Shown here in pieces: positions 1 through 64,000 of a stretch of 64,000 bases of DNA (its first letter is position 1; each line of letters starts with the position of its first letter). The DNA comes from Natronoglycomyces albus (GTDB taxonomy: Bacteria; Actinomycetota; Actinomycetes; Mycobacteriales; Micromonosporaceae). The stretch covers positions 1 through 64,000 of the forward strand of contig NZ_CP070496.1 in assembly GCF_016925535.1 (NCBI RefSeq). Reading direction: 5' to 3'. The notes under the pieces were generated by a model. The model was not told the DNA's origin and ran no database searches. It worked only from the letters and a program-made list of their open reading frames with translations. A program made the position numbers and the translations under genes.

Positions 1-2217
1 GTGACTGATTTGGATCTGGCCAGTGTGTGGACCCATGTCACCGCAGACTTGGCGGAGTCGTCATTGACGCGACAACAGCAGGCGTGGGTACGCCTGACTC
101 AGCCGGTCGTGCTGATCGACGATACCTTCATTATCGCCGCCCCCGACAAGTTCGCGCGTCAGGCGTTTGAGACCAAGCTGCGTAACACTCTCAACGACGC
201 GATCTCTCGCCGCGTCGGAAGACCGGCCCAAATCGCCGTGACCGTGCAAAAGTCGACCAATGCTCCTGCCTCTGCGGGTTTCACCGCCCCTGTGAATGTT
301 CCCGCCCAAAGCCCTTCTCCCAGTTCGCCGCCGCCCAATAACGATTCGAGTGGCACCACAGCGTCCACGGGTTCTCAGCTGTCGGCGGCCCCAGTCAGTC
401 CCGCCGCTACGCAGCCGGCGGCCGAGGAGGACCTAAACGCTGGTCAGCCAGCGGCTGCTTCGATTCCGCTCCAGGGAGGCGAGCCGCTCGGCAGCTCACC
501 GGTGAGCGAGGATCTCGCCCACGAGACACCGGCCGATGAGGCACCTATTAATAGAGTGTCGTCTGAGGCTGGGGCAGGGCCATATCGTGAACCTGCCTCG
601 GAGGCACCGTCCTCACCGGCCCCCAGCGATCCGAGCCACCGGGAACGCGGATCACTGCCGCCTGTGTCCCCGCCCGCGACCACCGCCGAACGTCCCTTGC
701 CAGGGGAACTGCCCGCACCCCGCCATGAGAGCGAGCGCCGCACTTCTGCGGAGTATCGGCAACCCGACACCAGCGGTACCACCCATGGCGCATACGAGGC
801 CCGTCAAAATGGCAGGGACGCTTTCGCCGATGCCGACGAGTCCTTTGGTCACCGCAGCCGTGGCATTGACAACGACTCCATGACCACCGGTGGCCCCACC
901 GAGCCCCAACAGCCCCCCAGCCTCTTTGACACGGCCGCCATCGCCGCCATGGGCGGCACTCACGCCTCTGAGCTCAACTCCGACGAGTCTGACCACCATC
1001 CGGATTCGCAAACGGCGAGCGACTACGATTTTGAAGACGCTGCCCGGCAATCCCAGCAACCGGCCACCCACCAGCCACCTGTGGCTCCCCCACCCTCGGC
1101 CGACCCCGATCCCAACCGAACCGGCTCCATCTCCGGGGGCAAGCACTCAGCCTTCACCAAGGTCGAAAATCCCGTCGGTGCTGGCATGAGTCGCCTCAAC
1201 CCGCGCTACAACTTCGATACCTTCGTGATCGGATCGTCGAACCGGTTCGCGCACGCCGCCGCCGTCGCCGTTTCCGAAGCTCCGGCAAGGGCCTACAACC
1301 CGTTGTTCGTCTACGGGGGCTCTGGTTTGGGTAAGACTCACCTCTTGCACGCCATCGGGCATTATTCGCACAAGCTCGGCCACGCCTCGGTGGTCCGATA
1401 TGTGTCGACCGAGGAGTTCACCAACGACTTCATCAACTCTTTGCACGACAAGCGTCCGCAGGCATTCCAGCGCCGATACCGCGACGTCGACATTTTGCTC
1501 ATTGACGACATCCAGTTCTTGGAACGTGCCGAACGCACCCAGGAAGAGTTCTTCCACACGTTTAACACGCTGCACAACGCGAACAAGCAGATCGTGATCT
1601 CCTCTGACCGGTCGCCCAAACAGCTGCAAACGCTGGAGGATCGACTGCGGACCCGCTTCGAGTGGGGGTTGCTAGCCGACATTCAGCCCCCAGATTTGGA
1701 GACGCGGATCGCGATCTTGCAAAAGAAGGCCGCGCAGGACGAGCTGTCGGTGCCCTTTGCGGCGCTGGAGTTCATCGCCTCCCAGATTCACCACTCGATC
1801 CGGGAGCTGGAGGGTGCCCTGATCCGAGTAACGGCCTATGCCAGCCTCAATCAGAAGCCCGTCGATGTCAGCCTCGCCCAAGAGGTGCTGCGTGATTTCA
1901 TCCCCGAGGGGGAAGCGCCAGAGGTCACGGTTGACCAGATCGTGCAGGCCTCCGCCGACTACTTCGGGGTCTCAGCCATCGATCTCAAGGGCAATTCACG
2001 TTCCCGGGTCTTGGTGAGTGCCCGCCAGGTGGCCATGTACTTGTGCCGGGAGTTGACCGACCTGTCACTGCCTCGGATCGGCCAGGCGTTCGGGGGTCGT
2101 GATCACACGACCGTCATGCACGCGAATCGGAAGATCCGTAAGCAGATGGCGGAGCGTCGGGCGCTGTACAACCAAATCGCGGAGCTCACCAACCGGCTCA
2201 AACAGCAGGGCAACTAG
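1..2217 (+). CDS. dnaA: Chromosomal replication initiator DnaA
   Basis: DnaA is the AAA+ ATPase that binds DnaA boxes in oriC, opens the duplex and loads the helicase. The protein has 738 residues and starts with GTG at base 1. Domain I covers about residues 1-90. A very long Pro/Ser/Thr-rich domain II linker follows, about residues 90-395. The AAA+ domain carries Walker A GGSGLGKT (439-446) and Walker [10 protein letters not shown] (498-506). Domain IV carries the DnaA-box recognition signature [10 protein letters not shown] (698-707). The linker makes it much longer than the 450-520 residues usual outside actinobacteria; long linkers are known in actinomycete DnaA. The origin with its DnaA boxes lies directly downstream. 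Confidence 0.98.
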
Positions 2218-2937
2218 AGGTTCATCGAAGCGGTTGGCTCAAATGGGCCCTGTTGCGGTGGGCACGAGGTTATCCACAGCTGTGAGTTACTTTCATCTGC
2301 TTTGCGGCTCAATGTCCCAATTCCGGGAAGCCCGCATATGCTTTCACCTGCAAATTCATTGCCCACAGGCTCTTTATCCACAGGGAGTCGAAATTGTGGA
2401 TAAGCAATTGCGAAAGCGATTCACTAAAAGAAATACAATGGCCTTCACCACATTATTGCCTTTATCGACAATCATTCATAATTTCCATCCACTGTGGCCT
2501 GTGGATAAAATGTGGATAACCTGTGGATAAAGTGCCAAAATCTGTGGACGGAGTGTGGATAACCTGTGGACAAGGCTTAGAACCGTGATTTCATTTCATG
2601 TTTGGCCTGTGCAAAAGGGTGTGGATAACCTGTGGAAAAGCTGTGGAAAAGCTGTGGAAAAGCTGTGGATAAAATGTGGAAAACTTTGCGAGCAAATCTC
2701 ACTGTGGATAAGTTCGGGGTTATCCACATTTTATCCACACGAACATCCACAACTAAAAAATCAGGCTAGCAGTGAAAACAGCTGTTTTCCACAGTTTCCA
2801 CAGGACCGATGATGACGACGACAGTTATATCTAAGTTAAGAATTTGTAGTAACGGTGTGGACAACCGACCCCCAGGGGGCTGTTGGGTGGCCATAGCTGA
2901 AACGTTCTACTCTTGAGGCACGAAGTTGGAGAGTGAC
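2218..2937. other. oriC: Chromosomal origin oriC with 12 perfect DnaA boxes
   Basis: The dnaA-dnaN intergenic region contains twelve perfect DnaA boxes. Four read TTATCCACA, at 2270, 2374, 2720 and 2731. Eight read TGTGGATAA, at 2395, 2500, 2511, 2522, 2554, 2620, 2664 and 2703. Several one-mismatch variants (TGTGGAAAA, TGTGGACAA) lie among them. AT-rich stretches that could unwind lie at about 2404-2490, between box clusters, and at 2820-2855. Position, box density and neighbours identify it as oriC. The open frames that cross it are low-complexity readings of the boxes and not genes. Confidence 0.95.
2620..2683 (+). repeat. Six DnaA-box-like repeats at exact 11-bp period
   Basis: Boxes of the form TGTGGA(T/A)AA begin at 2620, 2631, 2642, 2653, 2664 and 2675, all in one orientation and exactly 11 bp apart. 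The units at 2620 and 2664 are perfect boxes; the other four carry A instead of T at position 7. A second phased run begins at 2500, 2511 and 2522, all perfect. This places all units on one face of the helix, which suits cooperative DnaA filament formation. That role is inference. Confidence 0.85.
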
Positions 2938-4080
2938 ATGAAGTTTCAAGTTGACCGAGATGTGTTCGCCGAAGCCGTCTCTTGGACCGCCAAGAGCCTG
3001 CCTGCCCGTCCCTCCGTACCCGTCCTTGCCGGAGCCCGGCTTACGGTCGGGGAAGGCTCCCTGACCATCTCAGGGTTCGACTACGAGATCTCGACCGAAA
3101 TCAACCTCGACATCTCGGGCGAATCGTCCGGATCGACCCTGGTGTCGGGCAAGCTGCTGGCAGAGATTGTCAAAGCGCTGCCCAACAAGCCCGTCGACTT
3201 CCAATCCGAGGGCTCGCACGCCGAACTAACCTGCGGGTCCGCCCGCTTCACGCTCCCCACCATGCCGCTAGAGGACTACCCCAACCTCCCGGCCATGCCC
3301 GGCACCATCGGCACTGTCGACGCGACAGTGTTCGCCAATGCCGTAGCGCAAACGGCCATCGCCGCTGGCAAAGACGAAACTCTCCCGACCATGACCGGCG
3401 TTCAGGTGGAAATGACCGGATCCGGCCTCGCCCTGTTGGCCACCGACCGCTATCGCATGGCTATCCGCGACATTGAGTGGTCGCCCACCGAGAGCGACAC
3501 CAATGTGACCGTCCTCGTCCCGGCCAAAGCCCTCTCTGACGCTGCCCGTTCGTTGGGAGCACTCGCCGGGCCGATCACCATTCACGTCCCCGAGGAGAGC
3601 AACGGGCCGGTCGGCATGATCGGGTTCGCCGCTGGCGGTCGGAGGACGACCTCGCGAGTCCTCGATGGCCAATTGCCCAAGCTTCGCTCACTTGTGCAGC
3701 CGTCGTATCCGACCAAGCTGCGTGTTCGCACTTCCGAGCTCATCGAAGTTGTGCGCCGCGTGGCACTGGTCACCGACCGCAACAGCCAGGTCCGCCTGCA
3801 ATTTGGCGAAGACGGCCTCATCATCGAAGCCGGAGGGGCAGAGGACGCGAAGGCCTCTGAGGCAATGGATTGCCTCTACGAGGGCGAGCCAGGTCGCATG
3901 GCGTTTAACCCTGGCTACCTCATCGAAGGTCTGCAGGCGCTTTCCTCACCCACCACAGTTTTCTCCATTAAGGACACCGCAAAGCCGATCGCGCTTTCCG
4001 GGGAAGCCCAGTCAGACGATGACGAGACCGACTACAGCGGGTACCTGTACATGCTGCAGCCGCTGCGGTGGGACATCTAG
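2938..4080 (+). CDS. dnaN: DNA polymerase III sliding clamp, beta subunit
   Basis: The beta clamp forms a ring around DNA that tethers DNA polymerase III and other replication and repair proteins. The protein is 380 residues long with the three-fold repeated clamp architecture (about 1-120, 125-245, 250-380) and ends in the usual MLQPLR-type C-terminus. I chose ATG at 2938 because GGAG at 2928-2931 lies six bases upstream. An in-frame TTG at 2926 would add only four residues and has no ribosome binding site. The gene follows oriC, as in most bacteria. Confidence 0.97.
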   Translation: MKFQVDRDVFAEAVSWTAKSLPARPSVPVLAGARLTVGEGSLTISGFDYEISTEINLDISGESSGSTLVSGKLLAEIVKALPNKPVDFQSEGSHAELTCGSARFTLPTMPLEDYPNLPAMPGTIGTVDATVFANAVAQTAIAAGKDETLPTMTGVQVEMTGSGLALLATDRYRMAIRDIEWSPTESDTNVTVLVPAKALSDAARSLGALAGPITIHVPEESNGPVGMIGFAAGGRRTTSRVLDGQLPKLRSLVQPSYPTKLRVRTSELIEVVRRVALVTDRNSQVRLQFGEDGLIIEAGGAEDAKASEAMDCLYEGEPGRMAFNPGYLIEGLQALSSPTTVFSIKDTAKPIALSGEAQSDDDETDYSGYLYMLQPLRWDI

Positions 4081-4102
4081 GTCCGGCCACCAGGCACATC
4101 GG

Positions 4103-4125
4103 GCCCCTGCCCTACAGGCAGGGGC
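4103..4125 (+). terminator. Hairpin downstream of dnaN
   Basis: A 9-bp GC-rich stem (4103-4111 with 4117-4125) closes a 5-nt loop 22 bases after the dnaN stop. No T-tract follows, so termination is plausible but not certain. Confidence 0.5.
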
Positions 4126-4230
4126 TGAGGTCAAAAGTGTCACAGTGGCGCGGAATTCGCCTTTGCGCGAATGTTCGGCGACGGATCTTCGTGACCCAGC
4201 AGTAGCCGGCCGCAAGAGCGATACGCTTAT

Positions 4231-4258
4231 CTGGCCGCGTTCTTCACAACGCGGCCAG
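4231..4258 (+). promoter_or_regulatory. Perfect 11-bp hairpin in front of gnd
   Basis: Bases 4231-4241 (CTGGCCGCGTT) pair perfectly with 4248-4258 around a 6-nt loop, ending 44 bases before the gnd start. It has no T-tract. It could be a second dnaN terminator, or a leader structure of gnd if transcription starts upstream of it. Confidence 0.4.
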
Positions 4259-4302
4259 AGCCCGACCATGAAACGGCGACGAACCTGAGATGAGGGGGAA
4301 CT

Positions 4303-5178
4303 ATGCAGCTGGGAATGATCGGTCTGGGCAAGATGGGCGGCAACATGAAGCGCCGCTTGCAGGGCGCGGGTCACGAGGTCATCGGTTACGACCTCAACCC
4401 CGCTGGCGCGGATGTCGATAGTCTCGGTGCGCTGGTGGAGCAACTTGAGGCCCCGCGAGTCGTGTGGGTCATGGTCCCCGCAGGAGAACCCACGCGCGCC
4501 ACGGTCTTCGAACTGGCCGAACTTCTCGAGCCAGGCGACATCGTTGTTGAGGGCGGCAACTCCCGCTTCTCCGATGACGCGGCCAACGCCGAGGTCCTGG
4601 CCAAACGCGGTATCGGATATGTCGACGCCGGCGTATCCGGTGGCGTGTGGGGATACGACAATGGCTATGCGCTCATGGTCGGTGGCGAGGAGACGCACGT
4701 GCGGTTTCTCAAGCCGATCTTCGACAGTCTCATACCCGAGGGTGGGTACGGATTCGTCCACGCTGGAGGGGTCGGCGCAGGGCACTACGCGAAGATGATT
4801 CACAACGGCATCGAGTACGGCATGATGGCCGCCTACGCGGAAGGCTACGAACTGCTTGAGGCTTCCGAGTACATCGACAATCCCGCCGAGGTCATCAAAT
4901 CATGGCGTGGGGGAACCGTCGTGCGCTCTTGGTTGCTTGACCTCTTGGATCGAGCGCTGGATGCCGATCCGAGCCTGGAGGCTTTCCAGGGGAAGGCTCA
5001 GGACTCCGGCGAAGGGCGTTGGACCGTCGACGAGGCAGTGCGCCTGGGTGTCCCCGCCCATGTCATCACCGCCTCCCTGTTCGCCCGCTTCGCCTCACGC
5101 CAGGACGACGCGCCCGCCATGAAAGCCATTCAGGCGCTGCGCAATCAGTTCGGCGGCCACAACTCCCCCGAACGCTAA
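4303..5178 (+). CDS. gnd: 6-phosphogluconate dehydrogenase, decarboxylating, short type
   Basis: This enzyme oxidatively decarboxylates 6-phosphogluconate to ribulose 5-phosphate in the cytosolic pentose phosphate pathway. The 291 residues match the short class of the family, compared with about 470 for the E. coli form. The N-terminal Rossmann motif is GLGKMG (residues 7-12). An aspartate after the second strand (GYDLNP) suggests NAD+ rather than NADP+ preference; this is inference. The substrate-binding GVSGGVWG and the catalytic KMIHNGIEYG segments are present. GAGGGGG at 4292 supports the ATG start. The location between dnaN and recF is a conserved feature of several actinobacterial families. 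Confidence 0.93.
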   Translation: MQLGMIGLGKMGGNMKRRLQGAGHEVIGYDLNPAGADVDSLGALVEQLEAPRVVWVMVPAGEPTRATVFELAELLEPGDIVVEGGNSRFSDDAANAEVLAKRGIGYVDAGVSGGVWGYDNGYALMVGGEETHVRFLKPIFDSLIPEGGYGFVHAGGVGAGHYAKMIHNGIEYGMMAAYAEGYELLEASEYIDNPAEVIKSWRGGTVVRSWLLDLLDRALDADPSLEAFQGKAQDSGEGRWTVDEAVRLGVPAHVITASLFARFASRQDDAPAMKAIQALRNQFGGHNSPER

Positions 5179-5188
5179 CGAGATCCCG

Positions 5189-6343
5189 GTGTACGTCAAG
5201 CAACTCGAACTAGTCGACTTCCGGTCTTACCCCCAGGTACGGCTAGACCTCGCCGAAGGGCCATGCGTCTTCGTCGGTGGCAACGGTCACGGAAAGACCA
5301 ACCTGGTCGAATCCCTCGTCTACTTGTCCAACCTGCGCAGCCACCGTGTCTCCACCGACGCTCCACTTGTGCGGGCAGGCAAGGACCAGGCGATTGTGCG
5401 CGCCGAAATTGTCCACGACGAGCGCCGGTTGATCGCCGAACTCGCCATCAACCCGGGCAAGGCCAACCAGGCCCGGTTGGGACGTCATCGTTTGACCCGT
5501 CCGCGGGACCTCTTGGGAGCCTTGCGCGCGATTGCCTTCGCCCCCGAGGATCTCAGCTTGATACGCGGCGAGCCCTCGCACCGCCGCCGCTTCCTCGACG
5601 AACTCCTCACCGCTCGAAACCCCCGCTTTGCCGGAGTTCGCGCCGACTACGAGAAGGTCCTCAAACAACGCAATACGCTCCTGCGCACGGCCTATTTGGC
5701 TCGAAAGACCGGTGGGAAGCGCACCAGCGCCAGCGAAATGGGAACCCTCGAAGCCTGGGACGCTCATTTGTCCCAGTTGGGGGCTGAGCTGCTCACCGGC
5801 CGACTTGCGTTGCTCGGTGACCTGACCGACCACGTGGCCAATGCCTACGCCACCATCGCCGATGGTCGCAATCCAGCGTCGTTGGTGTACACCTCCAGCC
5901 TTGATGGCGAAGGGCAGCCATTGGTGAGCGCCGCGGTGGACGCGGAGCTCATTGCCGCCCGTATGTCGGCCGCACTGGCGGCGGGGCGTGACCGTGAACT
6001 GGATCGAGGCACGACTTTGGTGGGCCCGCACCGAGACGACCTGATGGTCAACCTCGGCGAACTACCCGCCAAGGGCTATGCCAGTCACGGAGAGACCTGG
6101 TCGGCAGCCCTTGCGATGCGGCTGGGAGCCTACGAGCTACTACGCTGCGACGGCATTGCCCCGGTGTTGATTCTGGACGATGTCTTCGCCGAACTCGATG
6201 AGGTGCGTCGCCGCAACCTGGCCGACATGGTCGCCAGCGCACCTCAAACTCTCATAACCTGCGCCGTGGTCGAGGATGTTCCCGCTAAGCTCACAGGAGC
6301 ACGCTTCGACGTGTGGGATGGGGAGGTGACTCGCGTTGTCTGA
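5189..6343 (+). CDS. recF: DNA replication and repair protein RecF
   Basis: RecF is an SMC-like ATPase that loads RecA at gapped DNA. The 384-residue protein begins with the typical VKQLELVDFRSY segment and has Walker A GGNGHGKTN near residues 30-38. Walker B VLILDDVFAELD lies near the C-terminus, about residues 328-339. The GTG start at 5189 lies ten bases after gnd, so the two may be co-transcribed. The gene overlaps the next frame by eight bases. Confidence 0.96.
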   Translation: MYVKQLELVDFRSYPQVRLDLAEGPCVFVGGNGHGKTNLVESLVYLSNLRSHRVSTDAPLVRAGKDQAIVRAEIVHDERRLIAELAINPGKANQARLGRHRLTRPRDLLGALRAIAFAPEDLSLIRGEPSHRRRFLDELLTARNPRFAGVRADYEKVLKQRNTLLRTAYLARKTGGKRTSASEMGTLEAWDAHLSQLGAELLTGRLALLGDLTDHVANAYATIADGRNPASLVYTSSLDGEGQPLVSAAVDAELIAARMSAALAAGRDRELDRGTTLVGPHRDDLMVNLGELPAKGYASHGETWSAALAMRLGAYELLRCDGIAPVLILDDVFAELDEVRRRNLADMVASAPQTLITCAVVEDVPAKLTGARFDVWDGEVTRVV

Positions 6344-6875
6344 CCGTGGTGAACGACCCGGTGGTGGCTCGCACCGCAGTGAACCGGTCGGTGGTGGGGC
6401 TGACGACGGTATGGCCGATGACGATGTGGCCCTGCCTCCACCGCGATGGGGCCAGCGTCGCAGCAACTTCGTTCCGCGCCGCCGCTTTGCCAGCCGGAAG
6501 TGGTCGGGGCCGGGGCCCGACAAACGTGACCCGCAGCCGTTGGGGCGTCTGTTGGGGCAGACGATGCGTCGTAACGGCTGGCAGACCAATCTGGCCCACG
6601 CTGGAGTATTCGCTCGCTGGGCTCAGATCGTCGGGTCTGACATTGCCGATCATTGTCGACCTGAAAGCCTTAAGGATGGCGAGTTGGTCGTCGTCGCGGA
6701 GTCAACCGCTTGGGCCACCCAGCTGCGACTTTTCCACAAGCAGATATATGCCAAGCTCACCGCCGAGTTGGGGCGTGGAGTTGTGACCCGGTTGCGCATT
6801 CAGGGGCCGACCCAGCCCGGCCGAGTTAACGGTCCGCGTCGGGTCCGCTTCAACATCTCCCGTGACACGTTCTAG
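6336..6875 (+). CDS. dciA: DciA-type DUF721 protein, probable helicase-loading factor
   Basis: The 179-residue protein has a basic, Gly-rich N-terminus (1-70) and a DUF721 domain (about 75-170) with GQTMRRNGWQTNLAHAGVFA and a downstream ESTAWATQLR segment. DUF721 proteins include DciA, the loader or recruiter of DnaB helicase in bacteria that lack DnaC/DnaI. The actinobacterial member always sits between recF and gyrB, as here. The TTG start at 6336 overlaps the end of recF and follows GGGGAGG at 6320, which implies translational coupling. Confidence 0.88.
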   Translation: MSDRGERPGGGSHRSEPVGGGADDGMADDDVALPPPRWGQRRSNFVPRRRFASRKWSGPGPDKRDPQPLGRLLGQTMRRNGWQTNLAHAGVFARWAQIVGSDIADHCRPESLKDGELVVVAESTAWATQLRLFHKQIYAKLTAELGRGVVTRLRIQGPTQPGRVNGPRRVRFNISRDTF

Positions 6876-7328
6876 AAACGATTCCATCCCCAAATGCGTA
6901 GGGGGGCTCGCGCCTCGTCCCGTAAATTCACCCACAGGGGGAACAGGGGCCGTCACGCTCAAAATTCTGAGGGTGACCTAGCCCGTCCCGGATGGTTTTG
7001 CCGATGGCGGCCGGGTAAAATTGCTGGAGGGTTCCCGCGAACACCTGAGACTCACCCAGCTCGACGCTTCATACACCGCCTATCCAGTCCCTACCTGCAC
7101 CGATTGACTGGATAGCTGCGGTGCCACCCCGAGGACGCGAACTTCATCCGAAGCGCATTGCTGGGCTGGGATGGCCTCAGTTGTTCGGCAAAGATGCCCG
7201 CATGTCACACCCATGGGCTACAAAGGTCCCAGGTGGGTAGAAACTACATAAACAGGCAAAGAAGCTTGCAGGAATCACTACAATGATCTCTTTGCCCGCA
7301 CCAATCAAGCAGCAGACAGGAGTTGTCG
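6876..7328. other. dciA-gyrB intergenic region
   Basis: I see no protein-like frame in these 450 bases. A 10-bp hairpin (7080-7089 with 7106-7115, 16-nt loop) sits in the middle. The gyrB promoter should lie here; a TACAAT hexamer at 7279-7284 is a possible -10 element, but I found no convincing -35. Confidence 0.5.
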
Positions 7329-9287
7329 GTGGCAGCTAAGGAACAGGATTACAGCGCTGGGTCGTTGACCGTCCTGGAAGGTCTGGAGGCGGTCCGTAAA
7401 CGCCCCGGTATGTACATCGGCTCCACCGGAGAACGCGGTCTCCACCACCTCGTGTGGGAAGTCGTCGACAACTCTGTCGACGAGGCATTGGCCGGTCACG
7501 CCACAGAAATCACGGTGACCATCCTGGAGGACGGCGGTCTGAGCGTCCAGGACGATGGGCGTGGTTTCCCCGTTGACCTGCACCCAAAGCTTAAGAAGCC
7601 CGGTGTCGAGGTGGCCCTGACCGTGCTGCACGCGGGTGGCAAGTTCGACAGCAAGTCCTATGCCGTCTCCGGCGGTCTGCACGGTGTTGGTGTCTCGGTC
7701 GTCAACGCATTGTCGACACACGTTTCGGTGGAGATTCAGCGGGAGGGCCATTTTTGGCGGCAGGACTACAAGCACGCCGTTCCCGGTCCGCTCGAAAAGG
7801 GCGAGAAAACCAAGCAGACCGGGACGCTGCTGACCTTCTGGCCCGACGGCGAGATCTTTGAGACCACGACGTTTGACTTCAAGACCATCTACCGCCGAGT
7901 CCAGGAAACGGCCTTCCTTAACAAAGGGCTGCGAATCACTTTGCGCGACGAGCGCAAGGAATGGTCCTCGGAGGGTGATGACAACGGCGTCCGAGAGGTG
8001 ACATTCCAATACGACGATGGCATTGCCGACTTCGTGCGTCACCTTAACCACTCCAAGCACCCCATGCACAACTCGGTGGTGCAGTTCAACGCCGACGAAG
8101 AGAACATGTCGGTCGAGATCGCCATGCAGTGGAACGAGTCATACGGTGAATCGGTCTACACCTTCGCCAATATGATCAACACTGTTGAGGGCGGAACCCA
8201 TGAAGAGGGCTTCCGGGCCGCGTTGACCGCCTGCATCAACAAGTACGGGCTGGAGCGCAAATACCTCAAGGGCAACGATCGCCTCTCCGGTGAGGACATC
8301 CGTGAGGGCCTGGCCGCGATCATCTCGGTCAAGCTGCGTGAACCTCAGTTCGAAGGACAGACGAAGTCCAAGCTAGGCAACACTGAGGTGCGCAGCTTTG
8401 TGCAGAAAGTGTGCAACGAGTGGCTACCCGACTGGTTTGACCGCCACCCGGCCGAAGCCAAGGTCGTCATTCAGAAGGCCGCCGCCGCGGCGAATGCCCG
8501 CAAGGCCGCCGCGCAAGCTCGGAAACTGGCCCGCCGCAAGAGCCTGCTCGAATCATCCTCGATGCCCGGTAAGCTTTCGGACTGTCAGTCGACCAACCCG
8601 GCCGAATGCGAGATCTTCGTCGTCGAGGGTGACTCCGCCGGTGGTTCGGCCAAGCAGGGCCGAAACCCGCGTACCCAGGCGATCATGCCGATTCGTGGAA
8701 AGATCCTCAATGTCGAAAAGGCCCGCATCGACCGCATCTTGAAGAACAACGAGGTGCAAGCGATGATCACGGCGCTGGGAACGGGAATTCACGAAGAGTT
8801 CGACATTGAGAAGCTTCGCTACCACAAGATCATTTTGATGAGCGACGCCGACGTCGACGGACAGCACATCAACACGCTGCTGTTGACTCTCCTGTTTCGC
8901 TTCATGCGCCCGCTGGTTGAGCTGGGACACGTCTACATGTCGCAGCCCCCGCTCTACAAGATCAAGTGGAATAAGAAGGGGGACCAGGTCAGCCACGTAT
9001 TTTCCGACGCCGAACGTGACCGCGTCATTGAGGCGGGCATTGCGCAAGGAAAGAACGACCCGCGCAAGTACGACGGTATCCAACGTTACAAGGGTCTCGG
9101 AGAGATGGACTACACCGAGCTGTGGGACACCACGATGGACCCATCTCAGCGAAAGCTGCTCCAAGTTCGCCTGGACGAGGCGGCCGGGGCAGACGAACTG
9201 TTCAGCATTCTCATGGGTGAAGACGTCGAAGCCCGCCGCAAGTTCATTCAACAAAATGCCAAGGACGTGCGATTCCTTGACATTTAG
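7329..9287 (+). CDS. gyrB: DNA gyrase subunit B
   Basis: GyrB provides the ATPase of gyrase, which introduces negative supercoils ahead of replication. The N-terminal GHKL ATPase begins with [15 protein letters not shown], contains the NSVDEA and DDGRGFPV motifs, and has the [13 protein letters not shown] lid. The transducer follows. The TOPRIM domain has [13 protein letters not shown] and the metal-binding SDADVDG. GTG at 7329 is preferred: ACAGGAG at 7316-7322 lies six bases upstream, whereas a TTG at 7323 abuts the ribosome binding site. The product is 652 residues, normal for actinobacterial GyrB without the enterobacterial insert. Confidence 0.97.
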
Positions 9288-9340
9288 CGAGCTTGGACCC
9301 GGGTGGGCTCAACTCAAGGCTTACCCGGGAACGTGCTCGC
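9288..9340 (+). terminator. Imperfect hairpin after gyrB
   Basis: GCGAGC (9288-9293) pairs with GCTCGC (9335-9340), and ACCCGGG (9297-9303) can pair with the CCCGGG-containing arm at 9323-9329, so a two-part stem begins directly after the stop codon. There is no T-tract. The rest of the 307-base gap to gyrA shows no gene. Confidence 0.35.
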
Positions 9341-9594
9341 ACTGAGCCTGAGCGCAAGGTGCGTTCCGCCCCGCCGTCAACGGTGAGTCGACGAACGACC
9401 TGCGGGCCACCACTTGTATTGGGCTCAAGGTTCCCACGAACCGAACAGACTTCACACCAGGCGAGACAACGAGATTCGTTCCCGTTTCCCTGTGACCGCC
9501 ACCGGCGGGGTCGTCCACCCAGTCGACTACCCGGCCACCACGCGACATAGGGATTCGCGCACGAGCCTCAACGACACAAGGAAACGTATTACCG

Positions 9595-12093
9595 GTGACA
9601 GATCAGTTGGATATCCCAGGCCCAGGTGGGCGCATCGAGCCCATCGGCATCGAAGTGGAGATGCAGCGGTCCTATCTCGACTACGCCATGAGCGTGATCG
9701 TGGGACGAGCACTCCCTGACGTGCGCGATGGCCTTAAGCCCGTGCACCGCAAGATCCTCTATGGAATGTACGACGGCGGCTATCGCCCCGACCGCGGTTA
9801 CGTGAAATGCTCCCGTGTCGTCGGTGACGTCATGGGTCAGTATCACCCGCACGGTGACTCGGCCATTTACGACACCCTCGTGCGGATGGCACAGCCTTGG
9901 TCGCTGCGTTACCCGCTCATCGACGGGCAGGGCAACTTTGGCTCGCCCGGTAACGACCCGGCCGCCGCCATGCGTTACACCGAGTCCCGGCTCGACCCGC
10001 TGGCAATGGAGATGCTGCGCGACATCGACGAGGATTCGGTCGATTTCGTGCCCAACTACGACGGCAAGACCACCGAGCCGACGATCCTTCCCAGCCGTAT
10101 TCCAAACTTGCTGGTCAATGGCTCTGAGGGCATCGCGGTCGGCATGGCGACGAAGATCCCGCCCCACAATTTGCGCGAGGTCGCCCAGGGCGTCCAGTGG
10201 TGCCTTGACCACCCAGAATCCACCGAGGAAGAGGCGCTAGAGGCGCTGCTGGGCATTATCACCGGCCCTGACTTCCCCACCGGTGCCACCATCGTGGGCC
10301 GCAAGGCCATTGAAGATGCCTACCGCACCGGGCGTGGTTCGGTTCGGATGCGTGCCGTGGTCGACATCGAGGAAGACTCGAAAGGTCGCGCCTGCGTCGT
10401 GGTCACCGAGCTTCCCTACCAGGTCAACCCCGATAACCTGGCCGAGCGCATCGCTGACTTGATCAAGGACGGCAAGCTCGAGGGCATCGCGGACATCCGC
10501 GACGAGTCTTCGGGACGTACCGGTATGCGCATCGTGATCGTGCTCAAGCGCGACGCGGTGCCGAAGGTCGTCCTCAACAACCTCTATAAGCACACCCAGC
10601 TACAAGACACATTCGGGTGCAATATGTTGTCGCTGGTCGACGGCGTGCCACGTACCTTGAACCTGGCACAGATGGTGCGTTACTACGTGGCCCACCAGGT
10701 CGAAGTGATCGTGCGGCGCACCAAATACCGGCTGCGTAAAGCTGAGGAACGCGCTCATATCCTACGCGGTCTCAATAAGGCACTCGACATGCTCGATGAG
10801 GTCATTAGCCTCATCCGTCGCTCCCCCTCGGCCGAGGAATCGAAGTCGGGCCTGATGAACCTGCTCAGTGTCGACGAGATCCAGGCGACCGCGATCCTTG
10901 ATATGCAGCTGCGCCGACTCGCCGCGCTGGAACGTCAAAAGATCCAAGACGAGTTGGGCGAGATCGAGAAGAAGATCGCCGACTTGACCGACATCCTGGC
11001 CCGCCCCGAGCGGCAGCGTTCGATTATCGCCGACGAATTGTCCACCGTGGTCGATCGGTATGGCGACGATCGTCGCACCCGCATCGTTCCCGACGAGGGC
11101 GAAGTGTCGATGGAAGATCTCATCGCGCAAGAAGACGTCGTGGTCACCATCACCCGTGGCGGCTATGTCAAGCGCACCAAGGTCGACTCGTTCCGTTCGC
11201 AGCGCCGTGGTGGTAAGGGCGTGCAGGGAGCGACCCTGAAACAAGACGATATCGTCAGCCACTTCTTCGTGTGCTCGACGCACTCGTGGATTCTCTTCTT
11301 CACCAACAAGGGCCGTGTCTATCGGGCCAAGGCATACGAGCTGCCCGAAGCTAGCCGCACCGCACGTGGCCAGCACGTGGCGAACGTCCTTGCCTTCCAG
11401 CCTGACGAGGCGATCGCCCAGGTCATTCAAATCCGGTCCTATGACGTGAGCCCGTACCTAGTGCTGGCCACTAAACAAGGACTGGTCAAGAAGAGCCGCC
11501 TGGAGGACTTCGACTCACCGCGCACCGGCGGTATCGTTGCCATCAAACTGCGTGACGACGACGAACTCGTCGGTGCCTCGTTGGTGGAGAGCGAAGACGA
11601 TCTCCTACTGGTAAGCCGCAAGGCGCAGGCGATTCGCTTCCAGGCTTCGGACGAGACGTTGCGCCCGCAGGGGCGTGCCACCTCTGGTGTCATCGGAATG
11701 CGCTTTGTCGGGGACGATGAACTGCTGACCATGATGGTCGTGCGCGATAACATGGAAATCCTGGTGGCCACCAGCCGCGGATTTGGCAAGCGGACTCCTG
11801 TCGACGCCTACCCGCAGCAAGGCCGCGGCGGTCGTGGCGTGCTGACCGCTAAGATCACAGAACAGCGCGGTGACCTGGTGGGGGCCCTGTCAGTGTCGCC
11901 TGAGGACGAGCTGTTCGCGATCACCTCTGGGGGCGGAGTCATTCGCACCCCGGTCGAGCCGGTACGCCGGGCGGAGCGCAATACGATGGGCGTTAAGCTC
12001 ATAGACCTGCCCGATGGTGTCTCCCTGCTGGCCGTGGCGGTGAGTGCCGACGAGCCAGACGAAGCGGATGAAACGGACGAAGCGCAGGAATGA
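9595..12093 (+). CDS. gyrA: DNA gyrase subunit A
   Basis: GyrA is the DNA-cleaving and DNA-wrapping subunit of gyrase. The 832-residue protein has the catalytic tyrosine at Tyr128 in [11 protein letters not shown]. The quinolone-interacting helix reads [10 protein letters not shown] (residues 84-93), with Ser89 and Asp93 at the positions of E. coli Ser83 and Asp87, which is the sensitive-type sequence. The GyrA box QRRGGKG that defines gyrase rather than topoisomerase IV starts the C-terminal wrapping domain. The tail is acidic ([14 protein letters not shown]). The GTG start follows AAGGA at 9578. Confidence 0.97.
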
Positions 12094-12102
12094 GCCTTAT
12101 AC

Positions 12103-12948
12103 ATGACCGACGCGAAACTGGACGCTGAGGGCAATATGGTGCCAGCCAATGAGTCAGAATCCGCCACCGACTCCTCGCTTGAGTCGACTTCGACGGATTC
12201 CCATGAGACGTCAGCTGAGGGCACGGAGTTTGACTCCCCCTCTTACGACGGATCGTCCTATGAGAGTCCGCCGCGCGACAGTTCTGGCGAAAGTCAAACG
12301 TTCGACGATTCTTCATCGGGCTATGGCTCCACTGAAGTCGCAGCGCAACGCAATGACGACGATTCGGGCTACGGGGACACTCCCGCGGGCCAGGACCGAC
12401 TAGCCTCGCGAGCGCACGACGACGGTGACAACACCATCACCTTCAACCGTCCGCCCGGCATGGTGCCGCCCCCGGCGTCTCCGACGGAACCTTCCGCTGT
12501 TCCGGCTCAGCCGGCCTCGTCGGCCCGAGTGGCCGACGCGGTGCGGGCGGCGCGGGCGGCGGTGTCCTCGGCGGCGGGGCGTGGGCCTCGCCGGGCACGA
12601 CTGCGTTTGAAGCGGGTCGACCCGTGGTCGGTCATGAAGTTTGCCTTTGCCGTATCGCTGGTGTTGTTCATCGTGGTCATTGTGGCTACGACAGTGCTCT
12701 ATATCGCGCTGGACGCCATGGGCGTCTTCAACACGGTTAACGACATGTTGGCGATGCTGTTGGGCAGCGCCGAAGTCGACGACGATGGTATCCGCATCAC
12801 CGCCAAAGGCGTGATTGGTATCGCCGCGTTGCTCGGCGTGGTCAACATGGTCTTGTTCACGGCGCTGTCGACGCTGGGAGCGTTTATCTACAACGTGTGC
12901 TCAGACCTTGTCGGTGGCATTGAAGTGACGCTCGCTGAGCGCGAGTAA
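12103..12948 (+). CDS. DUF3566 transmembrane protein
   Basis: This protein has an acidic, Ser-rich disordered N-terminus (residues 1-150), a basic segment (GPRRARLRLKRVDPWSVMKFA) and a C-terminal DUF3566 domain with two membrane helices (about 180-202 and 230-258). DUF3566 proteins follow gyrA in most actinobacteria, for example the equivalent of mycobacterial Rv0007, and their function is unknown. The gene begins nine bases after the gyrA stop, so it is probably co-transcribed with gyrA. The C-terminal domain is convincing; the disordered region is lineage-specific. Confidence 0.9.
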   Translation: MTDAKLDAEGNMVPANESESATDSSLESTSTDSHETSAEGTEFDSPSYDGSSYESPPRDSSGESQTFDDSSSGYGSTEVAAQRNDDDSGYGDTPAGQDRLASRAHDDGDNTITFNRPPGMVPPPASPTEPSAVPAQPASSARVADAVRAARAAVSSAAGRGPRRARLRLKRVDPWSVMKFAFAVSLVLFIVVIVATTVLYIALDAMGVFNTVNDMLAMLLGSAEVDDDGIRITAKGVIGIAALLGVVNMVLFTALSTLGAFIYNVCSDLVGGIEVTLAERE

Positions 12949-13007
12949 GTCCCAGCCGTCGGTATGGAACATCGGGCCGAGCGTGGCCAGTGTGCAAAAG
13001 CGTTAAA

Positions 13008-13042
13008 TTGGGGGCCACAATCCAATGGATTGTGGCCCCCAA
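13008..13042 (+). terminator. Perfect 17-bp hairpin after the gyrA operon
   Basis: Bases 13008-13024 pair perfectly with 13026-13042 and leave a single central base, so the structure is nearly a continuous palindrome. It starts 60 bases after the DUF3566 stop. No clear T-tract follows. It probably ends the gyrA unit. Confidence 0.75.
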
Positions 13043-13427
13043 CCATGTCTTTGCTCTCATCGCCCACCTCACATGGGTGAAGACATAAGTGGTCCACGGG
13101 TGACCCATCTGGTCTTGATGCAAAGGCTGGCTTTTTGAGAGGATCACCTTAAGGGCTGAAGCCTGAGCAAGTCTCTCATCCTGCGGTTTGTAGGCTCCTC
13201 ACGCCGCCAAGCACCCCTTCTCGCGCACCAACTTCGCGAACCAATTCTATTCTTCGACCGTGGAAACACCCGCCGCTTCCGCATCGATCGCCAAAGGCAC
13301 CCCCACCCCCGGAGTCTGCGGTCCGGTGAGGTAATATTTTTCAGCGTTGCCGGTTATAACGACAGCGACTCTCCATCACCCTTTCGCCACCTTCCCGTGG
13401 CGGTGTTGGTGAGCATATGAACAACCT
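13043..13427. other. Region upstream of tRNA-Ile
   Basis: I see no supported gene in these 385 bases. Short antisense frames here lack ribosome binding sites and family features. The tRNA promoter should lie in the last 100 bases, but I could not identify its hexamers. Confidence 0.4.
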
Positions 13428-13504
13428 GGGGCTATAGCTCAGGTGGTTAGAGCGCAGAGCTGATAACTCTGAGGTCGATGGTTCGAGTCCATCTAGCCCC
13501 ACCA
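13428..13504 (+). tRNA. tRNA-Ile (GAT), CCA encoded
   Basis: A full cloverleaf is visible. The acceptor GGGGCTA (13428-13434) pairs with TAGCCCC, the anticodon loop contains GAT, and the T-loop reads GGTTCGAGTCC. The discriminator A and CCA are encoded at 13501-13504. tRNA-Ile followed by tRNA-Ala downstream of gyrA is the standard actinobacterial order. Confidence 0.97.
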
Positions 13505-13506
13505 CC

Positions 13507-13542
13507 AAAAAGACCCGCTGATTTCAATCAGCGGGTCTTTTT
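13507..13542 (+). terminator. Intrinsic terminator after tRNA-Ile
   Basis: A perfect 17-bp stem (13507-13523 with 13526-13542) starts with AAAAA and ends in TTTTT, three bases after the CCA end. It can act in both directions. Confidence 0.92.
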
Positions 13543-13869
13543 CTGACCTCGTATCGGTCGTCTCCCAGCCGGTGACCGCGAAATCCTCGATCTCCGGTCT
13601 TTACCAATGTCATGTGTGGCCTGTGGTCGCAGACGACGTAATGACCGGCCCGAACGGCTTCTGCTCGACGTTGTCGAACCCCGCAGCGACATCCACCGAC
13701 GTGGTGAGTGCGTTGATCCCCTAAAGGTGGCCCGTTGGGCGACAATCGCGGGGAGGCGGCTCGGTGCGATGCGCCAACAGCTTCGGGTCGTGAGGGCCGT
13801 CAACATGTTGACCTTCGGCACCGACCAGGACGGCGGCCTATCGGACCCGAGCCGCTCGGGCCAGGCTCG
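13543..13869. other. Spacer between tRNA-Ile terminator and MFS gene
   Basis: These 327 bases hold overlapping short frames on both strands, but none has a ribosome binding site or recognisable features. It is the 3' flank of the minus-strand MFS gene; I found no clear terminator for that gene. Confidence 0.35.
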
Positions 13870-15063
13870 TCAAGCGACCGCTAAAGATCTGGGCCGCGCG
13901 AGCAACGTCGCTACCGCGACGGCAGCGGTCAGCAAGAACACCGTCGACATGCCGTGGTGTTCGACGATCATCCCGGCCGCCGCTGGCCCGACTATAGTTC
14001 CGATGCCGAGGAAGAACACCGTGGCGCTGAACCCCATCGTTGGTCGCTCTGGGAAGACGCGGTAGCTCCACACGGCCAGCAACCCCGATCCGGCCATGAA
14101 AGCAGGGCCGTACAGCAACGCCGATGTCCACACCGCCAAGAGCATGCCCGGAGCGATTCCGAGCAGCGCGACCGCGGTAGCCAGGCAAAGAAATAGCAGC
14201 GGTTGTACCGTTGCCAAACTCAGGCGACTAAACATTGGCCCGCTGAATACCGCTACCGTTCCCGCTGCGCCTGTGAGGGTCCAAAACACCGCCGCCGTAT
14301 GTTGGCCCATCCCAGCACCAGCAGAGACCGCCTCGACTGCCAACAACCAGTAGACAGAACCGACTATCCCGTACGAGAGCGCGGTTAGATACAGCAAGCC
14401 CGCCGCAGGCCGCAGCAACCAGCGACCGTACAAGTCGAAGGTGCCCGAGCTTTTCCGGGGCGCACCAGCGCAGATGACTCGCAGGTTGTAGACGGTGGCG
14501 AAGAGCGCGCCCGCGGCAAAGACCAACCAGGCCCATCGCCATGCGGACCCGTGGGTGAGGATGGCCAGTGGCCCCGCCACCACCACCGCGAAGGCCGTTC
14601 CGGCCGGGATGATCGCGAGGACACGTTGTCGCTGTTCGATCGGGAGCATCTGGTCGACGGCGTCGGAAAATGGAGCCCAGATCCATCCTGCGCTTGTACC
14701 CGCCAGGATCAGGCCGACCGCGAGTACCCCCACGTTCGGTGCGAGACCGACAAGTGCGGTTCCGATCGTCGCCGCAACTGTCCCGGTGGCGATCAGCAGG
14801 CGCGGCCCCACACGCGCAGCCAGGGCACCTACCAGGATCAACGCGGCCAGGTAGCCGACGTAGGTAGCGCTGCCGATCAGCCCGACCATGGTGATCGATA
14901 GGTCGAAATCGGCGCGGATGCTCGGTAGGAACAGTCCGTATCCGTAGCGAGCGAAACCGAAGGACACCCCCACGGCCGCGAGGCCAGCGAGCATCAGGGG
15001 AAACACTGGGGCGTAGGACTGCTGTGATCGGGGTTGTCGCGGTGAGCTGACTGTGGCGCGCAT
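13870..15063 (-). CDS. MFS transporter (YbfB-like / drug-efflux type)
   Basis: The 397-residue protein has about twelve predicted membrane helices and begins with a short basic tail. The first helix region reads AGLAAVGVSFGFARYGYGLFLPSIRADF, typical of the YbfB/CynX-like branch of the major facilitator superfamily. The inter-helix 2-3 loop ARVGPRLLIATG and the repeated glycine patterns fit. The substrate cannot be read from sequence. It is divergent from an adjacent GlxA-type regulator gene across 70 bases, so that regulator probably controls it and perhaps the hydrolase beyond. Confidence 0.88.
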   Translation of the reverse strand: MRATVSSPRQPRSQQSYAPVFPLMLAGLAAVGVSFGFARYGYGLFLPSIRADFDLSITMVGLIGSATYVGYLAALILVGALAARVGPRLLIATGTVAATIGTALVGLAPNVGVLAVGLILAGTSAGWIWAPFSDAVDQMLPIEQRQRVLAIIPAGTAFAVVVAGPLAILTHGSAWRWAWLVFAAGALFATVYNLRVICAGAPRKSSGTFDLYGRWLLRPAAGLLYLTALSYGIVGSVYWLLAVEAVSAGAGMGQHTAAVFWTLTGAAGTVAVFSGPMFSRLSLATVQPLLFLCLATAVALLGIAPGMLLAVWTSALLYGPAFMAGSGLLAVWSYRVFPERPTMGFSATVFFLGIGTIVGPAAAGMIVEHHGMSTVFLLTAAVAVATLLARPRSLAVA

Positions 15064-15133
15064 GTGTCCATATTGAATTCACGCGCGAGTGCTCACAAGT
15101 GGCGTGATAGACAATAGTCGCTAAGATTACGAC
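15064..15133. promoter_or_regulatory. Divergent promoter region, MFS / GlxA regulator
   Basis: The 70-bp divergent spacer holds an imperfect inverted repeat, ATTGAATTCACGC (about 15072-15084) against GCGTGATAGACAAT (about 15102-15115), a candidate operator. TAAGAT at 15122-15127 lies only six bases before the regulator's ATG and no ribosome binding site is visible, which suggests a leaderless transcript. The MFS gene also lacks an obvious ribosome binding site. Confidence 0.4.
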
Positions 15134-16102
15134 ATGTCGAACCATCACCATGTCGCCGTCCTCGCCTATGAGGGCATGTCCGCCTTCGAGCTAGGGATCG
15201 TGACGGAGATATTCGGTGTTCCCTGGCTGCCCACGACTCGATACCGGCTGACTGTGTGCACTGAGGATGACTCCGACGTTCAGGTACTCGGCGGCGCGAC
15301 TTTGCGTACCCCGCACACCTTGGAGACGCTCAGAAGCGCCGACACGGTGATCATCCCCAGCGTCACCAATCCCGAGGCCGACGCCTCTGGCGCAGTGATC
15401 TCCGCGCTGCGGGCCGCGTACGACAAAGGCGCACGCATGGTCTCCATTTGCAGTGGGGCGTTTGCCTTGGCGTCGGCGGGCCTGCTTGACGGGCGACAAG
15501 CCACCACGCATTGGCTCCACACCGACTTGCTCGCGCGCCGCTTTCCCCTCGTCGAGGTCGACCCCGACCCCCTTTACATCGACTCGGGACGCATCCTCAC
15601 CAGCGCGGGCAGCGCTGCGGGCCTGGATCTGTGCCTGCACCTAGTGCGTCAGGACCATGGGGCTGAGGTGGCGAACCTTATGGCCCGGCGGCTCGTTGTC
15701 GCTCCGCATCGAGCGGGTGGCCAGGCTCAGTACATTGAGGCCCCCGTCAACCCTGATCCCGAGGACGACCGCGTGGCCGCCAGTATGAACTGGGCGCTGC
15801 GGAGCCTAGACCGGACGATCACCGTGGCGATGATGGCCGAGCAGGCTCGCATGTCGCCGCGTAGCTATCTACGTCACTTTGCCCGAGCCACCGGGACTAG
15901 CCCGTTCAAGTGGGTCATTCACCAGCGCATACAGGCCAGCCTGCCGCTCTTGGAGACCACCACGAGTTCAGTTGAGCACATCGCCCGCTCGGTCGGGTTC
16001 GACACGGCCGTGACGTATCGCCACCACTTTGCCCGAGCCATGCGCACCTCCCCGTCGGCCTACCGCCGGACCTTCCGCTCCGGCCTCGATCAGCGGCCTT
16101 AA
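15134..16102 (+). CDS. GlxA-family transcriptional regulator (DJ-1/PfpI + AraC HTH)
   Basis: The 322-residue protein has an N-terminal class-I glutamine-amidotransferase-like domain (about 5-180) with the VSICSGAFALASAGLLDGR elbow and a following TTHW motif. A C-terminal AraC-type double helix-turn-helix follows (about 215-315), with MSPRSYLRHFARATGTSPFKW and the AraC signature ending in TYRHHFARAMRTSPSAYRR. Such regulators sense small ligands through the DJ-1-like domain and activate or repress nearby genes. The divergent MFS gene is the likely target. The hydrolase 58 bases downstream may share its transcript. Confidence 0.92.
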   Translation: MSNHHHVAVLAYEGMSAFELGIVTEIFGVPWLPTTRYRLTVCTEDDSDVQVLGGATLRTPHTLETLRSADTVIIPSVTNPEADASGAVISALRAAYDKGARMVSICSGAFALASAGLLDGRQATTHWLHTDLLARRFPLVEVDPDPLYIDSGRILTSAGSAAGLDLCLHLVRQDHGAEVANLMARRLVVAPHRAGGQAQYIEAPVNPDPEDDRVAASMNWALRSLDRTITVAMMAEQARMSPRSYLRHFARATGTSPFKWVIHQRIQASLPLLETTTSSVEHIARSVGFDTAVTYRHHFARAMRTSPSAYRRTFRSGLDQRP

Positions 16103-16160
16103 CTGCGGGTGGGCACATTCGGCGCCTCGTTCTGTCGGTCCGCGTCGCTAATATCACCCT

Positions 16161-16892
16161 ATGAACTCCACGAAAACGCATCGCCTTGTGCTCGTTCCGG
16201 GCTTTTGGCTCGGAGCCTGGGCTTGGGACGAGGTCGCCGACGCGCTGCGTGCGGCCGGACACGCAGTCACCACCGTGACGCTCCCGGGGCTGCGCAGTGC
16301 TTCGGAGGATCATTCTCAGGTTCACATCTCCGACCACATCGACACGATTGTGGACGCGCTGCGGGCCGAGGCCGAACCGGCGCTATTGGTGCTGCACAGT
16401 GGGGCTGGCTTCTCCGGTTATGGAGCATTGAATCGAGCCCCCGAGGCCGTTGCCGGTGTGTTCTATGTCGACACCGGCCCTGGTGACGGTAGCCCGTTGG
16501 CACCAAAGTTCTCTGGCGAGAGTTATCCCCTTCCCTCGTGGGAGGAGTTGGTCGAGGATGGGAACAGTCTGGACGGTCTCGATGAGCAGGCGCTGGCAAC
16601 GTTTCGGCAACGGGCCTTGCCGCAGCCTGGCAATGTGCTGCGGGAGGGCTTCGAACTAACCAACCGGGAGCGGCTGGATGTGCCGGTGACGGTGCTGTGT
16701 AACTCGATGGCCTCGCAGAGCATCAGACAATGGATCGAGCAAGGGCAGCCCTTCGTGTCAGAACTGGGGCAGTTGACCAAGCCCATCACGTGGGTCGATA
16801 TGCCGACGAGTCACTGGCCGATGTGGTCCAAGCCCGAGGAATTGACCACTGAACTCATCCGGGCCGCAAGTCGGGCCGCTGGCGAGCGCTAG
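16161..16892 (+). CDS. Alpha/beta hydrolase
   Basis: The 243-residue cytosolic protein has the fold of small esterase-like alpha/beta hydrolases. It starts with HRLVLVPGFWLGAWAWDEVADALRAAGH, which supplies the oxyanion region (PGFWLGAWAW). The nucleophile elbow reads LVLHSGAGFSGY, with the serine in HSGAG. A late acid and the histidine in PTSHWPMWSKPEEL complete the triad. The substrate is unknown. It is downstream of the GlxA-type regulator on the same strand, so it may belong to the same response as the divergent exporter. Confidence 0.88.
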   Translation: MNSTKTHRLVLVPGFWLGAWAWDEVADALRAAGHAVTTVTLPGLRSASEDHSQVHISDHIDTIVDALRAEAEPALLVLHSGAGFSGYGALNRAPEAVAGVFYVDTGPGDGSPLAPKFSGESYPLPSWEELVEDGNSLDGLDEQALATFRQRALPQPGNVLREGFELTNRERLDVPVTVLCNSMASQSIRQWIEQGQPFVSELGQLTKPITWVDMPTSHWPMWSKPEELTTELIRAASRAAGER

Positions 16893-17095
16893 GGGGCGAT
16901 GCTGGAGGAAACAGTGCTCTAAGCGGTCGTGGGACCGCGCCGCGCTAATTCACCCGATAGGTGTATATCAGCCGCGTACGGGGATTCTGTATCGGTGACA
17001 ACACCCCCTGGGTATGACGGGTCGAACTTCTGTATGCTGGGGTTGCATTCATTGGCGAGTCTTGGTATCTCAAAGCGTTTAGGGGGATAGCGCCG

Positions 17096-17374
17096 ATGTG
17101 GAAGAAACTATTTGTAGCCGCCGGCGTCGCGACCGTAGCAGTAGTTGTGGCGAAAAAGGTCAAGGCGGTCAACGACGAGCGCGCTCTGTGGCACGAGGCT
17201 ACGACCTCGGCTGAAGACGTTCGTTTAAGACTTGACGACCGGGTTGCCACCGGTCCTAGCACCAGTGGCTTGGCGGGCAGCCCACCGGAAACGCAGACCT
17301 GTGTTACCGACATCACGAGACACTGGGTATCCTCGCTAACGTTCGTCCTCGGCGAGGATACTGGTGCGTCGTGA
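17096..17374 (+). CDS. DLW-39-like small membrane protein
   Basis: The 92-residue product begins MWKKLFVAAGVATVAVVVAKKVKAVNDERALWHEAT. That is one N-terminal hydrophobic helix followed by the charged stretch and the LW motif of the DLW-39 family, a tiny actinobacterial protein of unknown function near gyrA and tRNA genes. AGGGGGA at about 17081-17087 supports the ATG. Family members are usually about 40 residues, so the last 50 residues here are an unusual extension without recognisable features. The gene lies between tRNA-Ile and tRNA-Ala. Confidence 0.75.
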   Translation: MWKKLFVAAGVATVAVVVAKKVKAVNDERALWHEATTSAEDVRLRLDDRVATGPSTSGLAGSPPETQTCVTDITRHWVSSLTFVLGEDTGAS

Positions 17375-17412
17375 GGCATTCCGCGAACGCGCGATGTCTT
17401 CATCGACACCAC

Positions 17413-17485
17413 GGGGCCATAGCTCAATTGGCAGAGCGCCGCTTTTGCAAGGCGGAGGTTAGGAGTTCGATTCTCCTTGGCTCCA
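17413..17485 (+). tRNA. tRNA-Ala (TGC)
   Basis: The acceptor GGGGCCA pairs with TGGCTCC (one G-T wobble), the anticodon loop is TTTGCAA with anticodon TGC, and the T-loop carries GTTCGATTC. The discriminator is A at 17485. CCA is not encoded (the bases read CAA), unlike in the tRNA-Ile. Confidence 0.96.
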
Positions 17486-17493
17486 CAAACCAG

Positions 17494-17522
17494 GGTGTTA
17501 CCGCAGTTCAAGCGGTAACACC
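17494..17522 (+). terminator. Terminator after tRNA-Ala
   Basis: GGTGTTACCGC (17494-17504) pairs perfectly with 17512-17522 across a 7-nt loop and is followed by a T-rich tail (TTTCTCTTT). Confidence 0.9.
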
Positions 17523-17710
17523 TTTCTCTTTGCGTTTGACCATTCATCCTCGAATACTCATTCTGCACACAGGAAACGGTGCTGTGGGCGCTATGCCTTC
17601 GCTCACCGACCCAGCCAAGTCATATCCTCATCGTTGTGATCGGCTTGTCGCCTTGCCCTCTCAAGGTTGCCTGTATCCGGCCCACCAACGGCATGCCAAG
17701 GACGCTGGTT

Positions 17711-18325
17711 CTATGGTGTGAATTCCTGGAGTACCTGGCGCACCTGTGTGGGGAGTCCGCTGCACGCTGAGTCGAAGTCCGGCGCCAAGTAGGAGCGCGC
17801 ACCACCCCAGTCCGAACTGATGACGACCCCGGACCGCGCATGGTGGCGATTGGTTGTGGTTCCGTCCACAGCTAGCTCGATGGTGATGTCTTTGGGATCG
17901 AGGTGTTTTGAGGGCCGCGCCGCAGCGGCGCGGCCCGTCTTGGTGAGAGTTGCGGAGTGGAGCGGGTGCCCAAGCTCGGATTCGAAAAGCACGGAAAACT
18001 CAGCACAGTCCTCTCCCGAGGCGAGTAGACGCTCGACGAGCAGAATCTCGGTGTACCCGGGAACACAGTTTTGGTGCAGTAGCGGATCGCGCCTGACCTC
18101 AATTTCGCTGTTGTCTCCGTGCGTTCGGTAGCGAAACTTAGTCCATGCCAAGATGTCGGATTCGTACCACGTCTCCTGCTCATTGGCCACCAAAGTGCCC
18201 GGTGCGGGGCTAAAAGCGATCAGGCTTCTCAATCCGCTAGGGCTCCAATGGCGGATGAGTGCCCCGGACTTCACCCCTTGCACATAGAAGGACTCGAATC
18301 GACTGAACCAGTGGCGCCCGATCAT
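17711..18325 (-). CDS. Hypothetical protein, 204 residues
   Basis: I do not recognise a family. The start is well supported: a perfect AGGAGG (complement of 18332-18337) lies six bases before ATG at 18325; an upstream in-frame ATG at 18349 lacks one. The protein begins MIGRHWFSRFESFYVQGVKSG, has no signal peptide or membrane helix, and looks like a mixed beta-rich soluble protein with many aromatic residues (SDWGGARSYLAPDFDSAC near the end). It stands alone, convergent with tRNA-Ala. Confidence 0.68.
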   Translation of the reverse strand: MIGRHWFSRFESFYVQGVKSGALIRHWSPSGLRSLIAFSPAPGTLVANEQETWYESDILAWTKFRYRTHGDNSEIEVRRDPLLHQNCVPGYTEILLVERLLASGEDCAEFSVLFESELGHPLHSATLTKTGRAAAARPSKHLDPKDITIELAVDGTTTNRHHARSGVVISSDWGGARSYLAPDFDSACSGLPTQVRQVLQEFTP

Positions 18326-18632
18326 CTTTGGCCTCCTACGCGGCGCCATCGCCGCCGTCTCAGCTTATCGAGAGGTCAACCGTAGGTACATGACTTTGCG
18401 CAGCCAACGGCGAATTCCATCAGACGAGCCCGTCACGGAAGCCCAGTCGAGGCCCGAATCACCTGTGAGTTCTCCACAGTGGCGGACGCGGTTATGAGGG
18501 TGGAATCGTCTGACGTGGCGGTCGTATCGCTCCTCTTGCGGTTGAAGCCTAGAAATGCCGCTGAAATGTCGCATACGCTGAATCTGATGCGTTGCCAACG
18601 CGATGGGTGCCGTTCGGGCAAAGGGGGCGAAG

Positions 18633-18992
18633 ATGGCGCACTACGCCATGATGGTCTGGGGGCCCAGCGAAGCAGGCCAATTCGGCACGTATTCCTCCGC
18701 TGAGGAGTACGAAGCCCAAATGAAGGCGACCGGTCTCTTCAACGCCAAGCTGGAGCGTCAGGGCCGTCTCATCTACGCCAACGGTATGGGCTCGGCGTCG
18801 GCCAGCACCGTGGTTGATAATCGCGGTCCCGCTCCGATGATCACCGATGGACCTTATGCGGAATTGACCGAGTACATCAATGGCTTCTGGATCATCGAGG
18901 CCGCCGACCTCGATGAGGCACTTAATCTTGCGGCGGAAGCTTCGCGTGCGTGCTCGCGCGAGATTGAAGTTCGTCCCATGGGCGGCGAGTAA
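18633..18992 (+). CDS. YciI family (YCII-related) protein
   Basis: The 119-residue protein has the ferredoxin-like YCII fold: MAHYAMMVWGPSEAGQFG, a central RLIYANGMGSASAS segment, and DGPYAELTEYINGFWIIEAADLDEALNLAAEAS. The 'DGP(Y/F)AE' motif with the following aromatic-rich strand is typical of actinobacterial YCII proteins often found beside ECF sigma factors. No sigma factor gene is adjacent here. I chose ATG at 18633 because AAGGGGG at 18621 lies at good distance; a 10-codon longer start at 18603 has none. Enzymatic function is unknown. Confidence 0.88.
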   Translation: MAHYAMMVWGPSEAGQFGTYSSAEEYEAQMKATGLFNAKLERQGRLIYANGMGSASASTVVDNRGPAPMITDGPYAELTEYINGFWIIEAADLDEALNLAAEASRACSREIEVRPMGGE

Positions 18993-19040
18993 CCAGCGTT
19001 TTGAACATTGAGTTGGCCGTCCTCCCGTTTCTCTTCCGTC

Positions 19041-19076
19041 CGTGGCTAGTGAGTCTGTTGTAGTCGGCTAGCCACG
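19041..19076 (+). terminator. Hairpin downstream of YciI gene
   Basis: CGTGGCTAG (19041-19049) pairs perfectly with CTAGCCACG (19068-19076) across an 18-nt loop, 49 bases after the YciI stop. No T-tract follows. Confidence 0.4.
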
Positions 19077-19378
19077 CACACGGGTGAAACTATCGTTATG
19101 GCGGCGCTGGAGGGCGTGACGTCATCGCCTGAACCGCATTGTCAGGGAAACCGCACTTCTCAGGGTGGCCTTGTGGCCACGGTCCGCACCACCATGGTGC
19201 GTTGCAAGGACATGAGGGTTCTCGATGGGCGCGACCGGGATCTGTCCCAGTGCGCGAGGCTGTGGACATGGTCCTTTCACGCGGTGACCCCTTACTCCAA
19301 CCTTTGTCGAAGGCCGCGAACGCCTAGTTGGCTCTGAGAACTTCGTCGTCCGCTCTGCATATTGCTAGCTGATTGTGG

Positions 19379-19406
19379 GTGGGCCCCGGCCTGTGCCGGG
19401 GCCCAC
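19379..19406 (+). terminator. Strong orphan hairpin
   Basis: A perfect 12-bp GC-rich stem (19379-19390 with 19395-19406) has a CTGT loop and is followed by a pyrimidine-rich tail (GGTTTCCTTTTC). It looks like an intrinsic terminator, but no recognised gene lies just upstream; the nearest is the YciI gene 390 bases away. Confidence 0.7.
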
Positions 19407-20762
19407 TGGCTGGTTTCCTTTTCTGGTAGTGACTCTGGCGAGTCACAAAGTCTCATGTGGATCTGTAGGGCCTAGTCCTCACCGGTCAAGCCACTCATGC
19501 CCCGTAGCCAGACTGGGCTCGATCCATTGGCTACAGCACCGCGTGGTGTTCGATGTTTGTCCTTGCGGTGCGTGCTTGTCTTATAGGCGCCTTAAGTGGG
19601 GCGCACGGTTGCCAGTTCAGCGTCCAAAGTTGAATAGATCATTCTGTGAGAGTGGGTGATCTCCACACTTTGTGACCACAGCTTCGGTTGACTTCCACCC
19701 CGAACCGTTCACAGGGCGGTGGCGGATCGGCATGGCCGTCAGATTCGGGCAGGCGGTGGGTTGCGGTGGGCAGCGAAATCAAACCTACGGCGGCCATGGT
19801 GATGAGTTTGCGTTTCCGGTTCCTATCCATGAACTAACGTTATGGAGTTTGAAGGCTGCTGTCGTCGGCTCGGAGGATGATCTTGTTTTCCCTCCCTGGT
19901 ATGACATTGCGTCTTGGCGGTACCGCTATTGGTTGACAGACAGGTTGCCCAAGTGCGGTAGGGGCCGAACGTTAACGACGGCCTGACCAGTAGCGTCCGG
20001 CCCACCGAGCTGCCATGCGCAGCCAACCACAGTCGCCTCAGGCACCTTCGCGTTGTGGTGGCCGCGCGGCCAACCTCCACGGCTGTCAATTGATTGACAT
20101 CATGCTCCCCCGCCTTTCGCACCGTACCGGCTAACCAGGGGGTTGAGGGGCCGCAACGAGGCCGTTGCAAGCGATACGGCGAAACCGTCGAACAATTTAG
20201 GCGCACTCGAACATAACTTTTCACGTTTCCGCCCGTTAGCCATGTAGAACCAGCCTTCATTACCGCGACATTCCACAACGACATAGCAACGACACTCGCG
20301 CGTTGACGAACGTCAATGAACCAGGCGGCGTCAGCACACATCTACGACCACACCAGGCGTGGACGAGCGAGCAGCGACGGTCTGTTCTGGATGACGCAAT
20401 GGTCGCCGCGGAGTTAAACACCGGCTCTGGCGAGGTTCAGACCAGCACCACCGTCGCGCCGGGACCACAGGTACGCCGACTCGGCCCGGCGTACACGGGG
20501 AGGACAACCACCATGCCCACCAATCCGATACGCATCAGCCAGACCATCCTGTATGTCGTGAGCTTGCGCAGCCTAGTGGGGCGGGTATCCCCCAGATCCG
20601 CCTACACTGGTCGACATCGACGGCGATCACGTCCGCCCGCCCAGTTGAGCAAGGTAGCGGCCCTGATCTGCCGTCGAAGTGTCGCTCCAGGCCGGGCGTC
20701 CACCCACCATGGCAGCACCGAGATCTATATGACGCAGGAGATGGAGGCAGTTGGTCCCCCGG

Positions 20763-21833
20763 CTACGAACGCGGGGAATACTCCAGCAAGACCAAGGCAA
20801 TATCATCGCTAAGCGGCCCGTAGACCCAGCGGCGCAAGGCCGTTTCCAGCGAAGCGAGGCCGTCGCTGACTGACCCGTGGCCTAGCAACTTGGCCGCACG
20901 CTTGTCGATGGGGAAGAACTCGCCGTCGCGACGAGCCTCCGAAAGCCCATCGGTGTAGAGCAAGATCCGGTCGCCAGGTTCAAGTCGCTCAGTGCGAACG
21001 GTCACGGTTGGCATGAGGCCCAGCGGAGGCGCCATCGTCTCGTTCTTCAAATACGAGACCTTGCCTTGCCGCAACAACATGGGCGATGGGTGGCCACAAT
21101 TGATGATCTGCAACGTTCCACCGCGCTGTTCCAATAGCGCCACGGTCACAAAGTCTTCCTCACCGCCACCACGAGTGACCGCCTGGTCGAGGTCTTTGAC
21201 CATATTGCGGTAGTCTGCGCGCTCATAGGCTACGTAACGGAACGCCCCTAGCACCGTCGATGTCAGGCGGATCGCCGAAAGTCCCTTGCCACGTACGTCA
21301 CCGATAATGACGCGCTGCCCATAGTCAGTGTCGGCTACTTCGTACAGGTCACCGCCGATTTCGGTATGGGAGCCCGAAGAAACGTAGCGGGCCGCGATAT
21401 TGAATGGCCCGATGCGCGGTGCCAGCGGGCGCAAGATCGCCTGTTGAGTAACTGAGGCCAACCGCGTCAGCTGCTGAATGCGTTTGGTTTCTCGCTCGCG
21501 CAGGGCGGCTATGGCCACCGCGATCAGGACGGCGATGAACACCACCACCAGCTGCATCGCGTTGCCGGAGGTGTCGGCAACCTCACTGCCGCTGGCGACC
21601 ATGTGATAGGTGATCCCCAGCAGCAGCGCGACGATACCGATGCTGAGAATCCAGGGCCAGGCGAGAAACGCGGCCGCGGCCAGTGGAGGCAGGGCCATCA
21701 GCCCGATGATGCTGTGCTCGATGTTTTCCCAGATGGATACCGCGATAGCCAGCATCAACAGCGCGAAAGCTGCCGCGAAGGCATAGCGCACGGCTGGTGC
21801 GGACCAGTCCGATCCGCGCGGATGTAGTTCCAT
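20763..21833 (-). CDS. Membrane-anchored SpoIIE/PP2C-type serine phosphatase
   Basis: The 356-residue protein has four or so N-terminal membrane helices (about 15-110), a short coiled linker (ALRERETKRIQQLTRLASVTQQAIL) and a C-terminal PP2C-like SpoIIE domain (about 145-353). The domain shows AARYVSSGSHTEIGGDLYEV, the metal-binding VIIGDVRGKGLSAI, NCGHPSPMLLR, and LLYTDGLSEARRDGEFFP, followed by the conserved DDIALVLLE. Such RsbU-like phosphatases dephosphorylate anti-sigma-factor antagonists or related partners. No partner kinase or antagonist gene is adjacent, so the target is unknown. Confidence 0.92.
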   Translation of the reverse strand: MELHPRGSDWSAPAVRYAFAAAFALLMLAIAVSIWENIEHSIIGLMALPPLAAAAFLAWPWILSIGIVALLLGITYHMVASGSEVADTSGNAMQLVVVFIAVLIAVAIAALRERETKRIQQLTRLASVTQQAILRPLAPRIGPFNIAARYVSSGSHTEIGGDLYEVADTDYGQRVIIGDVRGKGLSAIRLTSTVLGAFRYVAYERADYRNMVKDLDQAVTRGGGEEDFVTVALLEQRGGTLQIINCGHPSPMLLRQGKVSYLKNETMAPPLGLMPTVTVRTERLEPGDRILLYTDGLSEARRDGEFFPIDKRAAKLLGHGSVSDGLASLETALRRWVYGPLSDDIALVLLEYSPRS

Positions 21834-22949
21834 CTTTTACCTGGCTCTTGGCTCGTCTACTTGGGTTATCCGGTCGGCCGTTGGCATTTGCGCCCGTACC
21901 GGCCGGTGGTGGGCGACTAAATTATGGCAGTCGCCTCATGGGTCATAGACCGCGAGAGGCGGACGTTAGCCATGTGGATGGCCCACCTTCGCGGCGGAGG
22001 CCTAAAAGGCGGGTTATAGCTCGGTGTTTCGACGTAGATGTATCGGTTCGGATCTGTTAGCAGTGTTGAGGCTGTTTCGCCATTGATGTTGATGGATGCC
22101 ATGTAACTGTAGTGTCGCAACTCAAGCACGTATCGCGCTCGATGGCCAACGCCGGGGTCGTCTGAGGCAAAACGCCCAGTTGCCTAGCCCTGTCCGAGTC
22201 TGAGGAGCCCATGGTCGGCCCGCCTCTCCACCGACGCAAGGGCACAACTTCGGCGTGCGCGCGAAGATAAGCGCCCGTACCCGATACTTCCAGTACTTTC
22301 GGCCTGTCTCCGACTCGACTATGGGTTAGCGACCGCATTGGGACATCACGGCCCTTCCTCACACCGCTCTCCTGTGTCACCTCGCCCGAATGTATATGAA
22401 GCATCGTGGCCGATTGTGAACCAACGAGCACCGACTAATGTCGCTGTTCAGAGGCTCACCGGTACTTGCTGGCGCATTAGGGCCCCTCCCCGCTGTCCGC
22501 AAGCGTCACTGGAGCTCATTGTCAACCGGTGAAGTTCAATCAGGGCTGGGTTCGCAAGCTTGGCGTAGCCGCGCCACCAACACCTACGACCTGCTGGGTG
22601 GCGTTGTCGGACCCGACTTAGCAGCGATTCCAAGCTAAGCAAAGCAATCGCCGGTTTCCGCCTTATGGTGAGCACCCGGCGAGTGCCCGGTCGTGGCGAC
22701 TGCGTAGATCCCTCCTCTCTCATGCCTTGGGTCACACGCTTGAATTCTATAGCTGACCATGAATGAAGAGGCTGGATCCCGTGAAAGGTACTCGCGCACG
22801 GCCTCTTTGGGGGAGATTAGGTCCGTTCGTCTGACTTTGAATGTCCGTTCGGCCGGTGAGGGGGTGTGTGCCGGTGACCCATGTGGGCGCCTGATAGACC
22901 GACCACTATTTGGGTTGATGACGCACGCGGCTCGTGCCACAGTTAATGC
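21834..22949. other. 1.1-kb gene-poor region
   Basis: No frame here looks like a gene. A long minus frame reaching from 23936 into this stretch is the shadow of the acetyltransferase and DUF3467 genes. I see no strong hairpins or repeats. Confidence 0.5.
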
Positions 22950-23465
22950 GTGAATGTCGAGATCGTCGCGGAGAAATTCCGCAGCCCCATCGCGCAAGAA
23001 TTGTGTGCCGAAGTGCAGGCCGAGTACGCACGCAGGTACGACAGCAACGGCGATGAGGCCGTCATCGAGCACGATGACTTCGACCCGCCCAATGGCAAGT
23101 TCTTCGTTGTCTACCGCGACGGCGAGGCTCTCGGGTGCGGCGGATGGCGTGCCCATGGTTCCAACCAGGCCGAAATGAAGCGGGTGTTTGTTCGCGAGCC
23201 AGCCCGCCGGATGGGTTTGGCTCGGCGCATTGTGGCCGCCATCGAAGCCGACGCCGCCGCCAACGGCATGAGTCGCGTCATTCTCAACACGGGACCCGAG
23301 CAGCCGGAGGCCATTGCACTCTATGAGAACCTGGGCTATGGGCCACAGACCCCATTTGGGTTCTATGCGGCTTTCCCACAGGCCACCTTTCTGGGGAAGG
23401 ATGTCAGCGGCCACCCTGACTTCGTCGCACGAGTTGACGCGGAGCACATGGCCGTCGAAAGCTGA
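22950..23465 (+). CDS. GNAT-family N-acetyltransferase
   Basis: The 171-residue protein has the GNAT fold: strand GKFFVVYRDGEALGCGGWRAH, then EMKRVFVREPARRMGLARRIVAAIEADAAANG, which holds the acetyl-CoA pyrophosphate-binding R/Q-x-x-G/A-like loop (ARRMGLA), then SRVILNTGPEQPEAIALYENLGYG. It would transfer acetyl from acetyl-CoA to a small amine or protein; the substrate is unknown. The GTG start at 22950 has no clear ribosome binding site, so a leaderless message is possible. A DUF3467 gene follows 55 bases later. Confidence 0.9.
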   Translation: MNVEIVAEKFRSPIAQELCAEVQAEYARRYDSNGDEAVIEHDDFDPPNGKFFVVYRDGEALGCGGWRAHGSNQAEMKRVFVREPARRMGLARRIVAAIEADAAANGMSRVILNTGPEQPEAIALYENLGYGPQTPFGFYAAFPQATFLGKDVSGHPDFVARVDAEHMAVES

Positions 23466-23520
23466 TTTCCTCGCGCGGAAGTCTCGTGGTCTTCCCACTT
23501 GCTCGACTAGGCTCGGAAAG

Positions 23521-23850
23521 ATGACGTCATCATCTCCCTCACCGAGGAAACCCGAACGCCGAGTATCCATCGACACCCCCGCCGAGATCGAGACTGGCAA
23601 GTACGCGAACTTCGTCGCCATCTGGCACGACCCGGACAGCTTTACCCTGGACTTTGCGACCCTGACGGGCCCAGCCCAGCCAATCTCGGACCCCAACACC
23701 GAGAACACGGTTATGAAGCAACGAGCCAAGGTGGTCTCCCGAGTGAAGATCCCTCCCTCGCAGGTCTTCGAACTAATGAAGGCGCTGGAGCAGCAGCTCA
23801 GCGCGTGGGAAAAGGAAACGGGTCGCGGCTCCCGCCCGCCTGCCGAGTAG
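23521..23850 (+). CDS. DUF3467 family protein
   Basis: The 109-residue protein matches the short DUF3467 family. An N-terminal strand region (VSIDTPAEIETGKYANFVAIWHDPDSFTLDFATL) is followed by KVVSRVKIPPSQVFELMKALEQQLSAWEKETG. The family is soluble, widespread and of unknown function. The ATG at 23521 is preceded by a purine-rich CGGAAAG. It lies just downstream of the acetyltransferase on the same strand. Confidence 0.85.
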   Translation: MTSSSPSPRKPERRVSIDTPAEIETGKYANFVAIWHDPDSFTLDFATLTGPAQPISDPNTENTVMKQRAKVVSRVKIPPSQVFELMKALEQQLSAWEKETGRGSRPPAE

Positions 23851-23971
23851 ACGACCCGAGGCCACTCTTTGGCGCTAACCGGGCAGCCGGGTCTATAGCC
23901 CAAACTCGACCTCATCGCGCTCAGTGGTGAAGACAACCTGGCCGCCCGCCCGAGAGGCTCTTTTCAACCGC

Positions 23972-24009
23972 GCGGTGCGGTCCCCGTCAAGCAGGCGGGG
24001 CCGCACCGC
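23972..24009 (+). terminator. Strong GC-rich hairpin after DUF3467 gene
   Basis: GCGGTGCGG plus CCCCG (23972-23986, with one bulged T) pairs with CGGGG plus CCGCACCGC (23996-24009) across a 9-nt loop. A short TTTC follows. It probably ends the acetyltransferase-DUF3467 unit and lies 45 bases before parS. Confidence 0.65.
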
Positions 24010-24053
24010 TTTCATGTGCGAGGACGATGCCACAGCCCGTACCGCCGCCGTAA

Positions 24054-24069
24054 TGTTTCACGTGAAACC
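24054..24069. promoter_or_regulatory. parS: parS centromere site (ParB binding)
   Basis: The bases contain the perfect palindrome GTTTCACGTGAAAC (24055-24068), flanked by T on the left and C on the right. This matches 15 of 16 positions of the bacterial parS consensus TGTTTCACGTGAAACA. parS sites cluster near the origin, and this one is 24 kb from dnaA in a non-coding spacer. ParB bound here would organise the origin region for segregation. parA and parB are not in this window; they normally lie on the other side of dnaA. Confidence 0.93.
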
Positions 24070-24677
24070 TATCGACGCTACTGCTTCGCCGATCAGCCAT
24101 CCATGCCCTGAATCAGGATTGGTACTAGCCTCAGCCGTTCTGCCGGTGACGGCAGCACCTGCCCACTTCGGTGTCACCTGGCATTCACCGGATGCGACCC
24201 GTGTAATGGCTCACGAACTAATGTCAACAGCCTCGACACTTCGTATTCTATAAAGTGATGACCTTTTCTGTAATTAACCAGTGGCTAACACGCAGGCGTC
24301 ACCTCGACTACTGCCGCGTGTCGACCGTCCTGTGTAGCTAGGTCTTTGTCGCTGGTGGGCTGACTCCTCTTGGCCGAATCTGATCGGCCCTGCTCGCCTG
24401 GCCTCCTCCCCCTCGGCAGCATTCCGCTTCGAGTCGGGCTCCTTCCTGTGATCGCGCTCTTCGCCTCCGTGATGGCAAGCGGAAACAGACGCCATGTTCG
24501 TGGCATGACCATGCGGCATGGCATTCACCGTTTCCAAAGCCGCTACGTCGATCCATAGGGCCACTTGCGATTCGCTAGCAAGCTGCGAAAACTCTCATTC
24601 ATCCGCGCCATGGGCTCCTTGTGCATTGATTCCACCTCGGCGCCGGATCCACTATTAGTCACCGGAAAGACTTCCCA
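24070..24677. other. Spacer between parS and symporter gene
   Basis: I see no supported gene in these 600 bases. Short Arg-rich frames on both strands overlap and lack ribosome binding sites. The symporter promoter is expected near the right end. Confidence 0.4.
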
Positions 24678-26072
24678 ATGGTTAAAGCAATCACGAAGAT
24701 TCCCTTCTCCGCTCAGCTCTTGATCGGTCTAGCTGTCGGTATTCTCGCTGGCCTGGCCGCCCGCTTCTTTGAACTGGGCTGGCTGACCACCACTTTGGCC
24801 GAGACCGGCAGCATGTTCGTCCAGTTGCTGTTCTTGATAGTTCCGCCTCTGGTTTTCACGGCCATTGTTGTCAGCATTGCGTCATTGCGCAATGTGGCAA
24901 ACGCTGGCCGCCTTGTCACCAAGACACTCGGATGGTTCCTCGCCACCTCGCTGATTGCCGTATCAGTCGGGATCACGATCGGCCTGGTCACCAACCCTGG
25001 TTCGGGGGTCAACCTCAGCACGGCCGACACCGAAGCGCCCGATCGTGTTGGCGGCTGGACAGATTTCCTCTCTGGAATTGTTCCGACCAACGTCGTTGAG
25101 TCGTTCCTTGAGGTCAATGTGCTCCAGATCGTGTTCCTGGCAATCGCCATCGGTATCGCGGCAGTGAAGATCGGACCGGCTGCCGAGGCGTTCCTGAATT
25201 TCAATAAGTCGTTGCTCAATTTGACGCAAAAGGCACTGTGGTGGGTTATTCGGCTGGCTCCGATCGGTACGGCCGGGCTCATCGGCAATGCCGTAGCCTC
25301 CTACGGCTGGGACCTGCTTGAACCTCTCGCCGTGTTCAGCGCCGGTATTTACGCAGGTTCCCTACTTCTCATCGTTGCGGTCTATCCGCTTTTGCTGCGT
25401 CTCTTCGCTGGTGTTTCGCCGTGGGTGTTCTTGCGCAAGACATGGCCGGCTCTTCAATTCGCCTTCGCGTCGCGTTCGTCGATCGGCACGATGCCATTGG
25501 CGCAGCGGACGATTGTGAATCGGCTTGGTGTTCCGCGCGAGTACGCTTCGTTCGCCTCCCCGTTCGGGGCGACCACCAAAATGGATGGTTGCGCCGCGAT
25601 CTACCCGGCCATCGCCGCGATCTTTATCGCCCAGGTCTACGGCATCGAGCTCGGTATACAGGATTACTTGCTCATCGCGTTCGTCTCGGTGATTGGTTCG
25701 GCCGCCACCGCTGGATTGACCGGCGCGATCGTCATGTTGACTTTGACCCTCACCACGCTGGGTCTCCCGCTGGAGGGGGTGGCGCTGTTGCTGGCCATTG
25801 ACCCCATCATGGACATGATTCGCACGACTGCCAATGTCGCCGGTCAGATGGCGGTACCGGTTTTGGTGGCAAAGTCGGAAAAGGTCCTTGACGTGGAGGT
25901 CTATCACGCTCCGAACCAGCCGTTGGATGCCGAGGCTGACCCGTTCGCCGAGTCGGCGCAAGGCTCTCAGCCGCAAGGGATCGACGATGCGCTGGTCATT
26001 GGCGATAGTGATGGCACAGATGTACCGAGGCAGGGGAATGCCGCAGAGGCGACCAGTGGACATAGCCGTTAG
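24678..26072 (+). CDS. Dicarboxylate/amino acid:cation symporter (SDF/DAACS family)
   Basis: The 464-residue integral membrane protein belongs to the GltP/DctA family that imports dicarboxylates or acidic amino acids with Na+ or H+. The N-terminal half has about six helices, starting at IPFSAQLLIGLAVGILAGLAARFF. The family's re-entrant loop serine stretch appears as FASRSSIGTMPL, followed by the FGATTKMDGCA motif and a TTANVAGQMAVPVLVAK segment with the substrate-binding DMIRTTANV. The last 60 residues are an acidic cytoplasmic tail. GGAAAG lies at about 24663 upstream of the ATG. Confidence 0.94.
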   Translation: MVKAITKIPFSAQLLIGLAVGILAGLAARFFELGWLTTTLAETGSMFVQLLFLIVPPLVFTAIVVSIASLRNVANAGRLVTKTLGWFLATSLIAVSVGITIGLVTNPGSGVNLSTADTEAPDRVGGWTDFLSGIVPTNVVESFLEVNVLQIVFLAIAIGIAAVKIGPAAEAFLNFNKSLLNLTQKALWWVIRLAPIGTAGLIGNAVASYGWDLLEPLAVFSAGIYAGSLLLIVAVYPLLLRLFAGVSPWVFLRKTWPALQFAFASRSSIGTMPLAQRTIVNRLGVPREYASFASPFGATTKMDGCAAIYPAIAAIFIAQVYGIELGIQDYLLIAFVSVIGSAATAGLTGAIVMLTLTLTTLGLPLEGVALLLAIDPIMDMIRTTANVAGQMAVPVLVAKSEKVLDVEVYHAPNQPLDAEADPFAESAQGSQPQGIDDALVIGDSDGTDVPRQGNAAEATSGHSR

Positions 26073-26201
26073 GGAGCTGCCTGACGTGGTGGGTCTCTTT
26101 GAAAGCATCCCGACTGGAGCGATGTGCTCACGGTGAGGTGACACCACGCTTACGCGGTGGGCGTTCATCCACTGGTCTGGGAGCTTTCAGGCTCTAGAAA
26201 C

Positions 26202-26234
26202 AACGCAAGCCCAGGCATAGCCTGGGCTTGCGTT
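26202..26234 (-). terminator. Terminator of tRNA-Gly
   Basis: A perfect 15-bp stem (26202-26216 with 26220-26234) with an ATA loop lies just beyond the CCA end of the minus-strand tRNA. A short TTTCT follows on that strand. It could also serve the symporter gene from the other side. Confidence 0.85.
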
Positions 26235-26236
26235 CG

Positions 26237-26310
26237 TGGAGCGGATGACGGGAATCGAACCCGCACTGTCAGCTTGGGAAGCTGAAGTTCTACCATTGAA
26301 CTACATCCGC
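26237..26310 (-). tRNA. tRNA-Gly (CCC), CCA encoded
   Basis: On the minus strand the acceptor GCGGATG pairs with CATCCGC. The anticodon stem TCAGC/GCTGA closes the loop TTCCCAA, so the anticodon is CCC. The T-loop contains GGTTCGATTCC. The discriminator T and CCA are encoded (26240-26237). Confidence 0.95.
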
Positions 26311-26683
26311 AAGGGCGCAACCTGGTCTTTTGCTGTTTGCTGTCGCGCCTATGGTGCATGGAGCCGCACATTGCCGCGAAAAGAGTAGCGTAACTCCTCC
26401 CTGCCCCCATATCGTACCTACTCCGAAATTTTCCCCTGCGACCCATGCCCATCGGTCGCGATGAGGGCCACGGTGTCGACTCTTAGCTTCGAACGCGTCC
26501 TCCGTTGCGCTTTCGTGGTGCGACACTTTCTCGTGGCGCCCATTTTTCTCCGGCTTCGCCTCGCCTCATTCGCCCTGGGTGACCACTGTGTGCAGTCACG
26601 CTCAGGCGCACTAGCGGTCACTTTGGGTCGAAAATTATTTCACCGCGAGGGAACCGGATTCATAATCTGAGCGTCACACCGAT
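26311..26683. other. Spacer tRNA-Gly / beta-propeller gene
   Basis: These 370 bases should carry two divergent promoters. I see no gene and could not pick promoter hexamers with confidence. Confidence 0.4.
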
Positions 26684-28654
26684 ATGAACATGAAGATTCC
26701 GCCGAGAAACTCGCTGGCGATGGCCGCCGCTGCTACGGCGCTGCTCATCGCAGCCGGATGTACCTCTGGCGGTGACGACGCTCGGATAGCCGGCGACATC
26801 AACGCCGACGTTGATTGGTTGGACAACGCGGTCCTTACCAGCTACGACTCATGTGACGAAGCGCTGAGCTCTCTGCAAAAAGCCGCGCTCGACAACCTGG
26901 ACGATGACCTAGCCTACGGCAATGGCCACAGCGGCCCGATCACCCTGTACGACGATGATATGGAGGTAGCCGAGGCTCCAGCTGGTGCCGAGGAAGGGGC
27001 CCGCGATTCCGCTGGGCTCGAGGCCTCTGAGGACTTCTCCGAAACCAATGTGGCTGAAACCGGGGTCGACGAGCCCGACGTGGTCAAGACCAATGGGCAC
27101 CAGATCTTTGCCCTTGTCGGCAACTCACTGCAAATCGCGGACGCCTCCAGCGGTGAAGTCGTGTCCACCTTTGAGTTTGCGGACTCCTCCCTGCATATCT
27201 GGGGAGCCTCCATGTTCCTCGACGGTGACTCAGTCATGATCTTGTACAACGATCACGATTCCTTCACCATCCGGGACAACACCGAGATGGCCGCTCAAGA
27301 GTTGGTCATCAAACGCGTTGACGTCTCCGCGGAGCAACCGCGCCTCGATCAAGAGCTGCGTTTCGACGGCGGTTTGGTTGACGCCCGCATGGTCGATGGA
27401 CAGGCGCGCATCGTGGCCACCTCGCACCCGTACTTCAATATCCCCCTGCAAGAGAAGCATTGGCGTCCCGATGTGTGGGTCCAGACTTGGGAGGGGGTGA
27501 TCTCCTCTTCGAGTATCAACGAATGGCTGCCGACCTACACCATCGATGGCGACACCTACCAGGTACCTTGTCAGGCTCTGGCCCATCCGCAGGAGTACAC
27601 CGGCATGTCGATGGTCACGATGTTGACCCTGCCGGTGTCTGGGGGCACCTTTGGTGATGGATCACCGGTGAGCATCGCGGCTGAGGCCGAGACGGTTTAT
27701 GGCACCTCTGAGTCTGTCTATGTAGTCAATGGTCGGTCGCATTTTGGCACCTGGATGCCGCCGGTGCATTTGTCCGACCAGAAAACCGAGATCTACCGCT
27801 TCACCTATGAGGGTGATGGATTGCCTTCGTTTGCCGGTGAGTCCGAGGTTCCTGGATACCTGCTTAATCAGTATTCGTTGAACGAGCATGAGGGCTATTT
27901 GCGGGTGGCTACGACCGAGGGTGACCCGTGGGCGACTTTCTGGGATTCTGAAGGGGAGGTCTCCGAGTCGACTGTGACGGTGTTGGAGCTGGGCGACTCC
28001 CAGATGACCGAGGTGGGTTCTGTGACTGGGTTGGGGCCCGAGGAACGAATCTACGCGGTGCGATTCATGGGTGATGTCGCCTATGTGGTGACGTTCCGCG
28101 ATACCGACCCGTTGTACACTGTGGACCTATCAGTGCCTAGCGAACCACGCGTGACCGGAGAGCTCAAGATCACTGGCTATTCCGCCTATTTGCACCCGGT
28201 GGGCGAGGGCCTACTGTTGGGCGTAGGGCAGGAGGCCAGCCTTGAAGGCCGAATTGAAGGCACTCTGGTGAGCTTGTTCGACGTCTCGAACGACGAGGCT
28301 ACGGTGTTGGACCAGTATCACGTTCCAAACTCCTACTCCTCGGTCGAGCACGACCCGCACGCATTCCTCTACTGGCAGCCGCGCGATCTAGTCGCCATCC
28401 CCATCGATCAGTGGGACCGTATCGGGTCAAGCAGCTATATGACCCTACTGGAAATCAGTGACGAAGAGCTGTCGCCAGTGCACGAGGTGAAAATGGATTG
28501 GGGAACCGACGCTGACAGCGCCTGGGATTACGAACTGGACATGCGCTCAATCGTGATCGGGGACATCCTGTGGACTCTCGATTCCCAAGGTCTGGTCGCG
28601 ACCGACCTAGACAGCTACGACGTTCTGACTCAATCGGAATGGAAACGTGACTAG
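26684..28654 (+). CDS. Secreted beta-propeller domain lipoprotein
   Basis: The 656-residue protein has a lipoprotein signal (helix 10-25 and lipobox LIAAGC, lipidated Cys26), so it is anchored outside the membrane. The rest matches the bacterial/archaeal 'Beta propeller domain' family. It has the FSETNVAETGVDEPDVVKTNGHQIF entry motif, repeated blade-like segments, and a late EHDPHAFLYWQPRDLVAIP stretch. The function of the family is unknown; extracellular binding or scaffolding is a guess. A second ATG two codons later is equally plausible as the start. Confidence 0.88.
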   Translation: MNMKIPPRNSLAMAAAATALLIAAGCTSGGDDARIAGDINADVDWLDNAVLTSYDSCDEALSSLQKAALDNLDDDLAYGNGHSGPITLYDDDMEVAEAPAGAEEGARDSAGLEASEDFSETNVAETGVDEPDVVKTNGHQIFALVGNSLQIADASSGEVVSTFEFADSSLHIWGASMFLDGDSVMILYNDHDSFTIRDNTEMAAQELVIKRVDVSAEQPRLDQELRFDGGLVDARMVDGQARIVATSHPYFNIPLQEKHWRPDVWVQTWEGVISSSSINEWLPTYTIDGDTYQVPCQALAHPQEYTGMSMVTMLTLPVSGGTFGDGSPVSIAAEAETVYGTSESVYVVNGRSHFGTWMPPVHLSDQKTEIYRFTYEGDGLPSFAGESEVPGYLLNQYSLNEHEGYLRVATTEGDPWATFWDSEGEVSESTVTVLELGDSQMTEVGSVTGLGPEERIYAVRFMGDVAYVVTFRDTDPLYTVDLSVPSEPRVTGELKITGYSAYLHPVGEGLLLGVGQEASLEGRIEGTLVSLFDVSNDEATVLDQYHVPNSYSSVEHDPHAFLYWQPRDLVAIPIDQWDRIGSSSYMTLLEISDEELSPVHEVKMDWGTDADSAWDYELDMRSIVIGDILWTLDSQGLVATDLDSYDVLTQSEWKRD

Positions 28655-28760
28655 ATAGCGTTTCCCGAATAGGGTAATTTGACAATAGGCACTATAGTAA
28701 AAATTACCTCCTGAGACTTTAGGCCAATATGCATGGCCATCTATTCCTCGGGTGAGGGAA

Positions 28761-28797
28761 AGGTCCGTGCGGCACACCGGGGTTGCCGCACGGACCT
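28761..28797 (+). terminator. Terminator after beta-propeller gene
   Basis: AGGTCCGTGCGGCA (28761-28774) pairs perfectly with 28784-28797 over a 9-nt loop; CTTATT follows. An A/T-rich 8-bp stem (28673-28680 with 28701-28708) lies closer to the stop codon. Confidence 0.8.
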
Positions 28798-29393
28798 CTT
28801 ATTGTGTCCGGAATTCCGCCGCCAGAGCCACTAACCTGTCCGTTACGAGGCTTTCGGTAGTATTCGCAGCTCACGTCGGCAAAACTCGAGCACAGGCAGA
28901 TGGAAATCCAACGCAATTGCCTCAGTGCGCGTTCAGAGGTGCGCAGCGGTCCTGTCCAAAGTTAGCCATGAGTAAATATGTCGGATCTCTACGGAACCAT
29001 TAGTCACACCCCGTTAATTCAGTGAATTATTCTAAGCGTTATTGCAGGGGCCTCAACACGGCAAAGCGTTGAGAGTGAATTGAGAAGTAGCGTTAGCCAA
29101 GAAATGACCAACGAGGCCATTGCGCTGGAATAATTGCGCACGTTTTCGCTCAACGCAGGTGCATTTATAGCGATACCCAACCGTGATGAACGCGGTGGGG
29201 ACGGTACCGATGACTGAAGGCCGCCCGCGCAAACCCAGTCATCTGACAGATGCCGTGCCCGGCCACGGGACCTTACGTTTGGCAGTAGCAGCCGCGACCG
29301 GCCGCTGGCTTCCCCGCGAAAGTCCCACGGGCCGCCTCGGTTGCCTCCCACACCCAACGACCGCGACACCCGCCGCGTTTAAGGAACAGCGCA
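28798..29393. other. AT-richer gene-free spacer
   Basis: I see no gene in these 600 bases. The segment around 29000-29130 is notably richer in A/T than its surroundings. Short frames on both strands have no supporting signals. The promoter of the FMN reductase operon should lie at the right end. Confidence 0.4.
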
Positions 29394-29963
29394 ATGAGTG
29401 ACACTCTAAAACTAGCCATCATCATGGGATCGACTCGCGTCGACCGCTTTTGCCCCGTGCCCACCAACTGGTTCGCCGAGCAGGCGAAAATCCACGGTAG
29501 CTTCGACACCGACATCATCGACCTGATCGAAACGGAATTCCCCCTCCGCCTGTCAGCTGAGAACACCCCATCCCTAGCCGCGTTGAGTTCCCGCCTGGAG
29601 GCGGCCGACGCCTTCGTCGTCGTCACACCCGAGTACAACCACTCCTTTCCCGGCCCGCTCAAAATAGCCATCGACCACTTCAACGCCGAATGGCACGCCA
29701 AACCGGTAGGCCTCATCTCCTATGGGGGCATGGCCGGAGGCCAGCGCGCCGCAGAGGGGTTGCGTCTGGTCTTCCCCGAGCTGAACGCGATCACCATTCG
29801 CAACACCTTGTCGTTCAACAACTTTTGGGAGAAGTTCGACGAGCAGGGCAACCCTGTCGACGCGGAAGCGGCCAACACTGCGGCAAAGGGCTTCCTCGAC
29901 CAGCTGTGCTGGTGGGCGACAACTTTGAAATCAGGCCGTGACCACCAGCCTTTCGGATCATGA
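29394..29963 (+). CDS. NADPH-dependent FMN reductase family protein
   Basis: The 189-residue flavodoxin-fold enzyme would reduce FMN, quinones or similar acceptors with NAD(P)H. The phosphate-binding loop is IIMGSTRVDRFCPVPTNWF (residues 8-26). The FMN-ring motif reads VVTPEYNHSFPGPLKIAIDHF (about 81-101), and the family GLISYGGMAGGQRAAEGLR stretch follows. AAGGAAC at 29380 supports the ATG. The quinone oxidoreductase gene starts 13 bases after the stop, so the two probably form an operon. Confidence 0.92.
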   Translation: MSDTLKLAIIMGSTRVDRFCPVPTNWFAEQAKIHGSFDTDIIDLIETEFPLRLSAENTPSLAALSSRLEAADAFVVVTPEYNHSFPGPLKIAIDHFNAEWHAKPVGLISYGGMAGGQRAAEGLRLVFPELNAITIRNTLSFNNFWEKFDEQGNPVDAEAANTAAKGFLDQLCWWATTLKSGRDHQPFGS

Positions 29964-29976
29964 GTGAGGGAATGAC

Positions 29977-30963
29977 ATGCGCGCGATTATGCAGTACGCA
30001 TACGGAGGACCCGAAACCTTGCTCATGGAAGAACAGCCGGACCTATCGCCCGCGCAAGGGCAAGTGCGCATCAAGGTGGCGGCCTCCGGGGTGCATTTGA
30101 TTGACACTGTGCTGCGTTCGGGAGATACCGACGCATTGCCCTATGCGCCGCCGGCGCTACCGATGACTCCTGGCCGTGAGGTTGCGGGGACGGTGGACGC
30201 GGTTGGAGACGGGGTGGACTCCTCGTGGGTCGGGCAAAGAGTGGTGACCCACCTGGGACTGGCTTCGGGCGGCTACGCCGAACAAGCTATTCGGGAGGTC
30301 GGTGCCGTCCATGTGCTACCGGCGGGAGTCGATGAGGCGGCAGCGGTGGCGGCGATTGGTACCGGCCGCACGGCATTGAGCATTTTGGAACACGCCCGGC
30401 CCACCGCTGAGGACCTAGTGCTGGTGACGGCCGCGGCTGGCGGGATCGGCACCTTGCTGGTGCAGTACCTGAAGAGGCACGTCGGCGCCGAGGTTGTGGG
30501 GGTTGCCGGTGGTCGAGAGAAAGTGTCTTGGTTGCGCGGGCAAGGTGTCGACCACGCGGTCGATTACACCAGCCACGACTGGGCCGAACAGGTGCGAAAG
30601 CTGACTGGTGGTCGTGACATCACCCTGGTTTTCGACGGCGTCGGTGGAGAGTCGGGGCGGGTGGCGCTGGAACTGCTTGGCCTCGGGGGGCGACATGTGA
30701 TGTTCGGTTGGTCGGCGGGATCTGCCACCCAGCTCAATGAGCAGGACATTATGAACCGAGGCTTGACGGTCTCCTCGGCGTTGGGGCCGCACGTCATCGC
30801 TAAGGCCGGTGGGATGCGGGAGCTGGAGACCCAGGCGTTGCGCCTGGTTGAAAAGGAAGTATGGACTCCGCAGGTGCACAGATTCGCGTTGGAGGATGCC
30901 GCTGCGGCGCATCGGGCACTGGTAGAGCGATCCACGGTCGGGAAGGTCATCCTCTCCCCGTAA
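29977..30963 (+). CDS. Zinc-binding dehydrogenase / quinone oxidoreductase family
   Basis: The 328-residue medium-chain dehydrogenase/reductase starts with MRAIMQYAYGGPETLLMEEQPD. It has a GroES-like N-domain with PGREVAGTVDAVGDGV and a Rossmann domain with VTAAAGGIGTLLVQYLK. The catalytic zinc cysteine ligands are missing, as in the NADPH:quinone oxidoreductase branch. GAGGGA precedes the ATG. With the FMN reductase upstream it may act in quinone or electrophile detoxification; this is inferred from context only. Confidence 0.92.
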   Translation: MRAIMQYAYGGPETLLMEEQPDLSPAQGQVRIKVAASGVHLIDTVLRSGDTDALPYAPPALPMTPGREVAGTVDAVGDGVDSSWVGQRVVTHLGLASGGYAEQAIREVGAVHVLPAGVDEAAAVAAIGTGRTALSILEHARPTAEDLVLVTAAAGGIGTLLVQYLKRHVGAEVVGVAGGREKVSWLRGQGVDHAVDYTSHDWAEQVRKLTGGRDITLVFDGVGGESGRVALELLGLGGRHVMFGWSAGSATQLNEQDIMNRGLTVSSALGPHVIAKAGGMRELETQALRLVEKEVWTPQVHRFALEDAAAAHRALVERSTVGKVILSP

Positions 30964-30980
30964 ATGGGTACGATTGGAAC

Positions 30981-33848
30981 ATGTCGCATGGTCATCTCGG
31001 CTCCCACCCGCCAATGACGGGCCTGCCAGAATCCACAGTTCTTTCCGGCCCCGCGCAGCGGGGCCGGACGGATGCGGAGCCAGCTGGACGGAGTGGGTCG
31101 GCCGCCGGTTCCATCGCCTTCGTGAACGGTCTGCACGGTCGTGGCTCGGAGTTTGAGGCGCTAGACGCATTGTTGCAGCGAGCGCGGTCTGGGCACAGCG
31201 GCAGTATCGTCATTCGCGGCGAGGCTGGCATCGGCAAGTCGACACTCATCGACCATGTTGAGTCCGCCGCCGGTGACTTTCGGGTTTTGCGCAGTTTGGG
31301 GGTGGAGTCCGAACAACAGTGGGCATTTTCGGGCCTGCATATGCTGCTGCGGCCAGTCCGGGGCTCGATAGATTCCCTGCCCGCTGTTCAAGCCGCCGCG
31401 CTCAACGCCGCCATGGGTTTTAGCGATGTGGCCGGAAACGATCGACTGCAAGTCGGGGTCGCCGTGTTGTATTTGCTGGCCGAGTTGGCGGAGAACCAGC
31501 CGCTCCTGTGCATCATCGATGACGCGCACTGGCTCGATGGCGAAACCGCCGACGCCTTGTTGTTCGCCGCTCGTCGCTTTCAGGTCGAGCCGATTGTCAT
31601 GATTTTTGCGGCCAGAGACAATTACGCGCCCGAATTTCCCGCGCCAGGCATCGACAATCTCTCACTGGCCCCAGTGGACGACACTGCCTCGCGGGCGATC
31701 CTCTCCGAGGCCGCCCCCACTCTCACCGAGATGGCCGTACAGCAGTTGCTCATCGAATCGCGGGGAAATCCATTGGCCCTGCGTGAGCTCGCAGCAGCTC
31801 ATCAAGCTGGCTCCTTGGATGGTTCTACTTACCATTCGCGTGAATATTCGACGGCGGCCCGGTTGTATCAGGCGTTCAACGACCGGATCAATTGTCTTCC
31901 CGAAGCGACGCGAACGCTTCTCCTCGTTGCCTCCGCAGAGATGCCCGACGAGACAGCGGCGGTTTTCCACGCCGCTGAAAAGTTCGGTGCGACGGTGGCC
32001 GACCTGGAACCAGCCGAGAGAGCGGGGCTGCTGCAACTGGTCGATGGACAGTTGATTTTCGGCCATCCGCTGATTCGCGCGACCGCTTACCGTAGTGCGC
32101 CGCTGCACCGACGACTGCGCATTCACCGCAGTCTGGCCGAGGCTCCCCGTAAGAACACCAGCACCTGCGCTCGCGTCATGCACCTTGCTTCGGCGGCCAA
32201 CGGGGCAGACGACGACATCGCCGACATGCTCGATGAACTGGCCGTCGAAGGCCGCCGGCGCGGCGGGCATCTGACCGAGGCCCGTACCTACGAGCGGGCC
32301 GCTCGTCTTTCGGTCGATCCGGTGAAGAAAGCGCGCCGTCTCTTGGCCGCTGCCGAGGCCGCGTTGCTCGCCGGACAGATGGACCGGGCGATTGACCTGG
32401 CTGAGGCGAGCGAGATCGCACTGACCGACCATGCCGACCTCGCCCGCAGCGCCACCGTCCGGGCCACGGTCGCTGTATGGAAGGGAGACTTCGCCTCGGG
32501 CCAAACACTGTGGATCGCAGCCGCCAACCACACGGTCGTCTCCGACCCCGACACAGCTGGGTACCCGCTCTTCCGTTCCGTCGAGGCCGCCTGGATGGCG
32601 GGTGACTACGCCGTGGCCGCTTGCGCCGCCAAATACGCCGACGACCTTAACTTGCGCACGTCACCATGGGTGCGATACCTGGCCACAGCCACAGCCGGGT
32701 TCAGTAACCGCGACGGATTCACCCCGTCGGACGCGGTCGTGGCCCTGCGCCACCTCATTGATGTCCATGATGAGAACGAAGACCGGCTGGGCCTGCAAGA
32801 GAGATCCATGGTGATCTGGTGGTTTCTGTTGTGCAGCGACTTCGAACGCGCCCATCGACATGCGGTGACCTTGGTGGAGGAATGTCGCCGCACTTCGGGT
32901 ATCGGTGTGTTGCCGCGAGTGTTGAACATGCAGGCGCGCGCCGAAATCGGCATGGGCCGACTGTCCGACGCCGAATTGCATGTGATCGAGGCGCAGCGAC
33001 TGGCTGAGGACCTGGGTCAGAATCAGGCATTCGTGCAAACGGCGAATTGGGCGCTGGCCTATATCGCCGCAGTGCGGGGGGATGAAGAAGCGTGTGAGTC
33101 TCACATGGGGGACAGATCGGACTCCTCGGCACAGGCGTGGCGGCTTTCGTTCCTTGCCTTGCTCGACATTGGTCTGGGCCGGTTCGATATGGCCCAGGAA
33201 CGGTTGGAGGAGCTGGTCGCCACGGGTGTGCCATTGGAGATCATGCTGCGGGTGCCGGATCTCATTGAGGTGGCGGCGCGGCAGGGGCGTACGGAGGATC
33301 ATCGGGAGATTTTCGCCTGGTTTAGGGACTATTCGTATGCCTGCCAGCAGCCGGGTGCCGAGGCGATTGTGGAACGGTGTCTGGCTTTGCTGGCTGCCGA
33401 CGATGACGCACAGGCGCATTTTGCGCGGGCGGTCGAGTTGCATCGGCAGGGCACCGATGAGGCGTTTGAGCGGGCCCGGACCGATTTGTTGTATGGGGAA
33501 TGGTTGCGCCGGCAGCGTCGTCCCAGCCAGGCGCGGTCACGGTTGCGGGCCGCCGCTGAGACGTTTGAGAGGATGCAGGCGCACCCGTGGTCTCAGCGGG
33601 CCCGTTCGGAGCTGCGGGCCGCGGGAGACTCCTCGGCTCAATCACGCGCGGGCGCGGTACTTCAGCATTCGTTGACGCCGCAGGAATTGCAGGTGGTGCG
33701 GTTGGCGGCGCAGGGTTTGACGAATCGGGACATCGGCGGGCAATTGTTCTTGAGCCCGCGCACCGTTGGGTATCACTTGTACAAGGCGTATCCGAAGTTG
33801 GGAGTGTCTTCGCGCGCGGAGCTGCCGCAGCTGGACTTGGCAGGCTGA
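30981..33848 (+). CDS. Large LuxR-family (LAL/STAND-type) ATPase regulator
   Basis: The 955-residue protein is a one-component regulator. An N-terminal AAA/NTPase has Walker A GEAGIGKST (80-88) and Walker B LLCIIDDAHWLD. A long helical TPR-like middle follows, and a C-terminal LuxR helix-turn-helix (LTPQELQVVRLAAQGLTNRDIG... SPRTVGYHLYKAYPKLGV, last 60 residues). Large LuxR regulators respond to ligands such as maltose and often control metabolite clusters. I chose ATG at 30981; the frame also runs 40 codons upstream inside the preceding gene. It lies 17 bases after the oxidoreductase gene on the same strand, so it may be co-transcribed and autoregulate that operon. Confidence 0.93.
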   Translation: MSHGHLGSHPPMTGLPESTVLSGPAQRGRTDAEPAGRSGSAAGSIAFVNGLHGRGSEFEALDALLQRARSGHSGSIVIRGEAGIGKSTLIDHVESAAGDFRVLRSLGVESEQQWAFSGLHMLLRPVRGSIDSLPAVQAAALNAAMGFSDVAGNDRLQVGVAVLYLLAELAENQPLLCIIDDAHWLDGETADALLFAARRFQVEPIVMIFAARDNYAPEFPAPGIDNLSLAPVDDTASRAILSEAAPTLTEMAVQQLLIESRGNPLALRELAAAHQAGSLDGSTYHSREYSTAARLYQAFNDRINCLPEATRTLLLVASAEMPDETAAVFHAAEKFGATVADLEPAERAGLLQLVDGQLIFGHPLIRATAYRSAPLHRRLRIHRSLAEAPRKNTSTCARVMHLASAANGADDDIADMLDELAVEGRRRGGHLTEARTYERAARLSVDPVKKARRLLAAAEAALLAGQMDRAIDLAEASEIALTDHADLARSATVRATVAVWKGDFASGQTLWIAAANHTVVSDPDTAGYPLFRSVEAAWMAGDYAVAACAAKYADDLNLRTSPWVRYLATATAGFSNRDGFTPSDAVVALRHLIDVHDENEDRLGLQERSMVIWWFLLCSDFERAHRHAVTLVEECRRTSGIGVLPRVLNMQARAEIGMGRLSDAELHVIEAQRLAEDLGQNQAFVQTANWALAYIAAVRGDEEACESHMGDRSDSSAQAWRLSFLALLDIGLGRFDMAQERLEELVATGVPLEIMLRVPDLIEVAARQGRTEDHREIFAWFRDYSYACQQPGAEAIVERCLALLAADDDAQAHFARAVELHRQGTDEAFERARTDLLYGEWLRRQRRPSQARSRLRAAAETFERMQAHPWSQRARSELRAAGDSSAQSRAGAVLQHSLTPQELQVVRLAAQGLTNRDIGGQLFLSPRTVGYHLYKAYPKLGVSSRAELPQLDLAG

Positions 33849-34124
33849 CGAAGCGACGAGACCGCCTTGTCGAGCACGGGTTTTGTGCGAAGACACCGCG
33901 ATGTTTCCGGCCCCGATGGCCTGGAGCGAGGCGCTGTTTCTTAGTAGGCTCACTGACGGTGACGATGATCTCCGCCTCCAGTGTCAAGTGTGGCCTACAT
34001 CATTATTGTGAGTGCCCCAATGCCGGAATACTGACCAGTAACAAAATACTCCAAGAGGTGGAGATTCGTATTCGCATCAGCTACGCTGGATTATATTACC
34101 GATGAGTAATGGAGTTGTGGAACC

Positions 34125-35966
34125 ATGTCGCACTATCGAAGCAACCTACGTGACCTCGAATTTAACCTTTTTGAGGTATTCGACGCCGCCAGCTATATGG
34201 GTAAAGGCCCCTACGAAGACTTGGACGCGGAGACTTCGAAGACGATCCTGCACGAAGTCAACCGCTTGGCTCAAAACGAGCTGGCCACCAGCTACGTAGA
34301 CGGCGACCGCAACCCACCGGTATTCGACCCGAACGACAACACCGTCACCGTGCCCGACTCGTTCAAGAACTCCTTCAAGGCGCTCATGGACGCCGAGTAC
34401 TGGCGACTGGACATTCCCGAAGACCTCGGCGGAACCTACGCGCCGCGCACCCTGTGGTGGTGCCTGGCCGAATTGGTTCTCGGAGCTAACCCGGCGCTGT
34501 GGATGTACGCAGCCGGTCCCTCCTTCGCGACGACTCTGGGCCTGGAAGGCACCGAAGAGCAGAAGGAATGGGCCAAGCTGTTCATTGAGAAGCAGTGGGG
34601 CGCGACCATGGTGCTCACCGAGCCCGACGCGGGATCGGACGTTGGCGCGGGAACGACCAAGGCCTACAAGCAAGAAGACGGCTCGTGGCACCTGGAGGGC
34701 GTGAAGCGTTTCATCACCTCCGGCGAAAACGACATGATGGACAACATCATTCACTACGTGCTGGCACGCCCGGTGGGCGAAGAAGGCGTCGGAGGCCCCG
34801 GGACCAAGGGCCTGTCGCTGTTCGTCGTCCCGAAGTACCACTTCGATGCCAAGACCGGTGAGCTGGGCGAGCGCAACGGCGTCTACGCCACCAACCTTGA
34901 GCACAAGATGGGACTCAAGGTCTCCTCCACCGCCGAGCTGACCTTCGGCGAGGAAACCCCAGCCAAAGGCTGGCTGATGGGCGAGAAGCACGAAGGTATT
35001 CGGCAGATGTTCCTCATCATCGAATACGCGCGCATGATGGTCGGCACCAAGGCCATTTCGACGCTGTCGACTGGTTACCTTAACGCCCTGGACTACGCGA
35101 AGAGCCGCGTCCAGGGGCCGGACCTGCTCAAAGCCAGTGACAAGACTTCGCCGCGCGTGGAGATCATCAAGCACCCGGACGTGCGCCGCTCGCTGCTGCT
35201 GCAAAAGTCGTATGCCGAAGGGCTGCGCGCGCTGGTGTGCTACACCGCGTCCTGGCAGGACAAGTGGCGTCTGGCCGAGCACGACGGGCAGGCCGACGAC
35301 GCCGAAGAGGCCAAGAAGGTCAACGACCTGCTGCTGCCGATCGTCAAGGGCTGCGGCTCTGAGCGTGCCTATGAGCTACTGGGCTCTGAGTCGCTGCAAA
35401 CGTTCGGCGGATCGGGCTACCTGCAGGACTACCCGCTGGAACAGTACGTTCGGGACGCGAAGATCGACACCCTCTACGAGGGCACCACGGCGATCCAGAG
35501 CTTGGACTTCCTGTTCCGCAAGATCATCAAGGACGGCGGCGAAAGCCTCATGGTCATCGCCGAAGAGATCATGGCGGACGCCTCGGTCGAGACCGAGGAC
35601 GGCTTGGGCGAACACCGGCAGCGAGTGCAAAAGGCGCTGGGCGATGTACAGGGCATGATCGAGGCCATGCAGCCATTCCTTATGGGCCCCATGGAAGGTG
35701 AGCCCCGTGAGCTGTACAAGTCGGCACTGCACTCCCGTCGACTGCTACTAGCAGTGGGTGACCTCTTGGTCGGTTGGTTGTTGACCAAGCAGGCCACGGT
35801 CGCACAGGCGAAGATCGACGGCGGCGACAATGACCCCTTCTACCAGGGCAAGGTCGCCTCGGCGAAATTCTTCACCCGCGAGGTGCTGCCGCGCCTAACC
35901 GCCGACCGTAAGACGATCGAAGCGGCGGACCTGACCGCGATGGACCTGCCAGAAGACGCCTTCTAG
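34125..35966 (+). CDS. Acyl-CoA dehydrogenase (long FadE type)
   Basis: The 613-residue flavoenzyme catalyses the first oxidation step of fatty-acid beta-oxidation. The middle domain has GATMVLTEPDAGSDVGAGTTKA, an FAD/substrate motif. The C-terminal half has the YEGTTAIQSLDFLFRKII motif near residues 448-465 and a family-typical C-terminal extension. The length matches the 'acyl-CoA dehydrogenase C-terminal' class of about 600 residues. GGAG at 34111 precedes the ATG. It stands alone and is convergent with dnaE across a shared terminator. Confidence 0.94.
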   Translation: MSHYRSNLRDLEFNLFEVFDAASYMGKGPYEDLDAETSKTILHEVNRLAQNELATSYVDGDRNPPVFDPNDNTVTVPDSFKNSFKALMDAEYWRLDIPEDLGGTYAPRTLWWCLAELVLGANPALWMYAAGPSFATTLGLEGTEEQKEWAKLFIEKQWGATMVLTEPDAGSDVGAGTTKAYKQEDGSWHLEGVKRFITSGENDMMDNIIHYVLARPVGEEGVGGPGTKGLSLFVVPKYHFDAKTGELGERNGVYATNLEHKMGLKVSSTAELTFGEETPAKGWLMGEKHEGIRQMFLIIEYARMMVGTKAISTLSTGYLNALDYAKSRVQGPDLLKASDKTSPRVEIIKHPDVRRSLLLQKSYAEGLRALVCYTASWQDKWRLAEHDGQADDAEEAKKVNDLLLPIVKGCGSERAYELLGSESLQTFGGSGYLQDYPLEQYVRDAKIDTLYEGTTAIQSLDFLFRKIIKDGGESLMVIAEEIMADASVETEDGLGEHRQRVQKALGDVQGMIEAMQPFLMGPMEGEPRELYKSALHSRRLLLAVGDLLVGWLLTKQATVAQAKIDGGDNDPFYQGKVASAKFFTREVLPRLTADRKTIEAADLTAMDLPEDAF

Positions 35967-36030
35967 TCCGGTCTAAGCCGCTTATGGGCTGGGTTTTCTA
36001 AGCCTGGCCGGTGAGGCACCAGAGACGAAC

Positions 36031-36069
36031 AGTGGGGCCACAACCCAGTTTCAAGGTTGTGGCCCCACT
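36031..36069. terminator. Bidirectional terminator between acyl-CoA dehydrogenase and dnaE
   Basis: AGTGGGGCCACAACC (36031-36045) pairs perfectly with 36055-36069 over a 9-nt loop and is followed by TCTTTGTC on the plus strand. It lies 35 bases from the dnaE stop and can serve both convergent genes. Confidence 0.85.
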
Positions 36070-36103
36070 TCTTTGTCTGTGGTGCCCGTGTGCTCCGTGG
36101 TAT

Positions 36104-39100
36104 TTAGGCGCCTTCGATCACTCCGGCCCCCAGCAACACCTTCAAATCGGCGGTGAGTTCGACCGATGGGCGCACCCGCCAATTGTCGTCTAGCGCCAGC
36201 ATCGTCACGTTAGGGCCGTTCTTGAGCCGCACGTGGATCGGTGAATCGCCTTGGTGCAGCTTCAGCGTCTCGGAGAGTCGCTCGATGAGATCGGGGGTGA
36301 TCGCTTGCGAGCGCAGGGAAAGAGTGACCGGGCCGGAATTGGACTCTGGGCCGCCGGAGATATCGAGTACCTGCAGGTCTTGCGCGATCAACTGCGGTGT
36401 GCCGTCACGGCGATCTAGTTTGCCGCGCACACAGCACACCAAGTCGTCTGCCAGACTGTGAGCGACCAGCTCGTACGTGTTGGGGAAGAACCGCACCTCG
36501 ATGCCACCGTGCAAGTCCTCCAGCGTCGCCGAGGCCCACAGCTTTCCCTGCTTGGTGACGCGCTTGGCGACGTTTTGCAAAATCCCCGCGACCTTGACGC
36601 CCGAGCCGTCCGGAATGTCCTCGCCCAGCAAAGCCGCCACGGGGCGGTCGGCATTGGCCGACAAGAGCCGTTCAAAGCCGTTGAGTGGGTGCGAGGATAC
36701 ATATAGACCAAGCATTTCCCGCTCGAAGGCCAGCAGGTCGCGACGGTCCCACTCATGCTCGGGAATAGTCAGGTCGATGCCGAGCGTGTCGGTGGTCTCC
36801 TCCATGCCGCCGAAGAGGTCGAACTGTCCGCGGGCCTCTTCTTTCTTGATCGAGACCATCGCGTCGACGGCCTTCTCGTGAACTTCGGCTAGGCCCCTGC
36901 GCGAGTGGTTTAGCGAGTCGAACGCCCCGGCTTTGATGAGTGATTCGATGGTGCGTTTGTTGCACACCTGCACCGGGACCTTGTTGAGGAAGTCCTTGAA
37001 GTCGGCGTACTCGCCTTGCGACTCTCGTGCCTCGATGATGCCCGAGACCACGTTCGCGCCCACGTTTCGCACCGCTCCTAGCCCGAATCGGATGTTCTCG
37101 CCGACCGGGTGGAACACGTGCCGAGAGTCGTTGACGTCTGGCGGCATGACCGTGATGCCCATTTTGCGGCACTCGGACAGGTAGATCGCGGCCTTGTCTT
37201 TGGTGTCGCCAACGGAGGTAAGCAGACCTGCCATGTACTCGGCCGGGTAGTTGGCCTTGAGAAAGGCCGTCCAATACGCGATCAGGCCGTAACCGGCGGC
37301 GTGAGATTTGTTGAACGCGTAACCGGCGAAGGGAAGGACTGTGTCCCACAGGGTCTTGATGGCCTCTTTGGAGAACCCGTTGGACTGCATTCCGGCCTGG
37401 AAAGCCTCGTACTGCTTTTCCAGTACGTCGAGCTTCTTCTTACCCATGGCCTTACGCAGCACGTCGGCTTGACCCATGGTGAACCCGGCGACCTTTTGCG
37501 CGATACGCATGATCTGCTCTTGGTAGACGATCAGACCGTATGTCTCGTCAAGGATCTCTTTGAGTGGCTCGGCCAGCTCCGGGTGAATGGGTTCGATCTC
37601 CTGCCGACCGTTTTTGCGGTCGGCGTAGTTGTTGTGAGAGTTCATCGCCATGGGGCCGGGGCGGTACAGGGCGATGACGGCGGTGACGTCGTTGAAGTTC
37701 GTCGGCTTGAGTCGTTTGAGCAACTCCCGCATGGGGCCACCGTCGAGCTGGAAAACCCCGAGCGTGTCGCCGCGGGCCAGTAGCTCATAGGCGGCCGTGT
37801 TATCGGTGCCGAGCGTGTCCAGATCGATTTCGTCGCCCTTGTTGGCCCGAATCGCGTCGATGGCGTCACCAATGACGGTGAGGTTTCGCAACCCCAGGTA
37901 GTCCATCTTCAGGAGGCCGATGTCCTCACAGGAGGGATAGTCCCAGCCAGTGATGATTGACCCATCGGGTCGTGCCCACAATGGAATCGAGTCCACCAGC
38001 GGGTCTGAGGACAAAATCACGGCACAGGCGTGGACCCCGGCGTTTCGGATCAGGCCTTCGAGACCGCGCGCGGTCTCAAAAATCTGCCCGGCCTCGCGGT
38101 CGTTCTCAATCAGGGTGCGTACTTCTGTGGCTTCCTTATACCGCTCGTGTTTGGGGTCGGTGATACCCGAGAGCGGAATGTCCACTGCCATCACTGGTGG
38201 CGGGAGCGCCTTCGTGATGCGTTCGGCGATGGCGAAACCCGGCTGTCCATGGTGGACGCGCGCGGCGTCCTTAATGGCGGCCTTCGTCTTAATGGTGCCG
38301 AACGTGATCACCTGCGCCACGTGATCGGACCCGTACTTCTCCATGGTGTAGGTGATCATCTCGCCACGGCGACGGTCGTCGAAGTCGATGTCGATATCCG
38401 GCATCGACACGCGCTCGGGGTTGAGGAACCGCTCAAACAGCAACCCGTGCGGGATGGGGTCGATGTTAGTGATCTCCAGCGCGTAGGCCACCAGCGAACC
38501 GGCCGCCGAACCACGGCCGGGACCCACGCGGATGCCGATGCTCTTGGCGTGTCCGATGAGGTCGGCGACCACCAGGAAGTACGAAGGGAAACCAGTTTGG
38601 ATGATGACGTCGAGCTCGAAGTCAGCCCGCTCGTGATAGCCCTCCGGCACCCCGTCGGGGAAGCGCTTCTTTAGGCCCTCATAGACCTGATGGCGAAGAT
38701 ACGACCCCTGGTCGAAACCTTCGGGCACGTCAATGACTGGCATCCGGTCCTGGTGGGCAAAGATCTCATCATAGTCTTCCACCTGCTCGGCTACCAGCAG
38801 CGTGTTGGCGCAGCCTTCGGCCCAAATCTCATCGGTACGCAGGTCATACATTTGCTCGGCGGAGCGCAGAAAATAGCCCTCGCCCTCGAACTGGAACCGC
38901 TTGGGGTCATCCAGTGTGGAGCCCGACTGCACGCACAACAGCGCCGCGTGGGCTGGCTGCTGTTCTGCGGTCACATAGTGGGAGTCATTGGTGACCAGCG
39001 GCGGCAAATTCATTTTGCGGCCCAGCTCGTACAGCTCGTTTTGGACTCGACGTTCCACGGAGTTTCCGTGTTCCATCAGCTCAAGGAAGTAATAGTCCTT

Positions 39101-39643
39101 GCCAAAGATGTCTCGGTAGTCGCTGGCGGCCTGATAGGCCTCCTCGATCTGCCCCAGCCGCAGCCGGGTTTGGACCTCTCCACCGGGGCAGCCGGTCGTG
39201 GCGGTGACGCCCGCGGCGTGTTCGCTGATGAGCTGCCGGTCCATCCGTGGTTTGTAGTAGTAGCCCTCGAAGCTAGCCAAGCTCGACATCTTGAACAGGT
39301 TGCGAGCCCCGGTGGAATTGCGGGCCAGCATGGTCATGTGAGTGTAGGAGCCATTGCCGGAGAGGTCGTCGGAGCGCTGGGAGGGCTCTCCCCAAAAAGT
39401 GGGCTTCTTGTGGAAGCGGTCATGCGGTGCCAAGTAGGCCTCGATGCCGAGGATCGGTTTGACCCCCGATTTCTTGGCGGCCTGATAAAAGGCGTACGCG
39501 CCGTACATGTTGCCGTGGTCGGTCATGGCAATCGCGGGCTGACCGAGGCGATCGGCTTCGTCGAAAAGCGGCTTGAGCTTCGCTGCTCCGTCCAGCATCG
39601 AGTACTCGGTGTGTACGTGCAGGTGAACGAATTGCTGCGACAC
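36104..39643 (-). CDS. dnaE: DNA polymerase III alpha subunit
   Basis: This is the replicative polymerase catalytic subunit, here 1179 residues. It has an N-terminal PHP domain starting [13 protein letters not shown] with [10 protein letters not shown]. The C-family palm has [16 protein letters not shown] and the catalytic aspartates in [12 protein letters not shown]. Helix-hairpin-helix and OB domains follow ([16 protein letters not shown]). I prefer GTG at 39643 ([11 protein letters not shown]) because a GGAGG-type ribosome binding site lies just before it; an ATG at 39658 would swallow that site. The sequence is dnaE1-like. Its position about 37 kb from oriC is unusual for actinobacteria. 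Confidence 0.96.
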
Positions 39644-39995
39644 AGCTGCCTCCAACATAGCTACTGATAGCCGGGAGTATGTACTAAAAACCGTTGTTTT
39701 AGATCATAACGACGAATGGCGGGCTAGGTTTCGGCCCGCGTCAAGATTCTCCCCTTGGCCTCAATCAGGATAGTGGTTCGGCCCGACTGGTCCCATGCGG
39801 ATCATTGTTCGAATGCGGAGGTCCTCGGCCCTGGGCACGCTAGCGGCGGCGCTCTTGTCTCGCATGGCACTGAGAGTCATGTCACGCAGCGGAGGCGACG
39901 GCCGCCGAATGCGATATATCCTAGCTTTTTGCTTGGCGAGTGCCATTTGTGGAGTACCAGCGCAAATATCGAGATCCAAGCTGGCCCCCTCTGAG

Positions 39996-40024
39996 TTATC
40001 CACAGGCCGAGCGAGTTATCCACA
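39996..40024 (+). promoter_or_regulatory. Twin perfect DnaA boxes before the DUF4192 gene
   Basis: Two perfect TTATCCACA boxes lie at 39996-40004 and 40016-40024, in one orientation and 20 bp apart, about two helical turns. They end 54 bases before the DUF4192 start. I found no other perfect boxes outside oriC in the window. They may place the gene under DnaA control or titrate DnaA. The surrounding 420-base spacer holds no gene. Confidence 0.75.
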
Positions 40025-40078
40025 GGGTAGAAAAGTTTTTCTTGCCAGGGTTGACAGGTAAGCCGCACGCTAGTGGGC

Positions 40079-41662
40079 ATGACAAACTCAGCAACAGATA
40101 TCAAACTGCGCAAACCAGAAGAACTCATCACAGTTATCCCATATCTTCTCGGGTTTCACCCTGAGCACAGCCTGGTGGTCGTTGGCATGGCTGGGCAAGA
40201 GGTGCGGTGCGTGGTCCGCACTGACGTGCCGGATTCAGGCACCCCGTCCTCCCCTGGCACCGAAGGCGGCCCGTCCTCCAATAGCGCGCGTGGACGCCAG
40301 CGGCACAAAACCGCCGCCTGTGCGGGGCCCAGCGATGAGGACTGCCCGGCCCCAGTGACGCAGACTCACCGCGCCTGCGAATGTCGCATGCGTGCCACGG
40401 CGACGAAGATCCGCCGTCGCACCGACAACAACGGCCCGGCTCGTCCCTGGAAACAAGGCGCGAGTAAAGCCGGCGTACCTGGACGGTTGGGCACCAACCC
40501 GAACGGGGCACCCGCTGGCATCGCGGCGCTGAATCGGATGCTGCGCTCACGCGGCTGCACTGGCACGCCTCGACCCTCGGATGAGGTCGCGGCCGCGCCG
40601 GAGGTGGATCTCGCCCCAGCTGATGGGTCTGTATCCGCGACAGCGGAGCCACCGACGCGGCCCGCCACAGAGACTGCTGCCGAACCAAGCCCGCCTCAGC
40701 CAGTCGAAAGCGGCAAGGCCCCCACGCCGATTCGCCGCCTCGGGGGAACGACCGAGATCGCCACGGTGCCGACTGTCGAGTTGGTCAATGACTTCGACGT
40801 GATGTACCTGCCTGATCCCGACCAAGATGCGCCGCCAGCGTCGATCTCCTATCCGGACTTGTCCGCGTTCCTGCTTGAGAACGGCTGTGACAGGGCCATC
40901 CTCGTAGGCTATGGGGCGAAGAGCCCGGTGAAGCGAGCCGTTGGTCGCTTCGGCACTCGGCTGGCCGCCTGCGGTGTGAAGGTGGTGGCTGGGCTCCGGG
41001 TGTGGGGCGACCGTTGGTGGTCTGTGCAGTGCGAGAAGGACGACTGCTGCACTAAACAAGGCAGGCCGATCCCCGAGACCTCGGCGGCGGCGACTTCGCT
41101 GATTTCGATGGGCAGTGCTGCTCTGAGCAGCCGGGAAGAGATGGCGGGGCAGTTGCGGCGGGTAGACGAGGAGACCTACCGCCAGGTTCGCAAAGCGACC
41201 GGAGAGCTTCTGACCGAGCAGCTTGACGACGTGCGTGACTGGTCGGAGGTGGTGGCCGATGAGATTGCGGCGGTGGGCTTTTGGATGGACCAGAAGCATC
41301 TTCCGCCGGTTTCCGATATCGCCGCCTTGTCTTTGTCGCTAGCGGATACTCATGTGCGTGGGGCCGCGCTGGAACGCATTAACCGTGAACCGGGGAGCGG
41401 CCGACTGGATCTGTGGGTCTGGTTGGTACGGCATATGGACGACGCTTTCGTGGCGCCCGCAGCGACTTTGGCGGGGTTTTGCGCCTATCGCTTGGGCAAT
41501 GGAATCTTCGCGACCATGGCGCTGGAGAGGGCATTGCAATCGGATCCGCAGTACAAGCTCGCGGAGATCTTGCTGAAGCTGCTGCGGTCTGGGGTGTCGC
41601 CGGAGACTTTGGGGCAGCTCTTGGAAGGGCCGAGTTTGGAGGGGCCGAGTTTGGTGACCTGA
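40079..41662 (+). CDS. DUF4192 domain protein with a long Cys/Arg/Pro-rich insert
   Basis: DUF4192 proteins are common in actinobacteria and of unknown function. The N-terminal signature KLRKPEELITVIPYLLGFHPEHSLVVVG and the later DRAILVGYG, RWWSVQCEKDDCCTKQGRPIP and C-terminal FCAYRLGNGIFATMALERAL segments define the family. Between about residues 52 and 235 an insert of roughly 180 residues, rich in Cys, Arg, Pro and Gly, separates the two parts of the first subdomain. No frameshift is needed to read through. No ribosome binding site is visible, so a leaderless message is possible (ATG 40079; GTG 40073 is an alternative). Confidence 0.82.
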   Translation: MTNSATDIKLRKPEELITVIPYLLGFHPEHSLVVVGMAGQEVRCVVRTDVPDSGTPSSPGTEGGPSSNSARGRQRHKTAACAGPSDEDCPAPVTQTHRACECRMRATATKIRRRTDNNGPARPWKQGASKAGVPGRLGTNPNGAPAGIAALNRMLRSRGCTGTPRPSDEVAAAPEVDLAPADGSVSATAEPPTRPATETAAEPSPPQPVESGKAPTPIRRLGGTTEIATVPTVELVNDFDVMYLPDPDQDAPPASISYPDLSAFLLENGCDRAILVGYGAKSPVKRAVGRFGTRLAACGVKVVAGLRVWGDRWWSVQCEKDDCCTKQGRPIPETSAAATSLISMGSAALSSREEMAGQLRRVDEETYRQVRKATGELLTEQLDDVRDWSEVVADEIAAVGFWMDQKHLPPVSDIAALSLSLADTHVRGAALERINREPGSGRLDLWVWLVRHMDDAFVAPAATLAGFCAYRLGNGIFATMALERALQSDPQYKLAEILLKLLRSGVSPETLGQLLEGPSLEGPSLVT

Positions 41663-41732
41663 CTGTCGTCGTAGGTGGCGGGCATTCGAGCGGGCTGGCC
41701 CGGTGATCGGTCCGTTGCCTGGGGGTGAGCTT

Positions 41733-41764
41733 GGTTGCCGACCGCTAAAAAGCGGACGGCAACC
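41733..41764 (+). terminator. Terminator after the DUF4192 gene
   Basis: GGTTGCCGACCGCT (41733-41746) pairs with 41751-41764 with one mismatch around an AAAA loop, 70 bases after the stop. Confidence 0.7.
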
Positions 41765-41768
41765 ACTT

Positions 41769-41792
41769 GGCCTTGCGCATATGCGCAAGGCC
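41769..41792. repeat. 24-bp perfect palindrome centred on GCATATGC
   Basis: Bases 41769-41792 form a continuous palindrome: GGCCTTGCGCAT followed by its exact complement. It sits five bases after the DUF4192 terminator. It may be a second terminator for either strand or a protein-binding site. Confidence 0.8.
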
Positions 41793-41851
41793 CCGTTCAC
41801 TCTCGCTCGGACGGGGCATGCTGTGGCTGGATTTGCCGCCCGGTCCGGTCT

Positions 41852-42165
41852 CTACGTGAGGGTCGTGGCTAGCAATCGGCCGCCCGCAAGGTCAAGGTGA
41901 TGAATGGCGCTAGCGGCGCCTTCGGCGTCGTGGGTGGCATGAACGACAGTCACTGGGCGGGAGCTCCCCGGGGTCAGAAAGGCATTGAGGTGTTCTTTGG
42001 CGTCAGCGTCGGGTCCGGTGGTGGCCTGCGTCAGGCAGGAGTTAGGTCTGATTGCTGGGCAAGCCCGTGGGGCAGAAGGACGCGCAGGAGCTGCCCTCCT
42101 CAGAAAGTGCCTAGACGGCGACCTCGCACCCGGTGACCTCACCGCCGAGACCGAGTTGCCAAACT
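41852..42165 (-). pseudogene. Decayed ABC transporter ATPase C-terminus (zinc AztA-like)
   Basis: On the minus strand, spread over frames, the order of ABC ATPase motifs can be read. First comes a GLGGEV stretch, then a damaged LSGGQ signature (about 42105-42091, stop TGA in place of Ser or a one-base shift), then LLRVLLPHGLAQQSD. A Walker B-like LLLPDEATTG appears if single extra bases at about 42042 and 42028 are ignored. Then follow PDADAKEHLNAFL, the H-loop TVVHATHD and LDLAGGRLL at the end. The HATHD-GGRL tail resembles AztA-type zinc importer ATPases. The N-terminal half is absent, so this is a truncated, frameshifted remnant. Confidence 0.75.
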
Positions 42166-42247
42166 CTGCCACTGAGATGACGGGGATCTAGTCGCGCCGC
42201 GCACATCGCGCGGCCGCCGCGGCTCGGATATAGACGAAACGTGCCGG

Positions 42248-43165
42248 CTAGACGACCGTTGTCGTGCTCGGGTTGAGGTTTCCGGTCTGCCACAGAGTCA
42301 GCATCACCATGACAACAACCAAGGCGGCGAACAGTATCCAAGGCACCGTCCGGCGCTGCTGTCGGGGAGTGAAAGCCAGGATCGCGCCGCATGCGGCACC
42401 GGAGATGAGGCCACCGATATGGGCTGTCCAGGAAATATTCGGGACGATAAAGGTAATCGCGAGGTTGAGGCCCAACAGAATGTACAGCCCCGAATTGTCG
42501 CGGCTGAGCTTGCGGTTGATGACCACCAATGCGCCGAAGAGTCCAAAGATCGCACCTGAGGCACCCGCTGAAAGGGTCTGCGGGTCGGCAAAGAGGTAGG
42601 TGAGGACGGAGCCGCCCAGGCCCGCCACGAAGTAGAGCGCGACAAAACGCGCCGAGCCTAGGTCGCGTTCCAGCACTCGCCCCAGAATCCACAAGACGAC
42701 CATGTTGAAGGCCAAGTGCATGATCCCGAAGTGCAAGAACATCGAGGTGACCATGCGGTAATAGCCGCCGGAGGAAACAGATGACAGTTCGAACTCGGTG
42801 CCGAACAGGGAAACGAGGAAGTATCCGGGCGCGTTGTACATGGCACCGGCCAAGTGCAGCTGCGAGGCTCCACCCTGGAAGACGCCGACGCCGCTCACGG
42901 CGATGGTTGCGATAAACACGGCCAGGTTTATGCCGATGAGTGTCTTTGTCGCAAGGCCGTTCGCCCCCGAGACGCTGCCTCCGAAGGTCGAGCGCGCTTG
43001 CCGCATCGACTTTCGACCTTCGGAGACACAGTCGGGGCATTGGTAGCCCACGGGAGCCTCGGTCATGCAGTCAGGACAGATCGGCCGGTCACAGCGGACA
43101 CAGCGGATGTAGGTTTCCTTTTTCTTGTGCCGGTAACAGACCGGTACTGACTGCGCGTTGTCCAT
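42248..43165 (-). CDS. Rhomboid-family intramembrane serine protease
   Basis: The 305-residue protein has an N-terminal cysteine-rich zinc-ribbon-like region (CYRHKKKETYIRC, CDRPICPDC, YQCPDC; residues 9-45). Six membrane helices of the rhomboid fold follow. The catalytic serine is in GASGAIFGLFG and the histidine in WTAHIGGLISGA; HLAFNMVVLWILGR supplies the conserved His/Asn of helix 2. It cleaves membrane proteins within the bilayer; the substrate is unknown. Its ATG overlaps the cyclophilin stop by one base (TAATG), implying translational coupling. Confidence 0.95.
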   Translation of the reverse strand: MDNAQSVPVCYRHKKKETYIRCVRCDRPICPDCMTEAPVGYQCPDCVSEGRKSMRQARSTFGGSVSGANGLATKTLIGINLAVFIATIAVSGVGVFQGGASQLHLAGAMYNAPGYFLVSLFGTEFELSSVSSGGYYRMVTSMFLHFGIMHLAFNMVVLWILGRVLERDLGSARFVALYFVAGLGGSVLTYLFADPQTLSAGASGAIFGLFGALVVINRKLSRDNSGLYILLGLNLAITFIVPNISWTAHIGGLISGAACGAILAFTPRQQRRTVPWILFAALVVVMVMLTLWQTGNLNPSTTTVV

Positions 43166-43683
43166 TACTTCTGGATGGTAACGCGCTCAATGACAATGTC
43201 GTTGTTCGGACGGTCCATCGCGCCGGTGGATGTCTTCGCGATCTGGTTGACCACGGCTTTGGAGTTCTCGTCGGCGACCTCACCAAAGATGGTGTGGCGA
43301 CCATTGAGGTGCGGCGTCGGTCCCACGGTGATGAAGAACTGCGAGCCGTTTGTTCCGGGCCCCGCGTTCGCCATTGCCAATAGGTGCGGCGAGCCGAAGT
43401 GAAGGTCCGGGTGGAACTCGTCGCCGAACTCGTATCCAGGGCCGCCGCGACCGGTTCCGGTCGGGTCGCCACCTTGAATCATGAATCCGTCGATCACCCG
43501 GTGGAAGATGGTGCCGTCGTAGTAGTTCCCCGCGCCCTTTTGACCGGTCTTGGGGTCGACGTACTCACGACTTCCTTCAGCCAGTCCGACGAAGTTCGCC
43601 ACCGTCTGCGGTGCGTGGTTGTCGTACAGGTTTAGTTTGATGTCACCTTGATTGGTGTGGAGCGTAGCTACAGTCACGCCCAC
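43165..43683 (-). CDS. ppiA: Cyclophilin-type peptidyl-prolyl cis-trans isomerase
   Basis: The 172-residue cytosolic enzyme accelerates prolyl isomerisation during folding. It has the cyclophilin motifs IFHRVIDGFMIQGGDPTGTG (catalytic Arg in FHRV) and ANAGPGTNGSQFFITV, plus HLNGRHTIFGEV. No signal peptide is present. GTG at 43683 is taken as the start; a second GTG two codons on is possible. It is translationally coupled to the rhomboid gene downstream, a pair conserved near oriC in many actinobacteria. Confidence 0.95.
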   Translation of the reverse strand: MGVTVATLHTNQGDIKLNLYDNHAPQTVANFVGLAEGSREYVDPKTGQKGAGNYYDGTIFHRVIDGFMIQGGDPTGTGRGGPGYEFGDEFHPDLHFGSPHLLAMANAGPGTNGSQFFITVGPTPHLNGRHTIFGEVADENSKAVVNQIAKTSTGAMDRPNNDIVIERVTIQK

Positions 43684-44322
43684 TATCGTGCCAGATGATC
43701 ATGGCAACGTCCCACCCCGATGGGGGGATGACACAACACCGACCCCATTTTTTCGACCTTCGCTCTAGCGGCTACTAAACGCTGGAGCCGTAAGTATTCC
43801 CAGTTCACACGGCTATTGGTTCTGTATTTGTGGTGAGGAATTGGGGGGAGGAGCCCCGCAGGTGCGAATCGCCACACGAGGCGTCACTGGGTCAGCCCAA
43901 TCCACGAGCGGGCCTAAACGCGATCGAACCTGTCGCCTATGCGGCTAGTCTTGGCAGTTCGCGTTGTCGTATTGGCTGTCCCAGGTGAGTTGCCACCTTT
44001 GCGTAAGACCTTGCCCTAAAGACAGGTCCTTGATACTTTCTCTCCCATTTGAGCTGACGGACGCGATTGATTGCGACAGTATGAAGGCGATAAGGAAACT
44101 GAGGTCGAGAGCGTTCGCAGCCGTGAATCCATCCAGAGACGGTGGCGCACATATGACACATCCGAGCGCAACGGCGGGCTCGGCTTTGCCACGTTGGTGA
44201 ATTGAGTGTCAACGCGGTTCTCTTCTGGCTGTTCGGAAGTCAACCACAATGTGCGTAACAGGAGTACTCTGGTGACTTACGGCCAGGTGTTGTTGCTCAT
44301 CACCTCAAATGAAGGAGGCAAT
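43684..44322. other. Divergent spacer, cyclophilin / small membrane protein
   Basis: These 640 bases lie between divergent genes and show no supported frame or strong hairpin. They should contain both promoters. Confidence 0.4.
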
Positions 44323-44730
44323 ATGGGCTTTATTAGCCGCCAATCCAGTCCGGCCCAGGAGTTCCGTGAGAACCTCTCCCGCGGAGTGGGGCATCTGCGT
44401 TGCGCAGGCGGAGCGGCCGCACGGCAGACCGCCGATTCCGTCTCGAGAGCTCGCGAAGTTGCGCGGCCAAAGCTGGACAATGCACTCGTTGTGGTCGGCG
44501 TGAAGAAGAAGCCGCGCAAGAAATGGCCGTGGGCGGTGGGCGCGATTGCGACCGGCGTCGTGATCGGAGCCGCTGGCGGTTACTTGTGGTACCGCAGCCG
44601 CAATGAGCAACTTTGCGAGCAGCTGCTCGTCGAAGAGTTGCTTGACAACGACGACGACCTGGATTTCAACCCCGAGCAGGTGGAAGACAAAGAGCTGACC
44701 GACGATCTGGTTGAGTCGGTGACGCGCTAA
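44323..44730 (+). CDS. Single-pass membrane protein, YtxH-like
   Basis: The 135-residue protein has an Arg-rich N-terminal half (AGGAAARQTADSVSRAREVARPKLDN), a basic patch KKKPRKKWPW, one membrane helix (about 72-90, AVGAIATGVVIGAAGGYLWY) and a very acidic C-terminus (LLDNDDDLDFNPEQVEDKELTDDLVE). GAAGGAGG at 44311 gives a strong start at 44323. The layout resembles YtxH-type stress or envelope proteins, but I cannot assign a family firmly. Confidence 0.82.
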   Translation: MGFISRQSSPAQEFRENLSRGVGHLRCAGGAAARQTADSVSRAREVARPKLDNALVVVGVKKKPRKKWPWAVGAIATGVVIGAAGGYLWYRSRNEQLCEQLLVEELLDNDDDLDFNPEQVEDKELTDDLVESVTR

Positions 44731-44826
44731 TTCGCGCCAACTTAGCTTGCGCCTCTCGCCGCGCCGGTGATCGATGGTGATGCCTGCGCGCTGGTTGAGA
44801 CGGCCTCGTCGGGAGACGATTCAGTA

Positions 44827-44896
44827 AGACGACTCGTATGGCCCGCCCAGAAGTGCTGAGCGCACGCTCAGACTCTGGGGCGGGCCATAGTCGTCT
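44827..44896. terminator. Long bidirectional hairpin
   Basis: AGACGAC (44827-44833) and TATGGCCCGCCC (44837-44848) pair with GGGCGGGCCATA (44878-44889) and GTCGTCT (44890-44896), with only a 3-nt bulge. An inner CTGAGCG/CGCTCAG stem fills the loop. It ends the small membrane protein gene 100 bases downstream. Confidence 0.8.
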
Positions 44897-45345
44897 GTCT
44901 ATGAAGGCGCCGCTATCCTCGTCGCCCACCAAGATCCCTGCCAGCGATGGTGCGTGACGAATCTCCACGAATGCCTTCCAGCAGACTGCTGGCAAGCGCG
45001 CGGAAATCTTGGACCGACCGTGCCGGCTCCGTCGGCGATCGGCCGGGGCAAAAAATAGTGCCGGGCCGACTTTTCGCTGCGGGGGGGAGTCAGCGAACCA
45101 GTCGACCCGGCATCAATGGGGGCGGGAATAGGTCTCCCAGCGCGAGTTTTAATCGCGCTCACAAGAATGATTCTTGCCCCCCAGTGACCGATTGTGAAGA
45201 CTTGTGGGGTGGCGGCTATGCGACATGGCGCAAAACCGCCATTTTTCGTCTACTTGTCGTCATTGACTGATTGCCGAACGTATATATGCACTGCTGAACG
45301 GTGACATATATAACACAAATGCGGGGTGTGGATGGCACGACAAAT
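44897..45345. other. Spacer between two terminators
   Basis: No gene is supported in this 450-base spacer. It includes an AT-rich patch (about 45275-45320) near the aminotransferase terminator. Confidence 0.4.
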
Positions 45346-45382
45346 GGGTGCGAAGGCCCCCGAAGAGGGACCCTTCGCACCC
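45346..45382 (-). terminator. Terminator of aminotransferase gene
   Basis: GGGTGCGAAGG (45346-45356) pairs perfectly with CCTTCGCACCC (45372-45382), 32 bases beyond the minus-strand stop. Confidence 0.75.
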
Positions 45383-45413
45383 ACCGAAGTAGGGATGAAA
45401 TCTGTTAGGGGCT

Positions 45414-46529
45414 CTACGCCTTGGTCTCCTCGACCGCTTGTGCCAGCAGTCGTACACCCTCGTCGATGCGTTCGGCCGGAACCGCCGAGTACGCCAGTCG
45501 CAGCGAGGATTCCCCGCCTTGGAGCACAAAGTCGGTGCCTTTGACTACCTGCACGCCCAGCTCGGCGGCGCGCGGTGCCACCTTGGCCACGTCCACGCCT
45601 TCGCCTAGGTCCACCCACAGGAAGTAGCCGCCATCGGGCGTGACGAATTCTGCTTGTGGCAGGTGTTTACGCAAGCTTGTCGCCAGCTGGTCGACACGCT
45701 CCTCTAGCGCCTGACATACCGTCGCGATCGACCGGTCGATATCACCAGAGGCCGCGAATTGGTAGATCGTCGCCTGCGCGAAGTTGTTCGGCGCGATGTA
45801 TACCGTCCCGGCCAGCTTCGCCACCCGGTCGATGAACTCCTTCGGGCCGATCATGTAACCGGTACGCAGGCCCGGACAGACCGTCTTGGAGAACGAAGAG
45901 GCGTACACGACCCGATCGTTGTGGTCCATCTCCTGCATCGTCGGCAGTGACTCGCCCCGGAAACGGATGTCCAGGTACGGGTCGTCTTCGAAGATCATGA
46001 AGTCGTATTCGGAGGCCAGCTCCAGCAGACGCCGTCGCTTGGTTTCCGACAGCGTCACCCCGGCCGGGTTTTGGAAGTTCGGGATGATGTGGGCCAGCGC
46101 CGGGCGCACTCCGCTTTTGAGTAGCGCCTCTAGTTCCTCGACGTTGATGCCGTCGTCATCTACCGTGACTGGGTGCAGCTGCCCTTTGCGTTGCCGCAGT
46201 CCCAGCAGGGTGCGGTCATAGGTGGGACGCTCCACGATCACCGGAGTGTCCTCGTTGACCATCAGATCGAACAGGAAGGCGTCGGCTTGCAGCGAGCCGT
46301 TGGTGACTAGGACGTTGTCCACGCTCACCTTGTGCTTGTTGGCCAGCCATTCGCGCATCTTGGGGAAGCCGTAGGCGTTGCCGTAGCCAGCAATCGCACC
46401 GGGATCTTCCTCCAGTGCCTTCCTCGAAGCGGTTTTGATGCCCTCGATGTCGACGATGTCGAGTGAGGGAGCACCACGTGAGAACGAAATTACGTCAGTA
46501 GCAGACATGACATCAAGACTAAGCGCCAT
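45414..46529 (-). CDS. PLP-dependent aminotransferase (class I/II, 2-aminoadipate-type)
   Basis: The 371-residue fold-type I aminotransferase starts with VISFSRGAPSLDIVDIEGI and has YGNAYGFPKMREWLA. The PLP lysine sits in VVYASSFSKTVCPGLRTGYM (Lys in SSFSK) and the aspartate in FMIFEDDPYLDIRF. PNFQNPAGVTLSETKRRRLL is typical of the LysN/MocR-like branch that acts on 2-aminoadipate, aromatic or branched amino acids. It lacks an N-terminal GntR domain. The exact substrate cannot be read. A second in-frame ATG at 46508 is possible; neither start has a clear ribosome binding site. Confidence 0.9.
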   Translation of the reverse strand: MALSLDVMSATDVISFSRGAPSLDIVDIEGIKTASRKALEEDPGAIAGYGNAYGFPKMREWLANKHKVSVDNVLVTNGSLQADAFLFDLMVNEDTPVIVERPTYDRTLLGLRQRKGQLHPVTVDDDGINVEELEALLKSGVRPALAHIIPNFQNPAGVTLSETKRRRLLELASEYDFMIFEDDPYLDIRFRGESLPTMQEMDHNDRVVYASSFSKTVCPGLRTGYMIGPKEFIDRVAKLAGTVYIAPNNFAQATIYQFAASGDIDRSIATVCQALEERVDQLATSLRKHLPQAEFVTPDGGYFLWVDLGEGVDVAKVAPRAAELGVQVVKGTDFVLQGGESSLRLAYSAVPAERIDEGVRLLAQAVEETKA

Positions 46530-46729
46530 GACTGGCCCGAAGAGAAGCAGGACCTGTTCAGGTCCAACAGTTACGGTTTTTGGTACTAATGTGGTCTGGC
46601 GTCCTCACCAGTTAATCCCTGCCAATCTTTGTGTGTAGCAGGAAGATCACCGTTTCTTGACACGGTGTTTCCGGGGCGGGATTTTTCACTGTGAGGCACG
46701 TTACTGACCCGCGATGAAGGGAGACGACC

Positions 46730-47254
46730 ATGCTCGACCGTCCGCAATCTCCGAATCCGTACGATTTTCTACCTAGCGTCCCGAAATTCTCGGTGACCTC
46801 GGCTGACATCGCCGATGGTGAAACTTTGGCCCCACCACAGACCGCCCAGGGCGGCAATGTGTCACCGCAGCTGTCGTGGAGCGGTTTTCCGGCCGAAACC
46901 GCCGCGTTCGCCATTACTTGCTTTGACCCGGACGCGCCGACGGCCTCGGGCTGGTGGCACTGGATGCTGCTCAACTTGCCGGTGGAGGTCACCGAACTCG
47001 AAACTGGCGCGGGCGTGGCTGGAGCAAATCTCGGCGGTGCGGTGCAACTGCGCAATGACATGGGCGAGTACTCCTTTGGAGGGGCCGCCCCGCCGCCGGG
47101 GGAACCATTCGCGCACCGCTATATCTTCGCCGTGCACGCTCTGAAGCAGAAGCTGGATGTACCGGTGGACGCCTCGTGCGCTGTCGGCGGTTTCAATATC
47201 ACCTTCAACGTGATCGGGCGCGGTCTGATCACCCCGATCTACCAGGGGTCCTAG
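46730..47254 (+). CDS. PEBP / YbhB-YbcL family protein
   Basis: The 174-residue protein has the phosphatidylethanolamine-binding fold: TLAPPQTAQGGNVSPQLSWSGFP, FAITCFDPDAPTASGWWHWMLLNLP (ligand pocket DPDAP and GxxHW), and AHRYIFAVHALKQKLDVP. The family's bacterial role is unclear. GAAGGGA lies before the ATG. The thiolase gene begins at the base after its stop, so the two are one transcription unit. Confidence 0.94.
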   Translation: MLDRPQSPNPYDFLPSVPKFSVTSADIADGETLAPPQTAQGGNVSPQLSWSGFPAETAAFAITCFDPDAPTASGWWHWMLLNLPVEVTELETGAGVAGANLGGAVQLRNDMGEYSFGGAAPPPGEPFAHRYIFAVHALKQKLDVPVDASCAVGGFNITFNVIGRGLITPIYQGS

Positions 47255-48427
47255 ATGAGCGAAGCGGTAATCGTCGCGGCGGTGCGCACCCCACTGGGGC
47301 GGCGCGGCAAAGCGTTGGCGGGTATTCACCCAGTTGACTTGGGTGCCCACGTGCTCAATGCCGTGATCGCCCGGGCCGGGGTTGAGCCTGAGGCGGTGGA
47401 CGACGTCATGATGGGGTGCGTCTCTCAGGTTGGGGAGCAGTCGTGGAACGTTGGACGCAACGCGGTTTTGGCGGCGGGTTGGCCCTTTGAGGTTCCGGCG
47501 ACCACGGTCGACCGGCAGTGTGGTTCCAGCCAACAGACGTTGCACATGGCCGCTGCGGCTGTGGAGTCCGGGCAGGCGAAAATGGTGGTCGCCGCCGGGG
47601 TTGAGTCGATGTCGCGCGTGCCCATGGGGTCTTCCGCTGGGTCCTCCGAGGGCCCGGATGGCTGGCCTTATGGCCCTTCGGTGCGGCGACGTTTCGCTGC
47701 GGAACCACACGTCAACATTGGGGTGCCGGTGCCGTTTAACCAGGGGATTTCAGCTGAGCTGGTGGCGCAAAAGTATGGCATCGACCGTCCGCGCATGGAT
47801 GCCTTCGCGCTCAGTAGCCATCAAAAAGCCCAGGCGGCTCGTTCTTCGGGGGCGTTCGCGGCCGAGATCGCGCCGGTGGGCGAGGTTCACCACGATGAGG
47901 GAATCCGGGCCGATGCGACCTTGGAGGCCTTGGCTGGACTTAAGCCCGCCTTCACGGAGGACGGGATGGTGACGGCCGGGACGTCTTCCCAGATTTCAGA
48001 TGGAGCCTCGGCGGTGCTGGTCACTACCGAGGAGCACGCGCGCGCTTTGGGGCTGCGACCCATCGCCAAGTTCAAGGCGGCCACGGTGGTCGGCTCTGAT
48101 CCGGTGATCATGCTCGATGGTCCCATCGCCGCGACGAAGCAGCTACTGGAGAAGGCCAAGGTGTCCATTGGCGATGTGGACACCTACGAGGTCAACGAAG
48201 CGTTCGCGTCGATTCCGTTGGCGTGGATGGACGCGGTTGGGGCAGATGAGGCGAAGCTCAATCCGCGCGGGGGAGCGATCGCGTTGGGCCACCCGCTGGG
48301 AGCGTCGGGGGCGCGGCTGGCTACGACCATGCTGCATCACATGCAGGCTGGTGGCGCGCAGCTGGGACTGCAGACGATGTGCGAGGGCGGCGGCATGGCC
48401 AATGCCTGCTTGCTGGAACTTCTCTGA
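47255..48427 (+). CDS. Acetyl-CoA acyltransferase (thiolase)
   Basis: The 390-residue thiolase cleaves 3-ketoacyl-CoA in beta-oxidation or condenses acetyl-CoA. The nucleophilic cysteine is Cys89 in VDRQCGSSQQTLHMAA. The C-terminal motifs are YEVNEAFAS and GGAIALGHPLGASGARL (His), with the second active-site cysteine in MCEGGGMANA. The sequence is closest in look to steroid/long-chain acyl thiolases; chain length preference is unknown. It is translated directly after the PEBP gene. Confidence 0.94.
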   Translation: MSEAVIVAAVRTPLGRRGKALAGIHPVDLGAHVLNAVIARAGVEPEAVDDVMMGCVSQVGEQSWNVGRNAVLAAGWPFEVPATTVDRQCGSSQQTLHMAAAAVESGQAKMVVAAGVESMSRVPMGSSAGSSEGPDGWPYGPSVRRRFAAEPHVNIGVPVPFNQGISAELVAQKYGIDRPRMDAFALSSHQKAQAARSSGAFAAEIAPVGEVHHDEGIRADATLEALAGLKPAFTEDGMVTAGTSSQISDGASAVLVTTEEHARALGLRPIAKFKAATVVGSDPVIMLDGPIAATKQLLEKAKVSIGDVDTYEVNEAFASIPLAWMDAVGADEAKLNPRGGAIALGHPLGASGARLATTMLHHMQAGGAQLGLQTMCEGGGMANACLLELL

Positions 48428-48447
48428 GGCAACATTCCAGGCGTTAT

Positions 48448-48474
48448 GTGGGCCCGATGCGACATCGGGCCCAC
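48448..48474 (+). terminator. Terminator after thiolase
   Basis: GTGGGCCCGATG (48448-48459) pairs perfectly with 48463-48474 over a CGA loop and is followed by TTTTT. It starts 20 bases after the stop and is a textbook intrinsic terminator. Confidence 0.95.
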
Positions 48475-48638
48475 TTTTTCGGCTATGGAGTTTGTGAACC
48501 CGCGCGGGCTGGCTGGGCGAAAGGGCCGCAGCGGCCGGGGTCCTAAGTGCTCCCTGAGGGTTCGCCTGTGTGTCGTGGCGCGAAGGGTCGATGGTCTCGG
48601 GCCAGAGAGGACGCGACCCCGAGATGCCCTGTTGGGCG

Positions 48639-48902
48639 CTATTTCCACTTCGAGAGGACGATGAGGGCGGCGACCATGGCGGAGAAGCCCACGGCCAGGT
48701 TCCAGTACTGCCACGCGGCGACTGGGTAGGCACCGCCGGAGAGGTAGAACAGCACGAGCCATCCGATGCCGAACGCGATCAGCGAGACTGCCGTGATCGG
48801 TACCCACTGCGGGCTGGGCTCATTGGCATCGCCGGTCGATTGTGAGCGGGCAGTGCCAGTAGCTGAGTAGTTTTTCTTCTTGCGAACTCGTGACTTTGGC
48901 AT
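48639..48902 (-). CDS. crgA: Cell division protein CrgA
   Basis: CrgA is a small actinobacterial membrane protein that helps coordinate septum assembly with FtsZ, FtsI and FtsW. The 87 residues begin with MPKSRVRKKKNYSATG, the family signature. Two membrane helices follow (about 33-52 and 64-83) with the WVPITAVSLIAFGIGWLVLFYLSGGAYPV and WNLAVGFSAMV segments. Its location near the origin between cyclophilin-rhomboid, sortase and pabA genes is the expected actinobacterial neighbourhood. Confidence 0.93.
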   Translation of the reverse strand: MPKSRVRKKKNYSATGTARSQSTGDANEPSPQWVPITAVSLIAFGIGWLVLFYLSGGAYPVAAWQYWNLAVGFSAMVAALIVLSKWK

Positions 48903-49245
48903 CGGTTTACTCCAGTTGAGGGTTCCGTTGGGTCTCGGGGCTGTGTAGAGCCCTTATCAGGTTTTTCTTCTTCCTGTGGTGGCGTGTTGTCGCGCCTGGT
49001 TGCGTTTCGGCCCTTGCCCGTACCCGCTGGGTGTGAACAAGCACCTCCGCCTCCCATGCACTGACAGCCACCATCCTGGCTGCGGGTCAAACCTGATAGG
49101 AGCTCATATGGCGTGAACCCTCTGTCGAGGGACATTGGCATTATCCAGGCTACTGCCTGTAGGTGCGAGTATCGCACATTGGTAGCGGACCCTGAGGCTG
49201 CGATGTGACCGATGCAACGCTTTCGAACGTCGCAGACCTGCGGTT
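48903..49245. other. Spacer between CrgA and response regulator
   Basis: I see no supported gene here. The crgA promoter should lie at the left of these 340 bases; no hairpin terminator for the two-component genes stood out. Confidence 0.4.
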
Positions 49246-49893
49246 TCACTGCCGAAGATGCGCAAGAACGGCCATAACGCGACGATGCTGGTCGCCATTG
49301 TCGGCCCCGAGGTCGAGCTTGGTGAATATGTTGCGGATGTGTTTCTCCACGGCACCGTCACTGATCACCAGTTCGCGACCGATCGTGCGATTTGCCTTCC
49401 CTTCGGCCATGAGGGAAAGGACCTCTCGCTCCCGTGGCGTGAGTCCGGACAAGGGGTCTGTCGTGCTGCGCCGAACCATCAATTGGGAGACCACTTGCGG
49501 ATCGAACACTGTCTGGCCAGCGGCTACTCGGCGCAACGAGGCCATGAAGTCCTCCGCGTCGATGACTCGGTCTTTCAGCAGGTACCCAAAGGCGCCGTGA
49601 CCGTCGGCGAGGAGGTCATCGGCGTAGGAGACCTCGACGTATTGCGACAGGATCAAAATTGGGGTGCCCGCCACCGCCCGCCGTGCTTTGATAGCGGCCC
49701 GGAGCCCTTCGTCAGTGAACGAGGGCGGCATCCGCACGTCCACCACCGACACGTCGGGTCGATGCTCGGCGACAGCCTCGACGTAGGCATCGCCGTCGCC
49801 CACGGTGGCCACGACTTGGCAGTGGAATTCCTCCAGCAGCGCCACTAGTCCTGAGCGGATCAGCACCGCGTCGTCGGCTACCACTACTCGCAT
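49246..49893 (-). CDS. NarL/LuxR-family response regulator
   Basis: The 215-residue regulator has a receiver domain (MRVVVADDAVLIRSG; phospho-acceptor Asp52 in VSVVDVRMP; Lys in GYLLKDR) and a C-terminal LuxR helix-turn-helix (LTPREREVLSLMAEGKANRTIGRELVISDGAVEKHIRNIFTKLDL). It starts at ATG 49893; the frame continues upstream inside the kinase gene. It overlaps the kinase gene end by about ten bases, so the pair is co-translated. The targets are unknown. Confidence 0.93.
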   Translation of the reverse strand: MRVVVADDAVLIRSGLVALLEEFHCQVVATVGDGDAYVEAVAEHRPDVSVVDVRMPPSFTDEGLRAAIKARRAVAGTPILILSQYVEVSYADDLLADGHGAFGYLLKDRVIDAEDFMASLRRVAAGQTVFDPQVVSQLMVRRSTTDPLSGLTPREREVLSLMAEGKANRTIGRELVISDGAVEKHIRNIFTKLDLGADNGDQHRRVMAVLAHLRQ

Positions 49894-51140
49894 GGAATCT
49901 GCGCCACGATGAATGTCGGTCCCCCTTCGGGCGAGGAGATGGTCAGGCTCCCGTCGACGGCCCGCACCCGGTCGGTCAACCCTTGGAGCCCGTGGCCTTT
50001 CCTCACGTGCGCGCCGCCTATCCCATTGTCGCCGACGCACACTTGCAGTTTGCCCGCATTGGTCCGCGTCAGCACCAGTGAGGCTTGCAATGCCTGGGAG
50101 TGCTTCGAAATATTGGTCAGCGCCTCGGCTGCCACAAAGTAGACCGCGTTTTCTATCGGTGCCTCGTAGCGTTCGGCGGGGTCCAATTCGATGTCGACGG
50201 GAACCGTGCTTCGGCTCGCCAGCGCGGAGAGCGCTGCGTTGAGTCCACGGTCGGTCAGGACCGGCGGGGCGATGCCTTGCGATAGGGCTCGCAGCTCGTT
50301 CAAAGTGTCTCGGGTTTCGATAATCGCTTTGTCGAGAGCTTTGTCGGCGTTATCGGGGTCTTGCTTCAGGTTGCGTTTGAGCCGGGACAGCTCCATACCT
50401 AGATAGACCAGACGTTGTTGGGGTCCGTCGTGAATGTCGCGTTCGAGTCGGCGTAGCGCGATGGCCTCTGCCGAGGTGGCGGCGGCGCGAGATTCAGTGA
50501 GCGTCTCCAGGCGTTCTTGCATGGTTCCGAAGGAGGTGAGCAAGACGCGGCTGAGACCGGATTGGAGGATGGCCATTGCGTGAATGAGCCAGGGCAGGGC
50601 CACGGCGAACAGCAGCCCAACGACGAAGTAGAGAGCCGTGGTGATGGCAATGGAGTCACCCAGCCCCAGCCAGAGGGCCGGAATCGTGGGATTGGAGTTG
50701 GGTGACCGGTTCAGAATCCAGCCATATAGGGGGAAGGCCAGGAGGCTGAGAGCGACGCACCACGAAACGATGGTCAGAAATGCTGTGACCAGGGAGAGTG
50801 GGAAGTTGATGACACACCACAGCAGGTTGAGCCAGGATTGTCGGTCGAAGAGCGGGTGCAAAAGGCGGCGGAGTGGACTGGCCGCCTGTGGTGGGCGGGA
50901 GTGGCTCGGGTCGGGAGTCTCTTGGCCAAGAATGGCCCGCATGCTGATAAGGCAGGTCGCGGCGAATCCACGCGCGACCCAGTGGACTCCGACGAAGACC
51001 ACCACCCCCACACCAATGACAAGGGTCAACATTCCGAGGCTGACCCCGCCCATGACGAGGGTGAAAGCGATGACCGCGACGGGGAATGTGGCCAGAAGAT
51101 AGGCGGTTTCCCGTCCGAGTCGGTGAATGATTGGCTTCAT
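49884..51140 (-). CDS. Sensor histidine kinase (NarX/DesK-like, HisKA_3)
   Basis: The 418-residue membrane kinase has four or so helices (residues 15-60, 112-145 and 160-195) and resembles the putative-sensor domain of actinobacterial kinases. The phospho-acceptor is His237 in LERDIHDGPQQRLVYLGMEL, the HisKA_3 signature. A HATPase domain follows, with YFVAAEALTNISKHSQA (N box) and GDNGIGGAHVRKGHGLQGL (G boxes). It pairs with the response regulator immediately downstream. The signal is unknown, probably envelope-related. Confidence 0.93.
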   Translation of the reverse strand: MKPIIHRLGRETAYLLATFPVAVIAFTLVMGGVSLGMLTLVIGVGVVVFVGVHWVARGFAATCLISMRAILGQETPDPSHSRPPQAASPLRRLLHPLFDRQSWLNLLWCVINFPLSLVTAFLTIVSWCVALSLLAFPLYGWILNRSPNSNPTIPALWLGLGDSIAITTALYFVVGLLFAVALPWLIHAMAILQSGLSRVLLTSFGTMQERLETLTESRAAATSAEAIALRRLERDIHDGPQQRLVYLGMELSRLKRNLKQDPDNADKALDKAIIETRDTLNELRALSQGIAPPVLTDRGLNAALSALASRSTVPVDIELDPAERYEAPIENAVYFVAAEALTNISKHSQALQASLVLTRTNAGKLQVCVGDNGIGGAHVRKGHGLQGLTDRVRAVDGSLTISSPEGGPTFIVAQIPCE

Positions 51141-51458
51141 GGTTCCAAATCTAGGTTTGGCGCGGGGCTATATCGATCCTGTACGCAAGTGTCTTGCTGG
51201 TGGGGTCTGCCTTACCTTATGCCCATCTGTGGGGGCTATGGTCCGCCTCGACCGCTCCAAGACGTGAGTTAATGCCTGGACGCGGTGGGTTTTGGCTTCC
51301 GCCTTGTCATTTGGGAAGGGGAGGCTATCGTCGAGGGGAACCGGGGTTGCGGGCCCAGTCGGCCGAATAGATGTAAATTCCTCCACTTTCGTCCGCCACC
51401 TGAGGTCGGGTTCAGACGTTAAACTTGAAAGGACGTTCAATTCGCTTGAGGGGCGGGC
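51141..51458. other. Divergent spacer, histidine kinase / sortase
   Basis: The 318 bases between divergent genes hold no supported frame. They should contain both promoters. I see no clear operator. Confidence 0.35.
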
Positions 51459-53300
51459 ATGAGCAACTACCCACGTGAGGGCGAGGCGTACCAGCGGCCG
51501 TCGCCAAGAGCGCGTAACGTATCGCGCACAGGGGTAGACCAGCCTTTTCCGGCCAACGAGGGCGAGCGGTCTGACCACAACGCCGCCGCCCCCTTCAGCT
51601 TCCGCACCGGAGATTCGGGCAGCCTTCCCGCCTCAGGGTCGGTATACGCGCAAGCTCAGACTCCTGCGCCTTCGGCCCCGCGCTCGTGGGACGACAGCCC
51701 CGACGCCGGGTCGTTCACCCCCGAGGCCGCCGCTGGCCGCCCATCCCCCCATCGAAGCGCACCCGATTCGGCTAGGGGCACAACGGCATTGCCGTCTCCT
51801 CCCGCCGACCCATATGGCAGCGACCCTTGGGCCACCTCCCCGGTGGCTGGAGCGCGGACAGGCCACAACCGGTTTGACAGTGCCTTGGCGGGCCAGGCCG
51901 ATGCTGGCCCCTCACCACGTACAGACTCCGTCGCGGGCGCTTCCGGTGCCAGTGCCTACACGTCCCAAGCCGCTTCGTCACCTGGCTCCACCGCTGGCTC
52001 GGCTGCCCCAGTAACCCCAGCGGCACCCTCCGCCTTCGCCTCCCCCCCGAGTGCGAACCCCAAGGCCGCGTATCCGGTGTCATCCCCCGCCGTACCGCCA
52101 ACCTCCCGGCCGCCCTCGGTGGGCCCCGCCATCGCGAAAGCGCCGACCAATCGAAGCACTAGCGTCAGTTCGGCCCGGGCCAGCGTGGGGCCGGTGGACG
52201 AGGCACCCCCGACTTCTCAGCCGCGCCCTCATCAGTTCGACCAGTTCAGCCCATCCCCCACCCGAGCTCAACAGGACGACCGCCACCCGAGGCCTTCGTT
52301 GGCCACACCCGATGTTGGTGGGTCCGCCCCCGCCGCCGACACCCTCCGCCTCCAGATCAGCCCTCCGAACCCGACCCCCTCGGAGTCCGCCTTCGCGCCT
52401 GGAGCGACCACGCCTAGCCCAGCTGAGCCTTCCCCGTCGACTGACTCAGAGAAGGACCGGTCCCCGGCCAGCCTGATCCCCGGCCCCGATGAGACCGCCA
52501 TCCTCCCGCAGATCCCCGCCGACCCGTCCCCGGCCCCAGAGGGAGCCGACAAGGAATCTCGCCGCAAGCAATCGGTCAAACGACATCGCGATCACACTGG
52601 CCCCGCCGACGTGGTCCGCAAGGTCGTGCGCGGAGCCGGTGAAATCCTGGTGACCTTCGGCGTGATCGTGATGCTGTTCGCCGCCTATGAGATTTGGGGC
52701 GTGAGCGCGCAGATCAACTCCGCCCGCGACGAGGCCAGTGCCACGCTCGATGACCTGTGGGCCGAGCCGATTCCCGAGGAGGAGGACGGGGCGGCCCTCG
52801 TCCCGGAGATGGGCGACGCGTTTGCCCGCATGTGGGCACCGGATATTCGTTCTGAGCCGTGGGTGCTGGTCGAGGGAACTGATCTGGCCGATATCGAATG
52901 GGCTCCAGGGCGCTGGCGGGATGGGGCCTATCCGGGTGAGCAGGGCAATATGACGCTTGCCGGGCATAATGTTCCCGCGATTTTCCAGCGCATTCGCGAT
53001 TTGCAGCCGGGCGACAAGGTCGTGGTGGAGACGCGAGACAATTTCTTTGTCTATGAGGTGCGGTTCGACCATGTTGTGGAGGACACGGCGATGGAGATTG
53101 TCGCGCCGGTTCCGCCTAGGCCCGACGGGAGCGCGGGTGGGCCCGGAGTGGAGCCGGGCGATGAGGACTATTGGCTGACGTTGTTCACGTGTGACCCGCT
53201 GTGGGATAACACCCACCGGTATGTGGTGACCGCGCAGCTGACTGACACTTTGGAGCGGGGAGAGGAGATGCCCGAGGCGGCGATTCAACCCAATCGTTGA
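51459..53300 (+). CDS. Class E sortase with very long disordered N-terminus
   Basis: Sortases are membrane transpeptidases that attach surface proteins to the cell wall. The 613-residue protein has about 370 residues of Pro/Ser/Ala-rich cytoplasmic sequence, a basic patch (RRKQSVKRHRDHTG), one membrane helix (about 397-416) and an extracellular sortase domain (about 440-600). The catalytic residues are His503 (LAGHNVPAIF), Cys578 (LTLFTCDPLW) and Arg587 (NTHRYVV). The position beside pabA/trpG is the conserved locus of actinobacterial class E sortase. The disordered tail is far longer than usual for the family. Confidence 0.92.
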   Translation: MSNYPREGEAYQRPSPRARNVSRTGVDQPFPANEGERSDHNAAAPFSFRTGDSGSLPASGSVYAQAQTPAPSAPRSWDDSPDAGSFTPEAAAGRPSPHRSAPDSARGTTALPSPPADPYGSDPWATSPVAGARTGHNRFDSALAGQADAGPSPRTDSVAGASGASAYTSQAASSPGSTAGSAAPVTPAAPSAFASPPSANPKAAYPVSSPAVPPTSRPPSVGPAIAKAPTNRSTSVSSARASVGPVDEAPPTSQPRPHQFDQFSPSPTRAQQDDRHPRPSLATPDVGGSAPAADTLRLQISPPNPTPSESAFAPGATTPSPAEPSPSTDSEKDRSPASLIPGPDETAILPQIPADPSPAPEGADKESRRKQSVKRHRDHTGPADVVRKVVRGAGEILVTFGVIVMLFAAYEIWGVSAQINSARDEASATLDDLWAEPIPEEEDGAALVPEMGDAFARMWAPDIRSEPWVLVEGTDLADIEWAPGRWRDGAYPGEQGNMTLAGHNVPAIFQRIRDLQPGDKVVVETRDNFFVYEVRFDHVVEDTAMEIVAPVPPRPDGSAGGPGVEPGDEDYWLTLFTCDPLWDNTHRYVVTAQLTDTLERGEEMPEAAIQPNR

Positions 53301-53357
53301 GCCGCAGCGGCGTTTGTGACCCGTTTGTGAAACCCGAATCGACAGGACTGGATACGC

Positions 53358-53669
53358 ATGTATAGCTGGATCTGGCGCAAGTTGCCGGGCAATGTGTGGG
53401 CCAAGACTGGGCAGTCGTTGACGTTGCTCGGTCTGACGCTGGCGTTGCTGTGGTTTGTGGCTTTTCCGGCTGTGCGGCCCATGTTGCCGTGGGTGGATGT
53501 CGATTTGGGTGATAACGACTTTGGGCCAGCTCCCACGACGTCGCAGGATGTCGATGGGGAGGAGGACGGGCAGTTGCCCGATGGGGTCACGGGCCCCAAT
53601 CCCAGCTTTGACCCGGAAGACTATGAGACTGCCGAGGCACCTGATGGCGAGGGCGAGGGTGGCGGATGA
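53358..53669 (+). CDS. Small membrane protein of the sortase E-pabA locus
   Basis: The 103-residue protein has one or two hydrophobic segments (about 10-40: WAKTGQSLTLLGLTLALLWFVAFPAV) and a strongly acidic, Pro/Gly-rich C-terminus. Its ATG lies 57 bases after the sortase stop. Its stop overlaps the pabA start (ATGA). Small membrane proteins of this type occur between sortase E and pabA in actinobacteria, and their function is unknown. Confidence 0.85.
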   Translation: MYSWIWRKLPGNVWAKTGQSLTLLGLTLALLWFVAFPAVRPMLPWVDVDLGDNDFGPAPTTSQDVDGEEDGQLPDGVTGPNPSFDPEDYETAEAPDGEGEGGG

Positions 53670-54265
53670 GCCGCATCTTGGTGGCGGACTGTCGCGATTC
53701 TTTCGTGCATACGATCGTTGGCTATTTGCGCGCTGAGGGGGCTCAGGTGTGGGTGCGGCCCAGCGAGACGCTCACGATCGATGAGGCGGTGAGCATTGAT
53801 CCGGATGGGGTGTTGCTTTCCCCTGGTCCGGGTTTGCCCGAGGAGGCCAAGATCTGCCATCAGCTGCTCGATCACTTTGCCGGCGCGGTGTCGATGCTGG
53901 GTGTGTGTTTGGGGCATCAGGTGATCGCCTCGTATTGGGGTGGGGAGGTGGTGCGGGCTGAGCAACTGCGTCACGGTGAGACTTCTGAGGTCACGCACGA
54001 CCGCTGTGGGGTGTTCGCGGGCCTGTCGCAGCCATTCACGGCGACGCGGTATCACTCGTTGAGCGTTGATCCGGCGACTGTGCCGGATTGTTTGGCGGTG
54101 ACGGCCACGACTGAGGATGGTGTCGTGATGGGTTTGCGGCATCGTCAGTTGGATGTGGAGGGTGTGCAGTTCCACCCGGAGGCGATTTTGACCGAGCATG
54201 GCCGTGACCTGCTGCGTAATTGGCTTCGTCGCTGTGAGCCGCCTGCTGAGGCCCGCCGCGCTTAG
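53666..54265 (+). CDS. Aminodeoxychorismate / anthranilate synthase component II
   Basis: The 199-residue class-I glutamine amidotransferase supplies ammonia for chorismate amination in folate (PabA) or tryptophan (TrpG) synthesis; many actinobacteria use one subunit for both. The triad is Cys81 (MLGVCLGHQVIASYWGG), with His and Glu in VQFHPEAILTEHG. The oxyanion motif is LLSPGPGLPEEA. The start overlaps the preceding gene (ATGA), so translation is coupled. Confidence 0.93.
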   Translation: MSRILVADCRDSFVHTIVGYLRAEGAQVWVRPSETLTIDEAVSIDPDGVLLSPGPGLPEEAKICHQLLDHFAGAVSMLGVCLGHQVIASYWGGEVVRAEQLRHGETSEVTHDRCGVFAGLSQPFTATRYHSLSVDPATVPDCLAVTATTEDGVVMGLRHRQLDVEGVQFHPEAILTEHGRDLLRNWLRRCEPPAEARRA

Positions 54266-54382
54266 ACGCCGCTGGCTGGGCGCGGTGGTGAACTTGGCCC
54301 TAGGTGCGCGGGGGCTGGGGCCGATAGGGGAATATAGGGAGCCAACCGATCAGTCGACCGTCACGCAGGGGGTAGGACGTAG

Positions 54383-54862
54383 ATGGTGAAGGCCAACGAC
54401 CCAACCACGCCGGAGGCCCCGTCGCGGAAGCGCGGGAATTTGTTGTTCGCTGCTGTGTTGATGGTGATATCCGGTGCGTGGCAGTTGTTTGTCGGTTATG
54501 CGGTGATTACTGGGGACACTTATTTGTTCGCCGGTGAGCAGTATTGGTACCGGGTCGACAACGCGGCGTGGGGCTGGGTGAATGTCCTGCTCGGGTTGAC
54601 GGTGATCATGTTGGGCTATCTCTTGTTCAAGGGGTCGATGTTCGCCCGCATCGTCACGATCTTGATCGTGATGATTTCGGCCATCAATCAGTTTTTTCTC
54701 GCGCCGCAGTATCCGCTGTGGTCGACCTTGATCATTGTGGTAAATATCGTGGTGTTGTGGGCCGTGCTGACCTCGGAGGGTTTCTTGGCCGCCGGTGAGG
54801 GGCGCACCCGGGCGGGACGGCGGCGTTCTGGCCGGACAGGTCACCACCACGCCGCGGAGTAA
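54383..54862 (+). CDS. DUF7144-type four-helix membrane protein
   Basis: The 159-residue protein has four membrane helices (about 19-40, 60-80, 86-105, 112-132) with GAWQLFVGYAVITGDTYLF, WGWVNVLLGLTVIMLGYLLFKG, and a basic C-terminal tail. Actinobacterial DUF7144 proteins share this layout; their role is unknown. GGGGGTAGG lies upstream of the ATG at 54383. It stands downstream of pabA after a 117-base gap. Confidence 0.82.
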   Translation: MVKANDPTTPEAPSRKRGNLLFAAVLMVISGAWQLFVGYAVITGDTYLFAGEQYWYRVDNAAWGWVNVLLGLTVIMLGYLLFKGSMFARIVTILIVMISAINQFFLAPQYPLWSTLIIVVNIVVLWAVLTSEGFLAAGEGRTRAGRRRSGRTGHHHAAE

Positions 54863-55071
54863 TGCGGCGGGCAGTGCGTGGGCCCAACTGGCGCTGTGTG
54901 GATGTTTTGGGTCGGGTTCGTTCTGGTGAAGCGGTAGGCCCGACTGTGACGGTGGGGTGTGCTGGGTTGCTGGATCGCGGTGGTGGTTGATCTTTCGTCG
55001 GGTATTCGACACAGCGAAGTCTCCGGAGTGTCGGACACAAGCCCGTCGCTGTGAAGCGTTAGGTTACGGCC

Positions 55072-55314
55072 ATGAACGACCACATGAATACGTCCACCAA
55101 CGTCTCGGATGAAGCCGAAGAGTGGGGTGACGTCTCCCCTGCTGGCTGTGGAACCGAAGCTCCGATCGCGAATCGTGGCAGCGTGGGAAGTGTTGAGAAC
55201 TGGCTGGTGCTCAATGCGGCTGACCAGATTGTCGAAGTGGGGCAACTGCTGCGGCAGCAGGTTCGGACTTTGGACTACGTGACACCGGATCTCTTGACCG
55301 ATGGTCGCACGTAA
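55072..55314 (+). CDS. Possible small hypothetical protein, 80 residues
   Basis: I recognise no family. The frame begins MNDHMNTSTNVSDEAEEWGDVSP and ends with a helix-like stretch VENWLVLNAADQIVEVGQLLRQQVRTLDYVTPDLL, which looks protein-like and is more plausible than the antisense frame. No good ribosome binding site is visible. A terminator lies 190 bases downstream. Treat as tentative. Confidence 0.35.
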   Translation: MNDHMNTSTNVSDEAEEWGDVSPAGCGTEAPIANRGSVGSVENWLVLNAADQIVEVGQLLRQQVRTLDYVTPDLLTDGRT

Positions 55315-55501
55315 CCCTATGGGGCGCAATGGATGTGCGATTTTCCTGTTCACTTAGAAGCCAGTTGCGACATACGCATGAAGAATACTCAGGATTCATC
55401 CGAACGGTTTGCCCCTCCTAGCCATTTGGGCTAGTGCGACCTCGGAAGTTTGCAGTAATGTGAACCACAACGCGAGAGATGCAACACTTTCCGCGTGGGT
55501 G

Positions 55502-55570
55502 GCCGCCTCGGCAAAAGGGCACTCAACGGGCACTGAGCAACACCGACAGATTCGCCGAGGCGGCTTTTTT
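55502..55570 (+). terminator. Intrinsic terminator with T6 tract
   Basis: GCCGCCTCGGC (55502-55512) pairs perfectly with GCCGAGGCGGC (55554-55564) and is followed by TTTTTT. The 41-nt intervening region repeats GGGCACT twice. It could end the weak 80-codon gene or an unannotated RNA. Confidence 0.8.
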
Positions 55571-55731
55571 CATGCCTGAAACAAGTTCCTCTCTCTGAGC
55601 GCCACTAACTTCGGCGCGGACTCCCCGATTCGCGACCGCGCCCCTGCTGCGAACGGGTTCTTTCTCGGCGAGCCCCGCCACAACTGAAATACCGCCTGTG
55701 CAGCGTCAGTGTCAGTTGCTACCGTCAAAAG

Positions 55732-56598
55732 GTGGAAAGTTTCGAACAACCCGGTGACGACAATGTGGGCCCGGTCCGCGCGCCTATGCACCCAGCCTGG
55801 ATTCGCTGGTTGCCATGCAGTGTAGAGCTATTTCGGGTGGTCCCGAGCCTCGATCCGTTTCCAACGACGTGGTGGGATGAGCTATCCCCCGAAGATGGCA
55901 CCCGAATTTGGGATGAGCCCGTCTGGTGCGACCCAGGCGACGTGGACGACTGGATCGCCGAGGCGCAGGAGAACATGCCCGGCACTTCCCGCGAGGTGGC
56001 CGAAAAAGAGGCTCGCGATGAGTACGACCACACGACTCAAGAACGCTCCGAGCGCATCGAGCGGTTTACAACCGCTTGTCGGCGCGCCGAAGTACCGGTT
56101 CCGCACACCGTGCGGCAACTGCTGCAATTCCTGATCAATATTGAGCTATACCGCGAGTTCACCGGCCCTGACGGCGAGCAATGGCTGGCACCGCAGCTGA
56201 CCCGTAACCCGCTGGACGTGCTGGCGTTCGACCAGTCGGAAGCCTTGGAGGAGAGCGCGGACCAGCGCTCCGACTACGAGGAACTGACGACTATCGCCAT
56301 TCGCAACCTGATTGGGGACGCCCCGCACTCGCATGGGTTGTCCGCAGATGTGACGCTCGACGATGAGCAGCCCGACGTCAGTGGGGCCGTCAACCTGCAC
56401 GCTTTGGCCGAGGTGGCCGATGTCCCGGCTCCGGTCATCCGCGGAATGCTCCTGGAATTGGCCGCCAAGGGCGATATCTCGACAGAGGACACCGACCTGG
56501 AAACGGTCAAGATCGACGAGTCGTTCGAGCTGTCGGCGTCGGTGAAACTGCTGGCCGCCTACACCAACGATGAGCTACTGCCACCTGAGCACAGCTAA
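55732..56598 (+). CDS. Hypothetical acidic protein, 288 residues
   Basis: I do not recognise the family with confidence; similar lengths occur among uncharacterised streptomycete proteins. The soluble protein opens with WIRWLPCSVELFRVVPSLDPFPTTWWDELSPEDGTRIWDEPVW, has an acidic helical middle (EAQENMPGTSREVAEKEARDEYDHTTQERSERIERFTT), and a C-terminal segment LHALAEVADVPAPVIRGMLLELAAKGDI that looks like a winged-helix fold. That segment may bind DNA or a partner; this is inference. GTG at 55732 is the likely start. It stands alone. Confidence 0.8.
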   Translation: MESFEQPGDDNVGPVRAPMHPAWIRWLPCSVELFRVVPSLDPFPTTWWDELSPEDGTRIWDEPVWCDPGDVDDWIAEAQENMPGTSREVAEKEARDEYDHTTQERSERIERFTTACRRAEVPVPHTVRQLLQFLINIELYREFTGPDGEQWLAPQLTRNPLDVLAFDQSEALEESADQRSDYEELTTIAIRNLIGDAPHSHGLSADVTLDDEQPDVSGAVNLHALAEVADVPAPVIRGMLLELAAKGDISTEDTDLETVKIDESFELSASVKLLAAYTNDELLPPEHS

Positions 56599-56690
56599 AG
56601 TCCCAGTCCAGTAGGGAACAGTGTGTTCCCCGAATGAGAACCGGTGCGTCATTGACCCCGTCGTGGTGTGAATTGGCGTGTGCCGGGCCA

Positions 56691-56718
56691 GTGGCGACAC
56701 CCGGCCGGGTGTCGCCAC
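56691..56718 (+). terminator. 28-bp perfect palindrome after the 288-residue gene
   Basis: Bases 56691-56718 form a continuous palindrome, GTGGCGACACCCGG followed by its complement. A smaller 7-bp hairpin (56614-56630) sits nearer the stop. No T-tract follows the large stem. The 490 bases from here to pstS contain no supported gene. Confidence 0.65.
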
Positions 56719-57037
56719 GACTTCGCTTCAGGTTCGCGCACAGGCTTCGGGCTGGATCTCCTCCCCACGCGTGAGCGTGGGCACCGGCCTGGATCTGGCC
56801 TGGCGGGCCCAGCTTGGTTCATCTTCGTCCGCGACGCCCGCCGATTGGCCGCCCCATGGGGTTTACCTGCGCTTCACTGTGGCCCGCGTCGCGGATCTTT
56901 CCGATGTCTGGCTTTGAATATGGAGCGCCGCCAGTCACTCTCACATTCGGACAAAGTGATACACATCGATAGCTAACGGTGTGTTCGCCGTCTCTTTAGT
57001 CATATGTGTCGACAATTCGACACCACTACCTGGCCTT

Positions 57038-57059
57038 GTTCACCTTGTGTTCACTTTCG
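57038..57059 (+). promoter_or_regulatory. PHO box (PhoP binding repeats) upstream of pstS
   Basis: Two 11-nt direct repeats, GTTCACC-TTGT (57038-57048) and GTTCACT-TTCG (57049-57059), match the actinobacterial PHO-box unit of seven conserved bases plus four spacers. They lie 154 bases before pstS. PhoP bound here under phosphate limitation would activate pstSCAB. Confidence 0.88.
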
Positions 57060-57212
57060 TGACGCCTCATGTGCACTTCTTTCATCTCCAATGAAACTGC
57101 ACGCAACATCAACTTTGCGTGCCAGCCAACAGCTGTTGAACCAACCGGTTCGACTCGTACTTGGCCAGACCCACGGCAATGCAACCCATCGCCTCATGTT
57201 GGAGACGTAAGA

Positions 57213-58289
57213 GTGAACAAAGTTCACGGTGGATCGACCGCCCGGCGCAGCCTCATCGCTGTCACAGCCGCCGGAGCTCTCGCCATAACCGCAGGATGCG
57301 GCGGCGGCGGCCTAGAGCCCATCGCCGACTCCCCCTACGCCGACTACACCGGGCAACTGTCCGCCTCCGGAGCTTCCTTTCCCGACGCCTTCTACCAAGT
57401 CGCCATCGAGGAATTCGCCCGCTGGGCTCCCGACCTAGTCATCGACTACAACTCCACGGGATCGGGCACCGGTAAACAGGAATTCTCAGGCGGCCTCACC
57501 GCCTTCGCTGGCACCGACTCACTAGTGGGCGAGGGCGACAACCTCGACGCCAGCGACTTCTACTACCTGCCCACCGTCGCCGCCCCCATCGCCGTGTCCT
57601 TCAACCTCCCGGGCATCGACCAGGTGCAACTACGCCAAGAGACCCTGGCCGACATCTTCCAAGGCGACATCACCACCTGGGACGACCCCGCCATCGCCGC
57701 AGACAACCCCGAGCTGGACCTGCCCGATACGCCCATCACCATCGTGCACCGCGCCGACGGCTCCGGCACCACCGGCAACTACACCCGCTTCCTGCACGAA
57801 GCCGCAGACAACTGGCGGCTAGGCGCCGGCGACGCCATCGAATGGCCCACTCGCGCCCAAGGCGGCGACCGCAACACCGGTGTCGCCCAACTGGTCGAAC
57901 ACTCCGAAGGCGCCATCGGCTACATCGACTACGCCGACACCCGCCACCTCAACCTTCCCACCGCCGCCATCGAAAACGCCGAAGGCAACTTCGTCGCCCC
58001 CTCCCTCGAAGGCGCCACCGCCGCGTTGGCCGGAGCCACCGTCGAAGACGACCTCTCCTACAACCCGCTCAACGCCGCCGGTGCCGACGCCTACCCGATC
58101 ACCTCCCCCACCTACCTGCTGGTGCGGCCCGACTACAGCCACAACCCCGAGCAAGGGAAAAACACCCACACCTTCCTGACCTGGCTGCTCACCGAAGGTC
58201 AAGACCTGGCCGCCGAGGAACACTACGCGGCCCTCCCCGAATCACTGCGCGAGCTCGCACTCCAGCAGCTAGACCGGGTGGAGTGGTAA
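57213..58289 (+). CDS. pstS: Phosphate ABC transporter substrate-binding lipoprotein
   Basis: PstS captures phosphate outside the membrane and hands it to PstCA. The 358-residue protein has a lipobox AITAGC with lipidated Cys29. The phosphate-binding stretches are SASGASFPDAFYQ, STGSGTGKQEF and HRADGSGTTGNYTRFL. I chose GTG at 57213 (GGAG eight bases upstream) over a far upstream ATG at 57069, because the signal peptide then begins naturally with MNKVHGGSTARRS. It is the first gene of pstSCAB. Confidence 0.95.
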   Translation: MNKVHGGSTARRSLIAVTAAGALAITAGCGGGGLEPIADSPYADYTGQLSASGASFPDAFYQVAIEEFARWAPDLVIDYNSTGSGTGKQEFSGGLTAFAGTDSLVGEGDNLDASDFYYLPTVAAPIAVSFNLPGIDQVQLRQETLADIFQGDITTWDDPAIAADNPELDLPDTPITIVHRADGSGTTGNYTRFLHEAADNWRLGAGDAIEWPTRAQGGDRNTGVAQLVEHSEGAIGYIDYADTRHLNLPTAAIENAEGNFVAPSLEGATAALAGATVEDDLSYNPLNAAGADAYPITSPTYLLVRPDYSHNPEQGKNTHTFLTWLLTEGQDLAAEEHYAALPESLRELALQQLDRVEW

Positions 58290-59273
58290 ATGACCTCCCT
58301 CGACAGCTCTCCCGACAGTTCCCAAGATCGCAAGATCATCGGACGTGGCTCCCTGGGCGACGGGGTCTTCAAAGCCACCGTCACCTCGGCGGCCGCCCTG
58401 GTGCTGGTGACCCTCGGTCTCATCCTCGTAGCCTCGGTCTATCAAGCCTGGCCGGCTCTCAAACACGCCGGAATCAACTTCGTCATCGGAGACCGCTGGG
58501 TCCCGCACGAAATGATCTTCGGAGCCCTGCCGTTCATCTTCGGCACCGCCGTCACCTCGATCATCGCCCTCATCTTCGCCGTTCCCATCGCGATCGGCAT
58601 CGCCCTGTTCACCACCGAATACGCGCCGAAGTGGCTGCGTACCCCGGCGATCACCGTCATCGACCTCCTAGCCGCCATCCCCTCGGTCGTGTTCGGGCTG
58701 GTCGGCATCCTGGTGGTCGCTCCGTCCGCGTTCACCTTCTACGACAGCATCCACAACGCGGTCGGCTCGATCCCGCTGCTGGGCACACTCTTCGGAGAAC
58801 CCACCACTTCCGGGCGCACCTTCTTCACCGCCGGAATCATCCTGGCGGTCATGATCATCCCGATCGTGACCTCCATCAGCCGCGAAGTGTTCTCCACCGT
58901 CCCCGAAGCCTTGAAACAGGCCTCCTACGCGCTGGGCTCCACCCGCTGGGAAATGATCAAAGGTTCCGTCCTGCCGCACTCCTTCGGCGGCCTCGTCGGA
59001 GCCTCGATGCTGGGCCTGGGCCGAGCGATGGGTGAGACGATCGCCGTGGCCCTGGTCATTGGCGGAGCCACCCAAATCACCGCCAACCTGTTCGACTCGG
59101 GTAACACCATGGCCGCCGTCATCGTCCAGCAATGGGGCGAATCCTCCGGCGTCCACACCGCCGGACTCGTCGGCATCGGAGTGGTCCTCTTCGGCATCAC
59201 CGTCACCATCAACCTGCTGGCCCGCGTGGTCGTGCGCCGCACCGAAGCTCGCATGAGGGGGGTGGGCGCATGA
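58290..59273 (+). CDS. pstC: Phosphate ABC transporter permease PstC
   Basis: The 327-residue permease has six helices and the binding-protein-dependent transport fold. The EAA-type loop reads PEALKQASYALGSTRWEMIKGSVLPHSFGGLVGASMLGLGRAMGET. It begins at the base after the pstS stop and overlaps pstA by four bases (ATGA), so the operon is tightly coupled. Confidence 0.96.
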   Translation: MTSLDSSPDSSQDRKIIGRGSLGDGVFKATVTSAAALVLVTLGLILVASVYQAWPALKHAGINFVIGDRWVPHEMIFGALPFIFGTAVTSIIALIFAVPIAIGIALFTTEYAPKWLRTPAITVIDLLAAIPSVVFGLVGILVVAPSAFTFYDSIHNAVGSIPLLGTLFGEPTTSGRTFFTAGIILAVMIIPIVTSISREVFSTVPEALKQASYALGSTRWEMIKGSVLPHSFGGLVGASMLGLGRAMGETIAVALVIGGATQITANLFDSGNTMAAVIVQQWGESSGVHTAGLVGIGVVLFGITVTINLLARVVVRRTEARMRGVGA

Positions 59274-60181
59274 GCCTGCTGACGGACCAACCAACCTCCA
59301 GCTCACCCGAGCCCGACCTCACCAGTCGCGGAGTATCGCTGCGCCGCCGACTCACCAACCACGCCACCTCCGTCGTAATCGCGCTGGCCATCCTCGCCGC
59401 GGTCATCCCGCTGGGGCTCGTGGTCTACCAAGTGGTCTCCCGTGGATCGGGCATGATCAGCCTCGACTTCCTCAACTGGGACATCCCACGCAACTATCGG
59501 CGCGAAGGGGCCGGGATGGGACCGGCCGTGCTTGGCACCATCCTCATCACCGGAGCCGCCGCGCTCATGGCGATCCCCGTGGGTATCGCCGGGGCGATCT
59601 ACCTCAATGAGTTTGGCAAGAACAAGCCGTTGGCGAAGGTCATCCGGACCATGGCCGACGTCATGACCGGTGTTCCCTCCATTGTGATGGGTTTGTTCAT
59701 CTACATCGTGTGGGTGCTGACAACCGGCAAACAGTCCGGCTTCGCCGGAGCGCTCGCGCTGGCCTGCCTCATGCTGCCCATCGTGATTCGTTCGGCCGAG
59801 GAGATGTTGAAGCTCGTCCCCGACGAGCTACGTCAGGCCTCTGCCGCCTTGGGTTCGCCCCAATGGAAGACGATCCTCACCGTGGTCTTGCCCTCTGCGG
59901 CCTCCGGCATCACCTCCGGGTCGCTGCTGGCCGTGGCTCGTGCGGCGGGAGAGACCGCGCCGGTGGTCGTCACCATCGGGATTGCCTTCAGCCCCAACTG
60001 GAACCTTTTCGACGGCGGCAACACCACGTTGGCCGCCCAGATTTATCGCAATGCTTCGATGGCGTTCGAACCGGCACAGGAACGCGCCTGGGGCGCGGCA
60101 CTGACCCTCATCGCCATCGTCATGATCTTCACCCTCGCGGCTCGATTCATCGCCAGCCGCTACGCCGTTAAGGAGCGCTGA
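59270..60181 (+). CDS. pstA: Phosphate ABC transporter permease PstA
   Basis: The 303-residue second permease half has a short polar N-terminus (about 35 residues) and six helices. Its EAA loop reads [46 protein letters not shown]. It starts at ATG 59270 overlapping the pstC stop; the frame is open further upstream but that is pstC territory. PstB follows one base after its stop. Confidence 0.96.
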
Positions 60182-60182
60182 T

Positions 60183-61046
60183 ATGCCCAACATGTCGAAC
60201 GCACACGCATCGAAGATCCGCACCGCCAAACCGGAGGTCGGTGGGTCAGTTCTGGAGGAATCCGGAGCGACCGAGTCGATCATGGAACTCGACCGCGTCA
60301 ACGTCCACTATGGGGCACACCACGCCGTGCGTGATGCGTCGATGGTCGTGCGGCGCAACCAGATCACTGCCATGATTGGGCCGTCCGGTTGCGGTAAGTC
60401 CACTGTGCTGCGCAGCCTCAACCGCATGAACGACCTAGTCAACGGGGCGCGGGTCACCGGCGGCGTCACCTATCGAGGCCAAGACATCTACGCGCCCAAC
60501 GTCGACCCGATCCAGGTGCGTCGACACATCGGCATGGTGTTCCAGAAAGCCAACCCCTTCCCCAAGTCGATCTTTGACAATGTCGCCTATGGGCTGCGCA
60601 TCAACGGCATGACCGACAATCTTGCCGACCGCGTAGAGCAGGCGCTCAGAGGCGCGGCACTGTGGGACGAGGTCAAAGACAACCTCAAGAAGTCCGGTCT
60701 GGCGCTGTCGGGAGGCCAACAGCAGCGACTGTGTATCGCGCGGACGATCGCCGTGGAGCCAGACGTGGTGCTCATGGACGAGCCATGTTCGGCGTTGGAC
60801 CCCATCGCCACGGTGAAGGTCGAAGAGCTGATGCACGAACTGGCCCAGACCTACACGATCGTCATCGTCACGCACAATATGCAGCAGGCGGCCCGCGTCT
60901 CCAAGTACACGGCGTTCTTCTCGGCCGACCTTGACGAGGCCGGAGAACGCTACGGGCACCTAGTCGAGTTCGACGACACCGCCAAGATCTTCTCCAGCCC
61001 CAGCGATCAGCGCACCGAGGACTACATCACGGGCCGCTTTGGCTAG
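60183..61046 (+). CDS. pstB: Phosphate ABC transporter ATPase PstB
   Basis: The 287-residue ATPase powers phosphate import. Walker A is GPSGCGKST, the signature [13 protein letters not shown], Walker [14 protein letters not shown] and the H-loop [15 protein letters not shown]. About 35 extra N-terminal residues precede the usual start of the domain ([13 protein letters not shown]). No phoU lies in this operon. Confidence 0.96.
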
Positions 61047-61114
61047 TCGATTAGCCTCAGCAGCACTCATCGCACAGTGGCCCTGACTTCTGGCTGGCTA
61101 TGAGGTTCGGCCCG

Positions 61115-62557
61115 TTACAGGGTGTGTGGAATGACCATGACCTTTTGATAGGTGTAGTCGCGCATGGCCGAGGCCACGCCCTCTCGGCCCACGCCGGATT
61201 CCTTGATGCCGCCGTAGGGCATCTGGTCGGCCCGGAACGACGGTACGTCGCCGATAATGACGCCCCCGACCTGCAACGTGCGATGGGCGTGCATCGCTTG
61301 CGACATCGAGTCGGTGAACACGCCCGCCTGGAGACCGAAACGGGAGTCGTTGATCGCGGCTAGGCCCTCCTCAAAGGTGCGGACGCTTTGCAGGACCAAG
61401 ACGGGGCCGAATATCTCCTCCCGCATGACCTTTGAATCGGCGTCTACGTCGGTCAGGAGGGTCGGCTCGACTGTGGCCCCCTCGCGAGCGCCACCGGTCA
61501 GGAGCGTGGCGCCTTCGGCCACAGCCTCGGCGACCCAGTCGGCTACGCGCTTGGCGGCGGCCTCGTTGATCAGTGGCCCGACTTTGCACGTGGCCTCGGA
61601 GGGATCGCCGGTGCCTAGTTCGGCGATCTGGCGCATGATGCGGTCGCGCATGTCGGAAAACGCCGCTTCTTCGATGTAGATGCGTTGCGCGGCGATGCAG
61701 GACTGCCCGGCCTGGTAGTTGCCGAAGGTGGCGATGCGTTGGGCGGCCCAGTCGCGATCGGGGTAGTTGGTGGTGACCAACGCGGCCCCGTTGCCGCCCA
61801 GTTCCAACGTCAGGTGCTTGGTGGGCACTTGGGCGCGCAGGCGGTTGCCCACGACCTCTGAACCGGTGAAGGACAGTACTGGCAGGCGCGGGTCGTTGAC
61901 CAGTGCCTCGGCGCGTTCGTTGGGGACCGGTAGGACCGACAGGGCTCCCGGTGGCAGTCCGGTCTCGGAGACGATCGCGGCCAAGTGCAGCGCCACCAGC
62001 GGTGTGGCTGGGGCGGGTTTGATCACGATCGGGCAGCCCGCGGCGATGGCGGGCGCTACTTTGTGTGCCACGAGGTTCAGTGGGAAGTTAAACGGCGTGA
62101 TGCCCAGTACTGGCCCACGCGGGAAGTGACGCACCATCGCCATGCGTCCTACCGCCCCTGGGTCGGTGTCGAGTCGTTGCAGCGAGCCCGAGAACCGTCG
62201 TGCCTCCTCGGCGGCCCACCGGAACGTCGAGACGGCGCGGTTTACCTCCACGCGTGCCCAGGTGATGGGTTTGCCAGATTCGGCGCAGATGAGCTCGGCC
62301 AGGTTTTCGGTTTCTTCGGCCAGGCGGCGGCGCACATGGTCCAGCGCGGCGGCGCGTACGTGCGCGGGCAGCTCGGCGCACTCTTCGGCGTCGGCCCAAG
62401 CCGTGGCGATTGCGGTCTCCACTTGCGCGGGCGTGGCCCACGATGTCGCGCCCACCGGGGCCGAGTCCCAAGGGTGGGTGATGAAGAATTCCTCTTCCCC
62501 GTGCTGGGGTCGCCCGGCCACCCATATGGGGGCGACGGGGCGCAAACGATGTGCCAT
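61115..62557 (-). CDS. NAD(P)-dependent aldehyde dehydrogenase
   Basis: The 480-residue enzyme oxidises an aldehyde to its acid. The catalytic cysteine is Cys287 (GQSCIAAQRIYI), the general base Glu252 (LELGGNGAAL) and the oxyanion Asn157 (TPFNFPLN). The ESGKPITWARVEVNRAVSTFRWAAEEA stretch resembles the succinate-semialdehyde / glyceraldehyde-type branch; the substrate cannot be fixed. It is convergent with pstB across 68 bases with no clear hairpin. Confidence 0.93.
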   Translation of the reverse strand: MAHRLRPVAPIWVAGRPQHGEEEFFITHPWDSAPVGATSWATPAQVETAIATAWADAEECAELPAHVRAAALDHVRRRLAEETENLAELICAESGKPITWARVEVNRAVSTFRWAAEEARRFSGSLQRLDTDPGAVGRMAMVRHFPRGPVLGITPFNFPLNLVAHKVAPAIAAGCPIVIKPAPATPLVALHLAAIVSETGLPPGALSVLPVPNERAEALVNDPRLPVLSFTGSEVVGNRLRAQVPTKHLTLELGGNGAALVTTNYPDRDWAAQRIATFGNYQAGQSCIAAQRIYIEEAAFSDMRDRIMRQIAELGTGDPSEATCKVGPLINEAAAKRVADWVAEAVAEGATLLTGGAREGATVEPTLLTDVDADSKVMREEIFGPVLVLQSVRTFEEGLAAINDSRFGLQAGVFTDSMSQAMHAHRTLQVGGVIIGDVPSFRADQMPYGGIKESGVGREGVASAMRDYTYQKVMVIPHTL

Positions 62558-62783
62558 GTCCTTAGCCTAAAGGTCAAGACTGTGAGTTTCGGCCCTTATG
62601 CGGCAGCGATTGCCCACGGCGGTCTCATAAGAGTGACGATGCCCTCGATATGAATGTGGTGGAGAGAAACGCCAGCACAGGCGCTCTTGGCCGCGTGGAT
62701 ACCTCGGCGCGGTCGGCGTGCGTGGCTGAGCAAAGGCCTAAATTGTCGAATGGGGTGGAGGACACTAGCGCGAACAAGGCATC

Positions 62784-63536
62784 ATGGTGCATATGAGCGA
62801 ACAACCACAACAGGGAGCGGGATACCCGCAACCGACCTCTGGGCAACCCGCGCAGGCTCCCGGGGGATACCAACAGCAGCCTTACGCCTCTCCGCAGGCG
62901 CAGTATCAACAGCAGGCGTACGGATACGCGCCCGCAGGACCGTCTTTTTTTGACAAGATCGGTGTGCCATCCCTTCCGGCCATCCTGGCCCTGTCGGGTC
63001 TGGGTGGATATCTCGTCGCTACGCTGATCGCCGGTTTCGGTGAGGACGCGATGCGCTCTTTCACCATCGGCACCGTCGGTGGCGTGCAGACGACCTCGAC
63101 TGCACTACTGGTTATGGTCGGACTGACGTTCTTCCTGGGCCCGCAGTTGCGCAAGCTATGGCAATCGCTGGCTCTCGTGGCCGGGGTGCTGGTCTTCAGC
63201 AACTTCCTGGTGACCGCGGTGTCCGATCACGGTTCGCAGATGAACTTTGAGACCGGTGAAGTGACTTCCTCTGGTGACAAGGGGGACGCCGCTGCCTGGA
63301 TCGGTGCGATCATCCTGATCGCCGCCGTTGGTTGTCTGGTTGCCGCCGCTCTCCTGCGCGGTGGACCGGAGTCTGAGGAAGACAAGGCCGCCAAGGCCCA
63401 GCAGCAGGCCGCGGCCGCCGCCGCGCAACAGCAGATGCAGCAGCAGTACCAGACTGGCCAGGTAGCCCAGCCGCAGCAGCAGCCTTCGCAGCCGCAGCAG
63501 CCCGGTCAGCCCGGACAGCAGTGGCCTCAGCAGTAA
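62784..63536 (+). CDS. Gln/Pro-rich four-helix membrane protein
   Basis: The 250-residue protein has a Q/P/G/Y-rich N-terminus (residues 1-55), four membrane helices (about 62-82, 95-115, 120-142, 168-190) and a Q-rich C-terminal tail (about 195-250). I know no family with confidence. An AAGG at 62776 is too close to ATG 62784 and somewhat far from ATG 62793 (MSEQPQQ), so the start is uncertain by three codons. A strong terminator lies about 190 bases downstream. Confidence 0.8.
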   Translation: MVHMSEQPQQGAGYPQPTSGQPAQAPGGYQQQPYASPQAQYQQQAYGYAPAGPSFFDKIGVPSLPAILALSGLGGYLVATLIAGFGEDAMRSFTIGTVGGVQTTSTALLVMVGLTFFLGPQLRKLWQSLALVAGVLVFSNFLVTAVSDHGSQMNFETGEVTSSGDKGDAAAWIGAIILIAAVGCLVAAALLRGGPESEEDKAAKAQQQAAAAAAQQQMQQQYQTGQVAQPQQQPSQPQQPGQPGQQWPQQ

Positions 63537-63725
63537 CCCGATTGGTTCTGTCAACCAGCCAGATCGCACGTGACAGGGATTTTCGCCGTGGCGCGATGCG
63601 GTCTTTATGCAAAGTGAAAGTTGAACTGGTTCTTCGTCGATAGAGAGCGAAGTCGGCTCGGACGGCGCCGTCGGTGATCACGCTGGCGGTTGAGCCGTTG
63701 GGCGTGCCGGTTCACTTAGTCTCAG

Positions 63726-63757
63726 ATAGCGGCCCGAGCATATGCTCGGGCCGCTAT
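63726..63757 (+). terminator. 32-bp palindrome and terminator
   Basis: ATAGCGGCCCGAGCAT (63726-63741) is followed directly by its exact complement (63742-63757) and then TTTG. The centre is GCATATGC, as in the palindrome at 41769. It probably terminates the Q-rich membrane protein gene. Confidence 0.85.
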
Positions 63758-64000
63758 TTTGTGCGTTCGCAAAGCGCGGGGGCGATATGTCAATGGCGCT
63801 AAAGGTTTCTCGCGGCCAGAAGGTTGCAGTGAAGCTCACAAATGTGTTTCAAATCTCAGCGAATCATTGATACTGACAAAGCAAGTTATGCATATCCTCT
63901 GAAAGAGATGCGACATTTCACGACAAAATATGCGCGCTCGCGGTCAGATCCGACCCCGTTGCGGCTCGCACGACCAATTCACGGCCCCGAATGGAGGCTG
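63758..64000. other. Right-end spacer
   Basis: The last 240 bases show no supported complete gene. A 27-codon frame at 63787 with a G-rich stretch upstream is too short to call. Confidence 0.35.

Follow-up and report, generated by a model that had tools for sequence, protein, structure and literature searches.

A dense array of co-oriented DnaA boxes at 11-bp spacing in the dnaA-dnaN intergenic region of Natronoglycomyces albus

Layout of the dnaA-dnaN interval

The window, the whole 64,000-nucleotide stretch of N. albus DNA analyzed here, opens with dnaA, followed by dnaN, a 6-phosphogluconate dehydrogenase-like gene, a recF-like gene and gyrB, the names recF and gyrB being presumed from the translations. 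The gap between dnaA and dnaN is the chromosomal oriC, as had been recognized in an earlier sequence-only reading, and its TGTGGA cores are divided into 15 on the forward and 7 on the reverse strand (Table 1). The DnaA encoded in the window has its best named match in Glycomyces sp. L485 (87%), and GC skew around the origin is weak and noisy.

Table 1. Features of the origin region (window coordinates; + forward strand, - reverse strand)
Feature	Position	Strand	Evidence or remark
dnaA (initiator)	1-2217	+	ORF; Pfam Bac_DnaA and Bac_DnaA_C
oriC, dnaA-dnaN intergenic region, 720 bp	2218-2937		Flanking ORFs; 22 TGTGGA cores, both strands
Outlying boxes 2270 (-), 2374 (-), 2395 (+)	2270-2403
Phased block A, boxes 2500, 2511, 2522, each TGTGGATAA	2500-2530	+
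Phased block B, boxes 2543 TGTGGACGG, 2554 TGTGGATAA, 2565 TGTGGACAA	2543-2573	+
Phased block C, degenerate unit TGTGCAAAA at 2608 and six boxes 2620, 2631, 2642, 2653, 2664, 2675	2608-2683	+	Homologous to the Glycomyces block plus one unit
Consensus box TGTGGATAA, 28 bp past block C; alignment anchor	2703-2711	+	TGTGGATAA in 20/20 distinct Glycomyces sequences
Opposite-strand boxes 2720, 2731, 2743, steps 11 and 12	2720-2751	-
Tandem boxes 2785 and 2794, 9 bp apart, no spacer	2785-2802	-	Placed like the two B. subtilis BUS boxes; Bacillus sp. L131 control
Five in-frame DnaA-trio positions, + strand CGA TGA TGA CGA CGA	2807-2821	-	Trio-strand centre C in 5/5
A+T-rich stretch past the trios, taken to belong to the unwinding element	2822-2855		Function inferred
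Box TGTGGACAA close to dnaN	2856-2864	+
dnaN (beta clamp)	2938-4080	+	ORF; Pfam

On the forward strand, perfect TGTGGATAA boxes lie at 2395, 2500, 2511, 2522, 2554, 2620, 2664 and 2703, TGTGGAAAA at 2631, 2642, 2653 and 2675, TGTGGACAA at 2565 and 2856, and TGTGGACGG at 2543, giving core-to-core steps, in order, of 105, 11, 11, 21, 11, 11, 55, 11, 11, 11, 11, 11, 28 and 153 bp. Twelve units thus fall into blocks of three, three and six boxes separated by gaps, all on one strand and most of them consensus or one base off, and each 11-bp step leaves a 2-bp spacer between 9-mer boxes. The distance from 2565 to 2620 is 55 bp; that from 2522 to 2543 is 21 bp, so that block A is off the 11-bp grid of the remaining units. 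Units 2631, 2642 and 2653 are identical (TGTGGAAAAGC), and Tandem Repeats Finder reports 11-bp and 22-bp arrays here. The sequence-only reading had listed the nine boxes of block A and of 2620-2675, and their coordinates, 11-bp spacing and single orientation were all correct; the triplet 2543/2554/2565, the degenerate 2608 and the opposite-strand units 2720, 2731, 2743, 2785 and 2794 are additional. Its proposal that strong and weak units alternate was wrong, the units from 2620 to 2675 ending in TAA, AAA, AAA, AAA, TAA and AAA.

The pattern TGTGGA-N5-TGTGGA occurs 10 times in the window, always within the dnaA-dnaN gap, against a chance expectation of 0.01 (maximum 1) in 100 dinucleotide shuffles, which bears out the earlier identification of a co-oriented 11-bp DnaA-box array. 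When boxes were moved by up to 5 bp, 0/300 trials matched the observed 11-bp periodicity, and the best-fitting period of the window boxes is 10.9 bp. The suggestion that the boxes occupy one helix face holds approximately but not as exact geometry, because 11 bp differs from an exact turn: with a turn of 10.5 bp, the drift over five 11-bp steps comes arithmetically to ~86 degrees.

Box spacing in Glycomyces and other actinobacteria

The genus labeled g12 in our genome set was taken as Glycomyces because the array segment of Glycomyces sp. L485 matches one g12 sequence exactly (L059 and L165 are alike). Twenty distinct sequences from 21 loci were aligned on the last forward-strand box, which follows a 28-bp gap in 21/21 loci; a 22nd locus, L166, was left out as incomplete. 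Thirteen box positions share the same offsets over 193 bp with no net indel, with TGTGGA in 20/20 sequences at 10 of the 13 positions and in 19/20 at one, the two degenerate positions carrying TGTGGA in 8/20 and 5/20 and TGTG in 20/20. Mean pairwise identity is 0.982 in the cores, 0.828 at box positions 7-9, 0.714 in the linkers and 0.657 in the gaps, so box cores and spacing have been kept while the spacers drift, and orthologous units are more similar (0.783) than neighboring ones (0.473). These comparisons argue that the array is old and constrained and that box spacing is under selection. The Glycomyces steps are 12, 11, 20, 11, 11, 43, 12, 11, 11, 12, 11 and 28 bp, and those of the window, with the 2608 unit counted, are 11, 11, 21, 11, 11, (43), 12, 11, 11, 11, 11, 11 and 28 bp. 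The window array is therefore the Glycomyces array plus one unit, one 12-bp step being replaced by 11+11, and the extra unit of block C was probably gained by tandem duplication in the lineage of the window, whose genus is represented by one species among the genomes compared.

At least three exact 11-bp steps, of which the window has 10, were found in six of 137 other dnaA-matching loci (138 minus L001, the window itself; some are incomplete), with eight in L059, seven in L005, six each in L003 and L023, and three each in L034 and L026. Three cores at 11+11 bp, located anywhere in the genome, are present in 39/354 genomes and 11/44 genera of the GTDB-style family, including 21/22 genomes of Glycomyces, with no match to the reversed control pattern among the family matches listed; most genera of the family are without a run of strict cores. 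In a sample of the phylum, core triplets with 9-14 bp steps occur in 62/396 genomes (reversed control, 11 genomes), and 11+11 triplets beyond the window's own genome are listed for four genomes (G447, G478, G631 and G685), at oriC or not. Among Streptomyces origins, the ten whose dnaA-dnaN interval is complete each have 0 exact 11-bp steps between strict cores (two further loci were incomplete), as does Mycobacterium leprae (L112).

A broader picture emerges when weaker boxes are included, scored at a threshold of 6 with a position-weight matrix derived from the window and its near relatives. In the origins of 47 other actinobacteria, sampled at about one per genus, same-strand pair distances number 106 at 9-12 bp, 48 at 20-24 bp and 36 at 32-34 bp, with just 6 pairs at 13-19 bp and 5 at 25-31 bp; other actinobacterial genera thus favor 9, 11-12, 20-24 and 32-34 bp. 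The pattern is less sharp in the family's 27 other genera (e.g., 15 pairs at 13 bp and 12 at 28 bp), and in the ten Streptomyces loci 24 pairs fall at 26 bp, off an 11-bp grid. All seven groups pass the jitter test (0/300) with best periods of 10.6-11.0 bp, related sequences within groups not being independent. The claim that the array is more regular than textbook actinobacterial origins is sound for strict TGTGGA cores, with 10 steps against none in any of the ten Streptomyces origins, but does not extend to weaker boxes, for which similar spacings occur elsewhere. Related origins lacking the period would have spoken against the sequence-only reading; in Glycomyces and near genera the period is kept, with steps of 11-12 bp.

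Dense arrays are not exclusive to the clade of the window. We dropped that phylum-wide claim because origins of a distant family (f33; L179-L181) carry their own dense arrays between dnaA and dnaN, with steps mostly of 11-12 and 20-22 bp, 12-bp steps predominating; in the phylum sample, 21/23 genomes of f33 hold core triplets spaced by 9-14 bp. By these comparisons the ~11-bp spacing rule is general, and the dense filling is the unusual part. Separately, dense 11-bp core arrays distant from dnaA were noticed in other genomes of the family (L188, L189 and L190); a Pfam search of seven ORFs flanking them gave no match.

The unwinding module and its C-centred trios

On the dnaN side of the array, where the GC content of 2751-2850 is 0.38, lies a module that by position and frame resembles the basal unwinding system (BUS) of Bacillus subtilis, described as two tandem boxes, a 4-nt spacer and triplets, to which the window triplets correspond in frame, with Bacillus sp. 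L131 arranged likewise (PMC8287927, PMC10721633). The tandem co-oriented boxes 2785/2794 are 0 bp apart (0-3 bp in the BUS definition), and the triplet repeat begins 4 nt past the second of them (within 16 bp in the definition). The third defining feature, at least three consecutive trios 3'-NAN-5' with a central A, is absent: the longest run in the window is 2, and the homologous frame has 0/5, with C in place of the central A of B. subtilis in 5/5 triplets. We therefore do not claim the module as a published BUS. The corresponding place in Bacillus sp. L131 reads CTA CTA GTA CTT CTA, which is the published trio 3'-GAT-5'.

Runs of at least three central-A trios were found in 0/1 origins for the window, 0/21 for Glycomyces, 2/16 for the family, 4/7 for the order and 13/28 for other actinobacteria. 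Over five triplets in each of 38 actinobacterial origins, the trio-strand centre is A in 81, C in 90, G in 18 and T in 1 of 190, and the third forward-strand base is A in 158/190. This strict set was confined to origins with an exact TCCACA-N3-TCCACA; 16 of them, the window included, are from the family of the window, and genus g5 is counted twice. Tallies from a relaxed tandem-box finder were left out, since it chose wrong boxes (8- or 10-bp gaps) in many loci and missed the Bacillus control. C replaces A at the trio centre also in L059, in L148-L168 and in others. No correlation of DnaA residues with trio type emerged: the B. subtilis Asn187 is retained in every case in which the motif was found, and the residue at Arg202 gave no clean split (by eye, with the relaxed finder).

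The trio-centre counts agree with an amino-group rule put forward on the basis of mutants of B. subtilis, in which a cytosine at the trio centre is reported to give strand separation like adenine and growth better than G or T. These cytosine data agree with working C-type trios, and the model does not explain the conserved forward-strand A. We tentatively raise the possibility, to which we give somewhat less than even weight, that C-type trios are a natural form in which, here and in several other actinobacteria, C replaces the central A with box spacing, triplet frame and the neighboring T (forward-strand A) kept, and that the dense 11-bp array may then provide the docking platform for a melting site richer in G+C. 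A literature search at title and abstract level returned no report that we recognized as describing the present array or C-centred trios.

Proposed function and boxes elsewhere in the genome

Published work on bacterial origins provides the frame for interpretation (PMC4285127, PMC6727663, PMC11317965, PMC8203912, PMC4447404, PMC10721633, PMC10316083, PMC8287927). In the left and right DnaA-oligomerization regions of Escherichia coli oriC, which adjoin the unwinding region, arrays of four low-affinity sites are described, in which 9-mers of one orientation recur every 11 bp from centre to centre and leave 2-bp spacers (PMC6727663), and DnaA is reported from E. coli ChIP to prefer pairs 2 or 3 bp apart; unlike the E. 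coli arrays, the window units are mostly consensus or one base off, and number 12 in three blocks that share a strand, with fewer boxes on the opposite one. Thermotoga maritima oriC likewise has co-oriented boxes at 2-bp spacing, at which co-oriented pairs bind best, with an in vitro dimer maximum, but its box consensus differs and just five boxes are described (PMC10316083). The origins of Streptomyces and Mycobacterium share the dnaA-dnaN location and the many boxes, and differ in the published high-affinity box, TTGTCCACA against TTATCCACA in the window.

With several co-oriented boxes at 2-3 bp spacers, a place in oriC beside a putative unwinding element, and spacing conserved in Glycomyces, the array is most likely a DnaA-oligomerization region of the chromosomal origin. 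We read it best as a dense, unusually fully filled variant of that known kind, because in other bacteria cooperative head-to-tail binding of DnaA requires just such a 2-bp spacer, and from published spacing rules a cooperative DnaA filament would be its likeliest function. By extension from other species, DnaA-ATP would bind the strong TGTGGATAA units and recruit neighbors in one head-to-tail direction onto TGTGGAAAA/TGTGGACAA units 11 bp off; the oligomer, with the opposite-strand boxes 2720-2751 and the tandem boxes, would load DnaA onto the triplets and so bring about opening of the A+T-rich stretch next to dnaN. The gaps between the three blocks could host bends or other proteins.

Related spacing occurs elsewhere in the genome, which holds 27 core pairs at 9-14 bp spacing (reversed control, 5); 13 of these are exact 11-bp TGTGGA pairs, 10 in oriC, two upstream of dnaB and one upstream of dnaA. 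Upstream of dnaB (L169:5122-5335; G000:C1:3885121-3885333) there are eight co-oriented DnaA cores, partly in 11-12 bp steps, and no 9-bp tandem pair was seen there. At least two cores lie within 600 bp upstream of dnaB in 30/31 related loci (the best 30 matches plus one; L172 and L191-L220); L216 alone does not fit, and is probably a paralogue. In the control region, upstream of dnaE, 2/25 loci had at least two cores. That control also led us to reject as a conserved element the two consensus boxes 20 bp apart at 39996-40024 of the window (39996/40016), between dnaE and a DUF4192 gene. DnaA boxes have been reported upstream of dnaB in Caulobacter, and a limited literature search found no paper on them in the present group. 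An 11-bp box pair 262 and 251 bp upstream of dnaA (L170) may serve autoregulation, and a further cluster of nine co-oriented cores, several 12 bp apart (L175; G000:C1:187986-188147), is a possible titration site.

An alternative that we regard as possible, if short of an even chance, is that the array serves chiefly in timing or titration, holding DnaA in reserve and setting the threshold for initiation, with opening left entirely to the tandem boxes and trios at 2785-2821. The co-oriented lattice upstream of dnaB without a tandem pair and the pair upstream of dnaA are consistent with this, as is the report that B. subtilis needs no more than a few of its boxes, those close to the unwinding site, by which most of the present array could be regulatory; however, the fixed offsets over 193 bp in Glycomyces exceed what titration by box number would need. 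Control of dnaN transcription by DnaA as repressor or activator, in place of a replication role, fits the location between dnaA and dnaN and the regulation of dnaN by DnaA reported in some species, but the BUS-frame triplets and A+T-rich stretch on the dnaN side are what an origin predicts; we consider it improbable as a replacement, and both roles can coexist. Least probable of all is that slippage copied a functionless 11-bp unit: the identical units, the Tandem Repeats Finder arrays and the additional unit would fit, and for that unit slippage stays likely, but for the whole array it is rejected by the Glycomyces comparison, in which orthologous units resemble each other more than neighbors do and cores are conserved far above gaps, and the phasing recurs at a separate locus upstream of dnaB.

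Under the preferred reading as an oligomerization region, a natural origin would write the spacing rule of the DnaA oligomer almost without gaps and keep it genus-wide, making the filament model testable by re-spacing. The C-centred trios, in turn, make the question raised in PMC10721633, whether DnaA homologues recognize other bases, testable with natural sequences. Lastly, initiation and the expression of initiation proteins may be tied together in this group by one spacing rule, as the matching arrays upstream of dnaB and dnaA suggest.
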